Below are positions 1 to 60,549 of a stretch of 60,549 bases of DNA, in pieces. The stretch comes from Verrucomicrobiota bacterium. GTDB lineage: Bacteria > Verrucomicrobiota > Verrucomicrobiia > Limisphaerales > UBA9464. The notes beneath the pieces were generated by a model. That model made no database searches. It worked only from the letters and a program-made list of their open reading frames with translations, and was not told the DNA's origin. The stretch spans positions 1 to 60,549 of the forward strand of contig VHCX01000016.1 in the NCBI GenBank assembly GCA_016871615.1, read 5' to 3'. The stretch's first letter is position 1. Every line of letters begins with the position of its first letter. The position numbers and the translations under genes are program-made.

Positions 1-69
1 TCCGGTTCAAAGGTTTCATGGAGGATGGGCTACTCAATAGACACGCTCTTCAGCCAACTTATGAGGGAG

Positions 70-98
70 ATCTAACCTGAGACTTGAGGGCCAGTCAA
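70..98 (-). promoter_or_regulatory. possible sigma-70 promoter reading out of the left edge
   Basis: On the minus strand TTGACT (93-98) is followed after exactly 17 bases by TTAGAT (70-75). The -35 box matches the sigma-70 consensus at five of six positions; the -10 box is poor. It sits downstream of clpX and would drive a minus-strand gene lying left of the window. Bases 1-178 hold no gene that I can support. They are visibly more AT-rich than the neighbours, and a run of T at 113-118 may belong to clpX termination. Confidence 0.25.
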
Positions 99-178
99 CC
101 GCCAAAAACAAATTTTTTGAACAGGGTCGTCGATCCGGTCCGACCGGCCGGCCGATGCTGGGGCCCGGGAACCGGCTC

Positions 179-1543
<1,365 letters not shown>

Positions 1544-1598
1544 TGGGAGGGGACACTCCCCGGATCGGTGAAAACCGGCAATCGACAAGCGCGGGCCT

Positions 1599-1638
1599 CC
1601 GGAGGCGGGAGCGGGAACCCGGAGGCGGGAGCGGGACC
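1599..1638. repeat. 20-bp direct repeat between clpP and clpX
   Basis: The 16-mer GGAGGCGGGAGCGGGA occurs at 1601-1616 and again at 1621-1636, giving two copies of a 20-bp unit. The second copy continues into GGGACC, a core shared by several other short tandem repeats in this window. It lies in the clpP-clpX spacer, so it is transcribed if the two genes form one operon. Confidence 0.8.
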
Positions 1639-1716
1639 ACGAGGGGGGTGGGCTCTCTGGGAATGGGCTCCGGCGTGGGCCCCCAAAAACCCACCGCAGG
1701 CGCAGCCGGAGGGCGG

Positions 1717-2346
1717 TCAGACCTTGGTCGCGGAGGCAGCGAGGGCCGGCAGGTCGCGACGGCTGGTGACCACCTCGTCGACGAGGCCGAACTGGCGGGC
1801 ATCCTCGGCCGACATGAAGTTGTCGCGGTCGCAGGCCCGCTCCACCGCGTCGTAGGGCTGGCCGGTGTGCTTGGCCAGGATGGTGTTGAGGCGCTCCTTG
1901 AGCTTCAGCATGTACTTGACGCGGATCTCCACGTCGCTGGCCTGGCCCTCGGCCCCGCCGAGCACCTGGTGGATCATGATGTTGGCGTTGGGCAGGGCGA
2001 AACGCTTGCCCTTGGTGCCGCCGGCCAGCAGCACGGCCCCCATGCTGGCGGCCTGGCCGACGCAGTAGGTGTTCACATCGCAGGTCAGCCACTGCATGGT
2101 GTCGTAGATGGCCAGACCGGCCGTGACGCTACCCCCCGGGGAATTGATGTAGAAGTGGATGTCCTTCTTGGGGTCGGTCATCTGCAGGAAGAGGAACTGC
2201 GCCACGATGACGTTGGCGACCATGTCGTCGACCGGGGTCCCCAGGAAGATGATCCGGTCCACCAGCAGGCGGCTGTAGAGATCGTAGCCCTTCTCGCCGC
2301 GGCCGGTCTGCTCGATGACGTAAGGGATGTTGACGAAGTTGCGCAT
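1717..2346 (-). CDS. clpP: ATP-dependent Clp protease proteolytic subunit ClpP
   Basis: Serine protease that forms the tetradecameric chamber of the Clp machine. At 209 residues it has normal length. The catalytic triad is visible: S101 in [12 protein letters not shown]126 in IMIHQVLGG and probably D175 in CDRDNF; the oxyanion-side motif INSPGGSV is also present. ATG 2346 is preceded by AAGGA at a workable distance of about 10 bases, one of the few clear ribosome binding sites in the window. It is the first gene of the clpP-clpX pair and is divergent from the MFS gene at 2597. The trigger-factor gene that often precedes clpP is absent here. Confidence 0.97.
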
Positions 2347-2596
2347 GGTCGTTTTTTCCTTGTCCGAGGCTAGGTTCGACCCGGGGGAGCGTCAAGGAAC
2401 CGGGGTTTTTGAGGAGGTTCGCCGCCCTGGTCGAACCCCTGGCACCTCATCGGATCGCCTCACGCGGAGGCTTTGTCATCGACCATGCCGATCCCGAGGC
2501 CGCATCCTCTGCGGCAGCGGCAGGGCGGGGAGACCCGTCCCCTGAGGCCGACCCAAGTCCCGTCCTGCCGCCGATCCGTGGCCCCGGCGATCGCCC

Positions 2597-3961
2597 GTGT
2601 CCCATACCGAGCCCCAACCCCTCCGACTGCGGCATGCCTACGGCTTTGCCGTGTTCAACGCGCTGTCCTTCCAGGTGATCCTGGGCGGGCCCATGGTGCT
2701 TTACGCCAAGTCGCTCGACGCCAGCGCCACCGTGCTGGGGGTGGTCGCGGGCATGATGCCGCTCCTGACCATCAGCCAGATCCCCGCCGCGGCCTACCTC
2801 GACCGGATCGGCTACAAGCGCTTCGTGGTGACCGGCTGGTCCGCGCGGATCGTCTTCGCCTTCCTGATGGCACTGATGCCGCTGACCGGGCCCTGGCTTG
2901 AAACCGGTTCCCGGCTGGCCCTGCTGCTGGGGCTGCTCTTCGGGTTCAACCTCTGCCGGGGCATCGCCAGCAGCGCCTGGCTGCCATGGATCACCGGACT
3001 GGTGCCGCTGGAGTCGCGGGGGCGCTACCTCGCCGGCGACCAGGCGGCCTCCAACGGGGCCAGCCTGCTGTGCTTCCTCGTCGTGGCGACGCTGCTGGGG
3101 GCCGGAGGCCTGCTGCCCTCGCCGGCGCACCCATGGCAGTTCGCCCTGGCCTTCGCCTTCAGCGGCATGATGGGGGTGGCGAGCCTGTGGTTCCTGCGAC
3201 GGATGCCCGACACACCGGTGCCTCCGCACGAGCGCACGGGCACGGGACCGGTGCCTTGGGCGGCCATCGCCGCCCATCCGCCCTTCCGCCGGCTGCTGGA
3301 GTTGAACGCGGTGTGGTCGCTGGCCTTCGGCGGGCTCACCACCTTCGTCGTCGCCTTCCTCAAGAGCGGTGCCGACCTGCCCGACGGCGCCATCCTGCTG
3401 CTGATGGCCACCCAGTTCGTGGGCGGCCTCGGGGCCTACTGGTTCGGGGGACGCCGCCTCGACCTCCATGGCAGCAAGCCCGCCTTCGGGTTCCTGATGC
3501 TGGCCGGCTGCCTGGTCGCGGGCGGCTGGTTCCTCCTCGCGGCCGGGGTGGGGCGGCCCCGCATCGCGGTGGTGCTGGCCCTGATCGTTCCCCTGGGCCT
3601 GCTCAACGCCCTGCACTCGGCGGCCAACAACCGCCTGGCGATGGCGATCGTCCCCCGGATGGGCCGCAACCACTTCTTCGCCCTGTTCATGGTGGTGTGG
3701 CAGGTGACCCTCGGGCTTTCACCGGTGCTGTGGGGTCTGGTCATCGACGGCGTGGGCGGCTTCCAGGGCCGCTGGCTGGGCCTGGAGTGGAACCGCTTCA
3801 GCCTGTTCTTCGCCCTGGTCGGCCTGAGCTTTGTGGCGGCCTTCCGGGTCAGCCAGCGGCTGGAGGAACCCCAGGCCGCGCCCGTGGAGACCCTGCTGCG
3901 GGATCTTTTTGTCCAGGAGCCCCGGCGCTTGTTCACCCGGGCGCTGGGCCGGAACGCCTGA
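2597..3961 (+). CDS. MFS transporter
   Basis: Inner-membrane permease of the major facilitator superfamily, 454 residues, with about twelve hydrophobic segments. The loop between helices 2 and 3 carries DRIGYKR, matching the MFS signature region (basic residues around a D-R-x-G core). A charged central cytoplasmic loop at about residues 200-220 separates the two six-helix halves. The start is GTG 2597; no strong Shine-Dalgarno sequence is visible. It stands alone on the plus strand, divergent from clpP, and a hairpin follows the stop codon. The substrate cannot be read from the sequence or from the neighbours. Confidence 0.85.
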   Translation: MSHTEPQPLRLRHAYGFAVFNALSFQVILGGPMVLYAKSLDASATVLGVVAGMMPLLTISQIPAAAYLDRIGYKRFVVTGWSARIVFAFLMALMPLTGPWLETGSRLALLLGLLFGFNLCRGIASSAWLPWITGLVPLESRGRYLAGDQAASNGASLLCFLVVATLLGAGGLLPSPAHPWQFALAFAFSGMMGVASLWFLRRMPDTPVPPHERTGTGPVPWAAIAAHPPFRRLLELNAVWSLAFGGLTTFVVAFLKSGADLPDGAILLLMATQFVGGLGAYWFGGRRLDLHGSKPAFGFLMLAGCLVAGGWFLLAAGVGRPRIAVVLALIVPLGLLNALHSAANNRLAMAIVPRMGRNHFFALFMVVWQVTLGLSPVLWGLVIDGVGGFQGRWLGLEWNRFSLFFALVGLSFVAAFRVSQRLEEPQAAPVETLLRDLFVQEPRRLFTRALGRNA

Positions 3962-3977
3962 ACCCTGTTTCCATCGG

Positions 3978-4025
3978 CCCTGCCGGCGGAGCGGCAAGAC
4001 CCGGCGGGATCACCCGGCAGGGTTT
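3978..4025 (+). terminator. candidate terminator after the MFS gene
   Basis: CCCTGCCGG (3978-3986) pairs perfectly with CCGGCAGGG (4014-4022) across a 27-base loop and is followed by TTT. It begins 16 bases after the stop codon. The T tract is short and the loop long, so termination is plausible but not certain. Confidence 0.4.
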
Positions 4026-4118
4026 GCCTGTGCTGGGCCTCCTGACGGTTCAAACCGGGGGAAAACCGCCATTCCATCGCTTGGCATTCCCGGTGCTTCG
4101 CCATGACCTGCTGACATC

Positions 4119-4577
4119 ATGAACCGCACCTTCACCAACGACCCGCTGTGGATCTCCCTCGTCGAACAGTTCCGTGAGGCCTGCGTCCTGCGACGCAACG
4201 GCCGTCTCGAGGAATCGGAGCAACTGCTCCAGACGGAGATCCCGAACAAGATCGCCGCCTGGTCCAAGCAGGCCGTGCCGGTGGGCATCGACCGCCGCAA
4301 CGCCCTCGAGACCATGTTCCAGGACGAGCAGCGCCGCGTGGAGGAGGCCTTCTTCGTGCAGAAGCTGGTGACCACCCAGATCGAGGAGCAACTGCTGCCC
4401 AAGCTGTGCTTCATGATCGCCGAGGAGTTGCGCGATGTCGTGCGCTCGGAGGCCCGCCCCGGTCGCGGCGGCTTCGACGACGGCTTCATGCGCCGCATGA
4501 CCCAGTCGCCCGCGCGCCCGAGGGTCCAGTTCGACGAGCCCGCCCTCGACAACGAGCCGCATCTCCAGGCGGCCTGA
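4119..4577 (+). CDS. small hypothetical protein, mostly helical
   Basis: A 152-residue soluble protein that I do not recognise. It has no signal peptide or membrane segment. The sequence is rich in charged residues with long predicted helices, for example REACVLRRNGRLEESEQLL and the EEQLLPKLCFMIAEELRD region. The C-terminal 40 residues are low-complexity and probably disordered. ATG 4119 is the first start in frame; no Shine-Dalgarno sequence is visible. It follows the MFS gene by 157 bases with a hairpin between them, so it probably has its own transcript. It converges on the YgiQ gene. Confidence 0.72.
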   Translation: MNRTFTNDPLWISLVEQFREACVLRRNGRLEESEQLLQTEIPNKIAAWSKQAVPVGIDRRNALETMFQDEQRRVEEAFFVQKLVTTQIEEQLLPKLCFMIAEELRDVVRSEARPGRGGFDDGFMRRMTQSPARPRVQFDEPALDNEPHLQAA

Positions 4578-4610
4578 GCCGTCGAGCGGGGACGGGCCGG
4601 GACCACGATG

Positions 4611-4645
4611 TCCACCAAGGTCCACCAAGGTCCCCCCAAGGTCCC
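4611..4645. repeat. 10-bp tandem repeat of the GGTCC type
   Basis: TCCACCAAGG occurs at 4611-4620 and 4621-4630 and is followed by the variant TCCCCCCAAGG and then TCCC. The rest of the 226-base convergent spacer (4578-4803) holds no gene that I can support. Confidence 0.8.
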
Positions 4646-4803
4646 TTCCCGAGGCCTCTCACCGCGGTCCCTGCCGGAACGCCCCTGCCCAAGGGACCCT
4701 CCCTCCTGGAGCACCCTGCCCTGAACTTCGCCGTCTGAACTTCGCGGCCTCGGCCGAGCGCTTCCCAGACCGGTCCCCCGGCCGCCGTGGTGGCCATTCA
4801 CCT

Positions 4804-6618
4804 TCAGTCCACCGTGTCCATCTGGGCGCCGGGACAGAACTCGGTCGAGGCCATGCGCCGGCGGCTGCCGGTCACACGGGTTTCATGCACCGGGTTGGGC
4901 CGCAGCATGCGTTTTTGCCGCTCGCGGTCGCCGGCCCCCTTCACCACCGGGATGGGCTTGCCGGTGTTGATGTCGAGGCCGGTCACGTACATCGCGGCCG
5001 ACCCGGTCATGGGCAGCGGGATGAAATCCTGCACCTGCTGCAGGTTCCACTTCTCCTCCTTGAGGAACTGCTCCACCGCCCCCATCTCCTTCTCGGTGCA
5101 GCCCGGGAAGCTGGAAATGAAGTAGGGCACGAGGTACTGCTCCTTGCCGGCCTCTTCGCTCAGGTCGAAGAACTTCTCCATGAAGGCCGGGAAGTCGCCG
5201 GCCGGCTTGCGCATGCGGCGCAGCACGTCGGGGTTCATGTGCTCGGGCGCCACCTTCATGTGACCGGAGACATGGTTCTGGACCAGTTCCTTCATGTACT
5301 CGGGCGTCCGCAGCGCGACATCCATGCGGATGCCCGACTGCACGAAGACGTGCTTCACCCCGGGCTGGGTGCGGGAGCCCTTGAGCAGGTCGAGACCGGC
5401 CTTCTCGTTGATCTCGAAGACCGGGCAAATCGTCGGCCAGAGGCAGCTGGGCCGGTGGCACTTCTTGCATTCCTCGGCGTGGCCGTTGCGGGCCCCGTAG
5501 AGGTTGGCCGTGGGGCCGCCCAGGTCGGACACCGTGCCCCGGAAGGACGGCGAGGACGACAGCTTGCGGATCTCCTTGAGCACCGAGTCGATGCTGCGAC
5601 TGGAGAGGAACTTGCCCTGATGGAACCCCAGGCCGCAGAAGGTGCACCCGCCGGGACAGCCCCGCGACACGATGATCGAGTCCTTGATGGTGGCGAAGCC
5701 GGGCACGGGCTCGGTGTAGCTCGGATGCGACGCCCGCATGAAGGGCAGCTCGTAGAGGGCGTCGAGGTCCGGCCCGTCGATGGGGAAGGCCGGGGGCTCC
5801 TGCAGCAGCGCCCGGTTGCCGTGAATCTGCACCAACCGCCGGCCGCTGTGGGGTGTCTGCTGGGCCTCGACCACCTTGGTCAGGCGCATCAGGTGGGTCT
5901 TGTCGGCCTGCAGGTCTTCCCACGAGGGCAGGATGAGGCAGTCGGACAGGTCGGCCTCGGCCGTGGCCTTGCCGCCCAGGAAGAGCGCGGTGCCGCGGAT
6001 GCCGTAGAAGTCGCGGTTGCCGGCCCGCAATCGGGCGACGATCTCGCGAACCGCCGACTCGCCCATGCCATAGACCAACACATCGGCCTTGGCATCGGCC
6101 ATGATCGAGGGCTTGAGCTTGTCTTCCCAGTAATCGTAATGGGCCACCCGGCGCATGGAGGCCTCCATGCCGCCCAGCACGACCGGCACCCCGGGGAAGG
6201 CTCGGCGGGCCATCTGGGAATAAACCACCGCGGCGTGGTTCGGGCGGCGGCCCGGGACTCCCCCGGCGCTGTACACGTCGTCCTTCCGGCGATGCCGGGC
6301 GGCCGTGTAGTTCGACAGCATCGAGTCGAGGTTGCCCGCCGTGACCCCCACGAACAATCGGGGCGCACCCATGCCCTGGATGGACTGGATATCCTTCCAA
6401 TCGGGCTGGGCGATGATGCCGACACGCAGCCCCAGGTTTTCCAGCACCCGGCCGATCATGGCCGAGCCGAAGGACGGATGGTCGACATACGCATCCCCGG
6501 TGAGGATGAGCACGTCCAGATCGGACCACCCCTTGGCGGTCATTTCCGCACGGGTCATCGGCAGGAATCCGGTGTCGGAAGCCTGCTTGCCGGTCGCCTT
6601 GGCGGGAGTCACAGCCAT
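4804..6618 (-). CDS. YgiQ family radical SAM protein
   Basis: Radical SAM enzyme of the YgiQ (UPF0313) family; the reaction is unknown. The cluster-binding motif RGCPGGCTFC (CX3CX2C) lies roughly in the middle of the protein. The N-terminal half carries the family signature LTGDAYVDHPSFG and a later GGMEASMRR. A cysteine-rich stretch ECKKCHRPSC follows the SAM domain. At 604 residues it has normal family length. I prefer ATG 6618; a TTG at 6639 would add seven residues without a better ribosome binding site. It is the last gene of a minus-strand run that includes cysI-cysH-cysD, 107 bases after the aminotransferase gene, but a functional link is not implied. Confidence 0.93.
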   Translation of the reverse strand: MAVTPAKATGKQASDTGFLPMTRAEMTAKGWSDLDVLILTGDAYVDHPSFGSAMIGRVLENLGLRVGIIAQPDWKDIQSIQGMGAPRLFVGVTAGNLDSMLSNYTAARHRRKDDVYSAGGVPGRRPNHAAVVYSQMARRAFPGVPVVLGGMEASMRRVAHYDYWEDKLKPSIMADAKADVLVYGMGESAVREIVARLRAGNRDFYGIRGTALFLGGKATAEADLSDCLILPSWEDLQADKTHLMRLTKVVEAQQTPHSGRRLVQIHGNRALLQEPPAFPIDGPDLDALYELPFMRASHPSYTEPVPGFATIKDSIIVSRGCPGGCTFCGLGFHQGKFLSSRSIDSVLKEIRKLSSSPSFRGTVSDLGGPTANLYGARNGHAEECKKCHRPSCLWPTICPVFEINEKAGLDLLKGSRTQPGVKHVFVQSGIRMDVALRTPEYMKELVQNHVSGHMKVAPEHMNPDVLRRMRKPAGDFPAFMEKFFDLSEEAGKEQYLVPYFISSFPGCTEKEMGAVEQFLKEEKWNLQQVQDFIPLPMTGSAAMYVTGLDINTGKPIPVVKGAGDRERQKRMLRPNPVHETRVTGSRRRMASTEFCPGAQMDTVD

Positions 6619-6725
6619 TTCGGGAGCATGGAACCTCAACTCCGCCCGGATGGCAATGGATAGAAGACCAATTTGGTCCGATTACCCCGTCGACACGGTC
6701 CAGGGCGCCATGGCGGGACTTGCGG

Positions 6726-7832
6726 TCATGGGAAGAACCCGCGGATGGCCTCGATCACCCGGTCGACCTGATCGTCGGTGAGCTCGGGGTACATCGGCAG
6801 GGGCTGGATGCGCCGGCTGATCGCCTCGGCCACCGGATGATCCCCGGGCTGGCCGCCCTGATCGGCGTAGCAGCGCTGGAGATGCAGCGGCACCGGGTAG
6901 TAGATGAGCGTGGGGATGCCGGCCGCCTCGAGGTGCTTTTGAAGGGCATCCCGCTGGTCGGTCAAGAGCGCGTACACATGCCAGACATGGGTGTTGCCCG
7001 GCGCGACGACCGGCAATTCGACCGGCAATCCGGCGAGGCCGGCCGAATAGCGCGCGGCGATCTCGGCCCGGCGCCGGTTCCAGCGGGCCAGGTGCGGAAG
7101 CTTCACGCGGAGGATGGCCGCCTGGAGTTCGTCGAGCCGCGAATTGAACCCGTGCAGGTCGTGGTAGTAGCGCTTCTCGATGCCGTGGACCCGGAGCATG
7201 CGCAGCCTCTTGGCCAGGGCGGGATCCTGGGTGAGGCACATGCCACCGTCGCCGTCGGCCCCGAGGTTCTTGGTGGGGTAGAAGCTCAGGCACCCGATCC
7301 GGCCGATGCCCGCGAGTCCGCGGCCCTGCCAAGTGGCCCCGATGGCCTGGGCGCAGTCTTCGACCAGCGACAGGCCGTGGCGTTCGCACAGGGGTAAGAG
7401 CTCTCCGAGCGGAGCGGCCTGACCGAACAGGTGGACCGGCAACAGGGCCTTGGTGCGGGAGGTGATGCGCCGGGCCACATCGGCGGCGTCGAGGGTGAAG
7501 GTGCGCGGGTCGATGTCGGCGAAGACCACCTTGGCGCCCAACTGATGGATGCTCTCGGCCGGGGCGATGTAGGTGAACGGGCTGGTGATGACCTCGTCGC
7601 CGGGACCGATGTCGAGGGCCTTGAGGGCCAGGGTCAGCGCATCGGAACCTGAATTGACCCCGATGCCATGGGCCGCGCCGCAGAAGGCCGCGACCTCCTG
7701 CTCGAGGGCCGCGACATTCGGACCCAGGATGAAATGGCCGCCATCGATGACCGCGGTGACGGCGCGCAACAGTTCCTCGCGAAGCGGGGCGGTCTGCGCA
7801 CCGGGATTCAGGAAGGCGATGTTGGGGGGCAT
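6726..7832 (-). CDS. DegT/DnrJ/EryC1/StrS family aminotransferase
   Basis: Pyridoxal-phosphate enzyme that normally transfers an amino group from glutamate to a nucleotide-linked keto sugar for surface polysaccharides or glycans. The 368-residue product shows the PLP-binding lysine K188 in SFYPTKNLGADGDGG, the VEDCAQA motif (158-164) and the GVNSGSDAL phosphate-binding region (58-66). It follows cysD by 53 bases on the same strand and may be co-transcribed. No sugar-nucleotide epimerase, acetyltransferase or glycosyltransferase lies next to it, so the product sugar is unknown. The exopolysaccharide block at 32-37 kb is a possible user. Confidence 0.92.
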   Translation of the reverse strand: MPPNIAFLNPGAQTAPLREELLRAVTAVIDGGHFILGPNVAALEQEVAAFCGAAHGIGVNSGSDALTLALKALDIGPGDEVITSPFTYIAPAESIHQLGAKVVFADIDPRTFTLDAADVARRITSRTKALLPVHLFGQAAPLGELLPLCERHGLSLVEDCAQAIGATWQGRGLAGIGRIGCLSFYPTKNLGADGDGGMCLTQDPALAKRLRMLRVHGIEKRYYHDLHGFNSRLDELQAAILRVKLPHLARWNRRRAEIAARYSAGLAGLPVELPVVAPGNTHVWHVYALLTDQRDALQKHLEAAGIPTLIYYPVPLHLQRCYADQGGQPGDHPVAEAISRRIQPLPMYPELTDDQVDRVIEAIRGFFP

Positions 7833-7885
7833 CGGAGGGAGATCGACTCGGGGGGGCCGGTGGGTTCGTCGGAGACGGCCCCGTC

Positions 7886-8824
7886 TCAGAAGTAGCCGGC
7901 CTTTTTGCGGTCCTCCATGGCCGCCTCGCTGGCCTTGTCGTCGGCGCGGGTGCCCCGCTCGGTGACGCGGGCTGCGGCCACCTCGGCGATGATGTCGTCC
8001 ACCGAGTCGGCCGGGCTCTCGATCATGCCGGTGCTGATCATGTCGGCGATGGTCCGAACCCGGACCACCAGCGACTTCACCGGCTCACCGGGCTTTGGAC
8101 GCCCGCCCTCATAGGGATCGGGCCGCGTGGCGTCGGTGTGCGGCGGCGGCACCGGGAGCCACTGGCCGCCCCGGCGGAAGCAGTCGCGCCGGTGGCTGAA
8201 GTAGATGTTCGGGACCTCGAGGCGCTCCTGGCGGATGTATTCCCACACGTCCATCTCGGTCCAGTTCGAGAGCGGGAACACGCGCATGTTCTCGCCCGGG
8301 TTGAGGCGGGCGTTGTAGAGGTTCCAGACCTCGGGGCGTTGGTTCTTCGGGTCCCACTGGCCGAAGGCGTCACGGAAGCTGAAGAAGCGCTCCTTGGCCC
8401 GGGCCTTCTCCTCGTCGCGGCGGGCCCCGCCGATGCAGCAGTCGAAGCGGAACTCCTCGATGGCGCCCAGCAGCACCGGGATCTGAAGCTGGTTGCGGCT
8501 CAACTGGCCGGGCGTCGGGGTGACGAAGCCCTTGGCGATGCCGTCGTCGACGGTGCGCACGATGAGCTTGGCGCCCAACTCCCTGGCCCGGCGGTCGCGG
8601 AACTCGATGAGCTCGGGGAACTCGTGGCCGGTCTCCACGTTCAGGAAGGGCATCGGCAGGTCGGAGGGCCGAAAGGCCTTCTCGGCCAGGCGCAACAGGC
8701 AGATGGAATCCTTGCCGCCGGAGAACAGCAGTGCCGGACGTTCGAATTCGACCGCCACCTCGCGCATGATGTGGATGGCCTCGGTCTCGAGGTACTGGAG
8801 GTGGTCGAGTTGGTAGCTTCTCAT
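7886..8824 (-). CDS. cysD: sulfate adenylyltransferase subunit 2 CysD
   Basis: Catalytic subunit of ATP sulfurylase, which makes adenylyl sulfate from ATP and sulfate in assimilatory sulfate reduction. The PP-loop SGGKDS is at residues 35-40, followed by the family motifs VETGHEFPE and CCIGGARRDEEKARAKER. ATG 8824 gives the standard N-terminus ahead of the LEAE-like helix; a TTG 18 bases upstream is less likely. The product is 312 residues, about family length. It lies 60 bases after cysH. The GTPase partner CysN, normally the next gene, is not in the window: the next gene is an aminotransferase. Confidence 0.95.
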   Translation of the reverse strand: MRSYQLDHLQYLETEAIHIMREVAVEFERPALLFSGGKDSICLLRLAEKAFRPSDLPMPFLNVETGHEFPELIEFRDRRARELGAKLIVRTVDDGIAKGFVTPTPGQLSRNQLQIPVLLGAIEEFRFDCCIGGARRDEEKARAKERFFSFRDAFGQWDPKNQRPEVWNLYNARLNPGENMRVFPLSNWTEMDVWEYIRQERLEVPNIYFSHRRDCFRRGGQWLPVPPPHTDATRPDPYEGGRPKPGEPVKSLVVRVRTIADMISTGMIESPADSVDDIIAEVAAARVTERGTRADDKASEAAMEDRKKAGYF

Positions 8825-8884
8825 GGAAGACGGTCTCGGCAAGGGATGGGTCGGGCTCGGGCGGGGCCCGGGGTTCCGCCGGGT

Positions 8885-9550
8885 TCAGACCGAGGCGACG
8901 GCCTTGCCTCCCCAGGCGGCGTGCAGGCCGCACTCGCGCTTGTCGTCGGCCTTGGCCGGGTCGAAGTAGTCCCACTCGTTGGGCAGGTCGTGCTCCTTCA
9001 GGTAGGCCTCCAGCTCGGCGTCGCTCGCGTGGAAGAGCGGACTGAGCTTGAGCGATCCGAAGTTGCCGTCGGGGCTGACGACGTCGAGGCCGGCGCGGTT
9101 GGGGTTCTGCACCTTGCGCAGCGCGGTGATCCACACCGTCGGGGCCAGTTCGCGCATGCCGCGTTGGAAGGGCTCGAGCTTCATGACGGTGCTGAAGGCC
9201 TTGATGCGCTCCTCGTTCTCCGGCGTGGGCTCGGGCATGCCGCCATCGACGGCGTCGTAGTGGGCGGCCGTCTTGCGGGGCAGGTAGGCCTTGAGGTTGA
9301 GCTTGAACCGAGCGCGCAAGGCTTCGGCATGCCGGTAGGTGGCCGGGCGATTGTAGCCGTGGTCCACCCACAGCACCGGGATGTCGGGCTGGAGCCGGGT
9401 CACCAGGTGCAGGATCACCGCCTCGTAGGGGCGGAAATTGGTCGAGACGATGGCCCGCCCCCCCGAGCGTTCCAGGCCCCAGCGGAGGATGTCCAGCGGG
9501 GCTTGGGGCCGGAGGGCGGCATTGGCGGCTTGCAGTTCGGCGTCAGTCAT
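8885..9550 (-). CDS. cysH: phosphoadenylyl-sulfate reductase CysH
   Basis: Reduces activated sulfate to sulfite in the cytoplasm with thioredoxin as donor. The 221-residue protein carries the catalytic C-terminal motif KRECGLH and a PP-loop-type fold with the substrate motif STNFRPYEA. The paired cysteines that bind the [4Fe-4S] cluster in APS-specific reductases are not visible, so the PAPS-type enzyme is more likely. That would require an APS kinase, which is not in the window. ATG 9550 is preferred to the adjacent GTG. It is the middle gene of cysI-cysH-cysD, with gaps of 69 and 60 bases. Confidence 0.92.
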   Translation of the reverse strand: MTDAELQAANAALRPQAPLDILRWGLERSGGRAIVSTNFRPYEAVILHLVTRLQPDIPVLWVDHGYNRPATYRHAEALRARFKLNLKAYLPRKTAAHYDAVDGGMPEPTPENEERIKAFSTVMKLEPFQRGMRELAPTVWITALRKVQNPNRAGLDVVSPDGNFGSLKLSPLFHASDAELEAYLKEHDLPNEWDYFDPAKADDKRECGLHAAWGGKAVASV

Positions 9551-9619
9551 CACCGGGAAAGGCAGGAGTGCAGCGGGGCTGGGGTGGATTGGTGGTTCGG
9601 GACCGTGGACCTCCAGTGT

Positions 9620-11323
9620 TCAGGCGGCCGTGGTCGCGGACTCGGCGGGCGTTTCGACCCAGAAGACCCGCGCGACCCAGTCGCCGAAGCGCTCGCCCGG
9701 GAGCCGCTCGGCCTTGTACCGGGAGAGCAACGGGCGCAGCTCGGTCTCGGCGTCGACCTCCTTCAGGGTCTCCTTCCAGACGCGGTTGAGCCGGGTGCCG
9801 GTGGTGTCTCCCCCGAGCCAGACCTGGTAGCGACCGGGTCCCTTGCCCACGAACCCGATCTCCGCCATGTAGGGGCGCGCGCAGCCGTTGGGACAACCGG
9901 TCATGCGGATGATGATCTCCTGCCCGCCCAGGCCGACCTCGGTGCACAGGTCCTGGATGCGGTCGAGCAGCGAGGGCAGGAAGCGCTCGGACTCGGCCAG
10001 TCCGAGGCCACAGGTGGGCATCGACGGGCACGACATGGCGGCCGCGTGCAGCACGCCGGCCTGCTTCTCGGTCGCCACGCCGTGCTCATGCAGCAGCACG
10101 GTGATGGCAGCCTTGTCGGCGTCGGTGACATTGGCCAGCACGATATTCTGGTTGGCCGACAGCCGGTATTCCACGCCGTCGAACCGCTCGGCCACGCGGC
10201 GCAGCGCGGTCTTCTGGCGGCGGGTCTCGGTGTCCTTCACGCGGCCTGACTCGACGAAGAGGGTCAGGAACCAGCGGCCATCCAGGGCCTTCTGCCAGCC
10301 GTAGGTGTCGGTGATAGTGATGAACTGCACCGGCTTGGCCGGCTGGAACTCGATGCCGGCCCGGCGGGCCACCTCGCCGCGGAACCACTCCACGCCCTTC
10401 TCCTGCAACACGTACTTGAGGCGGGCATGCTTGCGGTCGGTGCGGTCGCCGAAGTCGCGGAAGACGGTGAGCACGGCCTTGGACACCACGACCAGCGCGG
10501 AGCGCGGGAAGAACCCGACGACATCGGCCAGGCGCGGATAGGTGACGGTGTTGCCATGGCTGCGGCCCATGCCGCCACCGGCCGTCAGGTTGTAGCCGAT
10601 GAGCTGGCCATCCTGGACGATGGCGATGAAGCCCATGCACTGGGTGAAGATGTCGATGTCGTTCACCGGCGGGATGACGAAGCCCACCTTGAATTTCCGC
10701 GGCAGGTAGGTCTTGCCGTAGAGCGGGTCGACGAAGTCCTTGTTCTCGGAGGCGTCGAGGTTGAGCTGCACGCCGTCGATCCAGATGGAGTGGTAGGCCT
10801 TGGTCTGCGGCAGCAGGGCCTCGGAGACCTTCTTGGAATCCTCGTAGACCTGCTGGCGGGCGAGGCTGATGGCCGGCATGGGCGAGGCCATGACGTTGCG
10901 GTTCACGTCACCGCAGGCCGCCAGGGTGTCGATCATGGCCTGGTTGATCTCGCGCATGAGCGGGCCGAGGCGGTCCTTGACGACACCATGGAACTGGACG
11001 CTCTGGCGGGTGGTCAGGCGCAGGGTGTTGTTGGCGCGCTGGGTGGCCAAGTCGTCGAGGGCGATCCACTGGCGGGCGCTCAAGACGCCGCCAGGGATGC
11101 GGCCGCGGATCATCCAGATGTACTGCTTGCCGCTCTTGCGCAGGTCGCGGTCGTCCTGCTGGTAGATGCCGTGGAATTTGAGGAACTGCTCGTCGTCTGC
11201 GGAGAAGCAGGCAAGCGAGGTGTCGGCCAGCGTGGCGGCGATGTTCCCGGCCAGCGTCGGGCTGGCCGTCTTGAGTTCTTCGTTGCGGCTGGGCTTCTTC
11301 TCGGGGGTGGCGGCGGTGCTCAT
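9620..11323 (-). CDS. cysI: assimilatory sulfite reductase hemoprotein subunit CysI
   Basis: Reduces sulfite to sulfide with siroheme and a [4Fe-4S] cluster. The 567-residue product aligns along its length with the NADPH-dependent hemoprotein: FHGIYQQDDRD near the N-terminus, LTTRQSVQFHG in the first half and the four cluster cysteines in MSCPSMPTCGLG and TGCPNGCARPY. Those motifs fix the identity. ATG 11323 is preferred over a GTG 24 bases upstream because it gives the usual N-terminal length. The flavoprotein partner CysJ is not adjacent, so electrons must come from a flavoprotein encoded elsewhere or from ferredoxin. It is the first gene of the sulfate-assimilation run and is divergent from leuD. 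Confidence 0.95.
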   Translation of the reverse strand: MSTAATPEKKPSRNEELKTASPTLAGNIAATLADTSLACFSADDEQFLKFHGIYQQDDRDLRKSGKQYIWMIRGRIPGGVLSARQWIALDDLATQRANNTLRLTTRQSVQFHGVVKDRLGPLMREINQAMIDTLAACGDVNRNVMASPMPAISLARQQVYEDSKKVSEALLPQTKAYHSIWIDGVQLNLDASENKDFVDPLYGKTYLPRKFKVGFVIPPVNDIDIFTQCMGFIAIVQDGQLIGYNLTAGGGMGRSHGNTVTYPRLADVVGFFPRSALVVVSKAVLTVFRDFGDRTDRKHARLKYVLQEKGVEWFRGEVARRAGIEFQPAKPVQFITITDTYGWQKALDGRWFLTLFVESGRVKDTETRRQKTALRRVAERFDGVEYRLSANQNIVLANVTDADKAAITVLLHEHGVATEKQAGVLHAAAMSCPSMPTCGLGLAESERFLPSLLDRIQDLCTEVGLGGQEIIIRMTGCPNGCARPYMAEIGFVGKGPGRYQVWLGGDTTGTRLNRVWKETLKEVDAETELRPLLSRYKAERLPGERFGDWVARVFWVETPAESATTAA

Positions 11324-11364
11324 GTCCAAAATCGCCTGGGGTCGCACATGGCGACAGGCTGATC

Positions 11365-11394
11365 ACAGTATCGCCGACAAGCCCCACGAATCAA
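11365..11394 (-). promoter_or_regulatory. candidate promoter of cysI
   Basis: On the minus strand TTGATT (11389-11394) and TACTGT (11365-11370) are separated by 18 bases and lie 42 bases upstream of the cysI start, in a patch less GC-rich than its surroundings. Both boxes are imperfect. No sulfur-responsive riboswitch or operator could be recognised. Confidence 0.3.
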
Positions 11395-11604
11395 TCGCGG
11401 AAAACTCCCATACTCAGGTGATCCAGTAGGGGTTCAAGGCGTGCCAGAGCCGTTCCACCGGGGTTCCGGAGGTGGGTCATGGCGCTCCCCAGCGCTTGCC
11501 CGGGAGCCCGCCCGAGGGCCTGCCCTGAGGGAGCCCACCTTCCGGCCTGGGCCGGTCGGAATTTCGGTTTGCCGCTGGTGTCGCCGCTGCGCCAGATTGT
11601 CGCC

Positions 11605-12159
11605 ATGCAAGCGACGTTCACGGGGCCAGTCTACGTGGTGGGAGACAACATCGACACCGACCAGATCATCCCGGCCCAGTTCCTGAACCTGATCCCGACG
11701 ATCCCGGACGAGTACGAGAAGCTCGGGGCCTACGCGCTGTGGGGATTGCCCGACTCGCTGTACCCGACGCGCTTCGTGAAGGAGGGGGCTTTGGACACGG
11801 AGTATCCGATCGTGATCGCTGGCCGCAATTTCGGCTGCGGCAGTTCGCGCGAGCATGCGCCCATCGCCATGGGTTCGGCCAACTGCGAGGTGGTGGTGGC
11901 CGAGAGCTACGCGCGGATCTTCTTCCGGAACTGCGTGGCGACCGGCGAGGTGTACCCGGTGGAGACCGAGTCGAACCTGCGGGAGCAGTTCAAGACGGGC
12001 GACGTGGCCACGGTGGACATCGACACGCAGACGATCCGTCACCACGGCACGGGCAAGACCTATGCGCTGAAGCCCTTGGGCGAGGTCCGGCCGGTGATCG
12101 ACGCCGGCGGCATCTTCGACTACGCCCGCCAGAGCGGCATGATCGCCCAGAAGGCCTGA
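11605..12159 (+). CDS. leuD: 3-isopropylmalate dehydratase small subunit LeuD
   Basis: Small (swivel-domain) subunit that works with LeuC to isomerise isopropylmalate in leucine synthesis. The 184-residue product shows VGDNIDTDQIIPAQFL near the N-terminus and the family signature AGRNFGCGSSREHAP. ATG 11605 places the start just before the swivel domain; frame upstream of it is low-complexity intergenic sequence. LeuC is not in the window. LeuB lies 2.2 kb away on the opposite strand, so the leucine genes are scattered. It converges on panE, with 88 bases between; a weak hairpin (CCGACG/CGTCGG) follows the stop codon. Confidence 0.92.
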   Translation: MQATFTGPVYVVGDNIDTDQIIPAQFLNLIPTIPDEYEKLGAYALWGLPDSLYPTRFVKEGALDTEYPIVIAGRNFGCGSSREHAPIAMGSANCEVVVAESYARIFFRNCVATGEVYPVETESNLREQFKTGDVATVDIDTQTIRHHGTGKTYALKPLGEVRPVIDAGGIFDYARQSGMIAQKA

Positions 12160-12247
12160 GCCGACGGGCCAGCCTGCCGTCGTCGGGCGGGGTTTCCGCG
12201 AAGTCGTTCCGATTCACCGGACGCATCCTCCGGGCCGAGGCTGGCAG

Positions 12248-13243
12248 CTAAACCAGCGGCCGGGCTCCGGCGGCCTCAAGGGAACGGAGGACGGCGCAGA
12301 GCGCGTCGAGGCGCGGGGTGGGCACTCCGGAACGGCGGGCCTCGCGCTGGGGCTCGTAGAAAATCGCGTCGAGTTCCATCGGGCGACCCAGCTCGTAGTC
12401 GATGACGGTGGACGGGCGGTAAGGACCCATGGAGACGGTGCGCACCAACTCGGCGTCGGCATGGGCCGGGTCGACGGGGTGACCCAGGGCGGTGGCGACG
12501 GCGATGGTCTCGCCCATGAGGTCGCGGGCGATGGCCCGCCAGGCGGGCGTTTGCAGGATGTCTTGGGCGGTCAGTGCCCGGCCCAGGGGTTGGCCCAGGG
12601 GTTGGCCCGGTTGCCACCGTCCTTGCCCGACGCACTCGAGGCCGGTGGAACCGGCGACACCGAGGCCGTTGAAGGCGATGTTCCAGACGAGCTTGCGCCA
12701 GCGGGCTTGCAAGAGGTCGGGGCAGACCTCGCAGGGAATGCCCGCCGATTCCAACACGGCCGCCAGGGAACGGGTGCGCCCAGTGGGCAGGCCACCGTGT
12801 TCGCCCAGCAGGATGGTGCCGAGGTCGATGTGGCGGATCCGGCCCGGGGCCGTGCGGTTGAGGCTCACCAGGCAAAGCCCGCCCAGGACCTGGCCGGCCG
12901 GCACGAGGCGGGCCAGCGCGTCCTCGTTGCCCAGGCCGTTCTGCAGCGTGAGCACGGCGGTCTCGGGCCCCACCCAGCCGGGAACGAGGCGGGCGAACCC
13001 GCCGTTGGCCGTGGTCTTCAGGCCGATGAGGACGAGGTCGGCCACCCCAGCGGAATCCGGCGCGCGAATGCAGTTCGGCCGCGCGTGGAACTCCCCACCC
13101 CGGTCGCTGACGACATGCACTCCGTCGCGGGCCACCACGTCGTGGTCGGCCCGCAATTGGAACCAGACGTCGTGTCCAGCCCTGGACAACAGGGCGCCGT
13201 AGTAGCCGCCCAGCGCCCCGCAACCGATGACGGCGATCTTCAT
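12248..13243 (-). CDS. panE: 2-dehydropantoate 2-reductase (KPR family)
   Basis: NADPH-dependent ketopantoate reductase of pantothenate and coenzyme A synthesis. The 331-residue product has the Rossmann motif GCGALGGYYG (8-17), the LTLQNGLGNED motif and the C-terminal domain with WRKLVWNIAFNGLG carrying the probable catalytic lysine. An internal tandem duplication encodes GQPLGQPLG near residue 220 (about 12581-12612), from the repeated 12-mer GGGGTTGGCCCA; it lies in a surface loop and looks like a local DNA slippage product. It follows leuB by 45 bases on the same strand. KPR-family paralogues exist, so panE is likely but not proven. Confidence 0.88.
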   Translation of the reverse strand: MKIAVIGCGALGGYYGALLSRAGHDVWFQLRADHDVVARDGVHVVSDRGGEFHARPNCIRAPDSAGVADLVLIGLKTTANGGFARLVPGWVGPETAVLTLQNGLGNEDALARLVPAGQVLGGLCLVSLNRTAPGRIRHIDLGTILLGEHGGLPTGRTRSLAAVLESAGIPCEVCPDLLQARWRKLVWNIAFNGLGVAGSTGLECVGQGRWQPGQPLGQPLGRALTAQDILQTPAWRAIARDLMGETIAVATALGHPVDPAHADAELVRTVSMGPYRPSTVIDYELGRPMELDAIFYEPQREARRSGVPTPRLDALCAVLRSLEAAGARPLV

Positions 13244-13288
13244 CGCAATGGAGAGGAACCCATGGCCTTCCGCAGGTTGCGGGAGGCT

Positions 13289-14401
13289 TCAGAGGGCTGC
13301 GACGATGGCCGCACCCATTTCGCGGGTGCCGACGCGCCGGGCTCCGGTCTCGCTCGCGGAGAAGATGTCGCCGGTGCGCAGGCCCTGGGAAATGGCCTTG
13401 CCGACGGCGGCATCCACCGCGTCGGCCGCCGCGTTGAGGCCGAAGCTGTAGCGCAGCATGAGGGCCACGGAGAGGATCTGGGCGATGGGGTTGGCGAGGT
13501 CCTTGCCGGCGATGTCCGGGGCGGTGCCGCCGGCGGGCTCGTAGAATCCGAAGGTCTGCTGGCCACTGGTCGCACCCAGGCTGGCGCTGGGCAGCATGCC
13601 GAGGGAACCGGCCAGGGCGGCGGCCTCGTCGCTGAGGATGTCGCCGAAGAGGTTCTCGCAGAGCACGACGTCGAACTGGGTCGGCCGCAGCAGGAACTGC
13701 ATGGCCCCATTGTCGACGAACATGTGCTCGAGGGTGACGTCGGGGAATTCGCGGGCGATGCGGGTGACCACCTCGCGCCACAGCACGCCGTTCTCGAGCA
13801 CGTTGGCCTTGTCGATGCTGGTGAGCTTCCTGCGGCGCAGCTGGGCGGCCTTGAAGCCGACGCGGGCGATGCGCTCGATCTCGGCGGTGGTGTACACCAT
13901 GGTGTCGATGGCGCGGGTCTGGCCATTGCCGAGGTCCTCGGTCTTCTTGGGCTCGCCGAAGTAGAGGCCGCCGGTCAGTTCGCGGACCACGAGGATGTCG
14001 ATGCCGTCGCCCTGGCGCTCGGGGCGCAGCGGGCAGGCATGGGCCAGGGCCTTGGGCAGGCGCACCGGGCGGAGGTTGGCGAAGAGCCCGAACTCCTTGC
14101 GGATGCGCAGCAGGGCGGCGCGCTCGGGGCGCTGTTCCTTGGGGATCGTCGGGTCACGGTCCGGCAGGCCGACCGAGCCGAAAAGGATGGAATCGGAGCG
14201 GCGGCACAGCTCGAGCGTGGCGTCGGGCAGCGCCTTGCCGGCGGCGTCGATGCCCGCCCAGCCCACGGGAGCCTCGGTGACGTCGAACTTCAGGGAGAAC
14301 TGGTCGCCCACGGCACGGAGGACGCCCAGGGCCTCCCGCATGACTTCAGGGCCGATGCCATCGCCGGCGAGGGCGGCGATCCGATAGGTGTTGGAACTCA
14401 T
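13289..14401 (-). CDS. leuB: 3-isopropylmalate dehydrogenase LeuB
   Basis: NAD-dependent oxidative decarboxylase of leucine synthesis. The 370-residue product has AALAGDGIGPEV at the N-terminus, FANLRPVRLP, VVRELTGGLYFGEP, the catalytic Y/K region and the dehydrogenase signature with CENLFGDILSDEAAALAGSLG around two thirds of the length, then ATSGQQTFGFYEPAGGTAP near the NAD site. ATG 14401 is the family start; the open frame runs on upstream into the neighbouring SGNH gene, but that extension is not coding. It lies 158 bases after the SGNH gene and just before panE on the same strand. Confidence 0.96.
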   Translation of the reverse strand: MSSNTYRIAALAGDGIGPEVMREALGVLRAVGDQFSLKFDVTEAPVGWAGIDAAGKALPDATLELCRRSDSILFGSVGLPDRDPTIPKEQRPERAALLRIRKEFGLFANLRPVRLPKALAHACPLRPERQGDGIDILVVRELTGGLYFGEPKKTEDLGNGQTRAIDTMVYTTAEIERIARVGFKAAQLRRRKLTSIDKANVLENGVLWREVVTRIAREFPDVTLEHMFVDNGAMQFLLRPTQFDVVLCENLFGDILSDEAAALAGSLGMLPSASLGATSGQQTFGFYEPAGGTAPDIAGKDLANPIAQILSVALMLRYSFGLNAAADAVDAAVGKAISQGLRTGDIFSASETGARRVGTREMGAAIVAAL

Positions 14402-14511
14402 GTGCGGGCCGGAGTGTGGGAAGCCCGGGCCGCCCGGGAAAGGGCTGTTTGCAGGAGGGATCGGGCAGGTCCCGGGCGTGCACGCCGGGAGCGGCGGTCC
14501 GTCGGGACCCA

Positions 14512-14535
14512 GGTCCGTGGCCGGGTCCGTGGCCG
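14512..14535. repeat. 12-bp tandem repeat upstream of leuB
   Basis: GGTCCGTGGCCG occurs twice in tandem (14512-14523 and 14524-14535 with one change at the end), preceded and followed by GGGACC. It lies in the spacer between the SGNH gene and leuB. The unit and its GGTCC core resemble other microrepeats in this window. Confidence 0.75.
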
Positions 14536-14559
14536 AGTTGGGACCGCGAACCGGCCGCA

Positions 14560-15534
14560 TCAACGCGGCGCATCCGCCGGGCGCCAACCGCGGAGGAGGC
14601 GGGCGAGATCGTCGGTGCGGCGACGGGCGGCCTCGGGCGTGGGGTGCACCAGCGAGTCGGCGTAGTCCTCGCGGCGGGTGTTCACCCCCATCGAAGGATC
14701 CGGCAGCACCGGCACAAGCCGCCCGACGTCCTCGAGGAAGCGCCGGTGGGCGTCCACCATGACCGGGCGATCGGACTCCGATCCGTAGAACCACGGGATC
14801 GCGTAGGCCAGCCTCACGCCCCGCTGGTCGCACTGCGCCTTCAGGTCGGCGAGCCAGGCCCGAGCCTCGGGCGACAACGTCACGGGGCCCGGACCCGGGG
14901 ACGGCACGTCGCGCCGGGCGGCCACCGCGTGCCAGCCGCCGGGACGGATCTCGTCGAGGCCGTAGCGGTACCAAGGCTGCCGCAACACCGCCTTGCCCAG
15001 CAGGGTGAAGAGATGCTGGCCGCCGGGTCGCAAGCCCAGGAGTCGGCCGGGCCATTCCCACCGGTCCGGCTCATCCCACAAGTGCCAGGTGCCGTTGGCG
15101 GCCGCGAGTTGCACGCCGAGCGACTTCCAGTCGATGGCACCGTTCAACAATCCGGGCTCGATGCTCAAGATCAGCAGGTCTCCGGGACGCGCCCAGTCCA
15201 TCGCATAACGGCCCAGGAACTTCGCACCCGCGCCCGCGCCGAGGCCCAGGTTCAGCACGTTCAACCCGTGCGCCTCGCGCATCCGCACCGGGTCGATGGA
15301 GGTCATGCAGCCCGAGCCACCGACCACCAGCACCCGGTTCGACGGCGACAGGTCCGCCGCCCAGGCGCGCTTGGCTTCATGGACGCGGTGGAAGAACGCG
15401 ATCTCCGGGTTCCACCGGAGCGTGTACCAGGCTCCCAGCGCCCACGCCAGGACCGCCGCCGTCAGCAACGCGAGGGCGAGGCGGGGAACCCGTGAGGGAA
15501 GCGCAGATTCAGAAGGCGAAGTAGATGAAGTCAT
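14560..15534 (-). CDS. SGNH-like membrane-anchored partner of the MBOAT acyltransferase
   Basis: A 324-residue protein with one N-terminal membrane segment (about residues 17-38) and a periplasmic domain. VVGGSGCM (around S74) is in the position of the SGNH nucleophile block. DYADSLVHPTPEAA near the C-terminus supplies the D-x-x-H-like end of such a triad. Its start codon lies 26 bases inside the end of the MBOAT gene, so translation is probably coupled. In DltD- and AlgJ/AlgX-type systems an MBOAT protein passes an acyl group across the membrane and an SGNH protein places it on a polymer. By inference this pair acylates an envelope or exported glycan; the target is unknown. Confidence 0.7.
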   Translation of the reverse strand: MTSSTSPSESALPSRVPRLALALLTAAVLAWALGAWYTLRWNPEIAFFHRVHEAKRAWAADLSPSNRVLVVGGSGCMTSIDPVRMREAHGLNVLNLGLGAGAGAKFLGRYAMDWARPGDLLILSIEPGLLNGAIDWKSLGVQLAAANGTWHLWDEPDRWEWPGRLLGLRPGGQHLFTLLGKAVLRQPWYRYGLDEIRPGGWHAVAARRDVPSPGPGPVTLSPEARAWLADLKAQCDQRGVRLAYAIPWFYGSESDRPVMVDAHRRFLEDVGRLVPVLPDPSMGVNTRREDYADSLVHPTPEAARRRTDDLARLLRGWRPADAPR

Positions 15535-16909
15535 TTTGATCCCCCGGTGCCAGCCACACGGTCAGCACCACCAACCCCACCAGCACCCACGGACGCACCA
15601 GCAGCGAATAGGCCTCGCCGCCCCCGGCCAGGGAACGCCACTCGGCGACGAGGGTCAGCCCGCACAGGCCGAGCGTGCCACCCAGGGTCACCAGATCTCC
15701 CGCCGAGAAGGACGCCTTGAGCGCCGCCAACGCGGCCGGACCATAGGCCGCAGGCTGGGCCAGCGTGGCCAGCTTGGCCCAGAGCACCGACGGATTCGTC
15801 TCGTAGAAGAAGAGCCAGGAGAACGCGGCGATGATCACCGTGCCCAGCCATCCCAGGGGTTCCGGAACCCTCACCCGGGCGGTGAGCCGGGCCGCGATCA
15901 ACCAGAGCGCGTGCAACCCGCCCCAGAGCACGAAATTCCAACCGGCCCCGTGCCAGATGCCGGAGACCAGGAAGACGACCGCCACGTTGAACGCCCAGCC
16001 CCGCCCGCGTCCGCCGCCCAACGGAACGTAGAGGTAGTCGCGGAACCATTGGCTCAAGGTGACATGCCACCGACGCCAGAACTCCGCCGGTCCGGTGGCG
16101 CAGTAGGGGCTCAGGAAGTTGAGCGACAACCGCATACCCAGGCACCGGGCGATGCCCACGGCGATCAGGCTGTAGCCGGCGAAATCGTAGTAGATGCGCA
16201 GGCCGAAGAGCACGTTGGCCAACCAGATGTGGTAGGCGTTGGCGGCAGGTCCGCGCTGGAATTGGGTCGCCAGGTTGTCGGCCAGGGCACACTTGAAGAA
16301 GAGCCCCAGCGCCATCCAGCGGAACCCGGCGTCGAGGTTGGCAGCGGACCATCGCAGGCGGAATCCTTCGATTTGCGGCAGCAGGGCCTCGCGACGCTCG
16401 ATGGGTCCCGCCACGATCTGGGGGAAGAACCCGGCGAAGTTCAGGAAATCGAACCACCGTGGAAGAGGCTCGCGGCGGATGAGTGTGTCCACGGCAAACC
16501 CCACCAACTGGAAGGTGTAGAACGAGATGCCCGCCGGGATGGCCACCGAACCCGTCCACGAGCCCGCCCCGCCCCAGACCTCGCGCCAGAGGAAATCGGC
16601 GTATTTGTAATAGAGCAGCGGCAGCAGTTGCAGCGGCACCACCGCTGCCAGGATCCAGCGACCCTGGGAGGCGGGCCGGCGCGAACCCCAGGCCACGCTG
16701 GCGAAGGTGAACACCGCCACGCCCAGGTGGATCACGAAGGTGAGCCAGCTCACCAGGCCCAGCAGGATCAACCCCAGCATCAGGAGGAACCACCGGTCGA
16801 AGCGCCCGTCGCGCACGGCCGCCGTGCCACCGAAGGCCCAACGGATGCCCGCGGCCCCCAGGAGGGCGGCCAGCAGGCATTCCCAGAAGCGCAGGTCGGC
16901 GAAGTTCAT
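15509..16909 (-). CDS. MBOAT family membrane-bound O-acyltransferase
   Basis: Inner-membrane acyltransferase of the AlgI/DltB type, 466 residues with about ten or more hydrophobic segments. The family block EFWRRWHVTLSQWFRDYLY (277-295, with H282) and the invariant histidine H320 in GIWHGAGW are both present, as is the FFPQIVAGPIER motif. ATG 16909 is chosen because the protein then begins with the first membrane segment. The 3' end overlaps the SGNH-partner start by 26 bases. It lies 73 bases after bioA on the same strand, but its role is envelope modification rather than biotin synthesis. Confidence 0.92.
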   Translation of the reverse strand: MNFADLRFWECLLAALLGAAGIRWAFGGTAAVRDGRFDRWFLLMLGLILLGLVSWLTFVIHLGVAVFTFASVAWGSRRPASQGRWILAAVVPLQLLPLLYYKYADFLWREVWGGAGSWTGSVAIPAGISFYTFQLVGFAVDTLIRREPLPRWFDFLNFAGFFPQIVAGPIERREALLPQIEGFRLRWSAANLDAGFRWMALGLFFKCALADNLATQFQRGPAANAYHIWLANVLFGLRIYYDFAGYSLIAVGIARCLGMRLSLNFLSPYCATGPAEFWRRWHVTLSQWFRDYLYVPLGGGRGRGWAFNVAVVFLVSGIWHGAGWNFVLWGGLHALWLIAARLTARVRVPEPLGWLGTVIIAAFSWLFFYETNPSVLWAKLATLAQPAAYGPAALAALKASFSAGDLVTLGGTLGLCGLTLVAEWRSLAGGGEAYSLLVRPWVLVGLVVLTVWLAPGDQNDFIYFAF

Positions 16910-16982
16910 GGTCCGTGGGGGTCCGAAGCGGGGCCCCGAGGAGTGAATGGCCCCGGCAGTCCGTTGCAAAAGCGCAGCAGCG

Positions 16983-18428
16983 TCAAGAGCCCGGATCGGA
17001 AAGCCCCGATCGCGGGAAGACCTCCTCCAGCGCCTCGGCCAGGGCCGATACCATCCGGCGCAGCTGCGGACCGGTGGTGCAGTACGGAGGCATAAGCGCC
17101 ACAACGTTGCCGATGGGCCGGGTGAGCACGCCTCGGCGGGCCATGGCCTCGCACACCCGATTGCCCGCCCGCTCCGCAAGCCGGAACGGGGTGCGATGGC
17201 GCCAGTCCCGGACCAGTTCGATGCCGGCGACCAACCCGACCCGGCGCACGTCTCCCACGTTCGGATGGCGCCAGAGGGGTTGCAGCTCGGACTCGAACGC
17301 CGCCTCCAGGGCTCGGCGGCGACGCACCCCGGCCGGTGCCGAAAGCAGGGCCGCGCTGGCCAACGCCGCGGCGGCCCCGAGGGCGTTGCCCGTGTAGCTG
17401 TGGCCGTGGAAGAAGGTCCGAAAGTCGGCGTAGTCGCCGAGGAACGAGTCGAACACGGCCCGCGTGGTCAGGGTGGCGGCCATCGGCAGATATCCGCCGG
17501 TCAATCCCTTGGCCAGGGCCAGGAGATCGGGCACCACGCCCTCGTGCTGCGAGGCGAAGGCATGGAAGCGATTCCCCGACCGGGTGCCCACGCCGGTGCG
17601 TCCGAAGCCGGTCATCACCTCGTCGGCGATGAGCAGGGTCCCATGACCGCGGGCGATCTCGGCCACGCGGGCCAGCCAACCTGCGGGGTGGGCGATCATC
17701 CCGGCCGCACCCTGAATCCGTGGCTCGACGACGAGCCCGGAGAACGGACGGGCGCGCGCGCGGGCCCGCTCGAAGGACTTCTCCACGCCGGCCACACACT
17801 CCCACTGGCAACTCCGGTAGGTCCGGGCATCGGCGCGCTCGGCCCGTGCCCGGTTGAAGGGACACCGGTAGCACCCGGGAGCCGGAACGGACTCGGTGGG
17901 GAACAACAGCGGCGACCAAGTGCGGTGGAACAGGTCGATCTGGCCGACGCTGACCGCCCCGATCGTGTCGCCATGGTAGGCCCCCTTCACCGACAGGAAA
18001 CGCGGTTTGCGCACCAGGCCGCTGCGGCGGGTGTGCTCGGCGGCCAGCTTGAGGGCGGCCTCGATCGCCGTGGAGCCGTCGTCGGAATAGAAGACCTTCT
18101 CGAGCCGGGGCTGACCCTTCGGACCCCGCGCCAGCCGCACCAGGTGCCCGGCCAACTCGGAGGCCGGACCGCTCGCCAAACCCAGGGCCGAGGTGTGCGC
18201 CACCCGTCCCAGTTGACGCCGGATCGCCGCGTCGATGGCAGGGTGGCGGTGCCCATGCAGGTTGGTCCAGATGGAGGCGTTGGCGTCGAGGTACTCCCGG
18301 CCCTGCACGTCGCGCAGGACCACCCCCTTCCCCTCGACCAACACGATGGGCTCGGTGCGCAACCAGTCCTGCATCTGGGTGAACGGATGCCAGACGTACC
18401 GGTGATCGAGTCGGGCCAAGCGGTGCAT
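16983..18428 (-). CDS. bioA: adenosylmethionine-8-amino-7-oxononanoate aminotransferase BioA
   Basis: PLP enzyme that converts KAPA to DAPA in biotin synthesis with S-adenosylmethionine as amino donor. The 481-residue product starts with the BioA hallmark YVWHPFTQM, carries the PLP-binding aspartate D269 in [12 protein letters not shown] and lysine K307 in [15 protein letters not shown] 18428 overlaps the bioF stop codon by one base (TGATG), so the two are translationally coupled. A CYRCPF cysteine pair (186-190) and two Arg/Ala-rich stretches are noted; the protein is slightly longer than typical. Confidence 0.95.
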
Positions 18429-19672
18429 CAGGCGGCCCCTCCGGAACGGGTCGTCGGGGTATCGATGGAGGCCCGGTGGAAGGCCTGCTCCAGGACGTCG
18501 ACATCGGCCTCGGTGTGGGCGGCACTGAAGGTGAGGCGCAGGCGGGCCGCACCCCGGGCTACCGTCGGATGCCGGATGGCGGGCACCCAGACGCCGGCGG
18601 CCTTCAAGCGCTCCGCCAGGGCCACGGCCACGGCCTCGTCCCCCACGATCACGGGCCGGATGTGGCCGACGGAGCCTTCCGGCGGCACGGAATCCGCCGG
18701 TTCCTGGAACGCGCGGGTGACCCCACGGGCCCCGGCGGCCGCGATCCACCGCAAGCGCGCGCGCGCCTCGTCGCCCTCCCGGGTGACCAGCAGGCCGAGG
18801 GCGGCGGTCGCGGCGGCGGCGGCGGCGGGGACCGGAGCCGTGGAGAAGATGAAACTCCGGGCGCGGTTCACCAAGAGGTCGATCAATGCCCGCGATCCGG
18901 CGATGAATCCGCCGGAAGCCCCCAGCGCCTTGCCGAGGGTTCCCATGCGGACCTCGATCCTCTCCCCCAATCCCAGTTCCGCCGCCAGGCCCCGCCCCTC
19001 CGGGCCCAGGACCCCGGTGCTGTGGGCTTCGTCGAGCATCAGCCAGGCCCCGTGGCGCTCCTTGAGTTCGACCAGTCCGGCCAACGGCACGGAATCGCCG
19101 TCCATGGAGAACACCCCCTCGGTGACGACCAGGACCCGCGGTCCGCCGGATGCGTCGCGCGGCAGGCCAGAGGCCCATCGGAGGATGCGCTCCAGGTCGT
19201 CGAGGTCGTTGTGGCGGAACACCCGCAGCTTCGCGCCCGAGAGCCGCGCCGCGTCCACGCAGCAGGCATGCGCCAGGCGGTCGACGACCACCACATCGCC
19301 CGGACCCACCAGGGCCGGGATGACGCCCGTGGCTGCGGCATGGCCCGTAGCGAAGCCCAGCGCGGACTCGGTCCGGAGGAACTCGGCGAGCGTTTCCTCG
19401 AGATGGTGATGCACCGCCAGGGATCCGCTGATGAGCCGGGAGGCGGCCGAACCGGCCCCCCAGTCGCGGACGGCCCGCGCGCCGGCTTCCATGACGGCGG
19501 GATGCAACGAGAACCCCAGGTAATCGTTGCCCGCGAAGGAAACCAACCGGTGCCGGCCGGCCTCCAGCACCGAGGCCGAGCGATTGTCCACGGGCCTGAG
19601 CGAACGCCAGAGCCCTTGCGCACGCACCGCCTCCAGGCGCTGGCGCAGGGTCTCCTCGAACGATCCGGACAT
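18428..19672 (-). CDS. bioF: 8-amino-7-oxononanoate synthase BioF
   Basis: PLP-dependent alpha-oxoamine synthase that condenses a pimeloyl thioester with alanine. The 414-residue product shows [10 protein letters not shown] near the N-terminus, the [12 protein letters not shown] motif (212-223) and the lysine K248 in [13 protein letters not shown]. It overlaps bioA by one base and follows the SDR gene by 32 bases. Other alpha-oxoamine synthases (KBL, ALAS) share these motifs; adjacency to bioA makes BioF the best call. Confidence 0.93.
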
Positions 19673-19704
19673 GGAGGAAGGATGCCCGAGCCACCCCGGC
19701 CGGG

Positions 19705-20424
19705 TCACGACCAACGATGGATTCGGCTGTCGAGGGCGAAGAGCTGGCCGGAGATGTTGCCGGTGGTCAGCAGGAAGGCGATGAACCGGGCGACCTCGGC
19801 CGGGTCGTTGATGCGGCCCAGCAGGTTGGCCTCGGCGTAGGACCGCATCACCGCAGGCTCGAGTGCGGCCGTCATCGCCGTGGGCAGGACTCCCGGCAGG
19901 ACTCCGTTGACCCGGACATTCCGCGCACCGAATTCGCGGGCCCACGAGAGCAGCAGGCCGCTCAGGGACGCCTTGGAGGCCGCATAGGCCACCTGGCCGG
20001 CCGAGCCCGCCTGGCCCGCATGGCTGCCGATGCCGATCCAATGGCCGCCGCCTTGGGCCGCCAGGTGCGGAAGGGTCGCGCGGCCGAGGTGACGCGCCCC
20101 GTCGACATTCACCGCGAAGACCGCCTCCCAGTCGTCCAGAGACTGGCGCGCCACGAGGGCGTCCCGGGTGATGCTGGCCGCGTGGATGACCGCGTCGATC
20201 CGACCCCACCGGGCCAGGGCCAACTCGGCGGCGGCGCTGCAGGAATCCAGGCAGGTCACATCGAGAACCACGGCCTCGCACCCCTCGGGCAAGGGCGGCA
20301 AGGGCGTCTCATGCCACCCGGCGAGGACCCGGTGACCCGCCCCGGCCAACTCGGCCAACAGGGCCTGGCCCAGGCCCCCGGCGGCCCCGCTGAGGAGGAT
20401 GACCTGCGACGGAACGCGATTCAT
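19705..20424 (-). CDS. short-chain dehydrogenase/reductase, FabG-like
   Basis: NAD(P)-dependent oxidoreductase of the classical SDR family, 239 residues. The cofactor motif SGAAGGLG (12-19), the HAAS motif (81-84) and the S134-Y147-K151 triad (YAASK) are all present. ATG 20424 overlaps the stop of the amidohydrolase gene as ATGA, and bioF follows after 32 bases, so the gene sits in a tightly packed unit ending in bioF-bioA. It could supply a 3-oxoacyl-ACP reductase step for the pimeloyl precursor; this is an inference from position only. Confidence 0.87.
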   Translation of the reverse strand: MNRVPSQVILLSGAAGGLGQALLAELAGAGHRVLAGWHETPLPPLPEGCEAVVLDVTCLDSCSAAAELALARWGRIDAVIHAASITRDALVARQSLDDWEAVFAVNVDGARHLGRATLPHLAAQGGGHWIGIGSHAGQAGSAGQVAYAASKASLSGLLLSWAREFGARNVRVNGVLPGVLPTAMTAALEPAVMRSYAEANLLGRINDPAEVARFIAFLLTTGNISGQLFALDSRIHRWS

Positions 20425-21728
20425 GGGCTCGGGGTCGAACGGGGATCGTGAACGGAACCCGACAGGAGGGAATCCCATCCGGGAGCGATCCACTCCCAGC
20501 GGCCACCGATCAGGGTGGCGGCGACCGGGCCGCGGTGGTGGACGAGCGCCTCCTCCACCGTGCCCGTGGAACCCGCATGCGGGAGGACCAGCAGGTCGGC
20601 CAAGGCCCCGGTGTTCAACTCACCGAGGACCGACTTCAACCCCAGCGCCCGCGCCGGTTGGACGGTCACCTCGGTCAGCATGCGACGGGGCGACAGGCCC
20701 GGGTCGGCCGCGGCCAAGGCGCGCAGTTCGTCGAGCAACGACAGCACGGGCGGCCCCTCGCGGGAGGCCTTCGTGGAGCCCAGGCTGTCGGTGGCGATGC
20801 AGATCGGCACGCCGGCCTCGGTGAGTTCCTCGCGCGGGAACCGGGGATGGCCGAAGTAGGCGTGGGACCTCGGGCAATGCACGACGCTCGCGCCCCGGGC
20901 GGCCAGGCGCCAGGCATCCTCTCCCCACAGGCGGTTCACATGCACGGCCAGGAGGGGCGAGCCCAGCAATCCGTGCCGGTCGACATGCTGGACGGGCGAA
21001 CCGAGCCCGCAGTCGTCGCAAGGACGCTGGGGCTCCAGCCAGGAAAAGAGCGATCCTCGCCGGTACATGAACATGTCGAACTCGGGGTCGGATTCCGCGA
21101 CATGGCAGGTGACCCGCCATCCCTCCCGCCGGGCGACGGCGGCCACGGCGCGCAGGAGTTCCGGCGAGGTGGAATAGGGCGCATGCGGCGAGAGCCCGAC
21201 CCCGCCCCGGTTCGGAGGCAGACCCTTCAGGACCTCCATGGCCTCGCCCAGGATGCGCTCCGGTTCGCGGCCCGAACGGATGCCGGTCATCTCGAGGAAC
21301 GAGAAGATGCGCAGCGGGGTGCCCGCCCGGAGGCCCGCCAACTGGTGGGCCCGGGTCTCGATGTTGGCGACCGTCGTGGTCCCGCTCTCCAATTGCTGTC
21401 GGGCCCCGAGCCGCCACGAGGCCTCGAACTCGGCGTCGGTCCACTGGGACTTCAGCGTGAGGATGCCCTTGATCCAGTCGGGGAACTCGCGCGGCGGGAC
21501 CAGCAGGCCCGCCATGGCCGTGTAGTCGAGGTGGGCGTGGGCATTGACGAGGCCCGGGAACACGGCCACCTCGCCCAGGTCCACCACCGGGCCGGCGTCG
21601 GGACCGGCCATCCCGCGGATTTCCGACCAAGGACCGACGGCCCGGATCCGCGCCCCGGAGATCCACACCGCGCCGTCGGAGACGGGCGGTGAGATCACCG
21701 GGACGACGGTTCTGGCTCGCAAGATCAA
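20421..21728 (-). CDS. metal-dependent amidohydrolase (cytosine deaminase/chlorohydrolase-like)
   Basis: Predicted cytoplasmic hydrolase or deaminase of the TRZ/ATZ-SAH deaminase group, 435 residues. Metal ligands are visible: H64 and H66 in NAHAHLDY, a histidine in TCHVAES, another in AVHVN, and the aspartate in CIATDSLGS. The family includes guanine, S-adenosylhomocysteine and aminofutalosine deaminases; I cannot choose between them. The start appears to be TTG 21728, four bases past the hpf stop codon, because no ATG or GTG exists near the N-terminal beta strand. The stop overlaps the SDR start. An unusual CDDCGLG stretch lies near the middle. Confidence 0.85.
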   Translation of the reverse strand: MILRARTVVPVISPPVSDGAVWISGARIRAVGPWSEIRGMAGPDAGPVVDLGEVAVFPGLVNAHAHLDYTAMAGLLVPPREFPDWIKGILTLKSQWTDAEFEASWRLGARQQLESGTTTVANIETRAHQLAGLRAGTPLRIFSFLEMTGIRSGREPERILGEAMEVLKGLPPNRGGVGLSPHAPYSTSPELLRAVAAVARREGWRVTCHVAESDPEFDMFMYRRGSLFSWLEPQRPCDDCGLGSPVQHVDRHGLLGSPLLAVHVNRLWGEDAWRLAARGASVVHCPRSHAYFGHPRFPREELTEAGVPICIATDSLGSTKASREGPPVLSLLDELRALAAADPGLSPRRMLTEVTVQPARALGLKSVLGELNTGALADLLVLPHAGSTGTVEEALVHHRGPVAATLIGGRWEWIAPGWDSLLSGSVHDPRSTPSP

Positions 21729-21732
21729 TGGA

Positions 21733-22089
21733 TCAGGCGGGCTCGACGCGACGGCGTTCCTTGAGCCGGGCCGCCTGCTTGTGCGTCTTGGCCTTGACCT
21801 TGCTGTGGCGTGAGCGGAGCTGCTGCTGGAGTTTCTTCACCGCCAGATCGATCGCGGCATACAGGTCGGACTCCCGGTCCTCGGCGAAGAGGTCGTTGCC
21901 CCGGACGCCGATGCGGATCCCGCACTTGTACTGCTTCTCGGGCGAATGGGCCACATGGTCCCGCTCAAGGGTGACCCGCGCATCGATGAGCCAGCGATCG
22001 ATGTGCTCCAGCTTGTCGATCTGCTGGAGCACGTGCTGCTCGATGGCGTCGGTCAGGGTGACGTTGTGGGTCGCGAGAATGAACTTCAT
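21733..22089 (-). CDS. hpf: ribosome hibernation promoting factor (short HPF/RaiA type)
   Basis: Small cytoplasmic protein that binds the decoding region of idle 30S subunits. The 118-residue product shows the family fold cues: N-terminal beta strand MKFILATHNV, helix TDAIEQHVLQQIDKLE, then DLFAEDRESDLYAAIDLAVKKLQQQL, followed by a basic Lys/Arg-rich tail. It lacks the C-terminal dimerisation domain of long HPF, so it belongs to the short type. It lies between the RND pump gene and the amidohydrolase gene; the latter starts four bases after its stop. Confidence 0.92.
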   Translation of the reverse strand: MKFILATHNVTLTDAIEQHVLQQIDKLEHIDRWLIDARVTLERDHVAHSPEKQYKCGIRIGVRGNDLFAEDRESDLYAAIDLAVKKLQQQLRSRHSKVKAKTHKQAARLKERRRVEPA

Positions 22090-22181
22090 GCCGCAGGCAA
22101 CGTGACGCACGGGTGGAGGGTTTTCAACCCGGCCCTTGAGCCGCAGGGCCTGCCGGGCCTGCCGGGCAGGATCCCCCGGGG

Positions 22182-25100
22182 CTAGCCTGGTTCCGCGGAG
22201 GGCGCCTCCCGCTCGAACCACCCGTACAGCACCGGCAGCACGATCAGCGTCAGCAGGGTGGAACTGAGGATGCCCCCGATGACCACCGTGGCCAGCGGGC
22301 GTTGCACCTCGGCCCCGGGACCGGTGGCCACCGCCGTCGGCACGAAGCCAAGCGAGGCGACCATCGCGGTCATGAGCACCGGCCGCAGGCGGCTTACCGC
22401 GCCGGACAGGACCGCCTCGAGCACTCGGGAGCCCTCCTCGCGGAGCCGGTTGAAACAACTGACCATGACCATGCCGTTGAGCACGGCCACGCCGCTCAGG
22501 GCGATGAATCCGATCGCCGCCGTGATGCTGAAGGGCATGCCACGGAGCCACAGCGCAAACACCCCGCCGGTCACCGCCAGGGGAATCCCCGAATAGATGA
22601 GGAGCGCCTGGCGCAGGCTGCCGAAGGCCATGAAGACGATCCCGAAGATCAGGAGCAACGTGGAGGGCACGACGATCATCAGGCGCGCACGGGCCTCCTG
22701 GAGGCGCTTGAACTGCCCGCCGAACTCGATGACGTAGCCGTCCGGCAGGGTGATCTTCTCCTGCAGGATGCCTTGCGCCCTGCGCACCCAGCCCTCGATG
22801 TCGGAGGTGTTCAGGTTGACCATCAAGGCCACGCGGCGCCGACCGCTCTCGTGGCGGATGGGCTGGACCGACTCGATCGTGGCCAGTTCGGCCACCCGGC
22901 CCAGCGGCACCAGGCCAGAGTTCCCGACCCGCACAGACAGCGACAGGATCTGGCGCTCATCGTTGCGCAGGTCGCCGCGCAACCGCACCACGATCTCATC
23001 GGTGTGGGTGCCGTGGGAAAACTGCCCGACCTCCTGCCCGGCCAGCGCGGTCGAGACCGCCTCGTTCAAGGCGGCGGCCGACAGATTGCGGGTCAGCAGG
23101 GCCTCGCGGCGGGGAGTGAGGGTGACCATCGAACTGCGGCCGGCCGTCTCGTGCTCGATCTCATCGTGACCGGGCAGCGGCTCGAGCAGTTCCTTGATCT
23201 GTGCGGCGATGGCGTCGAGCCGGTCGAAGTCGTTGCCGAACACCTTGATGGACAAGTCGGCCCGGACGCCCTCGAGCATCTCGTTGAACCGCATCGCGAT
23301 GGGCTGGGAGGCGATGGCCGTGGTGTTCGTCAGTTCCGTCTCAATCTCCTTCCGGATCAGATCGACCAGTTCGTCCTTGGTCGCAGGCCGGCCGTAGATC
23401 TTGCGCCAGGAGTCCCTCGGCGCGTAGCTCAGGTAGAAGTCGGCCTCGTTGGGGGCCATGGGGTCGGTGGCCACCTCGGCGGTGCCGATCCGCGAGAAGA
23501 TGTGGGTGACCTCCGGGAATCGGGAGCGGATGAGCCGGTCGGTCTTCACCTGGTCCCTCACCGAGTCGTCGATGTCCTGACCCACGGGCCGGAACAGCGC
23601 GAAGGTGGTGGACCCCTCGTCGAGGGTCGGGACGAACTCGGCCCCGAGCCTCAGGAAGAGCGCCACCGACGCCCCGAAGAGCAGCACCGCCCCGGCGGCG
23701 ACCCAGCCCCGGCCGGCGATACCCAACCTCAGGGCGCGGGAGTAGCCCCGCTGCAACCAGCGCATCAGGGCGTTCTCGGTCTCGCTCACCGAGCCCCCCA
23801 GGAAGAACGAGGCCAGGACCGGCATGAGCGTCATGGCCAGGCCCAGCGCCCCGCCCAAGGCCACCATGACCGTGAGGGCCATCGGCCGGAACATCTTACC
23901 CTCGACACCGGTGAGCGACAGGATGGGCAGGTAGACGAGGGTAATGATGAGCACGCCGAAGAACACCGGCGCCCCGACCTCCTTGGCGGCCGCGAGCACC
24001 GCCCGGTGCCGCTCCTCGACCGTGAGCACCCGGCCCAGCTGATGTTGCCGGTGGGCCAGCTGGCGGACGACGTTCTCCACGATCACCACCGCGCCATCGA
24101 CGATGAGCCCGAAGTCCACGGCCCCGAGGCTCATCAGGTTGCCGGAGATCCCCAGGCGGGACATCCCAATGATCGCGCAGAGGAACGACAGCGGGATCGC
24201 GCAGGCCACGATGAGCGCCGCACGGAGATTGCCCAGCAGCAGCAGGAGCACCACGACCACCAGGACCGCGCCCTCGGACAAATTGCGCTTCACGGTGCCG
24301 ACGGTGCGATCGACGAGATTGGACCGGTCGTACACCACCCGGACCTCGACGCCCCGGGGCAGGCGTTCCTGCAGTTCCGCGATCCGGAGCCCGACGCGAT
24401 GGGCGACGATGCGGCTGTTCTCGCCCATGAGCATCATCACGGTGCCCAGCACGGTCTCCTCGCCATTCTCGGTGGCGGCGCCGGTGCGGGGCGCGGCATC
24501 GATGCGGACCTCGGCGAGATCCCGGACCCTCAGGGGCTGGACCGCCGCGGCGTACTTCACCGGCAGGTTGCCGATCTCCTCCAGCGAGGTGGGCTTGGTT
24601 GCGGCCCGGAAGACCAGCTGCCGGCCCCCGCGATGGATGACCCCGCCGCCGGTGTTCTCGGTGTTGCGGCGGACGGTCTCGGCCAGCTCGGTGAAGGTGA
24701 GGTTGGCCTCGCGCAGCTTCTCCGGGTCGGGCTGGATGACGATCTGCCGACTGAAGCCTCCGATCGTGTTGATCTCGGCGACCCCCGGCGTGGATCGCAG
24801 GAACGGCTTGGCGATGTATTCCTGGGTCTCCTCGAGTTCCAGCAGTCGCTGGAAGGCGTCGGACGGACGGTTGGTGGCGTCGGCCCTCCAGGCCAGCGTG
24901 TAGTAGAAGATCTCTCCCAGCCCGGTGGAGATCGGGGCCAGGGCCGGATCGGCCCCGGCCGGCAGGTGATCCCGCACCGACTGGATGCGCTCAGTCACCA
25001 ACTGGCGGCAACGGTACACATCCACCCCGTCGTCGAACTGGAGGGTGACCTGCGACAACCCGTACTTGGTCAGCGAGCGCAGCTCATGCAACTGGGGCAG

Positions 25101-25325
25101 ACCGGCCAGCTCCTGTTCCAGCACGCGGGTCACCAGCACCTCGGCCTCCTCGGGGGCGAGGGCCGGCACCCGGGTGTTGATCTGGACTTGCGGCTGGGTG
25201 ATGTCCGGCACCGCGTCGATGGGCAGCTCGCGCGCCGACCAAAGGCCTGCGGCCAGCAGGGCGGCGGTCGCCAGCAATACGACCGCCCGCTGGCGCAGGG
25301 AGAATTCCAGGAGGCGCTCGATCAT
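22182..25325 (-). CDS. heavy-metal efflux RND pump, CzcA/CusA family
   Basis: Proton-driven inner-membrane pump that exports metal ions through an outer-membrane channel. The 1047-residue product has the expected two sets of six membrane segments and two large periplasmic domains. The HME-family motif DFGLIVDGAVVIVENV in TM4 carries the acidic residues used for proton relay (D, D and E). The N-terminal PDITQPQVQINT is also typical. Sequence alone does not settle whether the ion is Cu/Ag or Zn/Co/Ni/Cd. ATG 25325 overlaps the stop of the upstream outer-membrane gene as ATGA. No periplasmic adaptor (CzcB/CusB) gene is next to it. Confidence 0.95.
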   Translation of the reverse strand: MIERLLEFSLRQRAVVLLATAALLAAGLWSARELPIDAVPDITQPQVQINTRVPALAPEEAEVLVTRVLEQELAGLPQLHELRSLTKYGLSQVTLQFDDGVDVYRCRQLVTERIQSVRDHLPAGADPALAPISTGLGEIFYYTLAWRADATNRPSDAFQRLLELEETQEYIAKPFLRSTPGVAEINTIGGFSRQIVIQPDPEKLREANLTFTELAETVRRNTENTGGGVIHRGGRQLVFRAATKPTSLEEIGNLPVKYAAAVQPLRVRDLAEVRIDAAPRTGAATENGEETVLGTVMMLMGENSRIVAHRVGLRIAELQERLPRGVEVRVVYDRSNLVDRTVGTVKRNLSEGAVLVVVVLLLLLGNLRAALIVACAIPLSFLCAIIGMSRLGISGNLMSLGAVDFGLIVDGAVVIVENVVRQLAHRQHQLGRVLTVEERHRAVLAAAKEVGAPVFFGVLIITLVYLPILSLTGVEGKMFRPMALTVMVALGGALGLAMTLMPVLASFFLGGSVSETENALMRWLQRGYSRALRLGIAGRGWVAAGAVLLFGASVALFLRLGAEFVPTLDEGSTTFALFRPVGQDIDDSVRDQVKTDRLIRSRFPEVTHIFSRIGTAEVATDPMAPNEADFYLSYAPRDSWRKIYGRPATKDELVDLIRKEIETELTNTTAIASQPIAMRFNEMLEGVRADLSIKVFGNDFDRLDAIAAQIKELLEPLPGHDEIEHETAGRSSMVTLTPRREALLTRNLSAAALNEAVSTALAGQEVGQFSHGTHTDEIVVRLRGDLRNDERQILSLSVRVGNSGLVPLGRVAELATIESVQPIRHESGRRRVALMVNLNTSDIEGWVRRAQGILQEKITLPDGYVIEFGGQFKRLQEARARLMIVVPSTLLLIFGIVFMAFGSLRQALLIYSGIPLAVTGGVFALWLRGMPFSITAAIGFIALSGVAVLNGMVMVSCFNRLREEGSRVLEAVLSGAVSRLRPVLMTAMVASLGFVPTAVATGPGAEVQRPLATVVIGGILSSTLLTLIVLPVLYGWFEREAPSAEPG

Positions 25326-26689
25326 GGCCGCACCGGTTGAGGGTTGGAGGGCGAAGCCGAGGAAGCTCCGGAGAAGGTCGCGGCAGGACGGGCCAGGCTC
25401 AACCCGGTGGCCTGCTCCAATTCGAGCAACGCGCCCAAGGCCTCGCGGCGGGTGTCGAGGTGGGCCTCCACCGCGTCGAGGTACTGCTTCTGGAGCTCGA
25501 CGTAGGTCGTGGCCGGCACCGCTCCCAGCCGGTAATGCCGGTCGGCCAGCTCGGCCGCCGACTCGAACTGGGCCACCACGTCCGGGCGCCAGCGGGACAA
25601 CTCGGCGAGCCGGGAATCGTATCCCCGGGCGGCGGTGACCACCCGGCGTTCCACCTCACGCCGGGCGGCGGCCAGAAGCGCCTCGGCCTGCTTCTGGCGC
25701 GCCTCGGCGGCGGCGATGTTGGCCGTGCGCGGCTGCCACAGCGGCAGTGGGAAGGACACGCCCACGCCGACGATGCGGTCGAGGGTGCTGCCGTCCTGGC
25801 CCATGGTCATCGGGCCGACCTCGAAGGCGGGCCACCGTTCATGGCGGGCCAGGTCCACCCGGAACCCCTGCTGCACCAGTTCGGCGGTGCGCGTCCGCAG
25901 GTCGAAGTGGTTGGTGTTGGCCGCGGCCATCAACCGGTCCAGCGGCGGACGTTCGGGCAATTCCGGCGACAGGCCCTTCACCCGCAACGGTGCCTCCAGG
26001 GCCGAGCCCCGGAGCAGGTTCAACCGCACCCGCTCGGCCTCCACCGCGAGGGCGAATTCGGAGGCCCTGCGGCGCAGGGTCAATTCGGTCGCCTCGAGGA
26101 TGCGCACCTCGAGCTGGGGCGCGATGCCGGCGGGATCGCGCTGGACGAGCACTTCGCGGAGGGCCCGGAAGCGGTCCGCGACGGCCTGGGCCACCCGGGC
26201 CTTCTCCTCGGCACCGGCCAGCCCGGAGGCGTTCTCCCGGACCTTGCCCGCCAATTCGCGGCGGAAGGCCTCGAGGCCGAGCGTCGCGAGGGCGACATCC
26301 TGGTTGGCGATGGCCTTGCGCAGCCCCAGGCGGCCGGGCCATTCGAAGCTCTGGCGGACCGAGGCCACCCACATGGCGCCTTCCCCGGCGAGGGACTGGT
26401 CCAGGTTCCTGCTGCGGATTTGCCCGGCCTGGAATTCGGCCTTGGGCAGATCCAGGCGGCCTGCCAGGCGACGGGCGGCCTGGGCCCCCTCCAACTGGGA
26501 CTGGTAGAAGCCCAGTTCGGCATTGTGGCCGAGCGCCTCCGCGACCAACGCCTCCGGAGCGAGTGGGGCGACGGGCGTGTCCTCGTTGGTGGCGGCGGCG
26601 GCGCCGACGACGACGAGGGGAAGGGCCAGGGCCAAGGAGGCGCTGATCCCGGCCAGGGGACGGAATGGATGAGATGGAAAGGGGTGCAT
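25322..26689 (-). CDS. TolC/CzcC-like outer-membrane efflux protein
   Basis: Outer-membrane channel of a tripartite efflux system, 455 residues. A signal peptide ending near AAAAT (residues 15-34) is followed by the long alpha-helical repeats of the OEP family (for example QKQAEALLAAARREVERRV and the repeated helices ending in ALLELEQATG). No lipobox is visible. It overlaps the RND pump gene by four bases, so the two are coupled. The gene starts at ATG 26689; 189 bases upstream ends a small membrane protein on the same strand. Confidence 0.88.
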   Translation of the reverse strand: MHPFPSHPFRPLAGISASLALALPLVVVGAAAATNEDTPVAPLAPEALVAEALGHNAELGFYQSQLEGAQAARRLAGRLDLPKAEFQAGQIRSRNLDQSLAGEGAMWVASVRQSFEWPGRLGLRKAIANQDVALATLGLEAFRRELAGKVRENASGLAGAEEKARVAQAVADRFRALREVLVQRDPAGIAPQLEVRILEATELTLRRRASEFALAVEAERVRLNLLRGSALEAPLRVKGLSPELPERPPLDRLMAAANTNHFDLRTRTAELVQQGFRVDLARHERWPAFEVGPMTMGQDGSTLDRIVGVGVSFPLPLWQPRTANIAAAEARQKQAEALLAAARREVERRVVTAARGYDSRLAELSRWRPDVVAQFESAAELADRHYRLGAVPATTYVELQKQYLDAVEAHLDTRREALGALLELEQATGLSLARPAATFSGASSASPSNPQPVRP

Positions 26690-26828
26690 GGGATGGACGG
26701 AATTCGGGCATCACCGATCTGGATCAGGCTCCGGTACTTGACTCGGCAGATCGAGTCCGGCAGGGACGACGGATTTCCGGCGGAAAGGAACCCTGGGGGA
26801 ACCGCGCTGGGAAACCGTGGAGGATGAC

Positions 26829-26848
26829 GGGACCGGGAGGGACCGGGC
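26829..26848. repeat. 10-bp GGGACCGGG tandem repeat
   Basis: GGGACCGGGA (26829-26838) is followed directly by GGGACCGGGC (26839-26848). It lies in the 189-base spacer between the small membrane protein and the outer-membrane efflux gene, which otherwise shows no feature I can support. Confidence 0.75.
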
Positions 26849-26878
26849 CCGGGGGGACACGCGTGGGGCCCTGCGGGC

Positions 26879-27391
26879 TCAGCAGCGGAGCACGTGCGTG
26901 CGACGGACGCAAAGGCAGGGGGCCAGGGCCGACTGGATCTCGATCGCGGCCTCCCGCCGCGGCCGGCTCGACGGAACGACCGCCGGCATCGGAACCGGGG
27001 AGGGCACCGAGGCGGCCAGCTTGCGGAGCGTCGAACCGCGGACCGGTGCCTCGCCCGACCGGGCGACCAAGCCCGGATCGCGGTCGAGGTCGATGACGTG
27101 GTCACAGCCCGCGGTCAGCGATTCCGAGGCCATCGAGGTCAGGAGATCGGCGATCCAGTCGTGCGAGTGGATCCGCTCCGGATGACGGGCCGACCGGTCA
27201 TGCCCCAGGATCACGAGGAACCCCCGCTGCCGGGATTCGATGCGGACCGAATGCCCACCGTCGACCACCGCCAGGGCGGCCGTGCAGAGCGTCATGAACC
27301 ACCCCATGCCTCCCAGATAGGCCACCAACGCGAGCACGGCCAGGCAACGGACCCAGGGTCCGCGGTTGGGGGTTTTCCGGCGGCCATCCAC
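26879..27391 (-). CDS. small putative membrane protein upstream of metal efflux genes
   Basis: About 170 residues if translation begins at GTG 27391; the frame stays open further upstream, but that part is low-complexity. One hydrophobic segment (roughly residues 13-38, ending in MTLCTAALAVV) is followed by a soluble part with several potential metal ligands: GHDRSARHPERIHSHD, then GCDHVIDLD, and a C-terminal PCLCVRRTHVLRC. I do not recognise the family. Because it precedes an RND metal-efflux pair on the same strand, a metal-binding or sensing role is possible, but only by position and ligand content. The start codon is uncertain. Confidence 0.5.
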   Translation of the reverse strand: MDGRRKTPNRGPWVRCLAVLALVAYLGGMGWFMTLCTAALAVVDGGHSVRIESRQRGFLVILGHDRSARHPERIHSHDWIADLLTSMASESLTAGCDHVIDLDRDPGLVARSGEAPVRGSTLRKLAASVPSPVPMPAVVPSSRPRREAAIEIQSALAPCLCVRRTHVLRC

Positions 27392-27673
27392 GACAGGGTT
27401 TAGGCTCTTCCTCCTTCCGCACGACCGCAATCCCTCATTTGGCCAGGGATCAACCACCGCCGCCCGGCCCGCGGCCGCGATCGGTCCGAAGCCCTCCCGG
27501 CAGGCGATCCCATTCTCCCCGTCGAAAGATCGCCCAGGATTCTCCTCTTCCCCGGGAGCGTCCCTGCGGCCGCAGGACCAGTCCCGCGATTGGCCACAAG
27601 CCCCAACGTCGCCGGAAACTTGCATCGAGGACATTTCTGGGGCTCAGTTCGCCCTCCGGATTCCGATGCAACC

Positions 27674-28663
27674 ATGGCCCCCTTCTTGAACGTCTCCCTC
27701 GGACACTGGGTGGCCTTCGCGGCCTTCGTGTTGGGAGCCCTGGCGCTCGACCTCGGGCTGTTCCACCGCCAGAGCCGTGAGGTGAGGCCGAGGGAGGCGC
27801 TGTTCTGGACCTCGACCTGGGCGGTCTGCACCCTGTTGTTCGGGCTCGCGGTCGCGCCCTCGACCATCCCCGGATGGGACGCGTCCACCTCGGCCCTGTT
27901 CCTGACCGGCTATCTCGTGGAGATGTGCCTCTCGATGGACAACGTCCTGGTCATCGCCGTGATCTTCTCCTACTTCGGCGTGCCCAGGCCGTGGCAGCAC
28001 CGGGTGCTCTTCTGGGGGATCCTCGGGGCCCTGATCCTCCGGGGCACCATGATCTGGCTGGGGGCCGAACTCATCCAGCGGGTGCATTGGACCCTCTACC
28101 TGTTCGGGGCCTTCCTGCTGGCGACCGGCGTGAAGATGCTCCGGGTCCGCGACGACGAGCCCCCGCCAGACCTCTCGCGGAACCCCGTGGTCCGGCTCGT
28201 CCGGCGCTGCCTGCCCGTGAGCGACCAGTTCGACGGCCAACGCTTCACCACCCGGTCGGGCGGCCGCCGGATGCTCACGCCCCTGGCCGTGGTGCTGGCA
28301 GTGGTGGAGACGACCGACGTGGTCTTCGCCGTGGACTCGATCCCGGCGATCTTCGGCATCACGCGGGAACCCTTCCTCGTCTTCACCTCCAACATCTTCG
28401 CCATCCTGGGTCTGCGCTCGCTCTACTTCGTGCTCGCCAGCGCCATGGGGCACTTCCGGCACCTCAAGAAGGGCATGGCCTGCGTGCTGGTCTTCATCGG
28501 GGTCAAGATGCTCGCGGAGGAGCCGCTGCTGCGGTTCCTCGGGGACCGACTCAAGTACGTGTCGCTGGCGGTGGTCCTCGGGACGCTGGCCGTGTCGATC
28601 CTCGCCTCGGTGTGGACGGCACCCGCCGACCGGGACGGCGACGGGAAGGGATCCGGCGCTTGA
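27674..28663 (+). CDS. TerC family integral membrane protein (Alx/MeeF type)
   Basis: Inner-membrane protein of the TerC/Alx family, members of which export manganese or load it onto exported proteins. The 329-residue product has about nine hydrophobic segments and the family's acidic membrane motifs: ALDLGLF in the first helix, CLSMDNVLVIAVIF and VETTDVVFAVDSIPAIFG. ATG 27674 opens directly into the first helix; no Shine-Dalgarno sequence is visible. Upstream (27392-27673) I looked for a yybP-ykoY manganese riboswitch and saw none. RecJ follows, overlapping the stop codon. Confidence 0.92.
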   Translation: MAPFLNVSLGHWVAFAAFVLGALALDLGLFHRQSREVRPREALFWTSTWAVCTLLFGLAVAPSTIPGWDASTSALFLTGYLVEMCLSMDNVLVIAVIFSYFGVPRPWQHRVLFWGILGALILRGTMIWLGAELIQRVHWTLYLFGAFLLATGVKMLRVRDDEPPPDLSRNPVVRLVRRCLPVSDQFDGQRFTTRSGGRRMLTPLAVVLAVVETTDVVFAVDSIPAIFGITREPFLVFTSNIFAILGLRSLYFVLASAMGHFRHLKKGMACVLVFIGVKMLAEEPLLRFLGDRLKYVSLAVVLGTLAVSILASVWTAPADRDGDGKGSGA

Positions 28664-30372
28664 ATCCGCGATGGGTCGTCGGGGACGCGCCGACCGCGAC
28701 CACGGAGGCGCTCGGGCGGACGCTGGGCCTGCCGGACCTCGTGGCCGGCTGCCTCGTGCGGCGGGGGATCGACACGCCGGAGGCCGCCGAGGCCTTCCTC
28801 GACCCGCGCCTGAGGTCGCTGTCGGACCCGATGCTGCTCCCGGACATCCGGCCGGCGATCGACCGGCTCTTCCGGGCGCGGCGGGACGGCGAGGCGCTGG
28901 TGATCTTCGGCGACTACGACGTGGATGGCGTGACCTCGACCGCGATCCTCACCGGGGTGCTGACGGCCCTGGGCTGGCGCTGCGCGCAGTACCTGCCACA
29001 CCGGCGCGACGAGGGCCACGGCCTGAGCCGGGCCGCCGTGGAGAACTGCCTCGCCCGGCACCCGACGACGCTGCTGGTCGCCGTGGATTGCGGGTCCACG
29101 GCCGTCGAACCGATCGCCTGGCTCAACGGGCGTGGCGTGGACGTGGTGGTGCTCGACCACCACCAGCTCGGCGACCCGCTGCCGGCGGCCCTGGCCCTGG
29201 TGAATCCGCTGCGCGCGACCGGGACCGCGCCGGCCCCGTACTGCTCGGCGGGGCTGGCCTTCAAGCTGGCCCACGGGCTCGTGAAGCACGGCCGCGAGGC
29301 GGGGCTCGCCGGTTTCGACACCTACGACCTCAAACCGCTGCTGGACCTCGTGGCCCTCGGCACCGTGGCGGACCTCGTCCCCCTGGTCGGGGAGAACCGG
29401 GTGCTGGTGCACGCCGGCCTGGAACGCCTGGAGGCCACCGCGCGGCCCGGCCTTCAGGCCCTCAAGCGGGTGGCCCGGACGCGCAGCCCGATGGGCGTCT
29501 ACGAGGTCGGGTTCCAGCTCGGCCCGCGCCTCAACGCCGCCGGGCGGCTCGAGACGGCCGAGGACGCCCTGAGGCTGCTGCTCTGCGAGCGGGAGGACGA
29601 GGCCATCCGCCTCGCGGAGGTGCTCGACCGGCAGAACCGCGACCGCCAGGAGGTGGAGAGGCGCATCGCCCTGGAGGCGGGCGACCGCGTCCGGGCGGGC
29701 CTCGAGGCGTCGGACGACCTCGTGGTCGTGGAGGGCGATCCCTCGTGGCACATCGGCGTGGTGGGGATCGTGGCCTCGAGGGTCCTGCGCGAGTTCCATC
29801 GCCCGACGCTGATCCTCGGTGGGGACGGGGAGGTCTGGCGGGGCTCCGGCCGCAGCGTCCCGGGATTCGACCTCGCGGCCGCGCTGCGGGACTGCTCGGA
29901 CCTGCTCGAGAAGCACGGGGGCCATGCGATGGCAGCGGGCCTGTCCATCGACCCGGCGCGCCTGCCCGAGTTCCGCAGCCGGATCAACGCCCTGGCCCGC
30001 GAACGGCTGGGCACCAAACCCCTCCCGCCGGAGGTCCGCATCGACGCCTTCGTGACCCTGGCGGCGCTCGACCTCGACCTGGTCTCCGGGCTGCGACGCC
30101 TGGAGCCCTTCGGCATGAGCAACCCCGTCGTGCAGCTCGGCCTGCGGGGCCTGGTCCACGCCCGCCCGCCGCAGCGGCTGAAGGAGCAGCATTGGAAGCT
30201 CTGGGTCACCGACGGTGGACGGCTCATGGAGACCGTCTGGTGGGGTGCCGGATCGCGGCCGGCCCCGGAAGGATGCTTCGACCTTGCGGCGATCCCCGAG
30301 ATCGGCGAGTACGCCGGCCGGCGCCAGGTCCAGCTGCGCCTCGTGGACTGGAGACCGGCCGGTTCCCCCTGA
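28660..30372 (+). CDS. recJ: single-stranded-DNA-specific exonuclease RecJ
   Basis: 5'-3' single-strand exonuclease of recombination and mismatch repair. The 570-residue product has the DHH motifs GDYDVDGVTSTAIL and VVLDHHQLG, the GPRLNAAGR motif and the DHHA1 motif KHGGHAMAAG, in the right order, then a C-terminal OB-like domain. Start TTG 28660 overlaps the TerC stop codon and is preceded by GGGAAGGG about ten bases upstream, one of the few clear ribosome binding sites here; translation is probably coupled. Confidence 0.95.
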   Translation: MNPRWVVGDAPTATTEALGRTLGLPDLVAGCLVRRGIDTPEAAEAFLDPRLRSLSDPMLLPDIRPAIDRLFRARRDGEALVIFGDYDVDGVTSTAILTGVLTALGWRCAQYLPHRRDEGHGLSRAAVENCLARHPTTLLVAVDCGSTAVEPIAWLNGRGVDVVVLDHHQLGDPLPAALALVNPLRATGTAPAPYCSAGLAFKLAHGLVKHGREAGLAGFDTYDLKPLLDLVALGTVADLVPLVGENRVLVHAGLERLEATARPGLQALKRVARTRSPMGVYEVGFQLGPRLNAAGRLETAEDALRLLLCEREDEAIRLAEVLDRQNRDRQEVERRIALEAGDRVRAGLEASDDLVVVEGDPSWHIGVVGIVASRVLREFHRPTLILGGDGEVWRGSGRSVPGFDLAAALRDCSDLLEKHGGHAMAAGLSIDPARLPEFRSRINALARERLGTKPLPPEVRIDAFVTLAALDLDLVSGLRRLEPFGMSNPVVQLGLRGLVHARPPQRLKEQHWKLWVTDGGRLMETVWWGAGSRPAPEGCFDLAAIPEIGEYAGRRQVQLRLVDWRPAGSP

Positions 30373-30432
30373 AGGGGTTCCCCGCCTGCGGGCCCAACGG
30401 CGCATTGCCCGGATCGCCCCACGGGCTTACCT

Positions 30433-31929
30433 ATGCGGGTACCGATGAACGCGACCAGCCCGACGGGCCTCCCTCCCGCCGATCCCGCCATGGCCCGCCC
30501 GCAGACCCTCCGGGGCCTGCCCCCCCTGGCCGGACTTTGCGGGTTCGAGCAGGCCGGGCGGCCGGGCCTGTCGGTCGAGGAGAGCGTGCGACGGCTCAAG
30601 CGGCACCACTACGCGCTGCGGCGGATCCACCGGATCCTCACCTCCCGGATCACCTCGGAACCCATCTACGAGCTCAAGATGGCCTGGAGCCACCAGGCCT
30701 GGCTCTGCGCCGAGCAGGTGGCCGCGATCCGGGCCCGGGTCGGGGAGATGCGTGAACCACCCCTGGGACTCGACAAGGTGCCCCACGAGGGCCTGGCGAT
30801 CGCCTTCGACGAGCTGCAGGCCGCGCCGCGCGAGGTCCTGCTGAGCGGGCTGTACGAGGTCGTGGTGCCGGCGCTGGCGATGGCCCTGTCCCGGCACGCG
30901 GCCCAGACGCATCCCCTGGCCGACCAGCCGACCGTCCGCCTGCTGCGCATCGCCCTTCTCGACCTGGACGACCTGCAACGATACGGCCGCCATGCCGTCT
31001 CCTGCCTGGTCGCGGGCCCGGACCGGGCCGCGGCCCAGGCCGGCCTCGAGACGGTGCGCCAGGCGATCACCGCGGCCGGCGGGCTCGACGGTTGCGAACG
31101 CGGCGGCGGTTCGTCCGACCCGTCCGACCTGCCCGCCCGGCTCCACTCGGCGGCGCCGTGGCGCCACGACCCGACGCCCCGGCGCGATGAGCGCTTCCCC
31201 GATCCCTACAACATGGGGGTCAACGCCGAGGTCCTCCTCTACGATCCGGCGCAGCCCCTCGATGCCAAGGTGCTGATGATGTACTACAAGCGCCTGCGCG
31301 AGATCGACGTGCCGGAGATGATGGCCGGCATCCTCGCCGAGACACCCGGCAAGCCCTGGGGCTACTACCGGGACATGAGCCGCCAACTCTGGGACGAGGC
31401 GCGCCACGCGATGATGGGCGAGGTCGGTTTCGCCAGCCTGGGCGTCGACTGGCCCTCGAAGGTGGCGGTGAACTTCACGTGGTCGCTCGGGCTCAACACC
31501 CAGCTCACCCCGAAGGAACGGCATGCCGTGCTCTACTTCATCGAGCAGGGGCTCATGCCACGGACCGGAAAACGTCACGAATGGGAAACGGCCCTCGCGG
31601 CCGGAAACCCCCTGGCGGCGACCTTCCAGGACTTCGATTGGGCCGACGAGGTGCTTCACGCCCGCATCGGCCGGGATTGGTACGTCTCGGACATGCCCTC
31701 GGCCCACGAGGCCGTCGCCTACGGGGACGCCTGCTGGAGCAAGGTGCTGATGAACTGGGAACGCTGGCGGTCGGAGGGAAAAACCGGGCACGCCAACTGG
31801 TGGACCGGCGCCTACGCCCAGTATTGCGAACGCCACGGCAAGACCCCGGATCCCATCGCCGCCCAGTACGCGGTGAGCTACGAGTCCATCCGGGCCGACC
31901 TGAAGGACCTGTCTACCGCCTCGGGCTGA
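30433..31929 (+). CDS. large protein with a C-terminal ferritin-like diiron site
   Basis: A 498-residue soluble protein with no signal peptide. The C-terminal half has the ligand spacing of a four-helix diiron domain: E290 or E295 (REIDVPEMM), E322-x2-H325 (DEARHAMMGE), E371 (YFIEQG) and E406-x2-H409 (DEVLHARIG). The N-terminal 200 residues are also helical, with Glu/His pairs (E80 and H87; E142 and H155) that may be a degenerate second bundle. Diiron proteins of this type are oxidases, hydroxylases or iron stores. I do not recognise the family, and the substrate is unknown. The start may be ATG 30433 or 30445. It follows recJ by 60 bases on the same strand. Confidence 0.8.
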   Translation: MRVPMNATSPTGLPPADPAMARPQTLRGLPPLAGLCGFEQAGRPGLSVEESVRRLKRHHYALRRIHRILTSRITSEPIYELKMAWSHQAWLCAEQVAAIRARVGEMREPPLGLDKVPHEGLAIAFDELQAAPREVLLSGLYEVVVPALAMALSRHAAQTHPLADQPTVRLLRIALLDLDDLQRYGRHAVSCLVAGPDRAAAQAGLETVRQAITAAGGLDGCERGGGSSDPSDLPARLHSAAPWRHDPTPRRDERFPDPYNMGVNAEVLLYDPAQPLDAKVLMMYYKRLREIDVPEMMAGILAETPGKPWGYYRDMSRQLWDEARHAMMGEVGFASLGVDWPSKVAVNFTWSLGLNTQLTPKERHAVLYFIEQGLMPRTGKRHEWETALAAGNPLAATFQDFDWADEVLHARIGRDWYVSDMPSAHEAVAYGDACWSKVLMNWERWRSEGKTGHANWWTGAYAQYCERHGKTPDPIAAQYAVSYESIRADLKDLSTASG

Positions 31930-32024
31930 CGGGCGCCCCGGAGCCGGGCCGGGCGGGAAGCCTGGAAGAAGACTCCAAGCCCGAGCGGGGCCGAGCGATC
32001 CAGGAGCCAGGGTCGCGGCTTGGT

Positions 32025-32402
32025 TCACCGACGAAGGACCACGACGACGATGGCCTGGCCTAGGGCACACAGGGCGAGCAGGGCCCACAGCGAGCGTTCC
32101 CAGCCACGGAGCCCGCGCTGGACCGGCGGGCGCAGGTGGAATCTCACGGCAGCGGAGCCGAGGGCCACCAGATCGCCCCAGTGCAGCACGCTTTCCCGGA
32201 CGGGCACCCCGTTGACCGAGACCACGGCATCGCCCAGGGACTTGACGGTCAGGCGACCGTCGGCGGCGCGTCGGACCTCGGCATGCCGTGGCCAGACACC
32301 GGGTACGGCCAGCACCCAGCCGTTGGAGGCGTCACGGCCGATGGTGAGCAGCTCCCCGGACCACGTCTGGGCGGTACCGTCGGGGAAGCGGAACTCGAAC
32401 AT
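32025..32402 (-). CDS. FHA-domain protein with C-terminal membrane anchor
   Basis: A 125-residue protein with a forkhead-associated domain: TIGRDASNGWVL, then WPRHAEVRR (the R-H block that binds phosphothreonine) and VNGVPV. A basic linker and one hydrophobic helix follow (about residues 104-122, ending in VVVVLRR), so the FHA domain is held at the inner membrane facing the cytoplasm. It is the last gene of the exopolysaccharide block, 11 bases after the Wza-like gene. FHA domains bind phosphothreonine, whereas the kinase in this block is a tyrosine kinase, so its partner is not obvious. Confidence 0.85.
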   Translation of the reverse strand: MFEFRFPDGTAQTWSGELLTIGRDASNGWVLAVPGVWPRHAEVRRAADGRLTVKSLGDAVVSVNGVPVRESVLHWGDLVALGSAAVRFHLRPPVQRGLRGWERSLWALLALCALGQAIVVVVLRR

Positions 32403-32413
32403 CCCGCGTCGGT

Positions 32414-33055
32414 TCAGAGGATGCTGCGCAGGACATCCACCCGGTCGCCCGGGTAGAGCGGCAGGTCCAGCTCCGGCTTCTTGAGGGCAGCCTTGCAATC
32501 CACCGTGATCTGCTGGCCGTTGACGCGGGTGATGCGCACCTTCTTGCGGTCGGCGTACTCGGTGAACCCGCCGGCCCGGTTGATCGCCTTGAGCACGGTC
32601 ATGCCGCCCTCGAACGGAAACGAACCGGTGGCCCGCACCTCGCCGCCGACCGAGACCGTGCGACCCAGCACCTGGACATAGATCGAGAGGCGCTTGTACA
32701 TCTGCTTCTTGATGGTGAAGAGGTCGCGGATCTCCTTCGACACGTCGGCGGCCATGCGGCCGGCCACCTGGACCTGCTCCCCCATGTGGATCGTCACCAG
32801 GCCGGTCTCAGGGACCTGGATCTCGGAGGGGGCGATCGGCACGGAGGCCTCGTACATCACCCGGATGATGTCGCCGACGGCGATCCGGTCGATGCTGAAG
32901 ACCCCGTTGGTTCCCGGGGCGGCGGGGTTGGCGGAGGCAGCGGTGCCGCCACCGGACGGACCGGTGGACTCGAAACCGGACTGGCACCCCCCGCAGAGCA
33001 CCATCAGGAGAACCACCCACGGGACCAGCGCATGTTGGACGAATCGACGCATCAT
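32414..33055 (-). CDS. Wza-like polysaccharide export lipoprotein
   Basis: Outer-membrane polysaccharide export component, 213 residues. An N-terminal signal with a lipobox-like end (LMVLCGGC) is followed by a Gly/Ala/Pro linker, then the poly_export domain (IAVGDIIRVMY, ETGLVTIHMGEQVQVAG) and one SLBB-like domain (VSVGGEVRATGSFPFEGG through VLKAINRAGGFTEYADRKKV). It is shorter than Wza of Escherichia coli, with only one SLBB. The cysteine at lipobox position -3 is unusual. It lies 42 bases after the kinase gene, which supports a Wza-Wzc export complex. Confidence 0.93.
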   Translation of the reverse strand: MMRRFVQHALVPWVVLLMVLCGGCQSGFESTGPSGGGTAASANPAAPGTNGVFSIDRIAVGDIIRVMYEASVPIAPSEIQVPETGLVTIHMGEQVQVAGRMAADVSKEIRDLFTIKKQMYKRLSIYVQVLGRTVSVGGEVRATGSFPFEGGMTVLKAINRAGGFTEYADRKKVRITRVNGQQITVDCKAALKKPELDLPLYPGDRVDVLRSIL

Positions 33056-33097
33056 GATGAAAAGCCGTAGGGAAGGTAACGGACCCGGGATCGCGGC

Positions 33098-35332
33098 TCA
33101 ATACCTGGTCTCCTTGCCGGGCTTGGTTTCCGGGGACTTCGGCTCGACGGCCGCCACGGCCGTGTCCGAGGCCTTGGTCTCGGACAGCTTGGCCTCCGTG
33201 CGCTTACGCTTGGAGAGCTTGCGCTCCCCCTCCGGGTTGCTCTCCTCGCTCTTCGAGTAGTAGTCGTAGTAGTAGCCGCTGTAGTAGTAGTAGTAGCTGT
33301 CCTGGCTGATGTTGATGTTGTTCAACACCACGCCCAAGAGGTGCCCGCCGACCTTCTCGACCATCTGCTTGGCGCGGAGGGTCATCTGCTGCGGGTACTT
33401 GCGGTACTGCACCACGAGAACGGCCATGTCGACCTCGCTTGCCAACACCGAGGCGTCGCTGACGCCCATGATCGGCGGCGAGTCGAAGAAGACGAAGTCG
33501 TAGCGGCTCTTGGCCTCGGCCACGAACTCCTTCATGGCGACCGAGTTCAGGATGCCGATGGAACTGCTCGGCAGGCGGCCGGACGGCAGGAAGTCGAGCG
33601 ACTGCACCGGCGTGGTCTGGATGACCTCCTCCAGGCGGTTCTGCCTCAGCAGGTAGTTGGTCAGGCCCGCGTTGTTGGAGACGTTGAGGATCTTGTGAAG
33701 GCTGGGACGACGCAGGTCGGAGTCGACGATGAGCACCCGGCTCCCGTTCTGGGCGAACACGGTGGCGAGGTTGAAGATCGTGGTGGACTTGCCCTCGCCG
33801 GCGCCACCGGAGACGACCGTCATCGTACGCCAGTTGGGATCCTTGCGCGAGAAGAGCACGTTGGTTCGCAGCACGCGGTAGGCCTCGGCGTGGGGGCTGT
33901 CGGCCCCCTCGGACATGAGGGCGCCCACGTTCTGCGGGATGACACCCAGCACCGGGGCCTGGAGGGCCTGCTCGACGTCGTCGATCGTCTTCACCGACGT
34001 GTCGAGGTATTCGATGAAGAACGCCAGACCGATGCCGAGGATGAGGCCGAAGACCACGCCGATGGTGATGTTGACGGCCTTCTTGGGCCGCACCGGGTTG
34101 GTCCCCGGGAGGGCCTCGTTGATGATCTCGACGGCCGAGGTGCTGCTCAGGTCGCGGTCGATGTCCTCCTGGGCCACGCGGATCTTGATGCCGTCCCGGA
34201 TGCGCCGGGCGCTCTCGAAGTCGTTGCGGGCGACGATGTAGGGTCGGAATCGCTCCGTGTCCTTGGAGTTCTTGTCGATGGCCTCCTGGAGGAAGGTCTT
34301 CTGGTTCTCCATGGCCGCCTTCTCGGCCTCGAGGGTCGAGCGCATGCCGCTCAGGATGCCCTGGACGGTGCCATCGAGCTGCTCGTCGAGCTTGGCGATC
34401 TGGAGGGACCACTTGAGGACCTCGGGATGATCGGGACCGAAGTCGGGGCTCAGGCCGGAGGCTTGGCGCAGGGCGAAGTTGCGGGCGCCGATCAGCGTGT
34501 TGAGCTCGGCCGTGGGATTGGCGACGACCAGGGCGTTGAGCAACTGGTCCCCCTTGTGCTGGCCCAACTGCTCCAGCAGCCGGTTGTTGCGGGTGATGCG
34601 GGTCTGGTAGTCTTGGATAACACCGGTGCTGCGGGCCAGTTCCTGGGCCGAAAGACCCTGGATCTGGCCGGTGTCGGCGATGTCCTCGGGCACCTTCAGC
34701 TCGATGCGGAGCCGGTCCAGGGTCTCGCGGGCCTCGGCGACCTCCTTGTCGTAGCGGGCCAGCTTGTTGGTCAGGGCCGTCCAGGCGAGATCGCTGCGAC
34801 CCGACCGGTTCTTGTTGCGGTAGGCGCCGTAGACCTCGGCGATCTTGTTGGCGATGCGGGCGGCCAGCTCGCGGTCCTCGTTGAAGGCCGTGATCTCGAT
34901 GATCGCCGTGTTGCGGTACTGGGTGATGTCGACCTCGCGGGCGAGCGTCTCGTAGGCGTCCTGGATGGGCAGCTCACCGGGCTGCTTGTCGCGCTCGGCG
35001 TAGACCCTCGCCAGCTTCAGATCCTTGATCACCTCGTTGAGGATCTTGGGCGAGCGGATGACCTGGAATTCGGTCTGGAGGAAGTACTGGTCGAACGCAG
35101 GGGTCAACGGACCGCTGCCCATCATGAGCTGGGTCAGCGGCGTGTCCTTCTCCACCTTCATCCGCGCCAGCGACGAGTAGGACTCGGGCTGGAACTGGGT
35201 GATGATGGCCGTGGTGATGACCACCAGCAGGAAGACCGCCAGGATGACCGCCTTGCGGATGCGGATGATCCGCCAGTAATCCAGGAAATGGAGCTTGGAA
35301 TCCGTGGACTGGGGTGCCTTGGAAACTTCCAT
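33098..35332 (-). CDS. Wzc-like polysaccharide co-polymerase and BY-type tyrosine kinase
   Basis: Inner-membrane chain-length regulator with a cytoplasmic tyrosine autokinase, 744 residues. An N-terminal Wzz domain with one membrane helix (about 25-45) leads into long periplasmic coiled coils, a second helix and then the kinase: Walker A SGGAGEGKSTT, Walker A' VDSDLRRPS and Walker B FVFFDSPPI. The tail carries a dense tyrosine cluster, DSYYYYYSGYYYDYYS, the expected autophosphorylation site, followed by a Lys/Glu-rich end. ATG 35332 is chosen; no Shine-Dalgarno sequence is visible. The start codon lies five bases past the T tract of an intrinsic terminator, which may control expression. Confidence 0.95.
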   Translation of the reverse strand: MEVSKAPQSTDSKLHFLDYWRIIRIRKAVILAVFLLVVITTAIITQFQPESYSSLARMKVEKDTPLTQLMMGSGPLTPAFDQYFLQTEFQVIRSPKILNEVIKDLKLARVYAERDKQPGELPIQDAYETLAREVDITQYRNTAIIEITAFNEDRELAARIANKIAEVYGAYRNKNRSGRSDLAWTALTNKLARYDKEVAEARETLDRLRIELKVPEDIADTGQIQGLSAQELARSTGVIQDYQTRITRNNRLLEQLGQHKGDQLLNALVVANPTAELNTLIGARNFALRQASGLSPDFGPDHPEVLKWSLQIAKLDEQLDGTVQGILSGMRSTLEAEKAAMENQKTFLQEAIDKNSKDTERFRPYIVARNDFESARRIRDGIKIRVAQEDIDRDLSSTSAVEIINEALPGTNPVRPKKAVNITIGVVFGLILGIGLAFFIEYLDTSVKTIDDVEQALQAPVLGVIPQNVGALMSEGADSPHAEAYRVLRTNVLFSRKDPNWRTMTVVSGGAGEGKSTTIFNLATVFAQNGSRVLIVDSDLRRPSLHKILNVSNNAGLTNYLLRQNRLEEVIQTTPVQSLDFLPSGRLPSSSIGILNSVAMKEFVAEAKSRYDFVFFDSPPIMGVSDASVLASEVDMAVLVVQYRKYPQQMTLRAKQMVEKVGGHLLGVVLNNINISQDSYYYYYSGYYYDYYSKSEESNPEGERKLSKRKRTEAKLSETKASDTAVAAVEPKSPETKPGKETRY

Positions 35333-35336
35333 GTGC

Positions 35337-35374
35337 AAAAAAAGAGGAGGCCAGAAGGGGTGTTCCAGCCTCCT
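35337..35374 (-). terminator. intrinsic terminator between the beta-barrel gene and wzc
   Basis: On the minus strand AGGAGGC (35368-35374) pairs perfectly with GCCTCCT (35345-35351) across a 16-base loop and, after one C, is followed by seven T (35337-35343). It starts 20 bases after the beta-barrel stop codon and ends just before the wzc ATG at 35332, so it is either the end of the barrel transcript or an attenuator for wzc. Confidence 0.75.
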
Positions 35375-35393
35375 ACGCCAAGGTTGGAAACTC

Positions 35394-36656
35394 TCAGTAG
35401 GTGAAGTTCACGCCGAGGACCACCCGGTTGCGGGCGAATTCGCGGAGGTCGTTCACCAGATCGGAGTCCACGCGATCGTGGGCGTACGACGCACGGGCCG
35501 AGATGTTCTGGGTGATGCGGTAGGAGAGGGTGACGTCCGCGGAGGCGTAGCCGTCGCCTTGGCCGTCGATGCCAGGTCCGCCACCGATGAAGGTGCCGGA
35601 CTGATAGAGACCATTGATCGATCCGACCAGCTTCGGGGTGAAGCTGTGGGAGAGGCTGACGCGGCCCGAGGTGGCGCTGCTGCCGCGGATCGGATCCGAG
35701 AACAGGCCGCCGCCCACGGTGCCCAGGATGCCGACATCGGTTGCGGTCAACTGATGACGGACGCCCACGGTCAGCGACGATCCGGGGAGGAACCCGTAGG
35801 TCAGCTGGCCATCGACGTAGGGGGCGACACCATCGCGGTCCCGGACGCCGGCAAACTCGGCGAAATCATTGTACTGGATGCCCCCACGCAGCGACCCGGT
35901 GAGGTTCGCGGCGAAGTCGTGATCGATCGTCGCGGCGATGAAATGCGAGTTGACATCGCGAACGAAGCCCACGTTGGCACCAGGACCGTCGAAATCGGTG
36001 ATGCCGTACTGGTAGAACAGACCGATGCTGGAGGTCGGAGCCACCTGATACCGCAGGTTGACCGAGGGCAGGTACTCGACGCGGTCGAGGGACTGCGCAA
36101 AGGCCAGCTCATCGAAACGGAAGATGTTGTTGCGGAAGCCCGTGACGGCACTCCAGCTCTCGGCGAGCTGGGAGGTGAGGTCGAACCCGGCGATGTTGCG
36201 GAAGTTGGTGCCCTCGGCCCGGAAGAGGATGCCAGCGCCACCGGCGCCTTGGCCCAGCTGCTGCGGCTCCTGCGCCTGGGCGAAGCTGTCGAAGACGTCG
36301 AGCTTGAAGCGGCTGTTGAAGTTGTGGCTCAGGTTGGCGTCGACGACGTGGTTGTGGTCGACGGACTTCTCGCGGTTCTCGAAGTAACGCAGCAGGTAGT
36401 CGTACCGGAGGCCGACCACCGTCTGCCCGTCGTTGACCGGAAGGTTGAGGCTGAATCCCGGGGTCAGCTCGAAACCGAAGCTGTCGACCTTGGGCAGGTC
36501 GTTCCGGGTGTACACGTTGTCGTTGTAGAAGCCGGAGATGCCTGCACGTACCGTCCAAGGCTTGGCCCCGCCTTCGGCGGCTTGAAGGGCAGTGGTGACT
36601 GCGAGGCTCGCAGCGCCGATTGAGAGGGCGCTCACGCTGGGAATGAGATGTTTCAT
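35394..36656 (-). CDS. outer-membrane beta-barrel protein of an exopolysaccharide block
   Basis: A 420-residue exported protein. The signal peptide ends near ALQAAEGG (residue 30). The rest is alternating aromatic and polar beta strands ending in VVLGVNFTY, a C-terminal aromatic typical of outer-membrane barrels. The overall pattern fits the putative beta-barrel porin family that accompanies exopolysaccharide export (PF10082-like), but I could not check a profile. ATG 36656 begins the signal peptide; frame further upstream is low-complexity. It heads the kinase/export genes, with an intrinsic terminator directly after it. Confidence 0.87.
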   Translation of the reverse strand: MKHLIPSVSALSIGAASLAVTTALQAAEGGAKPWTVRAGISGFYNDNVYTRNDLPKVDSFGFELTPGFSLNLPVNDGQTVVGLRYDYLLRYFENREKSVDHNHVVDANLSHNFNSRFKLDVFDSFAQAQEPQQLGQGAGGAGILFRAEGTNFRNIAGFDLTSQLAESWSAVTGFRNNIFRFDELAFAQSLDRVEYLPSVNLRYQVAPTSSIGLFYQYGITDFDGPGANVGFVRDVNSHFIAATIDHDFAANLTGSLRGGIQYNDFAEFAGVRDRDGVAPYVDGQLTYGFLPGSSLTVGVRHQLTATDVGILGTVGGGLFSDPIRGSSATSGRVSLSHSFTPKLVGSINGLYQSGTFIGGGPGIDGQGDGYASADVTLSYRITQNISARASYAHDRVDSDLVNDLREFARNRVVLGVNFTY

Positions 36657-36825
36657 GCGAAATCCGTTGTTCGACGGCTCCTTGGTCCTAAGAACGCTGA
36701 GCTTGGTTACGTCGTGAGTCTTCGGATTTCGATGCGGGGTGTCAACCTGTTTTCCCGGCTTTCCCGGAGACGGATCGGAGCCGGGGTCGGGGGTCGGGGG
36801 ATCCGTGGCCCCGATCGGCGGACTC

Positions 36826-37671
36826 TCAGGGGCGGGTTCGCCGCTCGAAGGCCGGAAAATCACGCGACAGCCGTTCCCAGTCGGCCGACTGGCCCCAGGA
36901 GGTCAGCGAGAAGGCCTCCAGCGGTGCCCCCTCGCCCAGCCCGATGCCGACCCGCTGGTCGCGGAAGCGCCGGCGCAGCACCGTCTCCCATTGGTCCATG
37001 GTCCCGATCCGGTCGATGCCGTGCCGCCCCACCCAGGGCAACCATTCCCGGATCTGGCTCTGGTGGCACCAGGATTGCCAGACGATCTGGTCGAACGATC
37101 CCGACACGTCGACCACCAGATCCGGCACCGACTGCGGGCCCTGGCCGATGTAGCTGTCCCAGGTGTTGAGGATCACCGGAGTACGGATCCATCGGGCCTC
37201 CCCACCGCCCTCCCCAGGATAGTCGTCCACGAACGCATGCGGGACATTGATCATGTAGGCCACCCGGCGGACGGCGTCGGCCACGGTGATGTGGTCCGGA
37301 TGGACGCCCGCCCGGGGGTCGGCCGGAAGCGGCGGACAGAACAGGTAGTCGGGCTCGAAATCGCGGATGGACTTCCAGAGCGCCGCCAGCAGGTCGTTGC
37401 TCGGGAGGCGCGCCTCGCCGAAGGGCTGGCCGTTGGGGCGGGCCAACCGCTCGAAGCCGTATCCCCCGAGGGCGGCCGCCGCCGCCTGCTCCTCAAGGCG
37501 GATGCTCGCCGTCTCGGCCGGGGTGCGCCAGTGGTGGCCGGAGCGCCCGTCGGTGCAGACGACGACCTTGGCGCGCAGGTCGGGGCCATGTTTGCGGCGA
37601 AACAGCTCGAAGGTGCCCGCGGCGACGAACTCGAAATCGTCGAAGTGGGCGTGGACGCAGAGGATTCGCAT
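36826..37671 (-). CDS. PIG-L family deacetylase
   Basis: Zinc-dependent N-acetyl-sugar deacetylase of the LmbE/PIG-L family, 281 residues. The N-terminal metal/catalytic motif reads HAHFDDFEF instead of the usual HPDDxE (Phe replaces Pro); the second metal motif HPDHITV is normal. No signal peptide is present, so it acts in the cytoplasm. It lies 169 bases upstream of the exopolysaccharide barrel gene on the same strand, so a role in making a de-N-acetylated sugar for that polymer is possible. A tRNA-Val gene lies 71 bases upstream on the same strand. Confidence 0.9.
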   Translation of the reverse strand: MRILCVHAHFDDFEFVAAGTFELFRRKHGPDLRAKVVVCTDGRSGHHWRTPAETASIRLEEQAAAAALGGYGFERLARPNGQPFGEARLPSNDLLAALWKSIRDFEPDYLFCPPLPADPRAGVHPDHITVADAVRRVAYMINVPHAFVDDYPGEGGGEARWIRTPVILNTWDSYIGQGPQSVPDLVVDVSGSFDQIVWQSWCHQSQIREWLPWVGRHGIDRIGTMDQWETVLRRRFRDQRVGIGLGEGAPLEAFSLTSWGQSADWERLSRDFPAFERRTRP

Positions 37672-37742
37672 GCGCTGGAACGAGGGCTGGACCGAATTTG
37701 CAACCGCAGGACCGGCACCGCAGGACGGGTGCGCCATGAGGA

Positions 37743-37818
37743 TGGTGGGCGGTGAGGGATTCGAACCCCCGACCCAATGCGTGTAAAGCATTTGCGCTAA
37801 CCGCTGCGCCAACCGCCC
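37743..37818 (-). tRNA. tRNA-Val (anticodon UAC)
   Basis: Complete cloverleaf on the minus strand. The acceptor stem pairs GGGCGGT with ACCGCCC, and the CCA end is encoded (37743-37745). The anticodon stem AATGC/GCATT encloses the loop TTTACAC, giving anticodon UAC, which reads GUA and related valine codons. The T arm has GTTCGAAT. No sign of an integrated element or a repeated 3' end nearby. Confidence 0.97.
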
Positions 37819-38001
37819 CATCCACCGTCGGAGCGCCCCAAGGTAACCCGCCCGTTCCGCCGGATTCAATCCGCCAATCGGACGGTTGGCGCGGTCGACC
37901 CAAGCCCGGCCGGGCCGCAACCCACCGCGGCCGGCCGCCGCCCCCCTCCGAAAGGAACTCCGGTTGGAGAATCCGGCCGACCCGGCTAGCCTCGCCTCCC
38001 G

Positions 38002-38664
38002 ATGGACCGGACCTCCACCGACCTCGTCCCGACCGCACGGCGCCCGGATTTCCCGGGTGCCTCCGATGCGGAGGAGACGGGTTGGGACCCCGCGTTGCCC
38101 ACCGGGCCGGTCGGCCTGCCGATCCCGGCCGGGACCTCCCGGGGGGATCCGGCGGAATTCCTCGAGGCACACCGGGACACGGTGATCGTGGGGCTCGACT
38201 GGCCGGTGATCCTCGCCGCGGCCGAGGCCATGCGGCTCGGACGGCATCGGGACCTGCTGCGGCTCGACCATGACTACCCCGTCCGCCGGGATGGCCGCTG
38301 GGCCGAGGCCTCCTTCCGAGTGGGCCGGCGGCAACTCTCGCGCCTCCGGTCCGCCCGGGACCTCCGGGCCGTCCAGCGCTACCTCGCCGCCGTCGAGGAC
38401 GGTCTGGCCCAAGGGTGGAACCCGGTCGTCTTCGGCATCGCCCTGGCGGCCTTCCACCTGCCGTACCGTCAGGGGCTCCTGCACTATGCCGTCACCCTGA
38501 TGCGCGGCCTGGCCCGGGGCTGCAGGCCCACCGGGGTGGTCGAGCCGGGATGGATCGCCGCGATGGACCGTCTCGAAGCCCCCCTGCCGGAGGCCGTGCG
38601 GCGCCTGCTGCCCGACCCCTTCGCCGGCCCCGGGACCACCCGGCCGCCGGTTCCGGGACGCTGA
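38002..38664 (+). CDS. UreF-like protein (divergent, orphan)
   Basis: A 220-residue soluble protein. The first 50 residues look disordered. The rest resembles the urease accessory protein UreF: ILAAAEAMRLGRHRDLLRLD, then EASFRVGRRQLSRL (UreF has REAS-x-x-x-GRRLL) and WNPVVFGIALAAFHLPYRQG (UreF has HPVVFGLLARALGL). UreF helps load nickel into urease as part of UreFGH. No urease structural or accessory gene is in the window and the conserved UreF C-terminus is shortened, so the true role is open. ATG 38002 is the first start; no ribosome binding site is visible. It lies upstream of ychF by 82 bases. Confidence 0.55.
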   Translation: MDRTSTDLVPTARRPDFPGASDAEETGWDPALPTGPVGLPIPAGTSRGDPAEFLEAHRDTVIVGLDWPVILAAAEAMRLGRHRDLLRLDHDYPVRRDGRWAEASFRVGRRQLSRLRSARDLRAVQRYLAAVEDGLAQGWNPVVFGIALAAFHLPYRQGLLHYAVTLMRGLARGCRPTGVVEPGWIAAMDRLEAPLPEAVRRLLPDPFAGPGTTRPPVPGR

Positions 38665-38746
38665 GGGCGCCGCCCGGACGAAACAGGCCGGCCCGCGGAA
38701 TCCCCTTTCCCGGGGCGCCCGGTCGGGCTTTGCTCCGCACCTCGTT

Positions 38747-39850
38747 ATGCTCAAGGCCGGCATCGTCGGCTTGCCCAATGTCGGCAAGTCCACCCTCTTC
38801 AACGCAGTCACCCGCACCCGAAAGGCGCAGGCGGCGAACTACCCGTTCTGCACCATCGACCCCAACGTGGGCATCGTCACCGTGCCCGACGAGCGGTTGG
38901 CCGTCCTCCAGAAGATCGCCAAGACCGGCGTGGTGATCCCGGCGGCCATCGAGTTCGTCGACATCGCCGGCCTCGTCAAGGGCGCGAGCGCGGGCGAGGG
39001 TCTGGGCAACAAGTTCCTGAGCCACATCCGCGAGGTCGACGCCATCGTGCAGGTGGTCCGCTGCTTCGAGGATGCCGACATCCACCATGTGTCCGGCAGC
39101 GTGGACCCGGTGCGGGACATCGAGACCATCACCACCGAACTGGTGCTCGCCGACCTCGAGTCGGTCAGCAAGCGCCTCGACAAGGTGGCCAAGGATGCCA
39201 AGCGCGGGGACAAGGAAGCGCTGGCCGAACAGGCGGTGCTCGCCAAGCTCAAGCCGCACCTCGACGCCGGCAAGCCCGCCCTGACCTGCGCATTGACCAC
39301 CGAGGAGAAGGCGCTTTCGAGGAGCTTCTGGCTCATGACCGACAAGCCCACCCTCTTCGCCTGCAACGTGAAGGAGGGCGACCTGGCCACCGCCGACTCG
39401 AACCCGCATGTGGTGAAGGTGCGCGAGTACGCCAAGAGCCACCTGAGCTGCGAGGCCACGGTGATCAGCGCCCAGATCGAAAGCGACCTGGTGGACCTCT
39501 CCGAGGAGGAAGCCAAGGAATTCCTGACGGCCCTTGGGGTCACCGAGTCGGGCGTGGGTTCGCTCATCCGCGCGACCTACCACCTGCTCGGCCTGCGCAC
39601 CTACTTCACGGCCGGCGAGAAGGAGGTCCGGGCCTGGACCATCCACGCCGGCGACACCGCGCCCAAGGCGGCAGGCGTCATCCACAGCGACTTCGAGCGG
39701 GGCTTCATCAAGGCCGAGACCGTGGCCTACAAGGACCTGGTGGCCTGCGGGTCGGTGGCTGCGGCCCGCGAGAAGGGGCTCTACCGGATGGAAGGCAAGG
39801 AATACGCCGTCGCCGATGGCGACGTGCTGGTCTTCAAGTTCAACGTCTGA
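38747..39850 (+). CDS. ychF: ribosome-associated ATPase YchF (Obg family)
   Basis: Conserved P-loop NTPase that binds ATP and the ribosome and is linked to stress responses. The 367-residue product has the G1 motif GLPNVGKST (8-16), FCTIDPNVG, the G3 motif DIAGLVKGAS, a coiled-coil domain in the middle and the C-terminal TGS domain (LRTYFTAGEKEVRAWT onward). Its length is normal. ATG 38747 has no clear Shine-Dalgarno sequence. It converges on htpG, with a strong hairpin between. Confidence 0.97.
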   Translation: MLKAGIVGLPNVGKSTLFNAVTRTRKAQAANYPFCTIDPNVGIVTVPDERLAVLQKIAKTGVVIPAAIEFVDIAGLVKGASAGEGLGNKFLSHIREVDAIVQVVRCFEDADIHHVSGSVDPVRDIETITTELVLADLESVSKRLDKVAKDAKRGDKEALAEQAVLAKLKPHLDAGKPALTCALTTEEKALSRSFWLMTDKPTLFACNVKEGDLATADSNPHVVKVREYAKSHLSCEATVISAQIESDLVDLSEEEAKEFLTALGVTESGVGSLIRATYHLLGLRTYFTAGEKEVRAWTIHAGDTAPKAAGVIHSDFERGFIKAETVAYKDLVACGSVAAAREKGLYRMEGKEYAVADGDVLVFKFNV

Positions 39851-39909
39851 GCCGGCTCCGCTGGCGACGGAACTCCGCAGCGGAACCACGGATCAGGAAC
39901 ACACGAAGA

Positions 39910-39953
39910 CCCGGTGGCGGACGGCGAGGCAATCCCTCACCACCGCCACCGGG
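39910..39953. terminator. bidirectional hairpin between ychF and htpG
   Basis: CCCGGTGGCGG (39910-39920) pairs perfectly over 11 bases with CCGCCACCGGG (39943-39953) across a 22-base loop. It lies between the convergent stops of ychF and htpG, where a shared terminator is expected. There is no long T tract on either strand. Confidence 0.55.
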
Positions 39954-39985
39954 CCGTTTGATCAGGGCCCATCGCCCGGGACCGA

Positions 39986-41827
39986 TCAGGCGCCCACGAC
40001 CTTGGACAACAGCGTGTTCATGCGCTGGAGCATGGCGCGTGGGTCCTCAAGGCGACCCGAGGCCAGCCGTGCCTGGTCGTTCAACTGCTCGGCCACCAGA
40101 CCCGCCAGCGCGGCGTCGTTCTGGCGCAGTTGGTTGAGCTTCACAATGACCGGGTGCCGGGGGTTGATCTCCAAGTCCGGGGCCGCCTCGTCGCCGGCCA
40201 TGGCATCGCGGCCCATGGCCTTGAGCGTGCGGCGCATGCTGGCGGTCATGAACTTGTCGCTGTCGAGGGCGACCACGGGGCTGTCCACCAGGCGCTTCGA
40301 GGACCGCACCTCGTGGACCGACTCGCCCAAGGTCAGCTTGAGCCATCCGGCCAGCGACGTGGCCTCGTCGTCGGAGAGGGCGCCGTCCTTGGAGGCGTTC
40401 TCGACATCCAGCTCGGCCTTCTCGGCCGCCGTGATGGTCTTGGACTCGAACTCGCGCAGGCGATCCATCACGAACTCGTCGATCGGGTCGTCCACGAAGA
40501 GCACCTCGAATTGGCGGGCGCGGAACACCTCGAAGTACGGGCTCGCCTCGGCCGCCGCACGGTCCCTGGCCAGAAGGTAGTAGATCTCCTTCTGGCCCTC
40601 GGGCATGCGCTTCACGTAGTCGGCCAGCGAGGTCTTCTTGCCCGCCTCGGTGGCGGACGACTCGTAGCGCACGAGCTTGCCCAGCGCGGCCTGATTCTCC
40701 CAGTCGCTGAGCACGCCCTCCTTCAGGAAGCGGTGGTATTCGGCATAGAACCCATCATAGGCGGAGGCGTCCTTGACCGCCTCCTCGGCCAGGTGCTTGA
40801 GGAAGCGGTTGGTCAGCGCCTTGCTGAGCTTGCGCATGAGGTCGGAGTCCTGCATCCGCTCGCGGGAGACGTTCAGCGGAAGGTCCTCGCTGTCGACCAC
40901 GCCGCGCACGAACCGCAGCCACTCCGGCAGGAGCCCCTTCGGCTTCGACTCGATGAGCACCTTGCGGCAGTACAGGTGGACCTCCGACTCCTGGCGCACC
41001 ATGCCGGGCATCTCGAGGCTGCGCGACGGCACGAAGAGCAACGCCTGGACGGCAATGGGCGCGTCGGCCGTGAAGTGCAGCCGGTACTTCGACGGCTCGT
41101 TGTCGTGGGCGAGGTACTCGTAGAATTCCTGGTACTCCTCCTCCTTCACCTCGTTCTTCGAGCGGGCCCAGATGGCCTGGACGGTGTTGACCCGCTTGCC
41201 GTCGAGCTCCAGCGGGAAGGCCACGAAATTGGAGTACCGCTTGACGATGCGCTCCAGGTTGCCGGCCTGCGCGAACTCCTTGGCGTCTTCCTTGAGGCCG
41301 AGGGTGATCCGGGTGCCCGGAGCCGCGTCGGGTGCGGGTTCCAGCGTGTAGCCGTTGCCGCCTTCGCTGGTCCACTTCCAACCCTCGGAACCGGCCGCTT
41401 GGGAGCGGGTCACGACCGTGACATTTCGGGCGACCATGAAGGCCGAGTAGAAGCCGACGCCGAACTGGCCGATGAGCCGGGTGTCGGGCTTCTGCTGCTC
41501 GGCCAGCGCCTTGAGGAAGGCCTTGGTGCCCGAATGGGCGATGGTGCCCAGGTTCTGGACCAACTCGTCGCGGGTCATGCCGATGCCGGTGTCGGCGATG
41601 GTCAGCGTGGACTCCTTCTCGTCGACCGTGATGGCGATGGACGGACCGGTCTCGCCGCCGGGCGCCTGGCCGCTGGCCTGCAGAAAACGGAGTTTCTCGC
41701 ACGCGTCGGCGGCGTTGGAGACCAACTCCCGCACGAAGACCTCGCGGTCGGTGTAGAGGGAGTGGATGACGATGCTCAGCAGCTGCTGGATCTCGGCCTG
41801 GAAGGAATGCTGTTCCGGTTGACTCAT
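39986..41827 (-). CDS. htpG: chaperone protein HtpG (Hsp90)
   Basis: ATP-dependent Hsp90 chaperone of the cytoplasm, 613 residues. The GHKL ATPase domain shows YTDREVFVRELVSNAADA, the DTGIGMT motif and GQFGVGFYSAFMVA; the middle domain carries LPLNVSRE; the C-terminal dimerisation domain is present. Its length is normal. ATG 41827 is the family start. It lies 113 bases after the rRNA methyltransferase gene on the same strand and converges on ychF. Confidence 0.97.
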   Translation of the reverse strand: MSQPEQHSFQAEIQQLLSIVIHSLYTDREVFVRELVSNAADACEKLRFLQASGQAPGGETGPSIAITVDEKESTLTIADTGIGMTRDELVQNLGTIAHSGTKAFLKALAEQQKPDTRLIGQFGVGFYSAFMVARNVTVVTRSQAAGSEGWKWTSEGGNGYTLEPAPDAAPGTRITLGLKEDAKEFAQAGNLERIVKRYSNFVAFPLELDGKRVNTVQAIWARSKNEVKEEEYQEFYEYLAHDNEPSKYRLHFTADAPIAVQALLFVPSRSLEMPGMVRQESEVHLYCRKVLIESKPKGLLPEWLRFVRGVVDSEDLPLNVSRERMQDSDLMRKLSKALTNRFLKHLAEEAVKDASAYDGFYAEYHRFLKEGVLSDWENQAALGKLVRYESSATEAGKKTSLADYVKRMPEGQKEIYYLLARDRAAAEASPYFEVFRARQFEVLFVDDPIDEFVMDRLREFESKTITAAEKAELDVENASKDGALSDDEATSLAGWLKLTLGESVHEVRSSKRLVDSPVVALDSDKFMTASMRRTLKAMGRDAMAGDEAAPDLEINPRHPVIVKLNQLRQNDAALAGLVAEQLNDQARLASGRLEDPRAMLQRMNTLLSKVVGA

Positions 41828-41940
41828 GGTGTGTTGAAAAAAGGGCGCACCGACGTTTCGGGCGCGAACTTGGGTTTTACTCGCTCAATCCGAGGCGCTG
41901 TCAAGGAGCGGGACGCCCCCGGGGCCGCAGGCCGGGGGGC

Positions 41941-43248
41941 TCACCAGACACGGGCCCAGATCACCTTCAGGTAGCGGCTCTCCGGGCAGTTCGACATCAC
42001 CGGGTGGTCCTCACCGGGCCCCGTGCGATCGAGGATCTGCAATCGACGGCGGGTCCGGACGGCCATGCGGACCACGATGTCCTCGAACTCCTCGGCCGAG
42101 ATCATGCCCGAGCAGGAGCAGCTCACCAGCAGGCCCCCGGGCCGGGTGATCACCATGCCCAGCCCGTTCAGGTCCTCGTAGCGTTGGCGGCCCTCGGCCG
42201 CGTCCTCGTCATCGCGGCTGTGGATGAGCTTCGGCGGGTCGAGGATCACCACGTCCCAGGACTCGCCGTTGTCGCGCATCTGCCGGGCGTAGCTGAAGGC
42301 GTCGCAGTCCACCCAGTTCACGCGCACCTGGTTCAGGTTGGCGTTGCGCTTGGACATGGCGACGGCCGCCTCGTCGAGGTCCACCCCCGTCGCCTCGGCG
42401 GCCCCGCCCAGCAGCATCGCCGAGATGGAGAACCCGCCCGAATAGCAGCACAGGTCCAGCACCCGCTTGCCCCGGGTGTAGCGAGAGAGCTTCAGGCGGT
42501 TGTCGCGCTGGTCGCAGAAGAAACCGGTCTTGTGGCCCTCCTTGAAATCCACCTCATAGCGGATGCCGTGCTCCTGGATCTTCACCGCGCGCACCGGGTC
42601 CGACTTCACCGTCGTCGGCGAAATGCCCTCGTTGCGGGCCACCGTGTCATCGACCTCGAAGACGATCCGCTGGGTGCCCAACCGGGCGTGCATCCGCGGA
42701 ATCCATGCGGCCAACCGCTGGGCGATGCCCAGGCTGTGGACCTGCACGCTCAAGACGTCGGCGAACTTGTCCACCACCAGGCCGCTCAGGCCGTCGGCAT
42801 CGGAGTGCACCACCCGGAACGCGTCCGTCACCTCGGGCAGGCGCAGGAACTCCACCCGGTGGTCCATCGCGCGGTCGAGCAGGTCCACCAACAGCGATTC
42901 CTCGACGAAGGATTCGCCCCAGTGGAAGAGCCTCAGCGGCACCTTCGAGCGCGGATTCCACAGCCCGTTGCCGCAGGGCGAACCCGACTTGTCGTACACA
43001 TTCACCCAGTCCCCGGGCTTCGAACCGGCCGAGGCGTCCCGGATCATCGCCGGGTACACCACCGGTTGTTGCGTGTGGTACTTGAGCCAGACCCAGGGCG
43101 TCTGCCAATGCGTCGTGTCCACCTGCGGCAGGGCCGGCGCCGGCGGACCCGATCGGGGACCGGACCGCGGTCCAAAACCGGAGCCGGAGTGGGGAGGGCC
43201 GGCAAACGGCCTCCGGGGCCGGAACGGGGGACGATCAAAAGACGCCAT
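41941..43248 (-). CDS. class I SAM-dependent 23S rRNA methyltransferase, RlmI-like
   Basis: Probable 5-methylcytosine 23S rRNA methyltransferase of the RlmI/RlmK-like group, 435 residues. A PUA-like domain (GDWVNVYDKSGSPCGNG) is followed by a Rossmann SAM domain with VLDLCCYSGGFSI, GVDLDEAAV and the catalytic-site motif VVILDPPKL, then CSCSGMIS. The N-terminus (residues 2-45) is a Pro/Arg/Gly-rich extension with the repeat GPRSGPRSGPP, encoded by a short DNA repeat. ATG 43248 is chosen; the frame is open upstream, but that part has no family similarity. It is divergent from mnmA. Confidence 0.9.
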   Translation of the reverse strand: MASFDRPPFRPRRPFAGPPHSGSGFGPRSGPRSGPPAPALPQVDTTHWQTPWVWLKYHTQQPVVYPAMIRDASAGSKPGDWVNVYDKSGSPCGNGLWNPRSKVPLRLFHWGESFVEESLLVDLLDRAMDHRVEFLRLPEVTDAFRVVHSDADGLSGLVVDKFADVLSVQVHSLGIAQRLAAWIPRMHARLGTQRIVFEVDDTVARNEGISPTTVKSDPVRAVKIQEHGIRYEVDFKEGHKTGFFCDQRDNRLKLSRYTRGKRVLDLCCYSGGFSISAMLLGGAAEATGVDLDEAAVAMSKRNANLNQVRVNWVDCDAFSYARQMRDNGESWDVVILDPPKLIHSRDDEDAAEGRQRYEDLNGLGMVITRPGGLLVSCSCSGMISAEEFEDIVVRMAVRTRRRLQILDRTGPGEDHPVMSNCPESRYLKVIWARVW

Positions 43249-43510
43249 CGGGCCGTGTGCATACGGCCAAAACGCCCCCGAGCCAAGCCCCGTCCCCGAT
43301 TCCCCCGGCGAGCGACGGATCGATACCCAGCGATGGCGCCGCCCCCAGCGAAGCGGGATCGGTCCGAAGTAAGCACTGGAACGTCGACATCCTGTTCCCC
43401 TTCGCGCGCCAGCTCGAAGACCCCACCGGCCCCAACGTTGCCTGCGAACGCAGGACCGCTCCCACAGAGCGCCATCGCATTGGCCCCCACCTCCCGGTAC
43501 CTTCGTCCCC

Positions 43511-44662
43511 GTGAACGACATGGTTCAACGCAGGCAGCGGGTGCTGGTGGGCATGAGCGGCGGCGTGGATTCCTCCGCCGCCGCGGCCCTCCTGCTCGAG
43601 CAGGGATTCGACGTCGTCGGGGTCACCCTCAAATTGTGGCCCCAGGACTGCGTCAACCGGGCCGAGGACAAATGCTGCGGCCCCCAGGCCGTCATGGATG
43701 CCCGCAGCGTCAGCGCCAGCCTGGGCATCCCCTACTACCTCATCGACGAATCCGCCGAATTCCAGAAACGCGTCATCGGGTACTTCGCCGACGAATACCG
43801 CGCCGGGCGCACGCCCAACCCGTGCGTGATGTGCAACCAGCACCTCAAGTTCGGCACCCTGCTCGACCGGGCCCGCCAACTCGGCTGCGACCTCGTCGCC
43901 ACCGGCCACTTCGCCCGCGTCGAACGCACGCCCGAGGGCCGGACCCTCCTGCTGCGCGGCCGGGATCCGCGCAAGGACCAGAGCTACTTCCTCTTCTCCC
44001 TCCGTCAGCACCAGCTGGCCCGCGTGCTGTTCCCGCTCGGAGAGAAGACCAAGTCCGACACCCGCGAGGTCGCCCGCGAGTGCGGCCTCCGCACCGCCGA
44101 CAAGGAGGAATCGATGGAGATCTGCTTCGTGCCCGACAACGATTACGGGCGATTCCTCGAGCAATCCCGGCTCGTCGAGCGGCACGCCGGGGAGATCGTG
44201 GACACCGGTGGGCGTGTGCTCGGGAGGCACGACGGCATCGAGTTCTTCACCATCGGCCAGCGCAAGGGCCTCGGCATCTCGTCGGCCGAGCCGCTGTACG
44301 TGCTCGAGCTCGATCCCGCCTCCAACCGGGTGGTCGTCGGCGACGAATCCCAGCTCAACCGCTCCACCTTCACCGTGGACCACTGCAACTGGATCCCCTG
44401 GGACTCGCCCCCGGCCTCCTTCGAAGCCACGGCCAAGATCCGCTACAACCACCCCGGCGCCACCGGCACCGTGGAACCGGGTCCCGGCGACACCGCCCGG
44501 GTCCGCCTGAACGCGCCGGCCCGGGCGGTCACCCCCGGACAGGCCTGCGTCTTCTACGACGGGGACCGGGTGCTCGGGGGCGGATGGATCCGGCGCGAAC
44601 CCGCAGCCCATCAGGCCATCCCGCAGGCCGCTCACCAGACCGGCACCGAGCGCACCCGGTAG
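43511..44662 (+). CDS. mnmA: tRNA-specific 2-thiouridylase MnmA
   Basis: Adds sulfur to position 2 of the wobble uridine of tRNA-Lys, -Glu and -Gln. The 383-residue product shows the PP-loop SGGVDSS, the catalytic cysteine in NPCVMCNQHLKF, the second in ESMEICFVPD, and the GQRKGLG motif. Start is GTG 43511; ATG 43520 three codons later is an alternative, and neither has a clear ribosome binding site. The last 31 bases overlap the end of the convergent secreted-protein gene. The C-terminal 20 residues (rich in H, Q, A and T) are an extension beyond the family core. Confidence 0.96.
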   Translation: MNDMVQRRQRVLVGMSGGVDSSAAAALLLEQGFDVVGVTLKLWPQDCVNRAEDKCCGPQAVMDARSVSASLGIPYYLIDESAEFQKRVIGYFADEYRAGRTPNPCVMCNQHLKFGTLLDRARQLGCDLVATGHFARVERTPEGRTLLLRGRDPRKDQSYFLFSLRQHQLARVLFPLGEKTKSDTREVARECGLRTADKEESMEICFVPDNDYGRFLEQSRLVERHAGEIVDTGGRVLGRHDGIEFFTIGQRKGLGISSAEPLYVLELDPASNRVVVGDESQLNRSTFTVDHCNWIPWDSPPASFEATAKIRYNHPGATGTVEPGPGDTARVRLNAPARAVTPGQACVFYDGDRVLGGGWIRREPAAHQAIPQAAHQTGTERTR

Positions 44663-45852
44663 AACATGTCGCCCCCGGCCGGCGCCTGTTCCCGGAATTC
44701 CAGGGCCTCCATCGGTTCGGACACCGGCGTCCACACGGCCGCCTCGGGGCTGCCGGCGCGCTCCACCACGAAACGCTGCGCCTGGCGGCGTTCCCCGGCC
44801 GTCGCATCGCGCACCACCGCCGCCGAGCCATCCCACGACAACACCACCTCGGCCCCTTCGCGGCGGATGGAGCGGATCCTGGGCAGCGGCTGGTAGCCGA
44901 TCACCCCCCGCAACGGGAAGCCCAGGGTGCCCGGCAGCCACGGCGCGGCCGTCCACGGCGAGAGCATCTGGTCGCCGCTGGCCCAGCTGGTCCGGTAACG
45001 CACGTACGGGGTGCCGTCGTCACCGACCCAGTATCCATAGGCCAGCATCCCGTGGATGTCCGGATTGACCCGGGCCACCCCGGCCAGAGGCCGCGACAGT
45101 TCGTCGTTGGGCTGCATGAAGAGCAGCACCGGCCGCCCCGCACGGATCTCGGTCTTGAGGTCGGCGTAGGTGAACCCGGCGCCCCCGGTCACCTTGGGAT
45201 TGAAGTCGGCCAACTGGCAGAAGCTTGAGGCCTCGCCCCCGCGGAACCGGGTCCACGTGACGAGCCCCGAGGCGATGTCCGAGCCGTCGGGGATCGAGGG
45301 TTCCCGGCCGGGACGCGCCCAACGGCGGGCCGCGCTCCGGTCCCAGTGCACGTAGGAGAAGCCGTCGATGTTGCCCCGGCATTCGCCGCCGAGGTCGGCC
45401 CACTTGTCCTGGCTCAGGCCGATGAAGTCGCCCAGGCAGTCCGGCACATGCTCCCGGCGACCGGCCACCCGGAACGGGTCGGCCGAGACGCTCTCGTAGT
45501 CGACGTAGTAGTCGTCCTCGTGGCCCGGAAGGTTGGCCGGCCGGCCATCCCGACCGGCCTTCGAGGCCCAGAGCGAGAAGATCCCCTGGTTGCCCTGGCT
45601 GGCCCGGCTGTTGAGCGGCGCCACGCCTCCGCCGGTCGGACCAGTGTAGAACTCGGGGAACCCGTTGCGGTCCCAGAAGCCCATCAGGTTGCCCGTGGCC
45701 GTGCCGAAACACCCCGCATGCCATTCGTAGTCGGGCACCCCCTCGATCCGGACGTCCTCCAGTTGGGCCTCGGCCCGCGGGGCGACGAGGCTCGCCGCCA
45801 GCAAGGCTCCTAGGACACACGCAGGACTTGGCCGCAACGACTCGCACGACAT
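44632..45852 (-). CDS. secreted protein with a C39-like cysteine peptidase domain
   Basis: A 406-residue exported protein. The signal peptide ends near RAEAQLED (about residue 29). Next comes YEWHAGCFGTATGNLMGFW with C48 in the position of the C39-family nucleophile (consensus C-x-x-T/A-x-x-x-M), then a long acidic, Gly-rich middle and PDIHGMLAYGYWVGDDG, which could supply the histidine. The C-terminal 100 residues look like a fibronectin-type domain. Function as a protease is a guess from this pattern. The 3' end overlaps mnmA by 31 bases in convergent orientation. ATG 45852 begins the signal peptide. Confidence 0.7.
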   Translation of the reverse strand: MSCESLRPSPACVLGALLAASLVAPRAEAQLEDVRIEGVPDYEWHAGCFGTATGNLMGFWDRNGFPEFYTGPTGGGVAPLNSRASQGNQGIFSLWASKAGRDGRPANLPGHEDDYYVDYESVSADPFRVAGRREHVPDCLGDFIGLSQDKWADLGGECRGNIDGFSYVHWDRSAARRWARPGREPSIPDGSDIASGLVTWTRFRGGEASSFCQLADFNPKVTGGAGFTYADLKTEIRAGRPVLLFMQPNDELSRPLAGVARVNPDIHGMLAYGYWVGDDGTPYVRYRTSWASGDQMLSPWTAAPWLPGTLGFPLRGVIGYQPLPRIRSIRREGAEVVLSWDGSAAVVRDATAGERRQAQRFVVERAGSPEAAVWTPVSEPMEALEFREQAPAGGDMFYRVRSVPVW

Positions 45853-45981
45853 GGGCGAAAAATCGCTGCCGGGGCACCGCTGTCCAGATCGATCCGCACC
45901 TCGAGGCCCCCGTTCCCACGCTTGCACGCGGCCCACGGGGGCCGTTGACTCCCGGCGCGCCGTTCGGATCGGCGTACCACC

Positions 45982-47193
45982 GTGAAGTCCAACCCGCCTG
46001 GGAAGACAGGCTACTTCGTGCTCGAGGGCACCAACGCCTTCGCCGCCTCCTACTATTTCAACTACCTCATGTTCCTGCTCCAGCGGGAGCACGGGTTCTC
46101 CAACCTCGACAACCTCGCCCTGAGTGCGGTCCACGGATTCCTGTATGTCGGGACGTCCTGGTATGCCGGGCGCTTCGGCCAGCGCCACGGGTACTTCACC
46201 AGCCTGCGCATCGGGTTCGGAGGCATGGGGCTGGGGGTGGCCCTGGGTTGGATGCTCCCCGGGGCATCGGGACAGGTGCTGGCCCTGCTGGTCTGGACCC
46301 TGGCCCTGTGCTTCACGTGGCCCATGCTCGAGGCGCTGGCCTCCGAGCGCGAGCCACGGCACCGGCTGCCCCATCGCGTGGGCCTGTACAACGTCGTCTG
46401 GGCCGCCACGGCCGGCCTGGCCTACTTCGTCGGGGGCACCCTCTTCGAGCACCTCGGCCGGGCCAGCCTGTACTGGCTGCCGCTGGCCATCCACGCCCTG
46501 CAGTGGATCAGCCTCGGTCGGCTCGAGCGGGACCACGCCCGCGGCGCGTCCATCGCCATCGGGGCCCCTGGGCCGACGATCGCCCCCGGCCCGCGACACG
46601 AGCCCGGGCCGACCCGGGACGCCCGGGTCACGCAGGTGTTCCGGAAACTGGCTTGGATGGGCAACCCCTTCGCCTACATGGCCATGAACACCCTCATCGC
46701 CGTCGTGCCCGGGATCGCCGGGCGGGCCGGGCTGGGGATCGAGGAGGCGGGCCGGCTATTGTCGGCCTGGTTCCTCGTCCGGACGCTGACCTTCGCCATC
46801 CTCTGGGGCTGGCATGGCTGGCATTACCGGATCGGCTGGTTCCTGGGATCGTTCCTGCTGCTCATCGGGGGCTTCGTCACCGTCATGACCGCGCGGGAGG
46901 TCTGGATGCTCCTCGTCGCCCAGATCGCCTTCGGCTGGGGCACCGGGCTGATTTACTACTCGTCGCTCTTCTACGCGATGGACGGCAGCGACATCCATGG
47001 CGAGCACGGCGGCATCCATGAGGCCTTCATCGGGCTGGGTATGGGCTCCGGTCCGGCGATCAGCGCACTCGGGCTCTGGCTCTCCGGGACGGCGACGGCC
47101 CCGGCCCTGGTCGTCGGCGCGGCGCTGGTCGGCGGCTGGGCGTGGTGCTGGAGGGTGGCCCGGGGGGCGGGCTCCCCGAAGCGGGCCGTTTGA
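45982..47193 (+). CDS. MFS transporter
   Basis: Inner-membrane permease, 403 residues with about twelve hydrophobic segments. A Pro/Gly-rich central loop (residues 190-210, with IAPGPRHEPGP) separates the two halves; it is encoded by a GC-rich short repeat tract. Start GTG 45982 lies at the edge of the divergent spacer with the C39-like gene. It resembles sugar- or drug-type MFS proteins only in general form, and the substrate is unknown. Confidence 0.8.
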   Translation: MKSNPPGKTGYFVLEGTNAFAASYYFNYLMFLLQREHGFSNLDNLALSAVHGFLYVGTSWYAGRFGQRHGYFTSLRIGFGGMGLGVALGWMLPGASGQVLALLVWTLALCFTWPMLEALASEREPRHRLPHRVGLYNVVWAATAGLAYFVGGTLFEHLGRASLYWLPLAIHALQWISLGRLERDHARGASIAIGAPGPTIAPGPRHEPGPTRDARVTQVFRKLAWMGNPFAYMAMNTLIAVVPGIAGRAGLGIEEAGRLLSAWFLVRTLTFAILWGWHGWHYRIGWFLGSFLLLIGGFVTVMTAREVWMLLVAQIAFGWGTGLIYYSSLFYAMDGSDIHGEHGGIHEAFIGLGMGSGPAISALGLWLSGTATAPALVVGAALVGGWAWCWRVARGAGSPKRAV

Positions 47194-47261
47194 CCCGACC
47201 ACGGAAACGGTCGACTCTTCCTCTCCAAACCGGGAACGCTCCCGGGAATCCCGCCCCACCG

Positions 47262-48026
47262 ATGGTCCCGCCCACCGCATCCCGCCCGCCAGGTCCGGCC
47301 CGACCCGGATCGCACAACGGCTTCACACTCATCGAACTGCTCGTCGTGGTGGCCATCATCGGCATCCTCACCAGCATGCTGCTGCCCTCCCTCGCCGCGG
47401 CCAAGGGTTCGGCGCAGCGCATCGCCTGCCTGAACCACGAGAAGCAGCTCGGCCTGGCCCTCCACCTGTACGCGGGCGACCACGCTGGCCGGTTCCCGCC
47501 CCGGCTGGTCACCAACCGCTGGTGCACCACCCTGCGGCCCTACTACGTGGACCTGAAGATCCTCAAGTGCCCGGTCGACTCCGGGGCCCGCGGCACGACC
47601 AACGTCCCGGGCGCCGGCGACCGCGTCGCGGAGTACGCCCCCCGCACCTACCTGATCAACGGCTTCAACGACTTCTACCGCCGCCGGGTCGGGGCCGGCC
47701 AGATGGGCGAGTTCCGGGCCCAGGGCAACGGCGAGGTGGTCATCGGTGAGAACGACATCCCCGAGCCGTCGCAGACCGTCGCCTTCGGCGAACGCGACTC
47801 GGGCCGGGTGGTCCATTTCCACATGGATTTCGACGCCCTCGACGACCTGAGCGCGCTGCATCAGAACCGTCACGGCACGTCGATCAAGACCGGCCGGGGC
47901 GGCGGGTCGAACTACGCCATGGTTGACGGTCATGTGGAGTTCCTGCGCTACGGCCGCTCCTTCAATCCGATCAACCTCTGGGCGGTCACCGCCGAGGAAC
48001 GCAACGCCGGGGTCTCGCTGCCATGA
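47262..48026 (+). CDS. pilin-like secreted protein (prepilin leader, DGH C-terminus)
   Basis: A 254-residue protein with a type II/IV prepilin leader: HNGFTLIELLVVVAIIGIL gives the G|F cleavage site with E at +5, followed by one hydrophobic helix. The C-terminal SNYAMVDGHVEFLRYG is the signature of the large verrucomicrobial/planctomycete family of such proteins (DUF1559-like). They are thought to be exported by a type II-like secretion or pilus system; individual roles are unknown. ATG 47262 begins a Pro-rich leader ahead of the cleavage site. It overlaps the next gene by four bases (ATGA). Confidence 0.88.
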   Translation: MVPPTASRPPGPARPGSHNGFTLIELLVVVAIIGILTSMLLPSLAAAKGSAQRIACLNHEKQLGLALHLYAGDHAGRFPPRLVTNRWCTTLRPYYVDLKILKCPVDSGARGTTNVPGAGDRVAEYAPRTYLINGFNDFYRRRVGAGQMGEFRAQGNGEVVIGENDIPEPSQTVAFGERDSGRVVHFHMDFDALDDLSALHQNRHGTSIKTGRGGGSNYAMVDGHVEFLRYGRSFNPINLWAVTAEERNAGVSLP

Positions 48027-48547
48027 ATCCAAACCGCCGTGCCTGGACCCTCGGGGGGGTGGCTGCGCTGCTGGCCCTGGCCTACGTGGCGGTCTTCACC
48101 GACTGGACGTCCCCGCAGCCCATCGAGATCGCCTCGCAGATCCGGCCCGTGATCCAGCCTCCCCGGTTCGGGCGTCGGGGTCCGCAGACGCCCGGGAAGG
48201 GGGCGGCCACGCCGACCGACCGTCCGGCGGAGACCGAGCCCGCGTCCGGCGTGGCCCGCGTGACCTTCAGCCTCGACGACCGCTACCGCCTGACGTCCGT
48301 GCGCGTATTCGCCCTCGATGCCCAGGGCGAGCCGGCCCGGAAGGTCTGGGATCTGACCGGGAAGAGCCGCCAGCTCAATTCCCTCATGTACGGCTTGAAC
48401 CCCGCCGGGATGTCGCCGGCCGAGGGCTCCGACGGAAACGCCGCACCGCTCGAGGCCGGCCTCACCTACCAGTTGGAAGTCCGGGCGGGGCGTCGCCTGG
48501 GCACCCACCGCTTCCGCACCGCCGCCGTCCCCCCTCCCGAGAACTGA
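48023..48547 (+). CDS. hypothetical membrane-anchored protein, partner of the pilin-like gene
   Basis: A 174-residue protein with one N-terminal membrane helix (residues 8-26) and a Pro/Gly-rich linker, then a beta-rich domain (VARVTFSLDDRYRLTSVRVF and YQLEVRAGRRLGTHRF). ATG 48023 overlaps the stop codon of the pilin-like gene, so translation is coupled and the two products probably act together, for example in export or assembly. I do not recognise the family. Its stop codon is followed within two bases by the first copy of a small repeat. Confidence 0.75.
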   Translation: MNPNRRAWTLGGVAALLALAYVAVFTDWTSPQPIEIASQIRPVIQPPRFGRRGPQTPGKGAATPTDRPAETEPASGVARVTFSLDDRYRLTSVRVFALDAQGEPARKVWDLTGKSRQLNSLMYGLNPAGMSPAEGSDGNAAPLEAGLTYQLEVRAGRRLGTHRFRTAAVPPPEN

Positions 48548-48640
48548 GCGAGCCTTGGGAGGCGGACCACCTTCTCCCCCAGCGCGCAGCACGATGGCCC
48601 TCCCCTGAAGGAGCCTCCCCAGCGAGCGGAGGCTCCACCC
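48546..48640. repeat. small palindromic repeat, copy 1
   Basis: A 95-bp unit that recurs at 48684-48778 with few changes (offset 138 bp). It contains a perfect 9-bp hairpin, GGAGCCTCC (48610-48618) and GGAGGCTCC (48628-48636), with a nine-base loop. It begins at the stop codon of the preceding gene and could also act as its transcription terminator, although no T tract follows. No coding potential is visible on either strand between 48548 and 48868. Confidence 0.85.
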
Positions 48641-48664
48641 CATCCTTCCAGATCCCTCCCCCAA

Positions 48665-48786
48665 GGCGGAGCGGGTGGAGCCAGAGCGAGCCTTGGGAGG
48701 CGGACCACCTTCTCCCCCCGCGCGCAGCGCGATAGCCCTCCCCTGAAGGAGCCTCCCCAGCGAGCGGAGGCTCCACCCGCTCCGCC
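48665..48786. repeat. small palindromic repeat, copy 2, with 18-bp terminal inverted repeats
   Basis: The second 95-bp unit (48684-48778) lies inside perfect inverted repeats: GGCGGAGCGGGTGGAGCC at 48665-48682 and its complement GGCTCCACCCGCTCCGCC at 48769-48786, so a 122-bp element. Inner hairpin: GGAGCCTCC (48748-48756) and GGAGGCTCC (48766-48774). The right arm can pair either with the inner or with the outer left arm. The size and structure resemble a REPIN or a miniature inverted-repeat element. No transposase is present in the window. Confidence 0.85.
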
Positions 48787-48868
48787 GCCCACCTTCCCCA
48801 CGCTTGTCCTCGAATGCCAACCCGCTAGGATCCGTCCCATTGCCAAGTCACTTCAACGCACTCTCATC

Positions 48869-50287
48869 ATGTCCACTCCCCAGCCCCACTCCCCGCAGCC
48901 CGGCGCCTCCCGGCGCGAATTCCTCAAGCGCACCGCCGCGGCCGGCGGCATCGCCGGCATCCTCGCCAACCAGCCCGCCGCGGCGGCCAACACACTGACC
49001 AAGCTCGCCGCCCCCTACGCCGGCCGGGTCATCGGCGCGAACGACAAGATCGTCGTCGGCTTCATCGGCGTCGGCAACCAGGGCGGCGGTGCCCACGTCG
49101 GCCTCAACCTTGAGCATTACTCGGAGAACAACGTTGGCCTCGCCGCCGTCTGCGACGTCTCCCAGCACCGGGTGGACGACCACGTCGCCAAGATCGCCAA
49201 GAAGACCGGCACCAAGCCCGAGGGCTTCGCCGACTTCCGCCGCCTGCTCGAGCGCAAGGACATCGACGCGATCTACTGCGCCACCGTCGACCACTGGCAC
49301 ACCAGGGTGAGCTGCGAGGCCATGGACTCCGGCAAGCACGTCTACGTCGAGAAGCCGATGACCCGCTACCTCGCCGAGGCCTTCCAGATCCACGACGCCT
49401 GCAAGCGCACCGGCAAGCTGCTGCAGGTCGGCTCGCAGGGCTGCTCCGACCGCAAGTGGCACAAGGCCGCCGAGTGGATCCGCGCCGGCAAGATCGGCCC
49501 CATCGTCATGAGCCAGGGCAGCTACATGCGCAACAACCCGCACGGCGAGTGGAACTACACCATCGCGCCCTGGGCCAAGCCCGACGACATCAACTGGAAG
49601 ATGTGGCTCGGCGAGCAGATCAAGACCGCCAAGGGCTTCGACGCCGACCACTTCTTCCGCTGGCGCAAGTACTACCCCTACTGCTCCGGCCTGCTGGGCG
49701 ACCTCTTCCCGCACAAGCTGCACCCGTACATGCTCGCCACCGGCAATCCGGAGTTCCCCGTCCGCGTCGCGGCCGTCGGCAGCAAGGCCTTCAAGACCGA
49801 CCTCAACCAGTCGGGCCGCAAGCCCGAGCAGGCCACCCAGTACGTGCGTGACGTCGAGGAGATCATCCAACTCATCGCCGAGTTCCCCAGCGGCTACGTC
49901 ATGCACATCACCTCGAGCACCGTCAACGAGGTCGGATCGTCCGAGATGATCCGCGGCCACAAGGCCACCCTCACCATGGGCGGCAACAAGGTGCAGCTGA
50001 ACCCGGAGCGCCCGTTCGCCGAGGACATCGAGCCCGAGACCAGCGAGGCCTTCCCCGGCGAGAGCGTCGCGGCGCACCACAAGAACTTCTACGAGTCCAT
50101 CCGCGCCAACAAGCAGCCCAACGCCGGCATCGACCTGGCCACCAAGGTGCAGACCGTCATCTCGCTGGCCGAGATGTCCGACCGCCTTGGCGTCATGTGC
50201 TACTTCGACGCCAAGACCCGCAAGGTCACCGACAAGTCCGGCCGTGAGATCGCCCCGCTGACCTACGGCTGGGACAAGAACTCCTGA
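48869..50287 (+). CDS. Gfo/Idh/MocA family oxidoreductase, Tat-exported
   Basis: NAD(P)-dependent sugar or inositol oxidoreductase, 472 residues. A Tat signal (ASRREFLKRTAAAGG, residues 13-27) precedes the Rossmann motif GFIGVGNQGGG. The catalytic EKPM motif (VYVEKPMTRYL) and the C-terminal Gfo/Idh/MocA domain (WLGE, FPHKLHPYMLATG) are present. Such periplasmic members are very common in Verrucomicrobiota and Planctomycetes, where they are thought to process sugars from polysaccharides; the substrate is not known. ATG 48869 begins the signal. An intrinsic terminator follows at 50319. Confidence 0.93.
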   Translation: MSTPQPHSPQPGASRREFLKRTAAAGGIAGILANQPAAAANTLTKLAAPYAGRVIGANDKIVVGFIGVGNQGGGAHVGLNLEHYSENNVGLAAVCDVSQHRVDDHVAKIAKKTGTKPEGFADFRRLLERKDIDAIYCATVDHWHTRVSCEAMDSGKHVYVEKPMTRYLAEAFQIHDACKRTGKLLQVGSQGCSDRKWHKAAEWIRAGKIGPIVMSQGSYMRNNPHGEWNYTIAPWAKPDDINWKMWLGEQIKTAKGFDADHFFRWRKYYPYCSGLLGDLFPHKLHPYMLATGNPEFPVRVAAVGSKAFKTDLNQSGRKPEQATQYVRDVEEIIQLIAEFPSGYVMHITSSTVNEVGSSEMIRGHKATLTMGGNKVQLNPERPFAEDIEPETSEAFPGESVAAHHKNFYESIRANKQPNAGIDLATKVQTVISLAEMSDRLGVMCYFDAKTRKVTDKSGREIAPLTYGWDKNS

Positions 50288-50318
50288 GCCGCTCTCCGGA
50301 CCGGTTTCGATCCTCCAT

Positions 50319-50363
50319 CACGGCGGTCTCCAGCCCCTCGGGCCGGGACCGCCGTGTTTCTTT
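50319..50363 (+). terminator. intrinsic terminator after the oxidoreductase
   Basis: CACGGCGGT (50319-50327) pairs perfectly with ACCGCCGTG (50348-50356) across a 20-base loop and is followed by TTTCTTT. It starts 32 bases after the stop codon, on the plus strand. Confidence 0.75.
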
Positions 50364-50412
50364 CCAGAAACCCCCACCGCCCGCGGAATGGGATCAGTCA
50401 AAGGTACAAGGA

Positions 50413-50522
50413 GCGGGATCAACCTGCAGCGAGCACCAGAAGCGGACTCCCTCTCCCCCCAAACGCGCAGCCCGACGGTTGAGCCTTCCCGAGCTTCTCT
50501 GCGAGCGGAGGGTTGATCCCGC
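50413..50522. repeat. degenerate third copy of the small palindromic repeat
   Basis: A 110-bp element with terminal inverted repeats GCGGGATCAACC (50413-50424) and GGTTGATCCCGC (50511-50522). Internal stretches match copies 1 and 2 in order: AGCGAGC, GCGGAC, TCTCCCCCC, CGCGCAGC and GCGAGCGGAG. The outer arms differ in sequence from copy 2 but stay complementary. The inner hairpin of copies 1 and 2 is not kept. It lies between the terminator of the oxidoreductase gene and the NagB-like gene. Confidence 0.7.
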
Positions 50523-50576
50523 GGAGCGACACGGTTGAAGTTGCCCCGAAAGCCTCGACCGGCTTGGCTTGCAGGC

Positions 50577-51527
50577 ATGAGTTCCCGCTCCGCCTCCCAC
50601 CGCCCGATGTCCTGCGTCGCCTCGGACTGGTGGGACTACACCACCCTCGACCCGGAACTGGTCGCCGACGCCGCCGCGCTCACACCGAAGGCGATGCAGC
50701 GCCTCTCGCGCCCCGGCTTCAAGGTCACCTTCCACGACACCCTCGAAGGGTTCTACCTCGCCGAAGCCCTCGAATACGTGCAGGCGTGGAAGCGAAGCAC
50801 CGACGACAACCCGGTCGGCATCTGCGGCCCCATCGGCCCCACCGAGCAGCTCCCGCTGGTCGCCCGCATCGTCAACGCCCTCGGCCTCGACATCCGCTCC
50901 GGCCACTTCTGGGGCATGGACGAATGGGTCATCGATGGCAAAGAAGCTCCCGCCAGTCACCCCCTATCCTTCGAGAAGGCCGACCGGGACCTGTGCTTCA
51001 ACCGCATCGCCCGCAAGCAGGTCATGCCCGACGCCCACCTGCATTTCCCCAAGGCCGACACCCGGGCCTACCGTGCCTCCTGGGGTGCCGGCGTCCGCTG
51101 CGCCGTCATGCAGGGAGGCCAGGGCGACGTGAAACATTGGGCCTTCAACGACCCCGTCCGCCGCGCCGGAAAATACCGCAACACACCGCCCACCCCGGAT
51201 GAGTATCTGAAGCTGGGCACCCGCGTCGTCGACCTGCACCCGCTGACCATCGCCCAGAACGCCCGGACCAGCGGTGGCGGCAACGTGTCGCTCGTGCCGA
51301 CCCAGGCCATCACCGTGGGCCCGGTCGAAACCTGGAAAGCCGAGGCCGTCTCCATTTGGCATGCCGGCCAGCATGACAACCCCTTCGGCCAGCGCCTCAC
51401 CTGCCTCATGATCGCCAAGGGCATCGTCGACACCGCCGTGCCCATGTCCCTCCTGGCCTTGCACCCCAACGTCCGCTTCAACTACTTCCGCGGGGGCATC
51501 GGCCGCTGCGCGGTGGAGATGCACTGA
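50577..51527 (+). CDS. NagB-like sugar-phosphate isomerase/deaminase
   Basis: A 316-residue cytoplasmic enzyme of the glucosamine-6-phosphate deaminase/6-phosphogluconolactonase fold. It shows [12 protein letters not shown] (phosphate loop), HFWGMDEWV (family FNMDEY) and [14 protein letters not shown] (family GGVGNDGHIAFNEP). The motifs are conserved in position but altered, so this is a divergent branch and the substrate may not be glucosamine-6-phosphate. ATG 50577 is chosen; an in-frame ATG at codon 12 is possible. Upstream lies the Gfo/Idh/MocA gene, so a shared amino-sugar route is conceivable. Confidence 0.8.
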
Positions 51528-51612
51528 ATCCGGCCATCCCGGCCGCAAGGCACCCCAACGTTCACCGCCCTCCCGAGGGACCGCACTGCCGCGGCACTTC
51601 ACCCCAGAAACG

Positions 51613-51646
51613 ACCGAGGATGGTGGGCAACCCCACCCGCCTCGGT
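51613..51646. terminator. hairpin between the convergent NagB-like and hpnJ genes
   Basis: ACCGAGG (51613-51619) pairs with CCTCGGT (51640-51646), and inside it GGTGGG (51622-51627) pairs with CCCACC (51632-51637). This is a two-part stem between two convergent stop codons. There is no T tract, so the call rests on structure and position. Confidence 0.45.
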
Positions 51647-51674
51647 GCGCGGATCCGGCTCCGAAACGGTCGGG

Positions 51675-53126
51675 TCAGTGACCCGCCAAGCCTTGGGCCG
51701 CGGCCAGATCGACCTTGCGCTGGTTCAGGCTGCGGAAGAACTCGTAGCCCTCGCGGCAACGCCGCACGAGAACGCTCTTGTCCTCCAGCATGGTCTTGAT
51801 GATCCGCAGGATCGGACCCGGGCGCAGGTAGTACTGGCGGTAGAAGCGGTCCACCGACTCGAAGATCTCGTCCTTGGACAGGCCCGGATACTCCAGCGTG
51901 GACTGCTGGAACCCGTCGCCGTGGACGATGTCGGTCTTGTCCTTCTTGGAGAACCACCCGTTCTGGCGGGCCATCTCGTAGAGCTCGGTGCCCGGATACG
52001 GCGCGGCCAGCGAGACCTGCATGGAGAACACGTCGAGATCCTGCGCGAAGCGCATGGTCTGCTCGATGGTCTCGGGCGTCTCGACCGGCAGGCCCAGGAT
52101 GAAGGTGCCGTGGATCGCCACGCCCGCCCGATGGCAGGCCTTGGTGAAGCGGCGCATCTCGTCGGTGGTCACGCCCTTCTTGATGCGCTTGAGGATGTCG
52201 TCGTTGCCCGACTCGTAGCCGACGAGGAAGAGCCGCAGGCCGCAGTCCTTGAAGAAGCGGATGGTGTCCTCGTCGAGGTTGGCCCGGCTGTTGCAGCTCC
52301 AGGTGAGCCCCAGCGGCGCGAGCTTCTTGGCGATCTCGCGGGCCCGCGGCAGGTTGGCCGTGAAGGTGTCGTCGTCGAAGAAGAACTCCCGGACCTGCGG
52401 GAAGAGCTGCTTCATGTAGGCCATCTCCGCGGCCACGTTCTCGGCTGAACGCACCCGGTACTTGTGCCCGCCGATGGTCTGGGGCCACAGACAGAAGGTG
52501 CACTGGGCCGGACAACCGCGACCCGTGTACATCGAGATGTACGGGTGCATGAGGTAGCCGATGAAGTATTTCTCGATCTCCAGGTCGCGCTTGTAGACGT
52601 CGGCCACCCAGGGCAGCGCGTCCATGTTGTGGATCAGCTCGCGCTCCGGGTTGTGGATGATCTTGCCCTCCTTGCGGAAGCTCAGGCCGGAGATGGTCTC
52701 AAGGGCCCGGTCCTCGCAGACCTCTTTGCAGGTGAAGTCGAACTCCTTGCGGCCGACCCAGTCGATCGCCGGGGACGCCTTGAGCGTCTCGGTCGGCAGC
52801 ACCGCCGTGTGGGCGCCCACAAAGCCGATCTTGGTTTCGGGATTCTGCGCCTTGATGGCCTCGGCCACCTTGCAGTCGTTCTTCAGCGACGGCGTGGAGG
52901 TGTTGATGATGACATGCCCATGGTCCTTGGCGATGCGCAGCGTCTCCTCCATGCCGATGTCATGGGGCGGACAGTCGAGCAGGCGCGAATCGGGTACCAG
53001 GGCGGCCGGCTGGGCCAGCCAGGTCGGGTACCAGAAGGAAGTGACCTCGCGGCGGGCCTGGTAGCGGGCGCCGGCGCCCCCGTCGAAACCGTCGAAGGAG
53101 GGGGGTGAGAGAAACAGGGCGGACAT
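51675..53126 (-). CDS. hpnJ: hopanoid biosynthesis radical SAM protein HpnJ
   Basis: Cobalamin-dependent-type radical SAM enzyme that acts on the side chain of bacteriohopanetetrol; in Burkholderia it is needed for the cyclitol ether head group. The 483-residue product has the HpnJ N-terminus (FLSPPSFDGFDGGAGARYQ), a B12-binding-like first domain and the cluster motif C205-x3-C209-x2-C212 in TGRGCPAQCTFC, followed by FFDDDTFTANLPRA. ATG 53126 is the family start. It follows hpnH by 76 bases on the same strand. The partner enzymes hpnG, hpnI and hpnK and the squalene-hopene cyclase are not in the window. Confidence 0.92.
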   Translation of the reverse strand: MSALFLSPPSFDGFDGGAGARYQARREVTSFWYPTWLAQPAALVPDSRLLDCPPHDIGMEETLRIAKDHGHVIINTSTPSLKNDCKVAEAIKAQNPETKIGFVGAHTAVLPTETLKASPAIDWVGRKEFDFTCKEVCEDRALETISGLSFRKEGKIIHNPERELIHNMDALPWVADVYKRDLEIEKYFIGYLMHPYISMYTGRGCPAQCTFCLWPQTIGGHKYRVRSAENVAAEMAYMKQLFPQVREFFFDDDTFTANLPRAREIAKKLAPLGLTWSCNSRANLDEDTIRFFKDCGLRLFLVGYESGNDDILKRIKKGVTTDEMRRFTKACHRAGVAIHGTFILGLPVETPETIEQTMRFAQDLDVFSMQVSLAAPYPGTELYEMARQNGWFSKKDKTDIVHGDGFQQSTLEYPGLSKDEIFESVDRFYRQYYLRPGPILRIIKTMLEDKSVLVRRCREGYEFFRSLNQRKVDLAAAQGLAGH

Positions 53127-53202
53127 GGAAAGGAAGATGGGGGCGGCGCTCGGGCGGGGCGGAGTGGTGCCAGTGCTTGGGTTTGGCCTGCCTGAAGCCG
53201 GC

Positions 53203-54663
53203 CTACTCGGAGTTCACCTCGACCTTCTTGGCCGCGGCGATCTTGGCCTTGAGGTCGGCGAGTTGGTCGCCAGCGGCACCCGAGGCACCGCTCGAGCACC
53301 CGCCGGAGCCGCCGGTTTCCCCGTGCGACGGATCGTGCGGCAGGTCGTTGCCGCCCCGGGCGAAGGCCGACTTCACGCCGGCGAACTCGCGATTCACCGC
53401 CTCCTTGGCCTCGGCCAGGTGGCCCTTGCCGATGGAGGCGCCGTTGAAGGCCGCCTGGGTGAGCTGCGGACTGGACGGATAGGGGGCCGGCCGGGAACCG
53501 AAGTTGTATTTGAAATTGATCCAGGAGTCGCGCGGGCTGCTGCTCAGGGCACCCGAGGGCTCGAAGCCGGAGTGCATCATGCAGTTCTCGCAGCGGGCAT
53601 CCCGGCCGCAACCGCGCTCGTCCACGCCGAAGCGCTCCCACTTCACCTCGGAGAGCATCTGCGCGTAGGTGGGGTAGTGCCCCTCGGTCATGACGTAGCA
53701 GGGAGCCTTCCAGCCACGGATGTTGTAGGTCGGCACGGCCCAGGCGCTGCAGGCCAGCTCGCGCTTGCCGGCCAGGAACTCCAGGTACCCCGGGGTCCCG
53801 AAGATGGTGAACATCCGGCCCCAACGCTCGATGTCCCCGAACTTCTGGCGGGTCATCGCCCGGGTCAGGAAGAACTGCGCCGGATCCTTGCCCAGGCGCT
53901 TGACCATGTCCTTCTTGGCGGCGTCGTAGTCGTAGCCCGGCGAAATCGTGTGGCCGTCCACGCCCAGCGAGCTGAGGAACTTGAACATCTCCTCCAGCTC
54001 GGCGGTCTCGGTCTCCTTGTAGACGGTGGTGTTGGTGGCGACCTGATAGCCGAGGATCTTGGCCATCCGGATGGCGGCCACGCACTCCTTGAAGACGCCC
54101 TCGCGCTCGACGATGAGGTCGTGGGTGTATTCCAGCCCGTCGACGTGGACGTTCCAATAGTGCCACGGGCTGGGGCGGATCACGACCTTGGACTTGGCGG
54201 CCGCATCGGCCTTGCGGATGGCCTCTGCCTCCTGCTCGGTCACCAGCTTCTCGGAAAGCAGCTGCGCCAACTGCGGCTCGAAGGCCGGCGTGTAGGCGCT
54301 GGCCAGGTACTCGCGCATCTTCTTGCGCATGAAGACGCCGTTGGTGCAGATGTACACTAGGCGACCCTGCCCGTGCAGGCCGGCCACCAGTTCCTCGATC
54401 TTGGGGTAGATCAGGGGCTCGCCGCCGCAGATGGAGATCATGGGCGCGTCACACTCGGCCGCGGCGGCCAGGCACTGCTCCAGGGGCACCATGTCCTTCA
54501 GCGAGGTGGAATACTCGCGGATGCGGCCGCATCCGGTGCAGGTGAGGTTGCAGGTGTGCAGCGGTTCGAGCTGCAGCACCATGGCGAACTTGCCGGAGCC
54601 CTTGAGCTTATGCTTGACGATGTGCCGGGCGATCTTGGCCGTCGGCGCGAGGGGAAAACGCAT
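53203..54663 (-). CDS. hpnH: adenosylhopane synthase HpnH (radical SAM)
   Basis: Radical SAM enzyme that joins the 5'-deoxyadenosyl group to diploptene, the first step of extended hopanoids. The 486-residue product has C38-x3-C42-x2-C45 in HTCNLTCTGCG, then SICGGEPLIYP and VHVDGLEYTHD. It is longer than typical members (about 330-390 residues): there is an insertion of about 50 residues around positions 135-185 and a C-terminal tail with GSGGCSSGASGAAG. A cysteine cluster CGRDARCENCMM lies near residue 380. ATG 54663 is the family start. It lies between a small lipoprotein gene and hpnJ. Confidence 0.92.
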   Translation of the reverse strand: MRFPLAPTAKIARHIVKHKLKGSGKFAMVLQLEPLHTCNLTCTGCGRIREYSTSLKDMVPLEQCLAAAAECDAPMISICGGEPLIYPKIEELVAGLHGQGRLVYICTNGVFMRKKMREYLASAYTPAFEPQLAQLLSEKLVTEQEAEAIRKADAAAKSKVVIRPSPWHYWNVHVDGLEYTHDLIVEREGVFKECVAAIRMAKILGYQVATNTTVYKETETAELEEMFKFLSSLGVDGHTISPGYDYDAAKKDMVKRLGKDPAQFFLTRAMTRQKFGDIERWGRMFTIFGTPGYLEFLAGKRELACSAWAVPTYNIRGWKAPCYVMTEGHYPTYAQMLSEVKWERFGVDERGCGRDARCENCMMHSGFEPSGALSSSPRDSWINFKYNFGSRPAPYPSSPQLTQAAFNGASIGKGHLAEAKEAVNREFAGVKSAFARGGNDLPHDPSHGETGGSGGCSSGASGAAGDQLADLKAKIAAAKKVEVNSE

Positions 54664-54673
54664 GGCAGGGAAA

Positions 54674-54982
54674 TCAGTGGGACCTTCCACGGGACCCTCC
54701 GTGGGACAAGGTCCCGTCGCCGCCGGCCGGGGCCTGCGGGAGGGAGGCGATGGCCACGGGCACGCCGGCGCGGGAGGCGAGGGCGACACGGTCTTCCGGC
54801 CCGGCCGGATGCCCGGGGGACCGGCCCGGCGCGGGAGGATCGGCCTTGAGCAGGCCCGGCAGCAGGATGCTGGCGGGCGACACGCTGTGGGATCCGCTGA
54901 ATCCCCCGCATCCGGACACCAGGGTGGCGGCGGCCAGGAGCGACGATGCCACCAGCGCCCGGGATCGGTGAGCCTTCTTCAC
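54674..54982 (-). CDS. small putative lipoprotein upstream of hpnH
   Basis: About 102 residues if it starts at GTG 54982. The N-terminus is basic then hydrophobic and ends in a lipobox (TLVSGCGG, C24). A mature part with SVSPASILLPGLLK and a Pro/Gly-rich, low-complexity end follows; the last 20 codons come from a 12-bp tandem repeat. It ends ten bases before hpnH on the same strand and is probably translated with it. I do not recognise the family; a role in hopanoid transport or placement in the outer membrane is possible from position only. Confidence 0.62.
   Translation of the reverse strand: MKKAHRSRALVASSLLAAATLVSGCGGFSGSHSVSPASILLPGLLKADPPAPGRSPGHPAGPEDRVALASRAGVPVAIASLPQAPAGGDGTLSHGGSRGRSH
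54677..54712. repeat. 12-bp tandem repeat of the GGGACC type
   Basis: Three imperfect copies of GTGGGACCTTCC: 54677-54688, 54689-54700 (ACGGGACCCTCC) and 54701-54712 (GTGGGACAAGGT). It encodes the end of the small lipoprotein, so the repeat is part of a coding sequence. Confidence 0.7.
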
Positions 54983-55178
54983 GCCCGGCAGGATAGGGCG
55001 GGCCGATCCCGCGGCAATCCTCATTTTGGAACCCCGCTTTGCGCGCCCAGCGGCGGGCCGACCGGACGTGCCCATGCCCGGGGGGGGGACCAGCCGGAGC
55101 CCATCGCCGCACCGCCCCCGATTGGGAGGAAGGGCTTGTCGGTGCGCCCCGGCCGGACCACCGTGGGCCAGGACATCC

Positions 55179-56420
55179 ATGAAACTCATCAGCCTGGCGG
55201 GGATACTCGCCCTCATCGGCGTGGCGTGGCTGCTCTCGGAGCACCGACGACGGTTCCCGTTCCGGGCGGTGCTCTGGGGCGTGGCCCTCCAGTTCTCCCT
55301 CGGCTGGTTCATCCTCAAGACCGGCCCGGGCGAGGGGATCTTCGAGGCGTGCCAGAAGCTCGTGGGACGCTTCATCGGCTTCGCCAACGAGGGCAACCGG
55401 CTGATGTTCGGGCCGCTGGCCGACGAGGCGGTGATGTCGAAGGCCTTCGGTCCGGAGAACGCGCTGTTCTTCGCGCTGGTGATCACCGGCATCATCGTGC
55501 TCATCAGCACGGTCTCCTCGATCCTCTACCATTACGGCCTGCTGCAGCTGCTGGTCCGCGCCGCCGCCTGGGTGATGCGCCGGGCCATGGGCACCAGCGG
55601 CAGCGAGACCCTCAGCGCCGCCGCCAACATCTTCATGGGGCAGACCGAGGCACCGCTGGTCATCAAGCCCTACCTGCCGCGGATGACCCGCAGCGAGTTG
55701 CACTGCCTGATGGTCGGCGGATTCGCGACGATCGCCGGCAGCGTGATGGGCGTCTATTCGGGCCTGCTCAAGGTGCCGGCCGGGCATCTCCTGACCGCCA
55801 GCGTGATGAGCGCCCCGGCCGCCCTGCTGATCTCCAAGATCCTCATCCCCGAGACCGAGGCGAGCGAGACGGCCGCCGGGTCGAGCGCGAAGATCGAACG
55901 CGAGACGGTCAACGGCATCGACGCGGCCTGCTCCGGCGCCGGGGACGGCATGAAGCTGGCCATCAACGTGATCGCCATGCTGCTGGCCTTCACCTCCCTG
56001 GTGGCCGCGGCCAACTGGATCCTCGGGGAGGCCTTTGGCGTGGTCGGCTGGCAGACCCGCCAGCCGCTGCAGACCCTGCTGGGCTACGCCAACGCGCCGT
56101 TCGCATGGCTGATGGGCATCCCCTCCAAGGACTGCCTGACCGTCGGGCAGATCCTCGGCGAGCGCATCGTGCTGACCGAGTTCGTCGGCTACATCTCGCT
56201 GTCGCGCCAGCAGGCGTCGCTGGATCCGCGCAGCTACGTGATCGCCGCCTACGCCCTCTGCGGGTTCGCCAACTTCGGCAGCGTGGCCATCCAGATCGGC
56301 GGCATCGGCGCCCTGGTGCCCGGACGCCGGAAGGACCTCGCCCAGGTCGGGCTGAAGGCGATGCTGGGCGGCCTGCTGGCCTGCTACATGACGGCCTGCG
56401 TGGTCGGCGTGCTGATCTGA
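55179..56420 (+). CDS. NupC-type concentrative nucleoside transporter
   Basis: Proton- or sodium-driven uptake permease for nucleosides (CNT family), 413 residues with about ten membrane segments. The family motifs are clear: GQTEAPLVIKPYL in the first hairpin region, FATIAGSVMGVYSG, and LTEFVGYISLSRQ near the C-terminus (family NEFVAY). ATG 55179 is preceded by AGGA at a good distance. It is divergent from the small lipoprotein gene, with 196 bases between, and lpxA follows after seven bases. Nucleoside specificity cannot be read. Confidence 0.92.
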   Translation: MKLISLAGILALIGVAWLLSEHRRRFPFRAVLWGVALQFSLGWFILKTGPGEGIFEACQKLVGRFIGFANEGNRLMFGPLADEAVMSKAFGPENALFFALVITGIIVLISTVSSILYHYGLLQLLVRAAAWVMRRAMGTSGSETLSAAANIFMGQTEAPLVIKPYLPRMTRSELHCLMVGGFATIAGSVMGVYSGLLKVPAGHLLTASVMSAPAALLISKILIPETEASETAAGSSAKIERETVNGIDAACSGAGDGMKLAINVIAMLLAFTSLVAAANWILGEAFGVVGWQTRQPLQTLLGYANAPFAWLMGIPSKDCLTVGQILGERIVLTEFVGYISLSRQQASLDPRSYVIAAYALCGFANFGSVAIQIGGIGALVPGRRKDLAQVGLKAMLGGLLACYMTACVVGVLI

Positions 56421-56426
56421 GGACCC

Positions 56427-57263
56427 GTGTCCAAGCCCATGCCCCCGGAGATCCATCCCACCGCCGTGGTCCACCCGTCGGCCCGGATCGGCGACGGATG
56501 CCAGATCGGCCCCCATGCGGTCATCGACGCCGGCGTCGTGCTCGGCCCCCGCTGCGAGGTGGGACCCGGGGTGCATCTCACCGGCGACACGCGGCTGGGT
56601 TCAGGCAACCGGATCCACGCCGGGGCCGTGCTCGGCGGGGCGCCGCAGGACTTCAAGTACGCCGATGCGCAGCCGACGCGGCTGCGCATCGGCGACGCCA
56701 ACGTGTTCCGCGAGCACGTGACCGTGCACCGCTCGAACCGCCTCGACGAGGACACCGTCCTCGGCCATGGCAACTTCCTGATGGCCGGTTCCCACGTGGG
56801 CCACAACTGCGTGCTGGGCGACCACAACGTCCTCGCCAACGGGGCGCTGCTCGGGGGCCACGTGGTGGTGGCCGACCGCGCCTTCCTCTCGGGCAACTGC
56901 CTGGTCCACCAGTTCTGCCGCATCGGCCGGCTGGCCCTGATGCAGGGCGGCTCGGGCATCTCGCTGGACCTTCCCCCGTTCACGCTGGCCCGCGACAACA
57001 ACACCCTTTGCGGCCTCAACCGGGTGGGCCTGCGCCGGGCCGGCATCAGCCCGGAGGACCGAAGGGTCCTGCAGCGGCTCTACCACCTGCTCTTCCGCTC
57101 CCCGCTGCCCAGGTCGGAGCGGCTGCGCCAGGCCCGCGACGGATTCCCCCAGGCGGTGTGCCGCGAACTCATCGACTTCGTGGCCACCTCGAAACGCGGG
57201 GTCTGCGCCGACCCTGGACACCGGGGCGTCCCGGGGGCCGCGGAGGAATCGGGGGCCGACTGA
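56427..57263 (+). CDS. lpxA: acyl-ACP--UDP-N-acetylglucosamine O-acyltransferase LpxA
   Basis: First enzyme of lipid A synthesis, a left-handed beta-helix trimer in the cytoplasm. The 278-residue product shows the repeated hexapeptides (for example IHPTAVVHPSARIG), the catalytic histidine in GSHVGHNCVLG, and VHQFCRIG. The C-terminal helical domain is present. GTG 56427 has GAGGA four bases upstream; ATG 56439 is an alternative four codons later. A Gly/Pro-rich tail of about 20 residues is extra. It follows the nucleoside transporter by seven bases, so the two are probably co-transcribed. It shows that the organism makes lipopolysaccharide. Confidence 0.95.
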   Translation: MSKPMPPEIHPTAVVHPSARIGDGCQIGPHAVIDAGVVLGPRCEVGPGVHLTGDTRLGSGNRIHAGAVLGGAPQDFKYADAQPTRLRIGDANVFREHVTVHRSNRLDEDTVLGHGNFLMAGSHVGHNCVLGDHNVLANGALLGGHVVVADRAFLSGNCLVHQFCRIGRLALMQGGSGISLDLPPFTLARDNNTLCGLNRVGLRRAGISPEDRRVLQRLYHLLFRSPLPRSERLRQARDGFPQAVCRELIDFVATSKRGVCADPGHRGVPGAAEESGAD

Positions 57264-57327
57264 CCCGGCGCCCGGGATGCCGACGCCTCAATGTGGCCGG
57301 CCGCCCGGGAGATCGTCACCGAATCCC

Positions 57328-58182
57328 ATGGAATCCGCCTACGCCCTGGTCCATCTGGCCAACGGGACCACCAGCATCCGCTCCCTCGCCGAGGGCGAGA
57401 CCTTCCACCCGGTCATCGGCCCCGTGGCCGAGGCCGAGGCGCTCTATGTGCGCCAACTGGGCCTGGCCGGGCGGATGGCCGTCTGCACCGACCCGGAATG
57501 GGTGCTTTGGGATGTGGGCCTGGGCAGCGCCGCCAACGTGACCACCGCGCTGCGCCACCTCGCCGGCATCCCCGGCCGGCTGCGCCTCGTCAGCTTCGAC
57601 CACACGCTCGAACCGCTGCGCTTCGCCCGGGAACACGCCGCAGAACTGGGCTATCCGCTCGGATTCGAGGGTCCGATGGGCGCGCTGATTGAGGACCACC
57701 GCTGCACCTTCACCCACGGTGCCCTTGCGGTGACCTGGCAGGCCGAGGTCGCCGACTTCCCCGAGCGCCTCCGGTCCCCCGGACCCCTCCCCGCGCCCCA
57801 CGCCATCTTCTACGACGCCTATTCGCCGGCCCGCAACCCGGCGATGTGGACCCTGCCGCTGTTCCGCGGGCTCTTCGCGAGGCTGGATCCGCTTCGGCCC
57901 TGTGCGCTGGCCACCTATTCCCGCGCCACCCTGCTGCGGACCACCCTGCTGCGGGCCGGGTTCTGGGTGGGGGCCGGTGAGGCCACGGGCGAAAAGGAGG
58001 AGACGACCCTCGCCGCCAACGACCCGTCGCTGGTCGCCCGGCCGCTCGGGGCCGCATGGCTGGGCCGGGCGCTGCGCTCGACCAGCGCCGAACCGCTCGA
58101 GGATCCCGTCTACCGTCAGGCCCCCCTCTCGGAGGCGTCGCGGGAGGCGCTGCGGGCGCACCGTCAATTCCAGGCCGCTTGA
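57328..58182 (+). CDS. MnmD-like tRNA methyltransferase
   Basis: Predicted SAM-dependent methyltransferase of the MnmC N-terminal (DUF752, Methyltransf_30) family, 284 residues, which methylates the aminomethyl group of the tRNA wobble uridine. It shows LAEGETFHPVIGPVAEAE, VLWDVGLGSAANV (SAM site), IFYDAYSPARNPAMW and CALATYSRATLLRTTLL, all in order. The FAD-dependent oxidase half of MnmC is absent, as in stand-alone MnmD. Its substrate tRNA is also a target of MnmA at 43.5 kb. ATG 57328 is preferred; an inverted repeat begins just after the stop codon. Confidence 0.87.
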   Translation: MESAYALVHLANGTTSIRSLAEGETFHPVIGPVAEAEALYVRQLGLAGRMAVCTDPEWVLWDVGLGSAANVTTALRHLAGIPGRLRLVSFDHTLEPLRFAREHAAELGYPLGFEGPMGALIEDHRCTFTHGALAVTWQAEVADFPERLRSPGPLPAPHAIFYDAYSPARNPAMWTLPLFRGLFARLDPLRPCALATYSRATLLRTTLLRAGFWVGAGEATGEKEETTLAANDPSLVARPLGAAWLGRALRSTSAEPLEDPVYRQAPLSEASREALRAHRQFQAA

Positions 58183-58186
58183 GAGC

Positions 58187-58347
58187 CGCAACGATGCCGT
58201 TGGGAGGAAAGCGGTGGCGCGGCGGATTCCTTCGCAAGCCGAGACGAGAGCGAGGCGTCGGCCGATGGAAGGCCCGTAACGAACGAGCAACGAAGCCATT
58301 GCGGACGAAGACGCAGCCGGCACGACCGATCCAACTGCATCGTTCCG
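58187..58347. repeat. imperfect inverted repeat after the MnmD-like gene
   Basis: CGCAACGATGCCGTTGG (58187-58203) and CCAACTGCATCGTTCCG (58331-58347) are complementary at 15 of 17 positions, spanning 161 bp. The interior (58204-58330) has no coding potential that I can support. It may be a second kind of small palindromic element. Confidence 0.5.
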
Positions 58348-58354
58348 CTGGAGA

Positions 58355-58385
58355 GCCGGAAACTCGTGGTCCTGGAGTTTCCGGC
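58355..58385. terminator. perfect 11-bp hairpin in the 58.2-58.5 kb spacer
   Basis: GCCGGAAACTC (58355-58365) and GAGTTTCCGGC (58375-58385) pair perfectly across a nine-base loop. It lies in the 326-base spacer between two convergent genes, so a bidirectional terminator is plausible. Directly after it, GAGGC/GCCTC (58391-58407) forms a weaker second hairpin. The rest of the spacer holds nothing that I can identify. Confidence 0.45.
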
Positions 58386-58508
58386 TCGCAGAGGCTTGGA
58401 CGGCCTCTCTCCGCAGGTGCGCCGATCCCCGGACCGGGCCGCAGACTCTAAGGGGAGGGAGTGGCAGGGGGGGAGTGGCGGGAATGCCCGAACGGTCGGC
58501 TCCCCGGC

Positions 58509-59159
58509 TCAGAAATACCCTGGGAAACGGTCCGGCTCGAACAGGCCGATGAATCCAAGCCCACTGAGACGCGGTTGATTCATGGATTCGACATGTCCAT
58601 CGAAGAACCATCCATTGGCCCGGTTGGAGTGTCGGCCATGGATTTCATAATCCTCGTCGATGCGGAACACATGAAATTGACGGGACGTGATGCCCAAGCG
58701 GCCCCGACTGGTCGTGTCGGCCACATGCATATAAGCCGAAGGCTGTTCCAGCCGGTCGCTCATGAGAAATTCCTGGAGCGGACCACTCCGGAGGGTCTCC
58801 GGCGGATCGATCCAGACCCCGAAGGTCATCAGCCAATTGGTCCAGACCTTGGGAGGATAGGTGGGACAGAGGAAGATCGATGCCGGCAGGCTCTGTTGGG
58901 AGGCGAGGGTCTGCGCCCAAGTATTGGTGACCATCAAGGGAGATTGCAGACGCAAGGCCCCCCGATGGTCTTGTGCATACAGCTGGGTGGCCAAACCGAC
59001 CTGTCTCAGTGAACTCTGGCAACTCACCGATCCGGCTTTGGCCCGGGACTGGGACAGGGCCGGCAACAACAGGGCCGCCAACAGGGCGATCACAGCGATC
59101 ACCACCAGCAACTCCACCAGGGTGAAGGCCCTTGGGCGGGAAGGTTGCGGTGACCTCAT
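58509..59159 (-). CDS. second pilin-like secreted protein
   Basis: A 216-residue protein of the same type as the one at 47.3 kb. The prepilin leader [18 protein letters not shown] gives the cleavage site before F with E at +5, then one hydrophobic helix. A beta-rich domain follows and ends with [16 protein letters not shown], the DGHVE signature. There is no partner gene here. ATG 59159 begins the short basic leader. Upstream lies the AT-rich spacer. Confidence 0.85.
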
Positions 59160-59379
59160 ACCCCCGGATCCTAGGCCCACGGACCCGAACACGCCACCCC
59201 GCCGCCCAAGAAAATCAGCGGAAGCGCAAGGGCGCTGGACCCCGACCGGCGGGAGCCCCGCTTGCCCGGACAGGCCCGGTCCCGGGGCCGGCGTCCCCTC
59301 CGCCCGGGTGCGGCATCCGGTCGGGTTGTTTCCACCGGCCCTTCAACCCGGGAACCCGCTGGCTTCTATCACTCGAAGG

Positions 59380-59730
59380 GTATCCATGAATCACGTTTCA
59401 GGGAACCAGTTATCAACAGGTTATTCACAGTCTTTTGTCATACCATTTCCAACGAAGCTTCCCCGGATGGTTTGCAGCAGAAACCAACCGATATTTCAGG
59501 CCATTTCTCTCGGTTTTCTGACGATCTGCCGCCTACCAGTTGGACTATTGTCATAGGGCTGACCGAACATCGATTCCTCCTGTGTTCCTGTCGAAACATC
59601 GTTGGACAAGCGAGCCAGATCTGCAAATTTTTCTTGCGTGAATAGGATCTGATCCTTCATTGTGTTCCCGATGCACGCTTCGTATCGGCAAACGCCGGGA
59701 AGGGTGCCGCAAAGAAAACACGTCTCCAAT
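59380..59730. other. AT-rich leader region with no gene
   Basis: This stretch is visibly lower in GC than the rest of the window, with runs such as AAATTTTTC and repeated TTGT. Bases 59160-59379, just before it, are GC-rich spacer. No open frame here has coding character on either strand. It holds two DnaA-box-like sites (59410-59429) and the 5' leader of the coiled-coil/winged-helix gene. No clear -35/-10 pair could be chosen. Confidence 0.6.
59410..59429 (+). promoter_or_regulatory. two DnaA-box-like sites
   Basis: TTATCAACA (59410-59418) differs from the DnaA box TTATCCACA at one position. TTATTCACA (59421-59429) matches the relaxed consensus TTATNCACA. They are in the same orientation, 11 bases apart start to start, in an AT-rich region. 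This could be part of an origin, a DnaA-titration site or a regulatory site; no dnaA or dnaN gene is in the window. Confidence 0.4.
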
Positions 59731-60135
59731 ATGGATATCACTAAAGAGATCGAGCGCCAGACGCAGGAACTCCAGAAGAAGCTGCAACGGTTGCGCGACA
59801 ACAACCTCCAAGAACTCGTTGCCAAGAAGGCTAAGTTGCAAGGCGAACTGGCCGATGTCGAGGCTGATATCGCTTCGACCTGCAAGCGCCTGGGCATCAC
59901 CTCCGCCGGTGTGGCGGCTCCGGTCCGTGCCGAGAAGCGCACCCGCATGAGCGGCGACGTGATCCGTGCCAAGATCACCGAGGTGCTCAAGGCCAACCCC
60001 CAGGGCGTTTCGCAGATCGAGATCGCCAAGCAGACCGGGGTCTCCTACGCCAGCGTGATCAACTTCCTGAAGGACAATGGCGACCTCATCCGCACGCAGG
60101 GCGACCGGAAGAGCAAGCTGGTGTTCCTGAAGTGA
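59731..60135 (+). CDS. coiled-coil protein with C-terminal winged helix
   Basis: A 134-residue protein. The first 60 residues form a charged coiled coil (ITKEIERQTQELQKKLQRLR). A basic linker leads into a winged-helix DNA-binding domain with VSQIEIAKQTGVSYASVINF and a final beta hairpin (RTQGDRKSKLVFLK). The layout resembles small nucleoid-associated or regulatory proteins, but I do not recognise the family. Codon choice is less GC-biased than in the neighbours, which suggests high expression. ATG 59731 begins the coiled coil. It has an AT-rich leader with DnaA-box-like sites and two hairpins after the stop. Confidence 0.8.
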   Translation: MDITKEIERQTQELQKKLQRLRDNNLQELVAKKAKLQGELADVEADIASTCKRLGITSAGVAAPVRAEKRTRMSGDVIRAKITEVLKANPQGVSQIEIAKQTGVSYASVINFLKDNGDLIRTQGDRKSKLVFLK

Positions 60136-60136
60136 G

Positions 60137-60169
60137 CCTGAGGCCCTCTTTGAGGGAAGCAGCCTCAGG
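60137..60169. terminator. hairpin directly after the winged-helix gene
   Basis: CCTGAGGC (60137-60144) pairs perfectly with GCCTCAGG (60162-60169), with CCCTC/GAGGG pairing inside. It begins two bases after the stop codon. There is no T tract, so it may protect the 3' end rather than terminate. Confidence 0.45.
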
Positions 60170-60274
60170 AGGGGGTCGGGAGGATTTCCCGAATCCGACC
60201 CCAAGGAGCCCGGAAGCCTGGGCCAACCCAACGCCCAACCGGCCAACCCATTCCGATCAGGTTGGAGTTTGAAC

Positions 60275-60323
60275 GGTAACGAGGGCCGTCATATGCCATC
60301 GTTGCGATGGCTTTTTCGTTATC
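60275..60323 (+). terminator. intrinsic terminator at 60.3 kb
   Basis: GCCATCG (60295-60301) pairs perfectly with CGATGGC (60305-60311) and is followed by five T. An outer stem, GGTAACGA (60275-60282) with TCGTTATC (60316-60323), adds to it. It lies 160 bases after the winged-helix gene. The space between (60170-60274) shows no gene and could hold a short untranslated RNA. Confidence 0.65.
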
Positions 60324-60417
60324 GGAACCCCTTGAATCCCCGGAATGGATTGAATGCGTCGCCCCGGGGATCGCGGGGCCGGTTGAAGACCGGAGCACCG
60401 CTCACCGGTCCGGCCAT

Positions 60418-60549
60418 TCAGGAGTTGAGCCGCCGGAGCACCTCCGCGTGCAGCTCCGGAGCGGAGGCGACGGCCGACGTGGCGCCGGCGTGGTTGGCCG
60501 GACGGCCCTGCCAGTCGGTCACCGTGGCACCGGCCCCCTCGAGGAGCGG
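60418..60549 (-). CDS. inositol monophosphatase family protein (C-terminal fragment)
   Basis: Only the last 43 codons are in the window; the gene continues past the right edge. The fragment reads LLEGAGATVTDWQGRP, then ATSAVASAPELHAEVL, ending in LRRLNS. This matches the C-terminal part of the IMPase/HisN family, in which E-x-x-G-G-x-V-T-D-x-x-G-x-P is followed by the final helix containing LH-x-x-VL. The substrate (inositol phosphate, histidinol phosphate or another sugar phosphate) cannot be told from this end. Confidence 0.7.
   Translation of the reverse strand, partial: PLLEGAGATVTDWQGRPANHAGATSAVASAPELHAEVLRRLNS

Follow-up and report, generated by a model that had tools for sequence, protein, structure and literature searches.

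Copies of a covarying hairpin in a Verrucomicrobiota contig form a lineage-specific family of palindromic repeats

A hairpin whose two arms have changed together raises the question of what is being maintained, and in which molecule. The question arises at positions 50413-50522 of the window, the whole 60,549-nt stretch of Verrucomicrobiota DNA analysed here, where an earlier note had described a third, degenerate copy of a repeat lying just after the end of a gene, with outer arms that covary with those of copy 2, as expected under selection for a structure. The outer arms are found where they had been placed. Compared with copy 2 (TGGAGCC/GGCTCCA), four of the seven pairs differ on both sides and are still complementary, the pairs being T-A, G-C, G-C, A-T, G-C, C-G and C-G in copy 2 and A-T, T-A, C-G, A-T, A-T, C-G and C-G in copy 3. 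The internal blocks AGCGAGC, TCTCCCCCC and GCGAGCGGAG are common to both.

The element is somewhat longer than the arms suggest. R1, a covariance model with 28 pairs built from 31 copies (copies 2 and 3 included), places copy 3 at 50409-50529 of the plus strand as a full-length element (model positions 1-121; 85.2 bits, E 1.3e-13). Because copy 3 is itself among the training sequences of R1, a profile built from 30 other copies is the cleaner test; searched against the window alone, it recovers copy 3 at E=1.1e-17, so that homology to the other copies is beyond chance. The parts of copy 3, all read on the plus strand, follow from the sequence and the fold. The 5' outer arm GCGGGATCAACCT (50413-50425) faces the 3' outer arm GGGTTGATCCCGC (50510-50522) over 13 pairs, the last of which is T·G. 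Inside them lies a core with G·A mismatches, consisting of GCA (a GNA), GC, GA and GC on the 5' side (50426-50434) and GC, GA, GC and GGA (again a GNA) on the 3' side (50501-50509), delimited by the sequence and by column conservation in 150 copies. The inner stem is formed by AGAAGC (50438-50443; GGAGGC-type in other copies) and GCTTCT (50493-50498), as indicated by the fold and by covarying pairs. The predicted fold of 50411-50524 beats all of 200 shuffles (z -3.06, against -5.50 for copy 2), whereas adding some 30 bases of upstream flank (50380-50529) leaves z at only -0.21, and the minus strand of 50405-50530 does not stand out (z -0.44). The term "degenerate" is thus apt for the central hairpin, which is broken, and not for the outer and inner stems, which are intact; the truncated copy is copy 1.

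Three copies is also too low a count, since the window holds at least one more. Copy 2 (48667-48787, plus strand) is full-length, with a perfect 18-bp outer stem (48665-48682/48769-48786), and scores 92.1 bits with R1, of which it is also a training sequence, and E 4.3e-19 with the profile, of whose 30 copies it is one. Copy 1 (48544-48645, plus strand) lacks the 5' outer arm and directly adjoins the preceding ORF at its stop codon; R1 gives 50.5 bits at 48544-48631 (model positions 17-102), a direct repeat covers 48546-48645, and the profile gives E 5.3e-15. The start of this truncated copy coincides with the stop codon of the ORF at 48023-48547 (window 48540-48550), and the edge of the repeat seems to supply the TGA. 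The additional copy 4 (43349-43472, plus strand) is full-length with a partly decayed stem and lies upstream of an ORF at 43511 (R1 65.6 bits, E 8.5e-10; profile E 1.6e-13 at 43350-43470). A strongly decayed, doubtful copy at 27479-27588, also on the plus strand, is matched by the profile in the window (E 0.0038), with no R1 match at E 0.01.

Copy 3 belongs to a lineage-specific family of intergenic palindromic repeats of about 121 nt. R1 finds at least 875 matches in 13 of the 19 genomes of the genus, with up to 150 candidates scored per genome: at least 134 in G007, at least 118 in G011, 28 in G016, 17 in G000 and 6 in G010, and none in the genus genomes G004, G006, G008, G009, G013 and G014. 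The count for the window's own genome is 17. Among 50 genomes of the family, searched at E 1e-4 with stricter filters, elements occur in 13 of the 19 members of the genus and in one of the 31 others (G022, a single copy). An exact-pattern scan of species genomes matched at least 80 stretches, and the element counts come from 65 of these, whose records are named Verrucomicrobia and the like or were deposited as Akkermansia muciniphila. The records CAMCYJ and CAMATE, both titled Akkermansia muciniphila, match the genus genomes G007 and G018, and their names look wrong. The remaining 15 stretches were left out before the context counts; none carries an R1 match, seven give weak profile matches (E 0.00064 to 0.028), and one, L123, bears the name Verrucomicrobia subdivision 3. 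The same kind of scan gave no match among IMG/VR viral contigs, Rfam gave none at the elements (the window and five loci at the gathering threshold, seven loci by E-value up to 5), and a search of the open-access literature found no description of this repeat.

With genes called by a custom script rather than a published gene finder, the elements lie mostly between genes, and in only six of 83 clusters does the overlap with a called gene exceed 60 nt. Sixty of the 83 contain two to five copies, and tandem arrays are formed. Elements are frequent at contig ends (for example G007:C186, C125 and C152; G011:C142 and C18), which suggests that assemblies may break at arrays and that copy numbers may be underestimated.

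Covariation across the family could now be assessed over many copies, as the earlier note had asked. RNAalifold on 31 copies predicts 23 pairs, ten of them with two-sided changes. A larger alignment, A2, comprises the best 150 of 227 R1 matches (148 distinct), aligned by R1; in it 95.3% of 4031 cells are standard pairs, and 15 of 28 pairs show two-sided changes, against a mean of 7.7 in shuffles, of which none of 500 reached that number. Two-sided cells number 234, compared with 77 after shuffling and 9 to 32 when partners are slid along the sequence. Because A2 was fitted to the structure and its rows are related, pair states were also mapped by parsimony on a FastTree tree. For the outer stem, this gives 21 two-sided Watson-Crick swaps, 27 changes to mismatches other than G·U and A·C, and single changes from Watson-Crick to G·U in 43 cases and to A·C in 10, with 19 reversions from G·U. 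The inner pairs have no such G·U excess (six inferred events each for G·U and A·C). Raw cells give 129 G·U and 13 A·C in the outer stem, and 14 and 8 in the inner pairs.

Full copies can be folded on one strand into a common plan: an outer stem of free sequence encloses a fixed core with G·A mismatches, inside which come an inner stem and then a small central hairpin. In the core the near-fixed columns are G18 (140 of 149), A20 (149 of 149), G116 (143 of 148) and A118 (146 of 148), the letter between each G and A being free. GC comes next, then GA/GA in 114 of the 150 copies, then GC again; the exceptions to GA/GA are CC/GG in two copies and otherwise mostly one-sided, such as GA/GC (13) and AA/GA (7). 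We take GNA/GNA together with GA/GA to be mismatches of the kind that stacked G·A pairs would give. The predicted energy is better for the other strand, with means of -59.0 against -51.8 under RNA parameters and -28.2 against -26.3 under DNA parameters; among the 110 copies compared, the plus strand has the lower energy in three (RNA) and 15 (DNA). The assignment to one strand, here called the folding strand, therefore relies on how the pairs are substituted and on the mismatches, and not on energy. Judging from the aligned sequences, the repeat seems to keep a folded shape rather than an exact sequence. The proposal that a structure is under selection is thus supported by the many-copy covariation and by the inferred paths of substitution, and the structure is strand-specific.

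Comparison of sites suggests that these changes happen in place. When grouped by flanking proteins, the 83 clusters, which come from eleven genomes, make up 27 site groups, and 14 groups with 70 of the clusters occur in more than one genome, so that most sampled places appear to be inherited. Outer stems agree at 0.872 for the same site between genomes, at 0.794 for different sites within a genome, and at 0.907 among copies at a single site of a single genome. Because the stems go with the site, concerted evolution across the genome is rejected. Since most sampled sites are common to several species and same-site stems from different genomes agree better than stems from different sites of one genome, present mobility looks low. 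One site carries GGGATC/GATCCC in G007, GGGGTC/GACCCC in G003 and GGTGTC/GATACC in G005, differing stems that are each paired, which indicates compensation in place.

The site of copy 3 itself has changed among species. R1 finds one copy there in G000, G003, G015 and G018, a shortened one in G017, two in G001, four in G011, and four and a part in G007; several copies have mismatched arms. It finds no element at either locus of G010 or in G016, where a 3' remnant can be recognised by eye, and in G005 the contig ends too soon for a count. Among the six genomes without elements, five have other sequence upstream of the ORF and the sixth, G009, has no match to the ORF. A filled and an empty site, in G000 and G010, were compared by eye and are too diverged for any target-site duplication to show. 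The ORF downstream of copy 3 occurs twice in G010 (G010:C9 and G010:C231; L213 and L225) with 450 printed upstream bases that look identical, reflecting either a duplication or assembly redundancy.

The genes around copy 3 do not bear out the idea of a gene-end feature. The upstream ORF (48869-50287, plus strand) encodes a GFO/IDH/MocA oxidoreductase (Pfam PF01408, E 8.8e-17) and has an intrinsic terminator of its own between the gene and copy 3 (50319-50363, plus strand), recognised by the inverted repeat CACGGCGGTC/GACCGCCGTG and a T-rich tract. A terminator like it is seen by eye in nine of 12 printed loci of element-bearing genomes (G010 counted twice), while three prints, from G005, G007 and G011, stop short of its position. 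Copy 3 thus follows this terminator, with a gap of 54 nt (50522 to 50577) to the next ORF. That ORF (50577-51527, plus strand) has matches in 16 of the 19 genus genomes and none to any Pfam family at E 0.001; from its sequence read by eye it is presumably NagB-like. Family-wide, gene contexts are near the intergenic background. In 34 of 51 site groups both neighbours are called within 500 nt, and relative to the folding strand their orientations are ++ 11, -- 8, -+ 13 and +- 2, against 58, 70, 51 and 26 for those intergenic regions of these stretches that measure 100 nt or more. Cluster counts for gene contexts include duplicate places, whereas site groups merge them, one group joining two neighbouring sites. 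There is no sense bias to the neighbouring genes, and convergent regions are, if anything, slightly under-represented. A function as a terminator or at gene ends is rejected because of these contexts and by the separate terminator upstream of copy 3.

The most interesting new point of the analysis is that the orientation of the repeat is tied to strand asymmetry. With GC skew as a stand-in for replication coordinates, 85 sites were considered on stretches chosen for having elements on longer contigs (32 in G011, 24 in G007 and 29 in G003, G016, G012 and G000); the match lists of G011 and G007 give 80 sites each. With all elements masked, skew on the folding strand within 10 kb is negative at 76 of the 85 sites, while 300 orientation shuffles reach at most 54. 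By genome, this holds for 29 of 32 sites in G011, 21 of 24 in G007, 7 of 7 in G003, 4 of 5 in G016, 7 of 8 in G012 and 8 of 9 in G000; when orthologous and nearby sites are counted once, skew is negative at 38 of 45. The link is also found at four-fold sites balanced between gene directions (70/81, 69/84 and 66/84 at 10, 20 and 40 kb) and in intergenic DNA at 1-10 kb (71 of 80 sites). Plain skew is negative at 82 of 85 sites within 500 nt and at 82 of 85 and 73 of 85 in the next two distance bins, then at 67 of 84 (5-10 kb), 52 of 68 (10-20 kb) and 29 of 53 (20-40 kb). Three points weigh against reading this simply as replication: the link has gone at 20-40 kb; element-free 120-mers oriented by their own C-richness give 155 of 213, so composition is autocorrelated; and the elements are themselves C-rich on the folding strand (mean skew -0.12). 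Control GGGGTCRGTY repeats give 10 of 35.

Neighbouring elements also tend to agree in orientation. On the same contig, agreement is 11 of 11 (G011) and 9 of 10 (G007) at 3-10 kb, 14 of 20 and 12 of 17 at 10-30 kb, 12 of 22 and 1 of 2 at 30-80 kb, and 12 of 14 at 80-300 kb in G011. Over 3-60 kb it amounts to 29 of 41 in G011 and 22 of 29 in G007, values reached by 90 and 67 of 5000 shuffles. The G-rich strand is usually read as the leading strand, and 589 of 1080 genes on the local G-rich strand weakly support that reading here. If it is correct, the folding strand would lie on the leading-strand template, opposite to the rule for IS608. We read the tie to strand asymmetry as a putative link to replication.

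A palindromic repeat of this kind might be moved by a transposase encoded elsewhere. Y1-type transposase genes occur in 18 of the 19 genus genomes, and an R1 element or a fragment lies in six of 52 stretches around such genes (at least one place, G000:C6, is counted twice). The RAYTs of these six stretches are at least 90% identical to that of L058 and share the same flanking sequence on both sides, so they are counted as one, apparently ancestral, locus; a RAYT or other Y1 transposase was not accepted as the mobiliser on this basis. A close RAYT copy (73-100% identity, no internal stop) is found once each in nine of the 13 element-bearing genomes. In the incomplete assemblies of the element-bearing G007, G016, G000 and G010, and in those of the six genomes without elements, no copy exceeds 62% identity over most of its length. 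The RAYT stands next to what we take, reading the sequence by eye, to be a recD-like gene (the gene names MnmA and SpeA were assigned in the same way), and its occurrence as a single uninterrupted close copy in nine species looks as if it had been domesticated. Tyrosine transposase genes (L058, L179, L180, L183, L184, L055 and other RAYT stretches) carry end repeats of the GGGGTCRGTY type. Elements lie near such a RAYT end repeat in 14 of 83 clusters, against seven of 98 background midpoints, a difference too weak to use. The tetranucleotide GTAG occurs within 12 nt of an end, on either strand, in nine of 150 copies and CGTC in two of 150; anywhere in the element, GTAG is present on the other strand in 79 of the 150 copies and on the folding strand in 35. 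A second family of repeats, found partly near IS200-like genes (L047, L048, L050 and L026), has inverted repeats such as GCGTTCTGAAGGAACGC and GCCCCAACGGGGC.

What kind of element this is can be weighed from these observations. We put at about even the chance that it is a miniature palindromic DNA repeat, comparable to REPINs or ERIC, whose copying is tied to replication. The hairpin would then matter as single-stranded DNA, as in REPINs or in miniature mobile DNA of the IS200/IS605 type; recognition would fall to the core, and the outer stem would have only to base-pair; orientation would be set when the element is copied or inserted in connection with the replication fork, and local recombination would make the tandem arrays. 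Copy number and spread, intergenic clustering, the change at the copy-3 site, covariation in outer and inner stems, conservation of the core, the link to strand asymmetry and the REPIN and IS200/IS605 parallels speak for a DNA repeat. It is opposed by the lack of a mobiliser among the Y1 stretches searched, where the six with an element or fragment count as one locus and the RAYTs have end repeats of their own, and by the finding of no close RAYT copy in the incomplete assembly of G007, the genome with most matches; by the apparently low present mobility; by a polarity opposite to that of IS608 if the G-rich strand leads; by the loss of the skew link at 20-40 kb, the autocorrelation of composition and the fading of orientation agreement with distance; and by the better predicted fold of the other strand and the inner pairs' lack of a G·U excess. 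A bolder and rather doubtful version is that the family keeps the shape of one strand, with its free outer stem and fixed G·A core, at a fixed polarity to replication, either inserting at forks strand-specifically, in a way not yet described for palindromic repeats, or acting on forks or segregation as a polar signal. A family driven by the RAYT adjoining the recD-like gene, in the manner of REPs or REPINs, appears quite unlikely. Nine element-bearing genomes each have one close uninterrupted copy of the RAYT, immediately preceded by an element in five of them and by a fragment in a sixth, and GTAG does occur inside the element on the other strand, but the association is probably one ancestral insertion, the four genomes in whose incomplete assemblies no close copy was found include the one richest in elements, and the element has no terminal tag while the RAYT has GGGGTC-type end repeats of its own.

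The repeat might instead be a structured RNA element, transcribed and acting as folded RNA either in cis, on transcripts nearby, or as a small RNA, in the way described for ERIC and NEMIS transcripts (PMC2229807). This is possible, though we hold it to be a minority reading. The weak pairs of the outer stem are biased to one strand, conserved G·A mismatches are common in RNA, and sense ORFs begin shortly downstream of copies 3 and 4; against this, the repeat has no sense bias to its neighbours, its folding strand is mostly the C-rich one, Rfam has no match, and single-stranded DNA obeys the same pairing rules. Covariation does not prove RNA, as compensatory changes are also reported to be common in the hairpins of mobile DNA repeats, the REPINs (PMC3116915). 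Complementarity could even arise with no selection at all, if template switching at imperfect palindromes rewrote one arm from its partner. The outer stem's two-sided Watson-Crick swaps, placed on single branches of the tree, and stems as perfect as that of copy 2 would fit such correction, which should however not favour G·U on one strand, where G·U was entered far more often than it was left and A·C was entered rarely; moreover, the core retains its mismatches, with the G and A of GNA/GNA near-fixed around a varying middle letter, and some copies, as at the nagB-like site, stay mismatched. Palindrome correction is accordingly quite unlikely. That copy 3 starts about 120 nt past a stop codon might suggest a chance resemblance or the intrinsic terminator of the upstream gene, a reading that is hardly credible and is refuted by the homology E-values and by the separate terminator that precedes copy 3; a GC-rich stem followed by a T-run is not what is found, as no T-run follows 50522. 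The earlier interpretation as a whole is partly supported: its core, a genuine covarying hairpin, is confirmed, its frame was wrong, since the locus is a single member of a lineage-specific palindromic family with hundreds of copies. To label it an RNA would be premature.

The family brings together many natural hairpins from which selection for strand-specific folding can be read off directly, in a phylum where such repeats seem to have been little studied. It also cautions against taking stem covariation between bacterial genes as a sure sign of an RNA gene. If the polarity holds in a closed genome, it would tie palindromic repeats to replication and provide a test of spread without a known transposase.

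Among the known systems that come close are the REPINs, paired REPs of Pseudomonas, which are likewise many-copy hairpin DNA repeats with common compensatory changes and form tandem clusters that include flanks (PMC3116915). The compensatory changes in a long hairpin are found here too, while conserved inverted ends around a variable spacer are not: REPINs, as that account describes them, keep two REP ends and vary the spacer, whereas the present repeat varies its outer arms and keeps its inner core. The present repeat also has neither a terminal GTAG or CGTC tag nor an established RAYT partner. It resembles ERIC and RU-1, MITE-like repeats, in its size class (RU-1 has 127 bp) and intergenic position (PMC2229807, PMC2759123). 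As a many-copy intergenic imperfect palindrome of roughly 100-150 bp it fits an ERIC-like MITE; its outer arms are not conserved in sequence, and it differs in its free-sequence, covarying outer stem and in an orientation tied to strand asymmetry. ERIC itself is an imperfect long palindrome.

GTAG repeats are reported from the verrucomicrobium O. terrae, and the tyrosine transposase genes found here carry end repeats that resemble the GGGGWSAS motif of TIRYTs (PMC3733652). The REPs described there are palindromes of 20-40 bp ending in a GTAG or CGTC tag, unlike the element here, which is about 121 nt long and has no such tag. Orientation follows replication in IS200/IS605 (PMC5371812); in the present family it follows strand asymmetry, measured by local GC skew, in a bias that fades at 20-40 kb. 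Unlike IS200/IS605, the element encodes no transposase, and its apparent polarity would be the opposite one if the G-rich strand is the leading strand.
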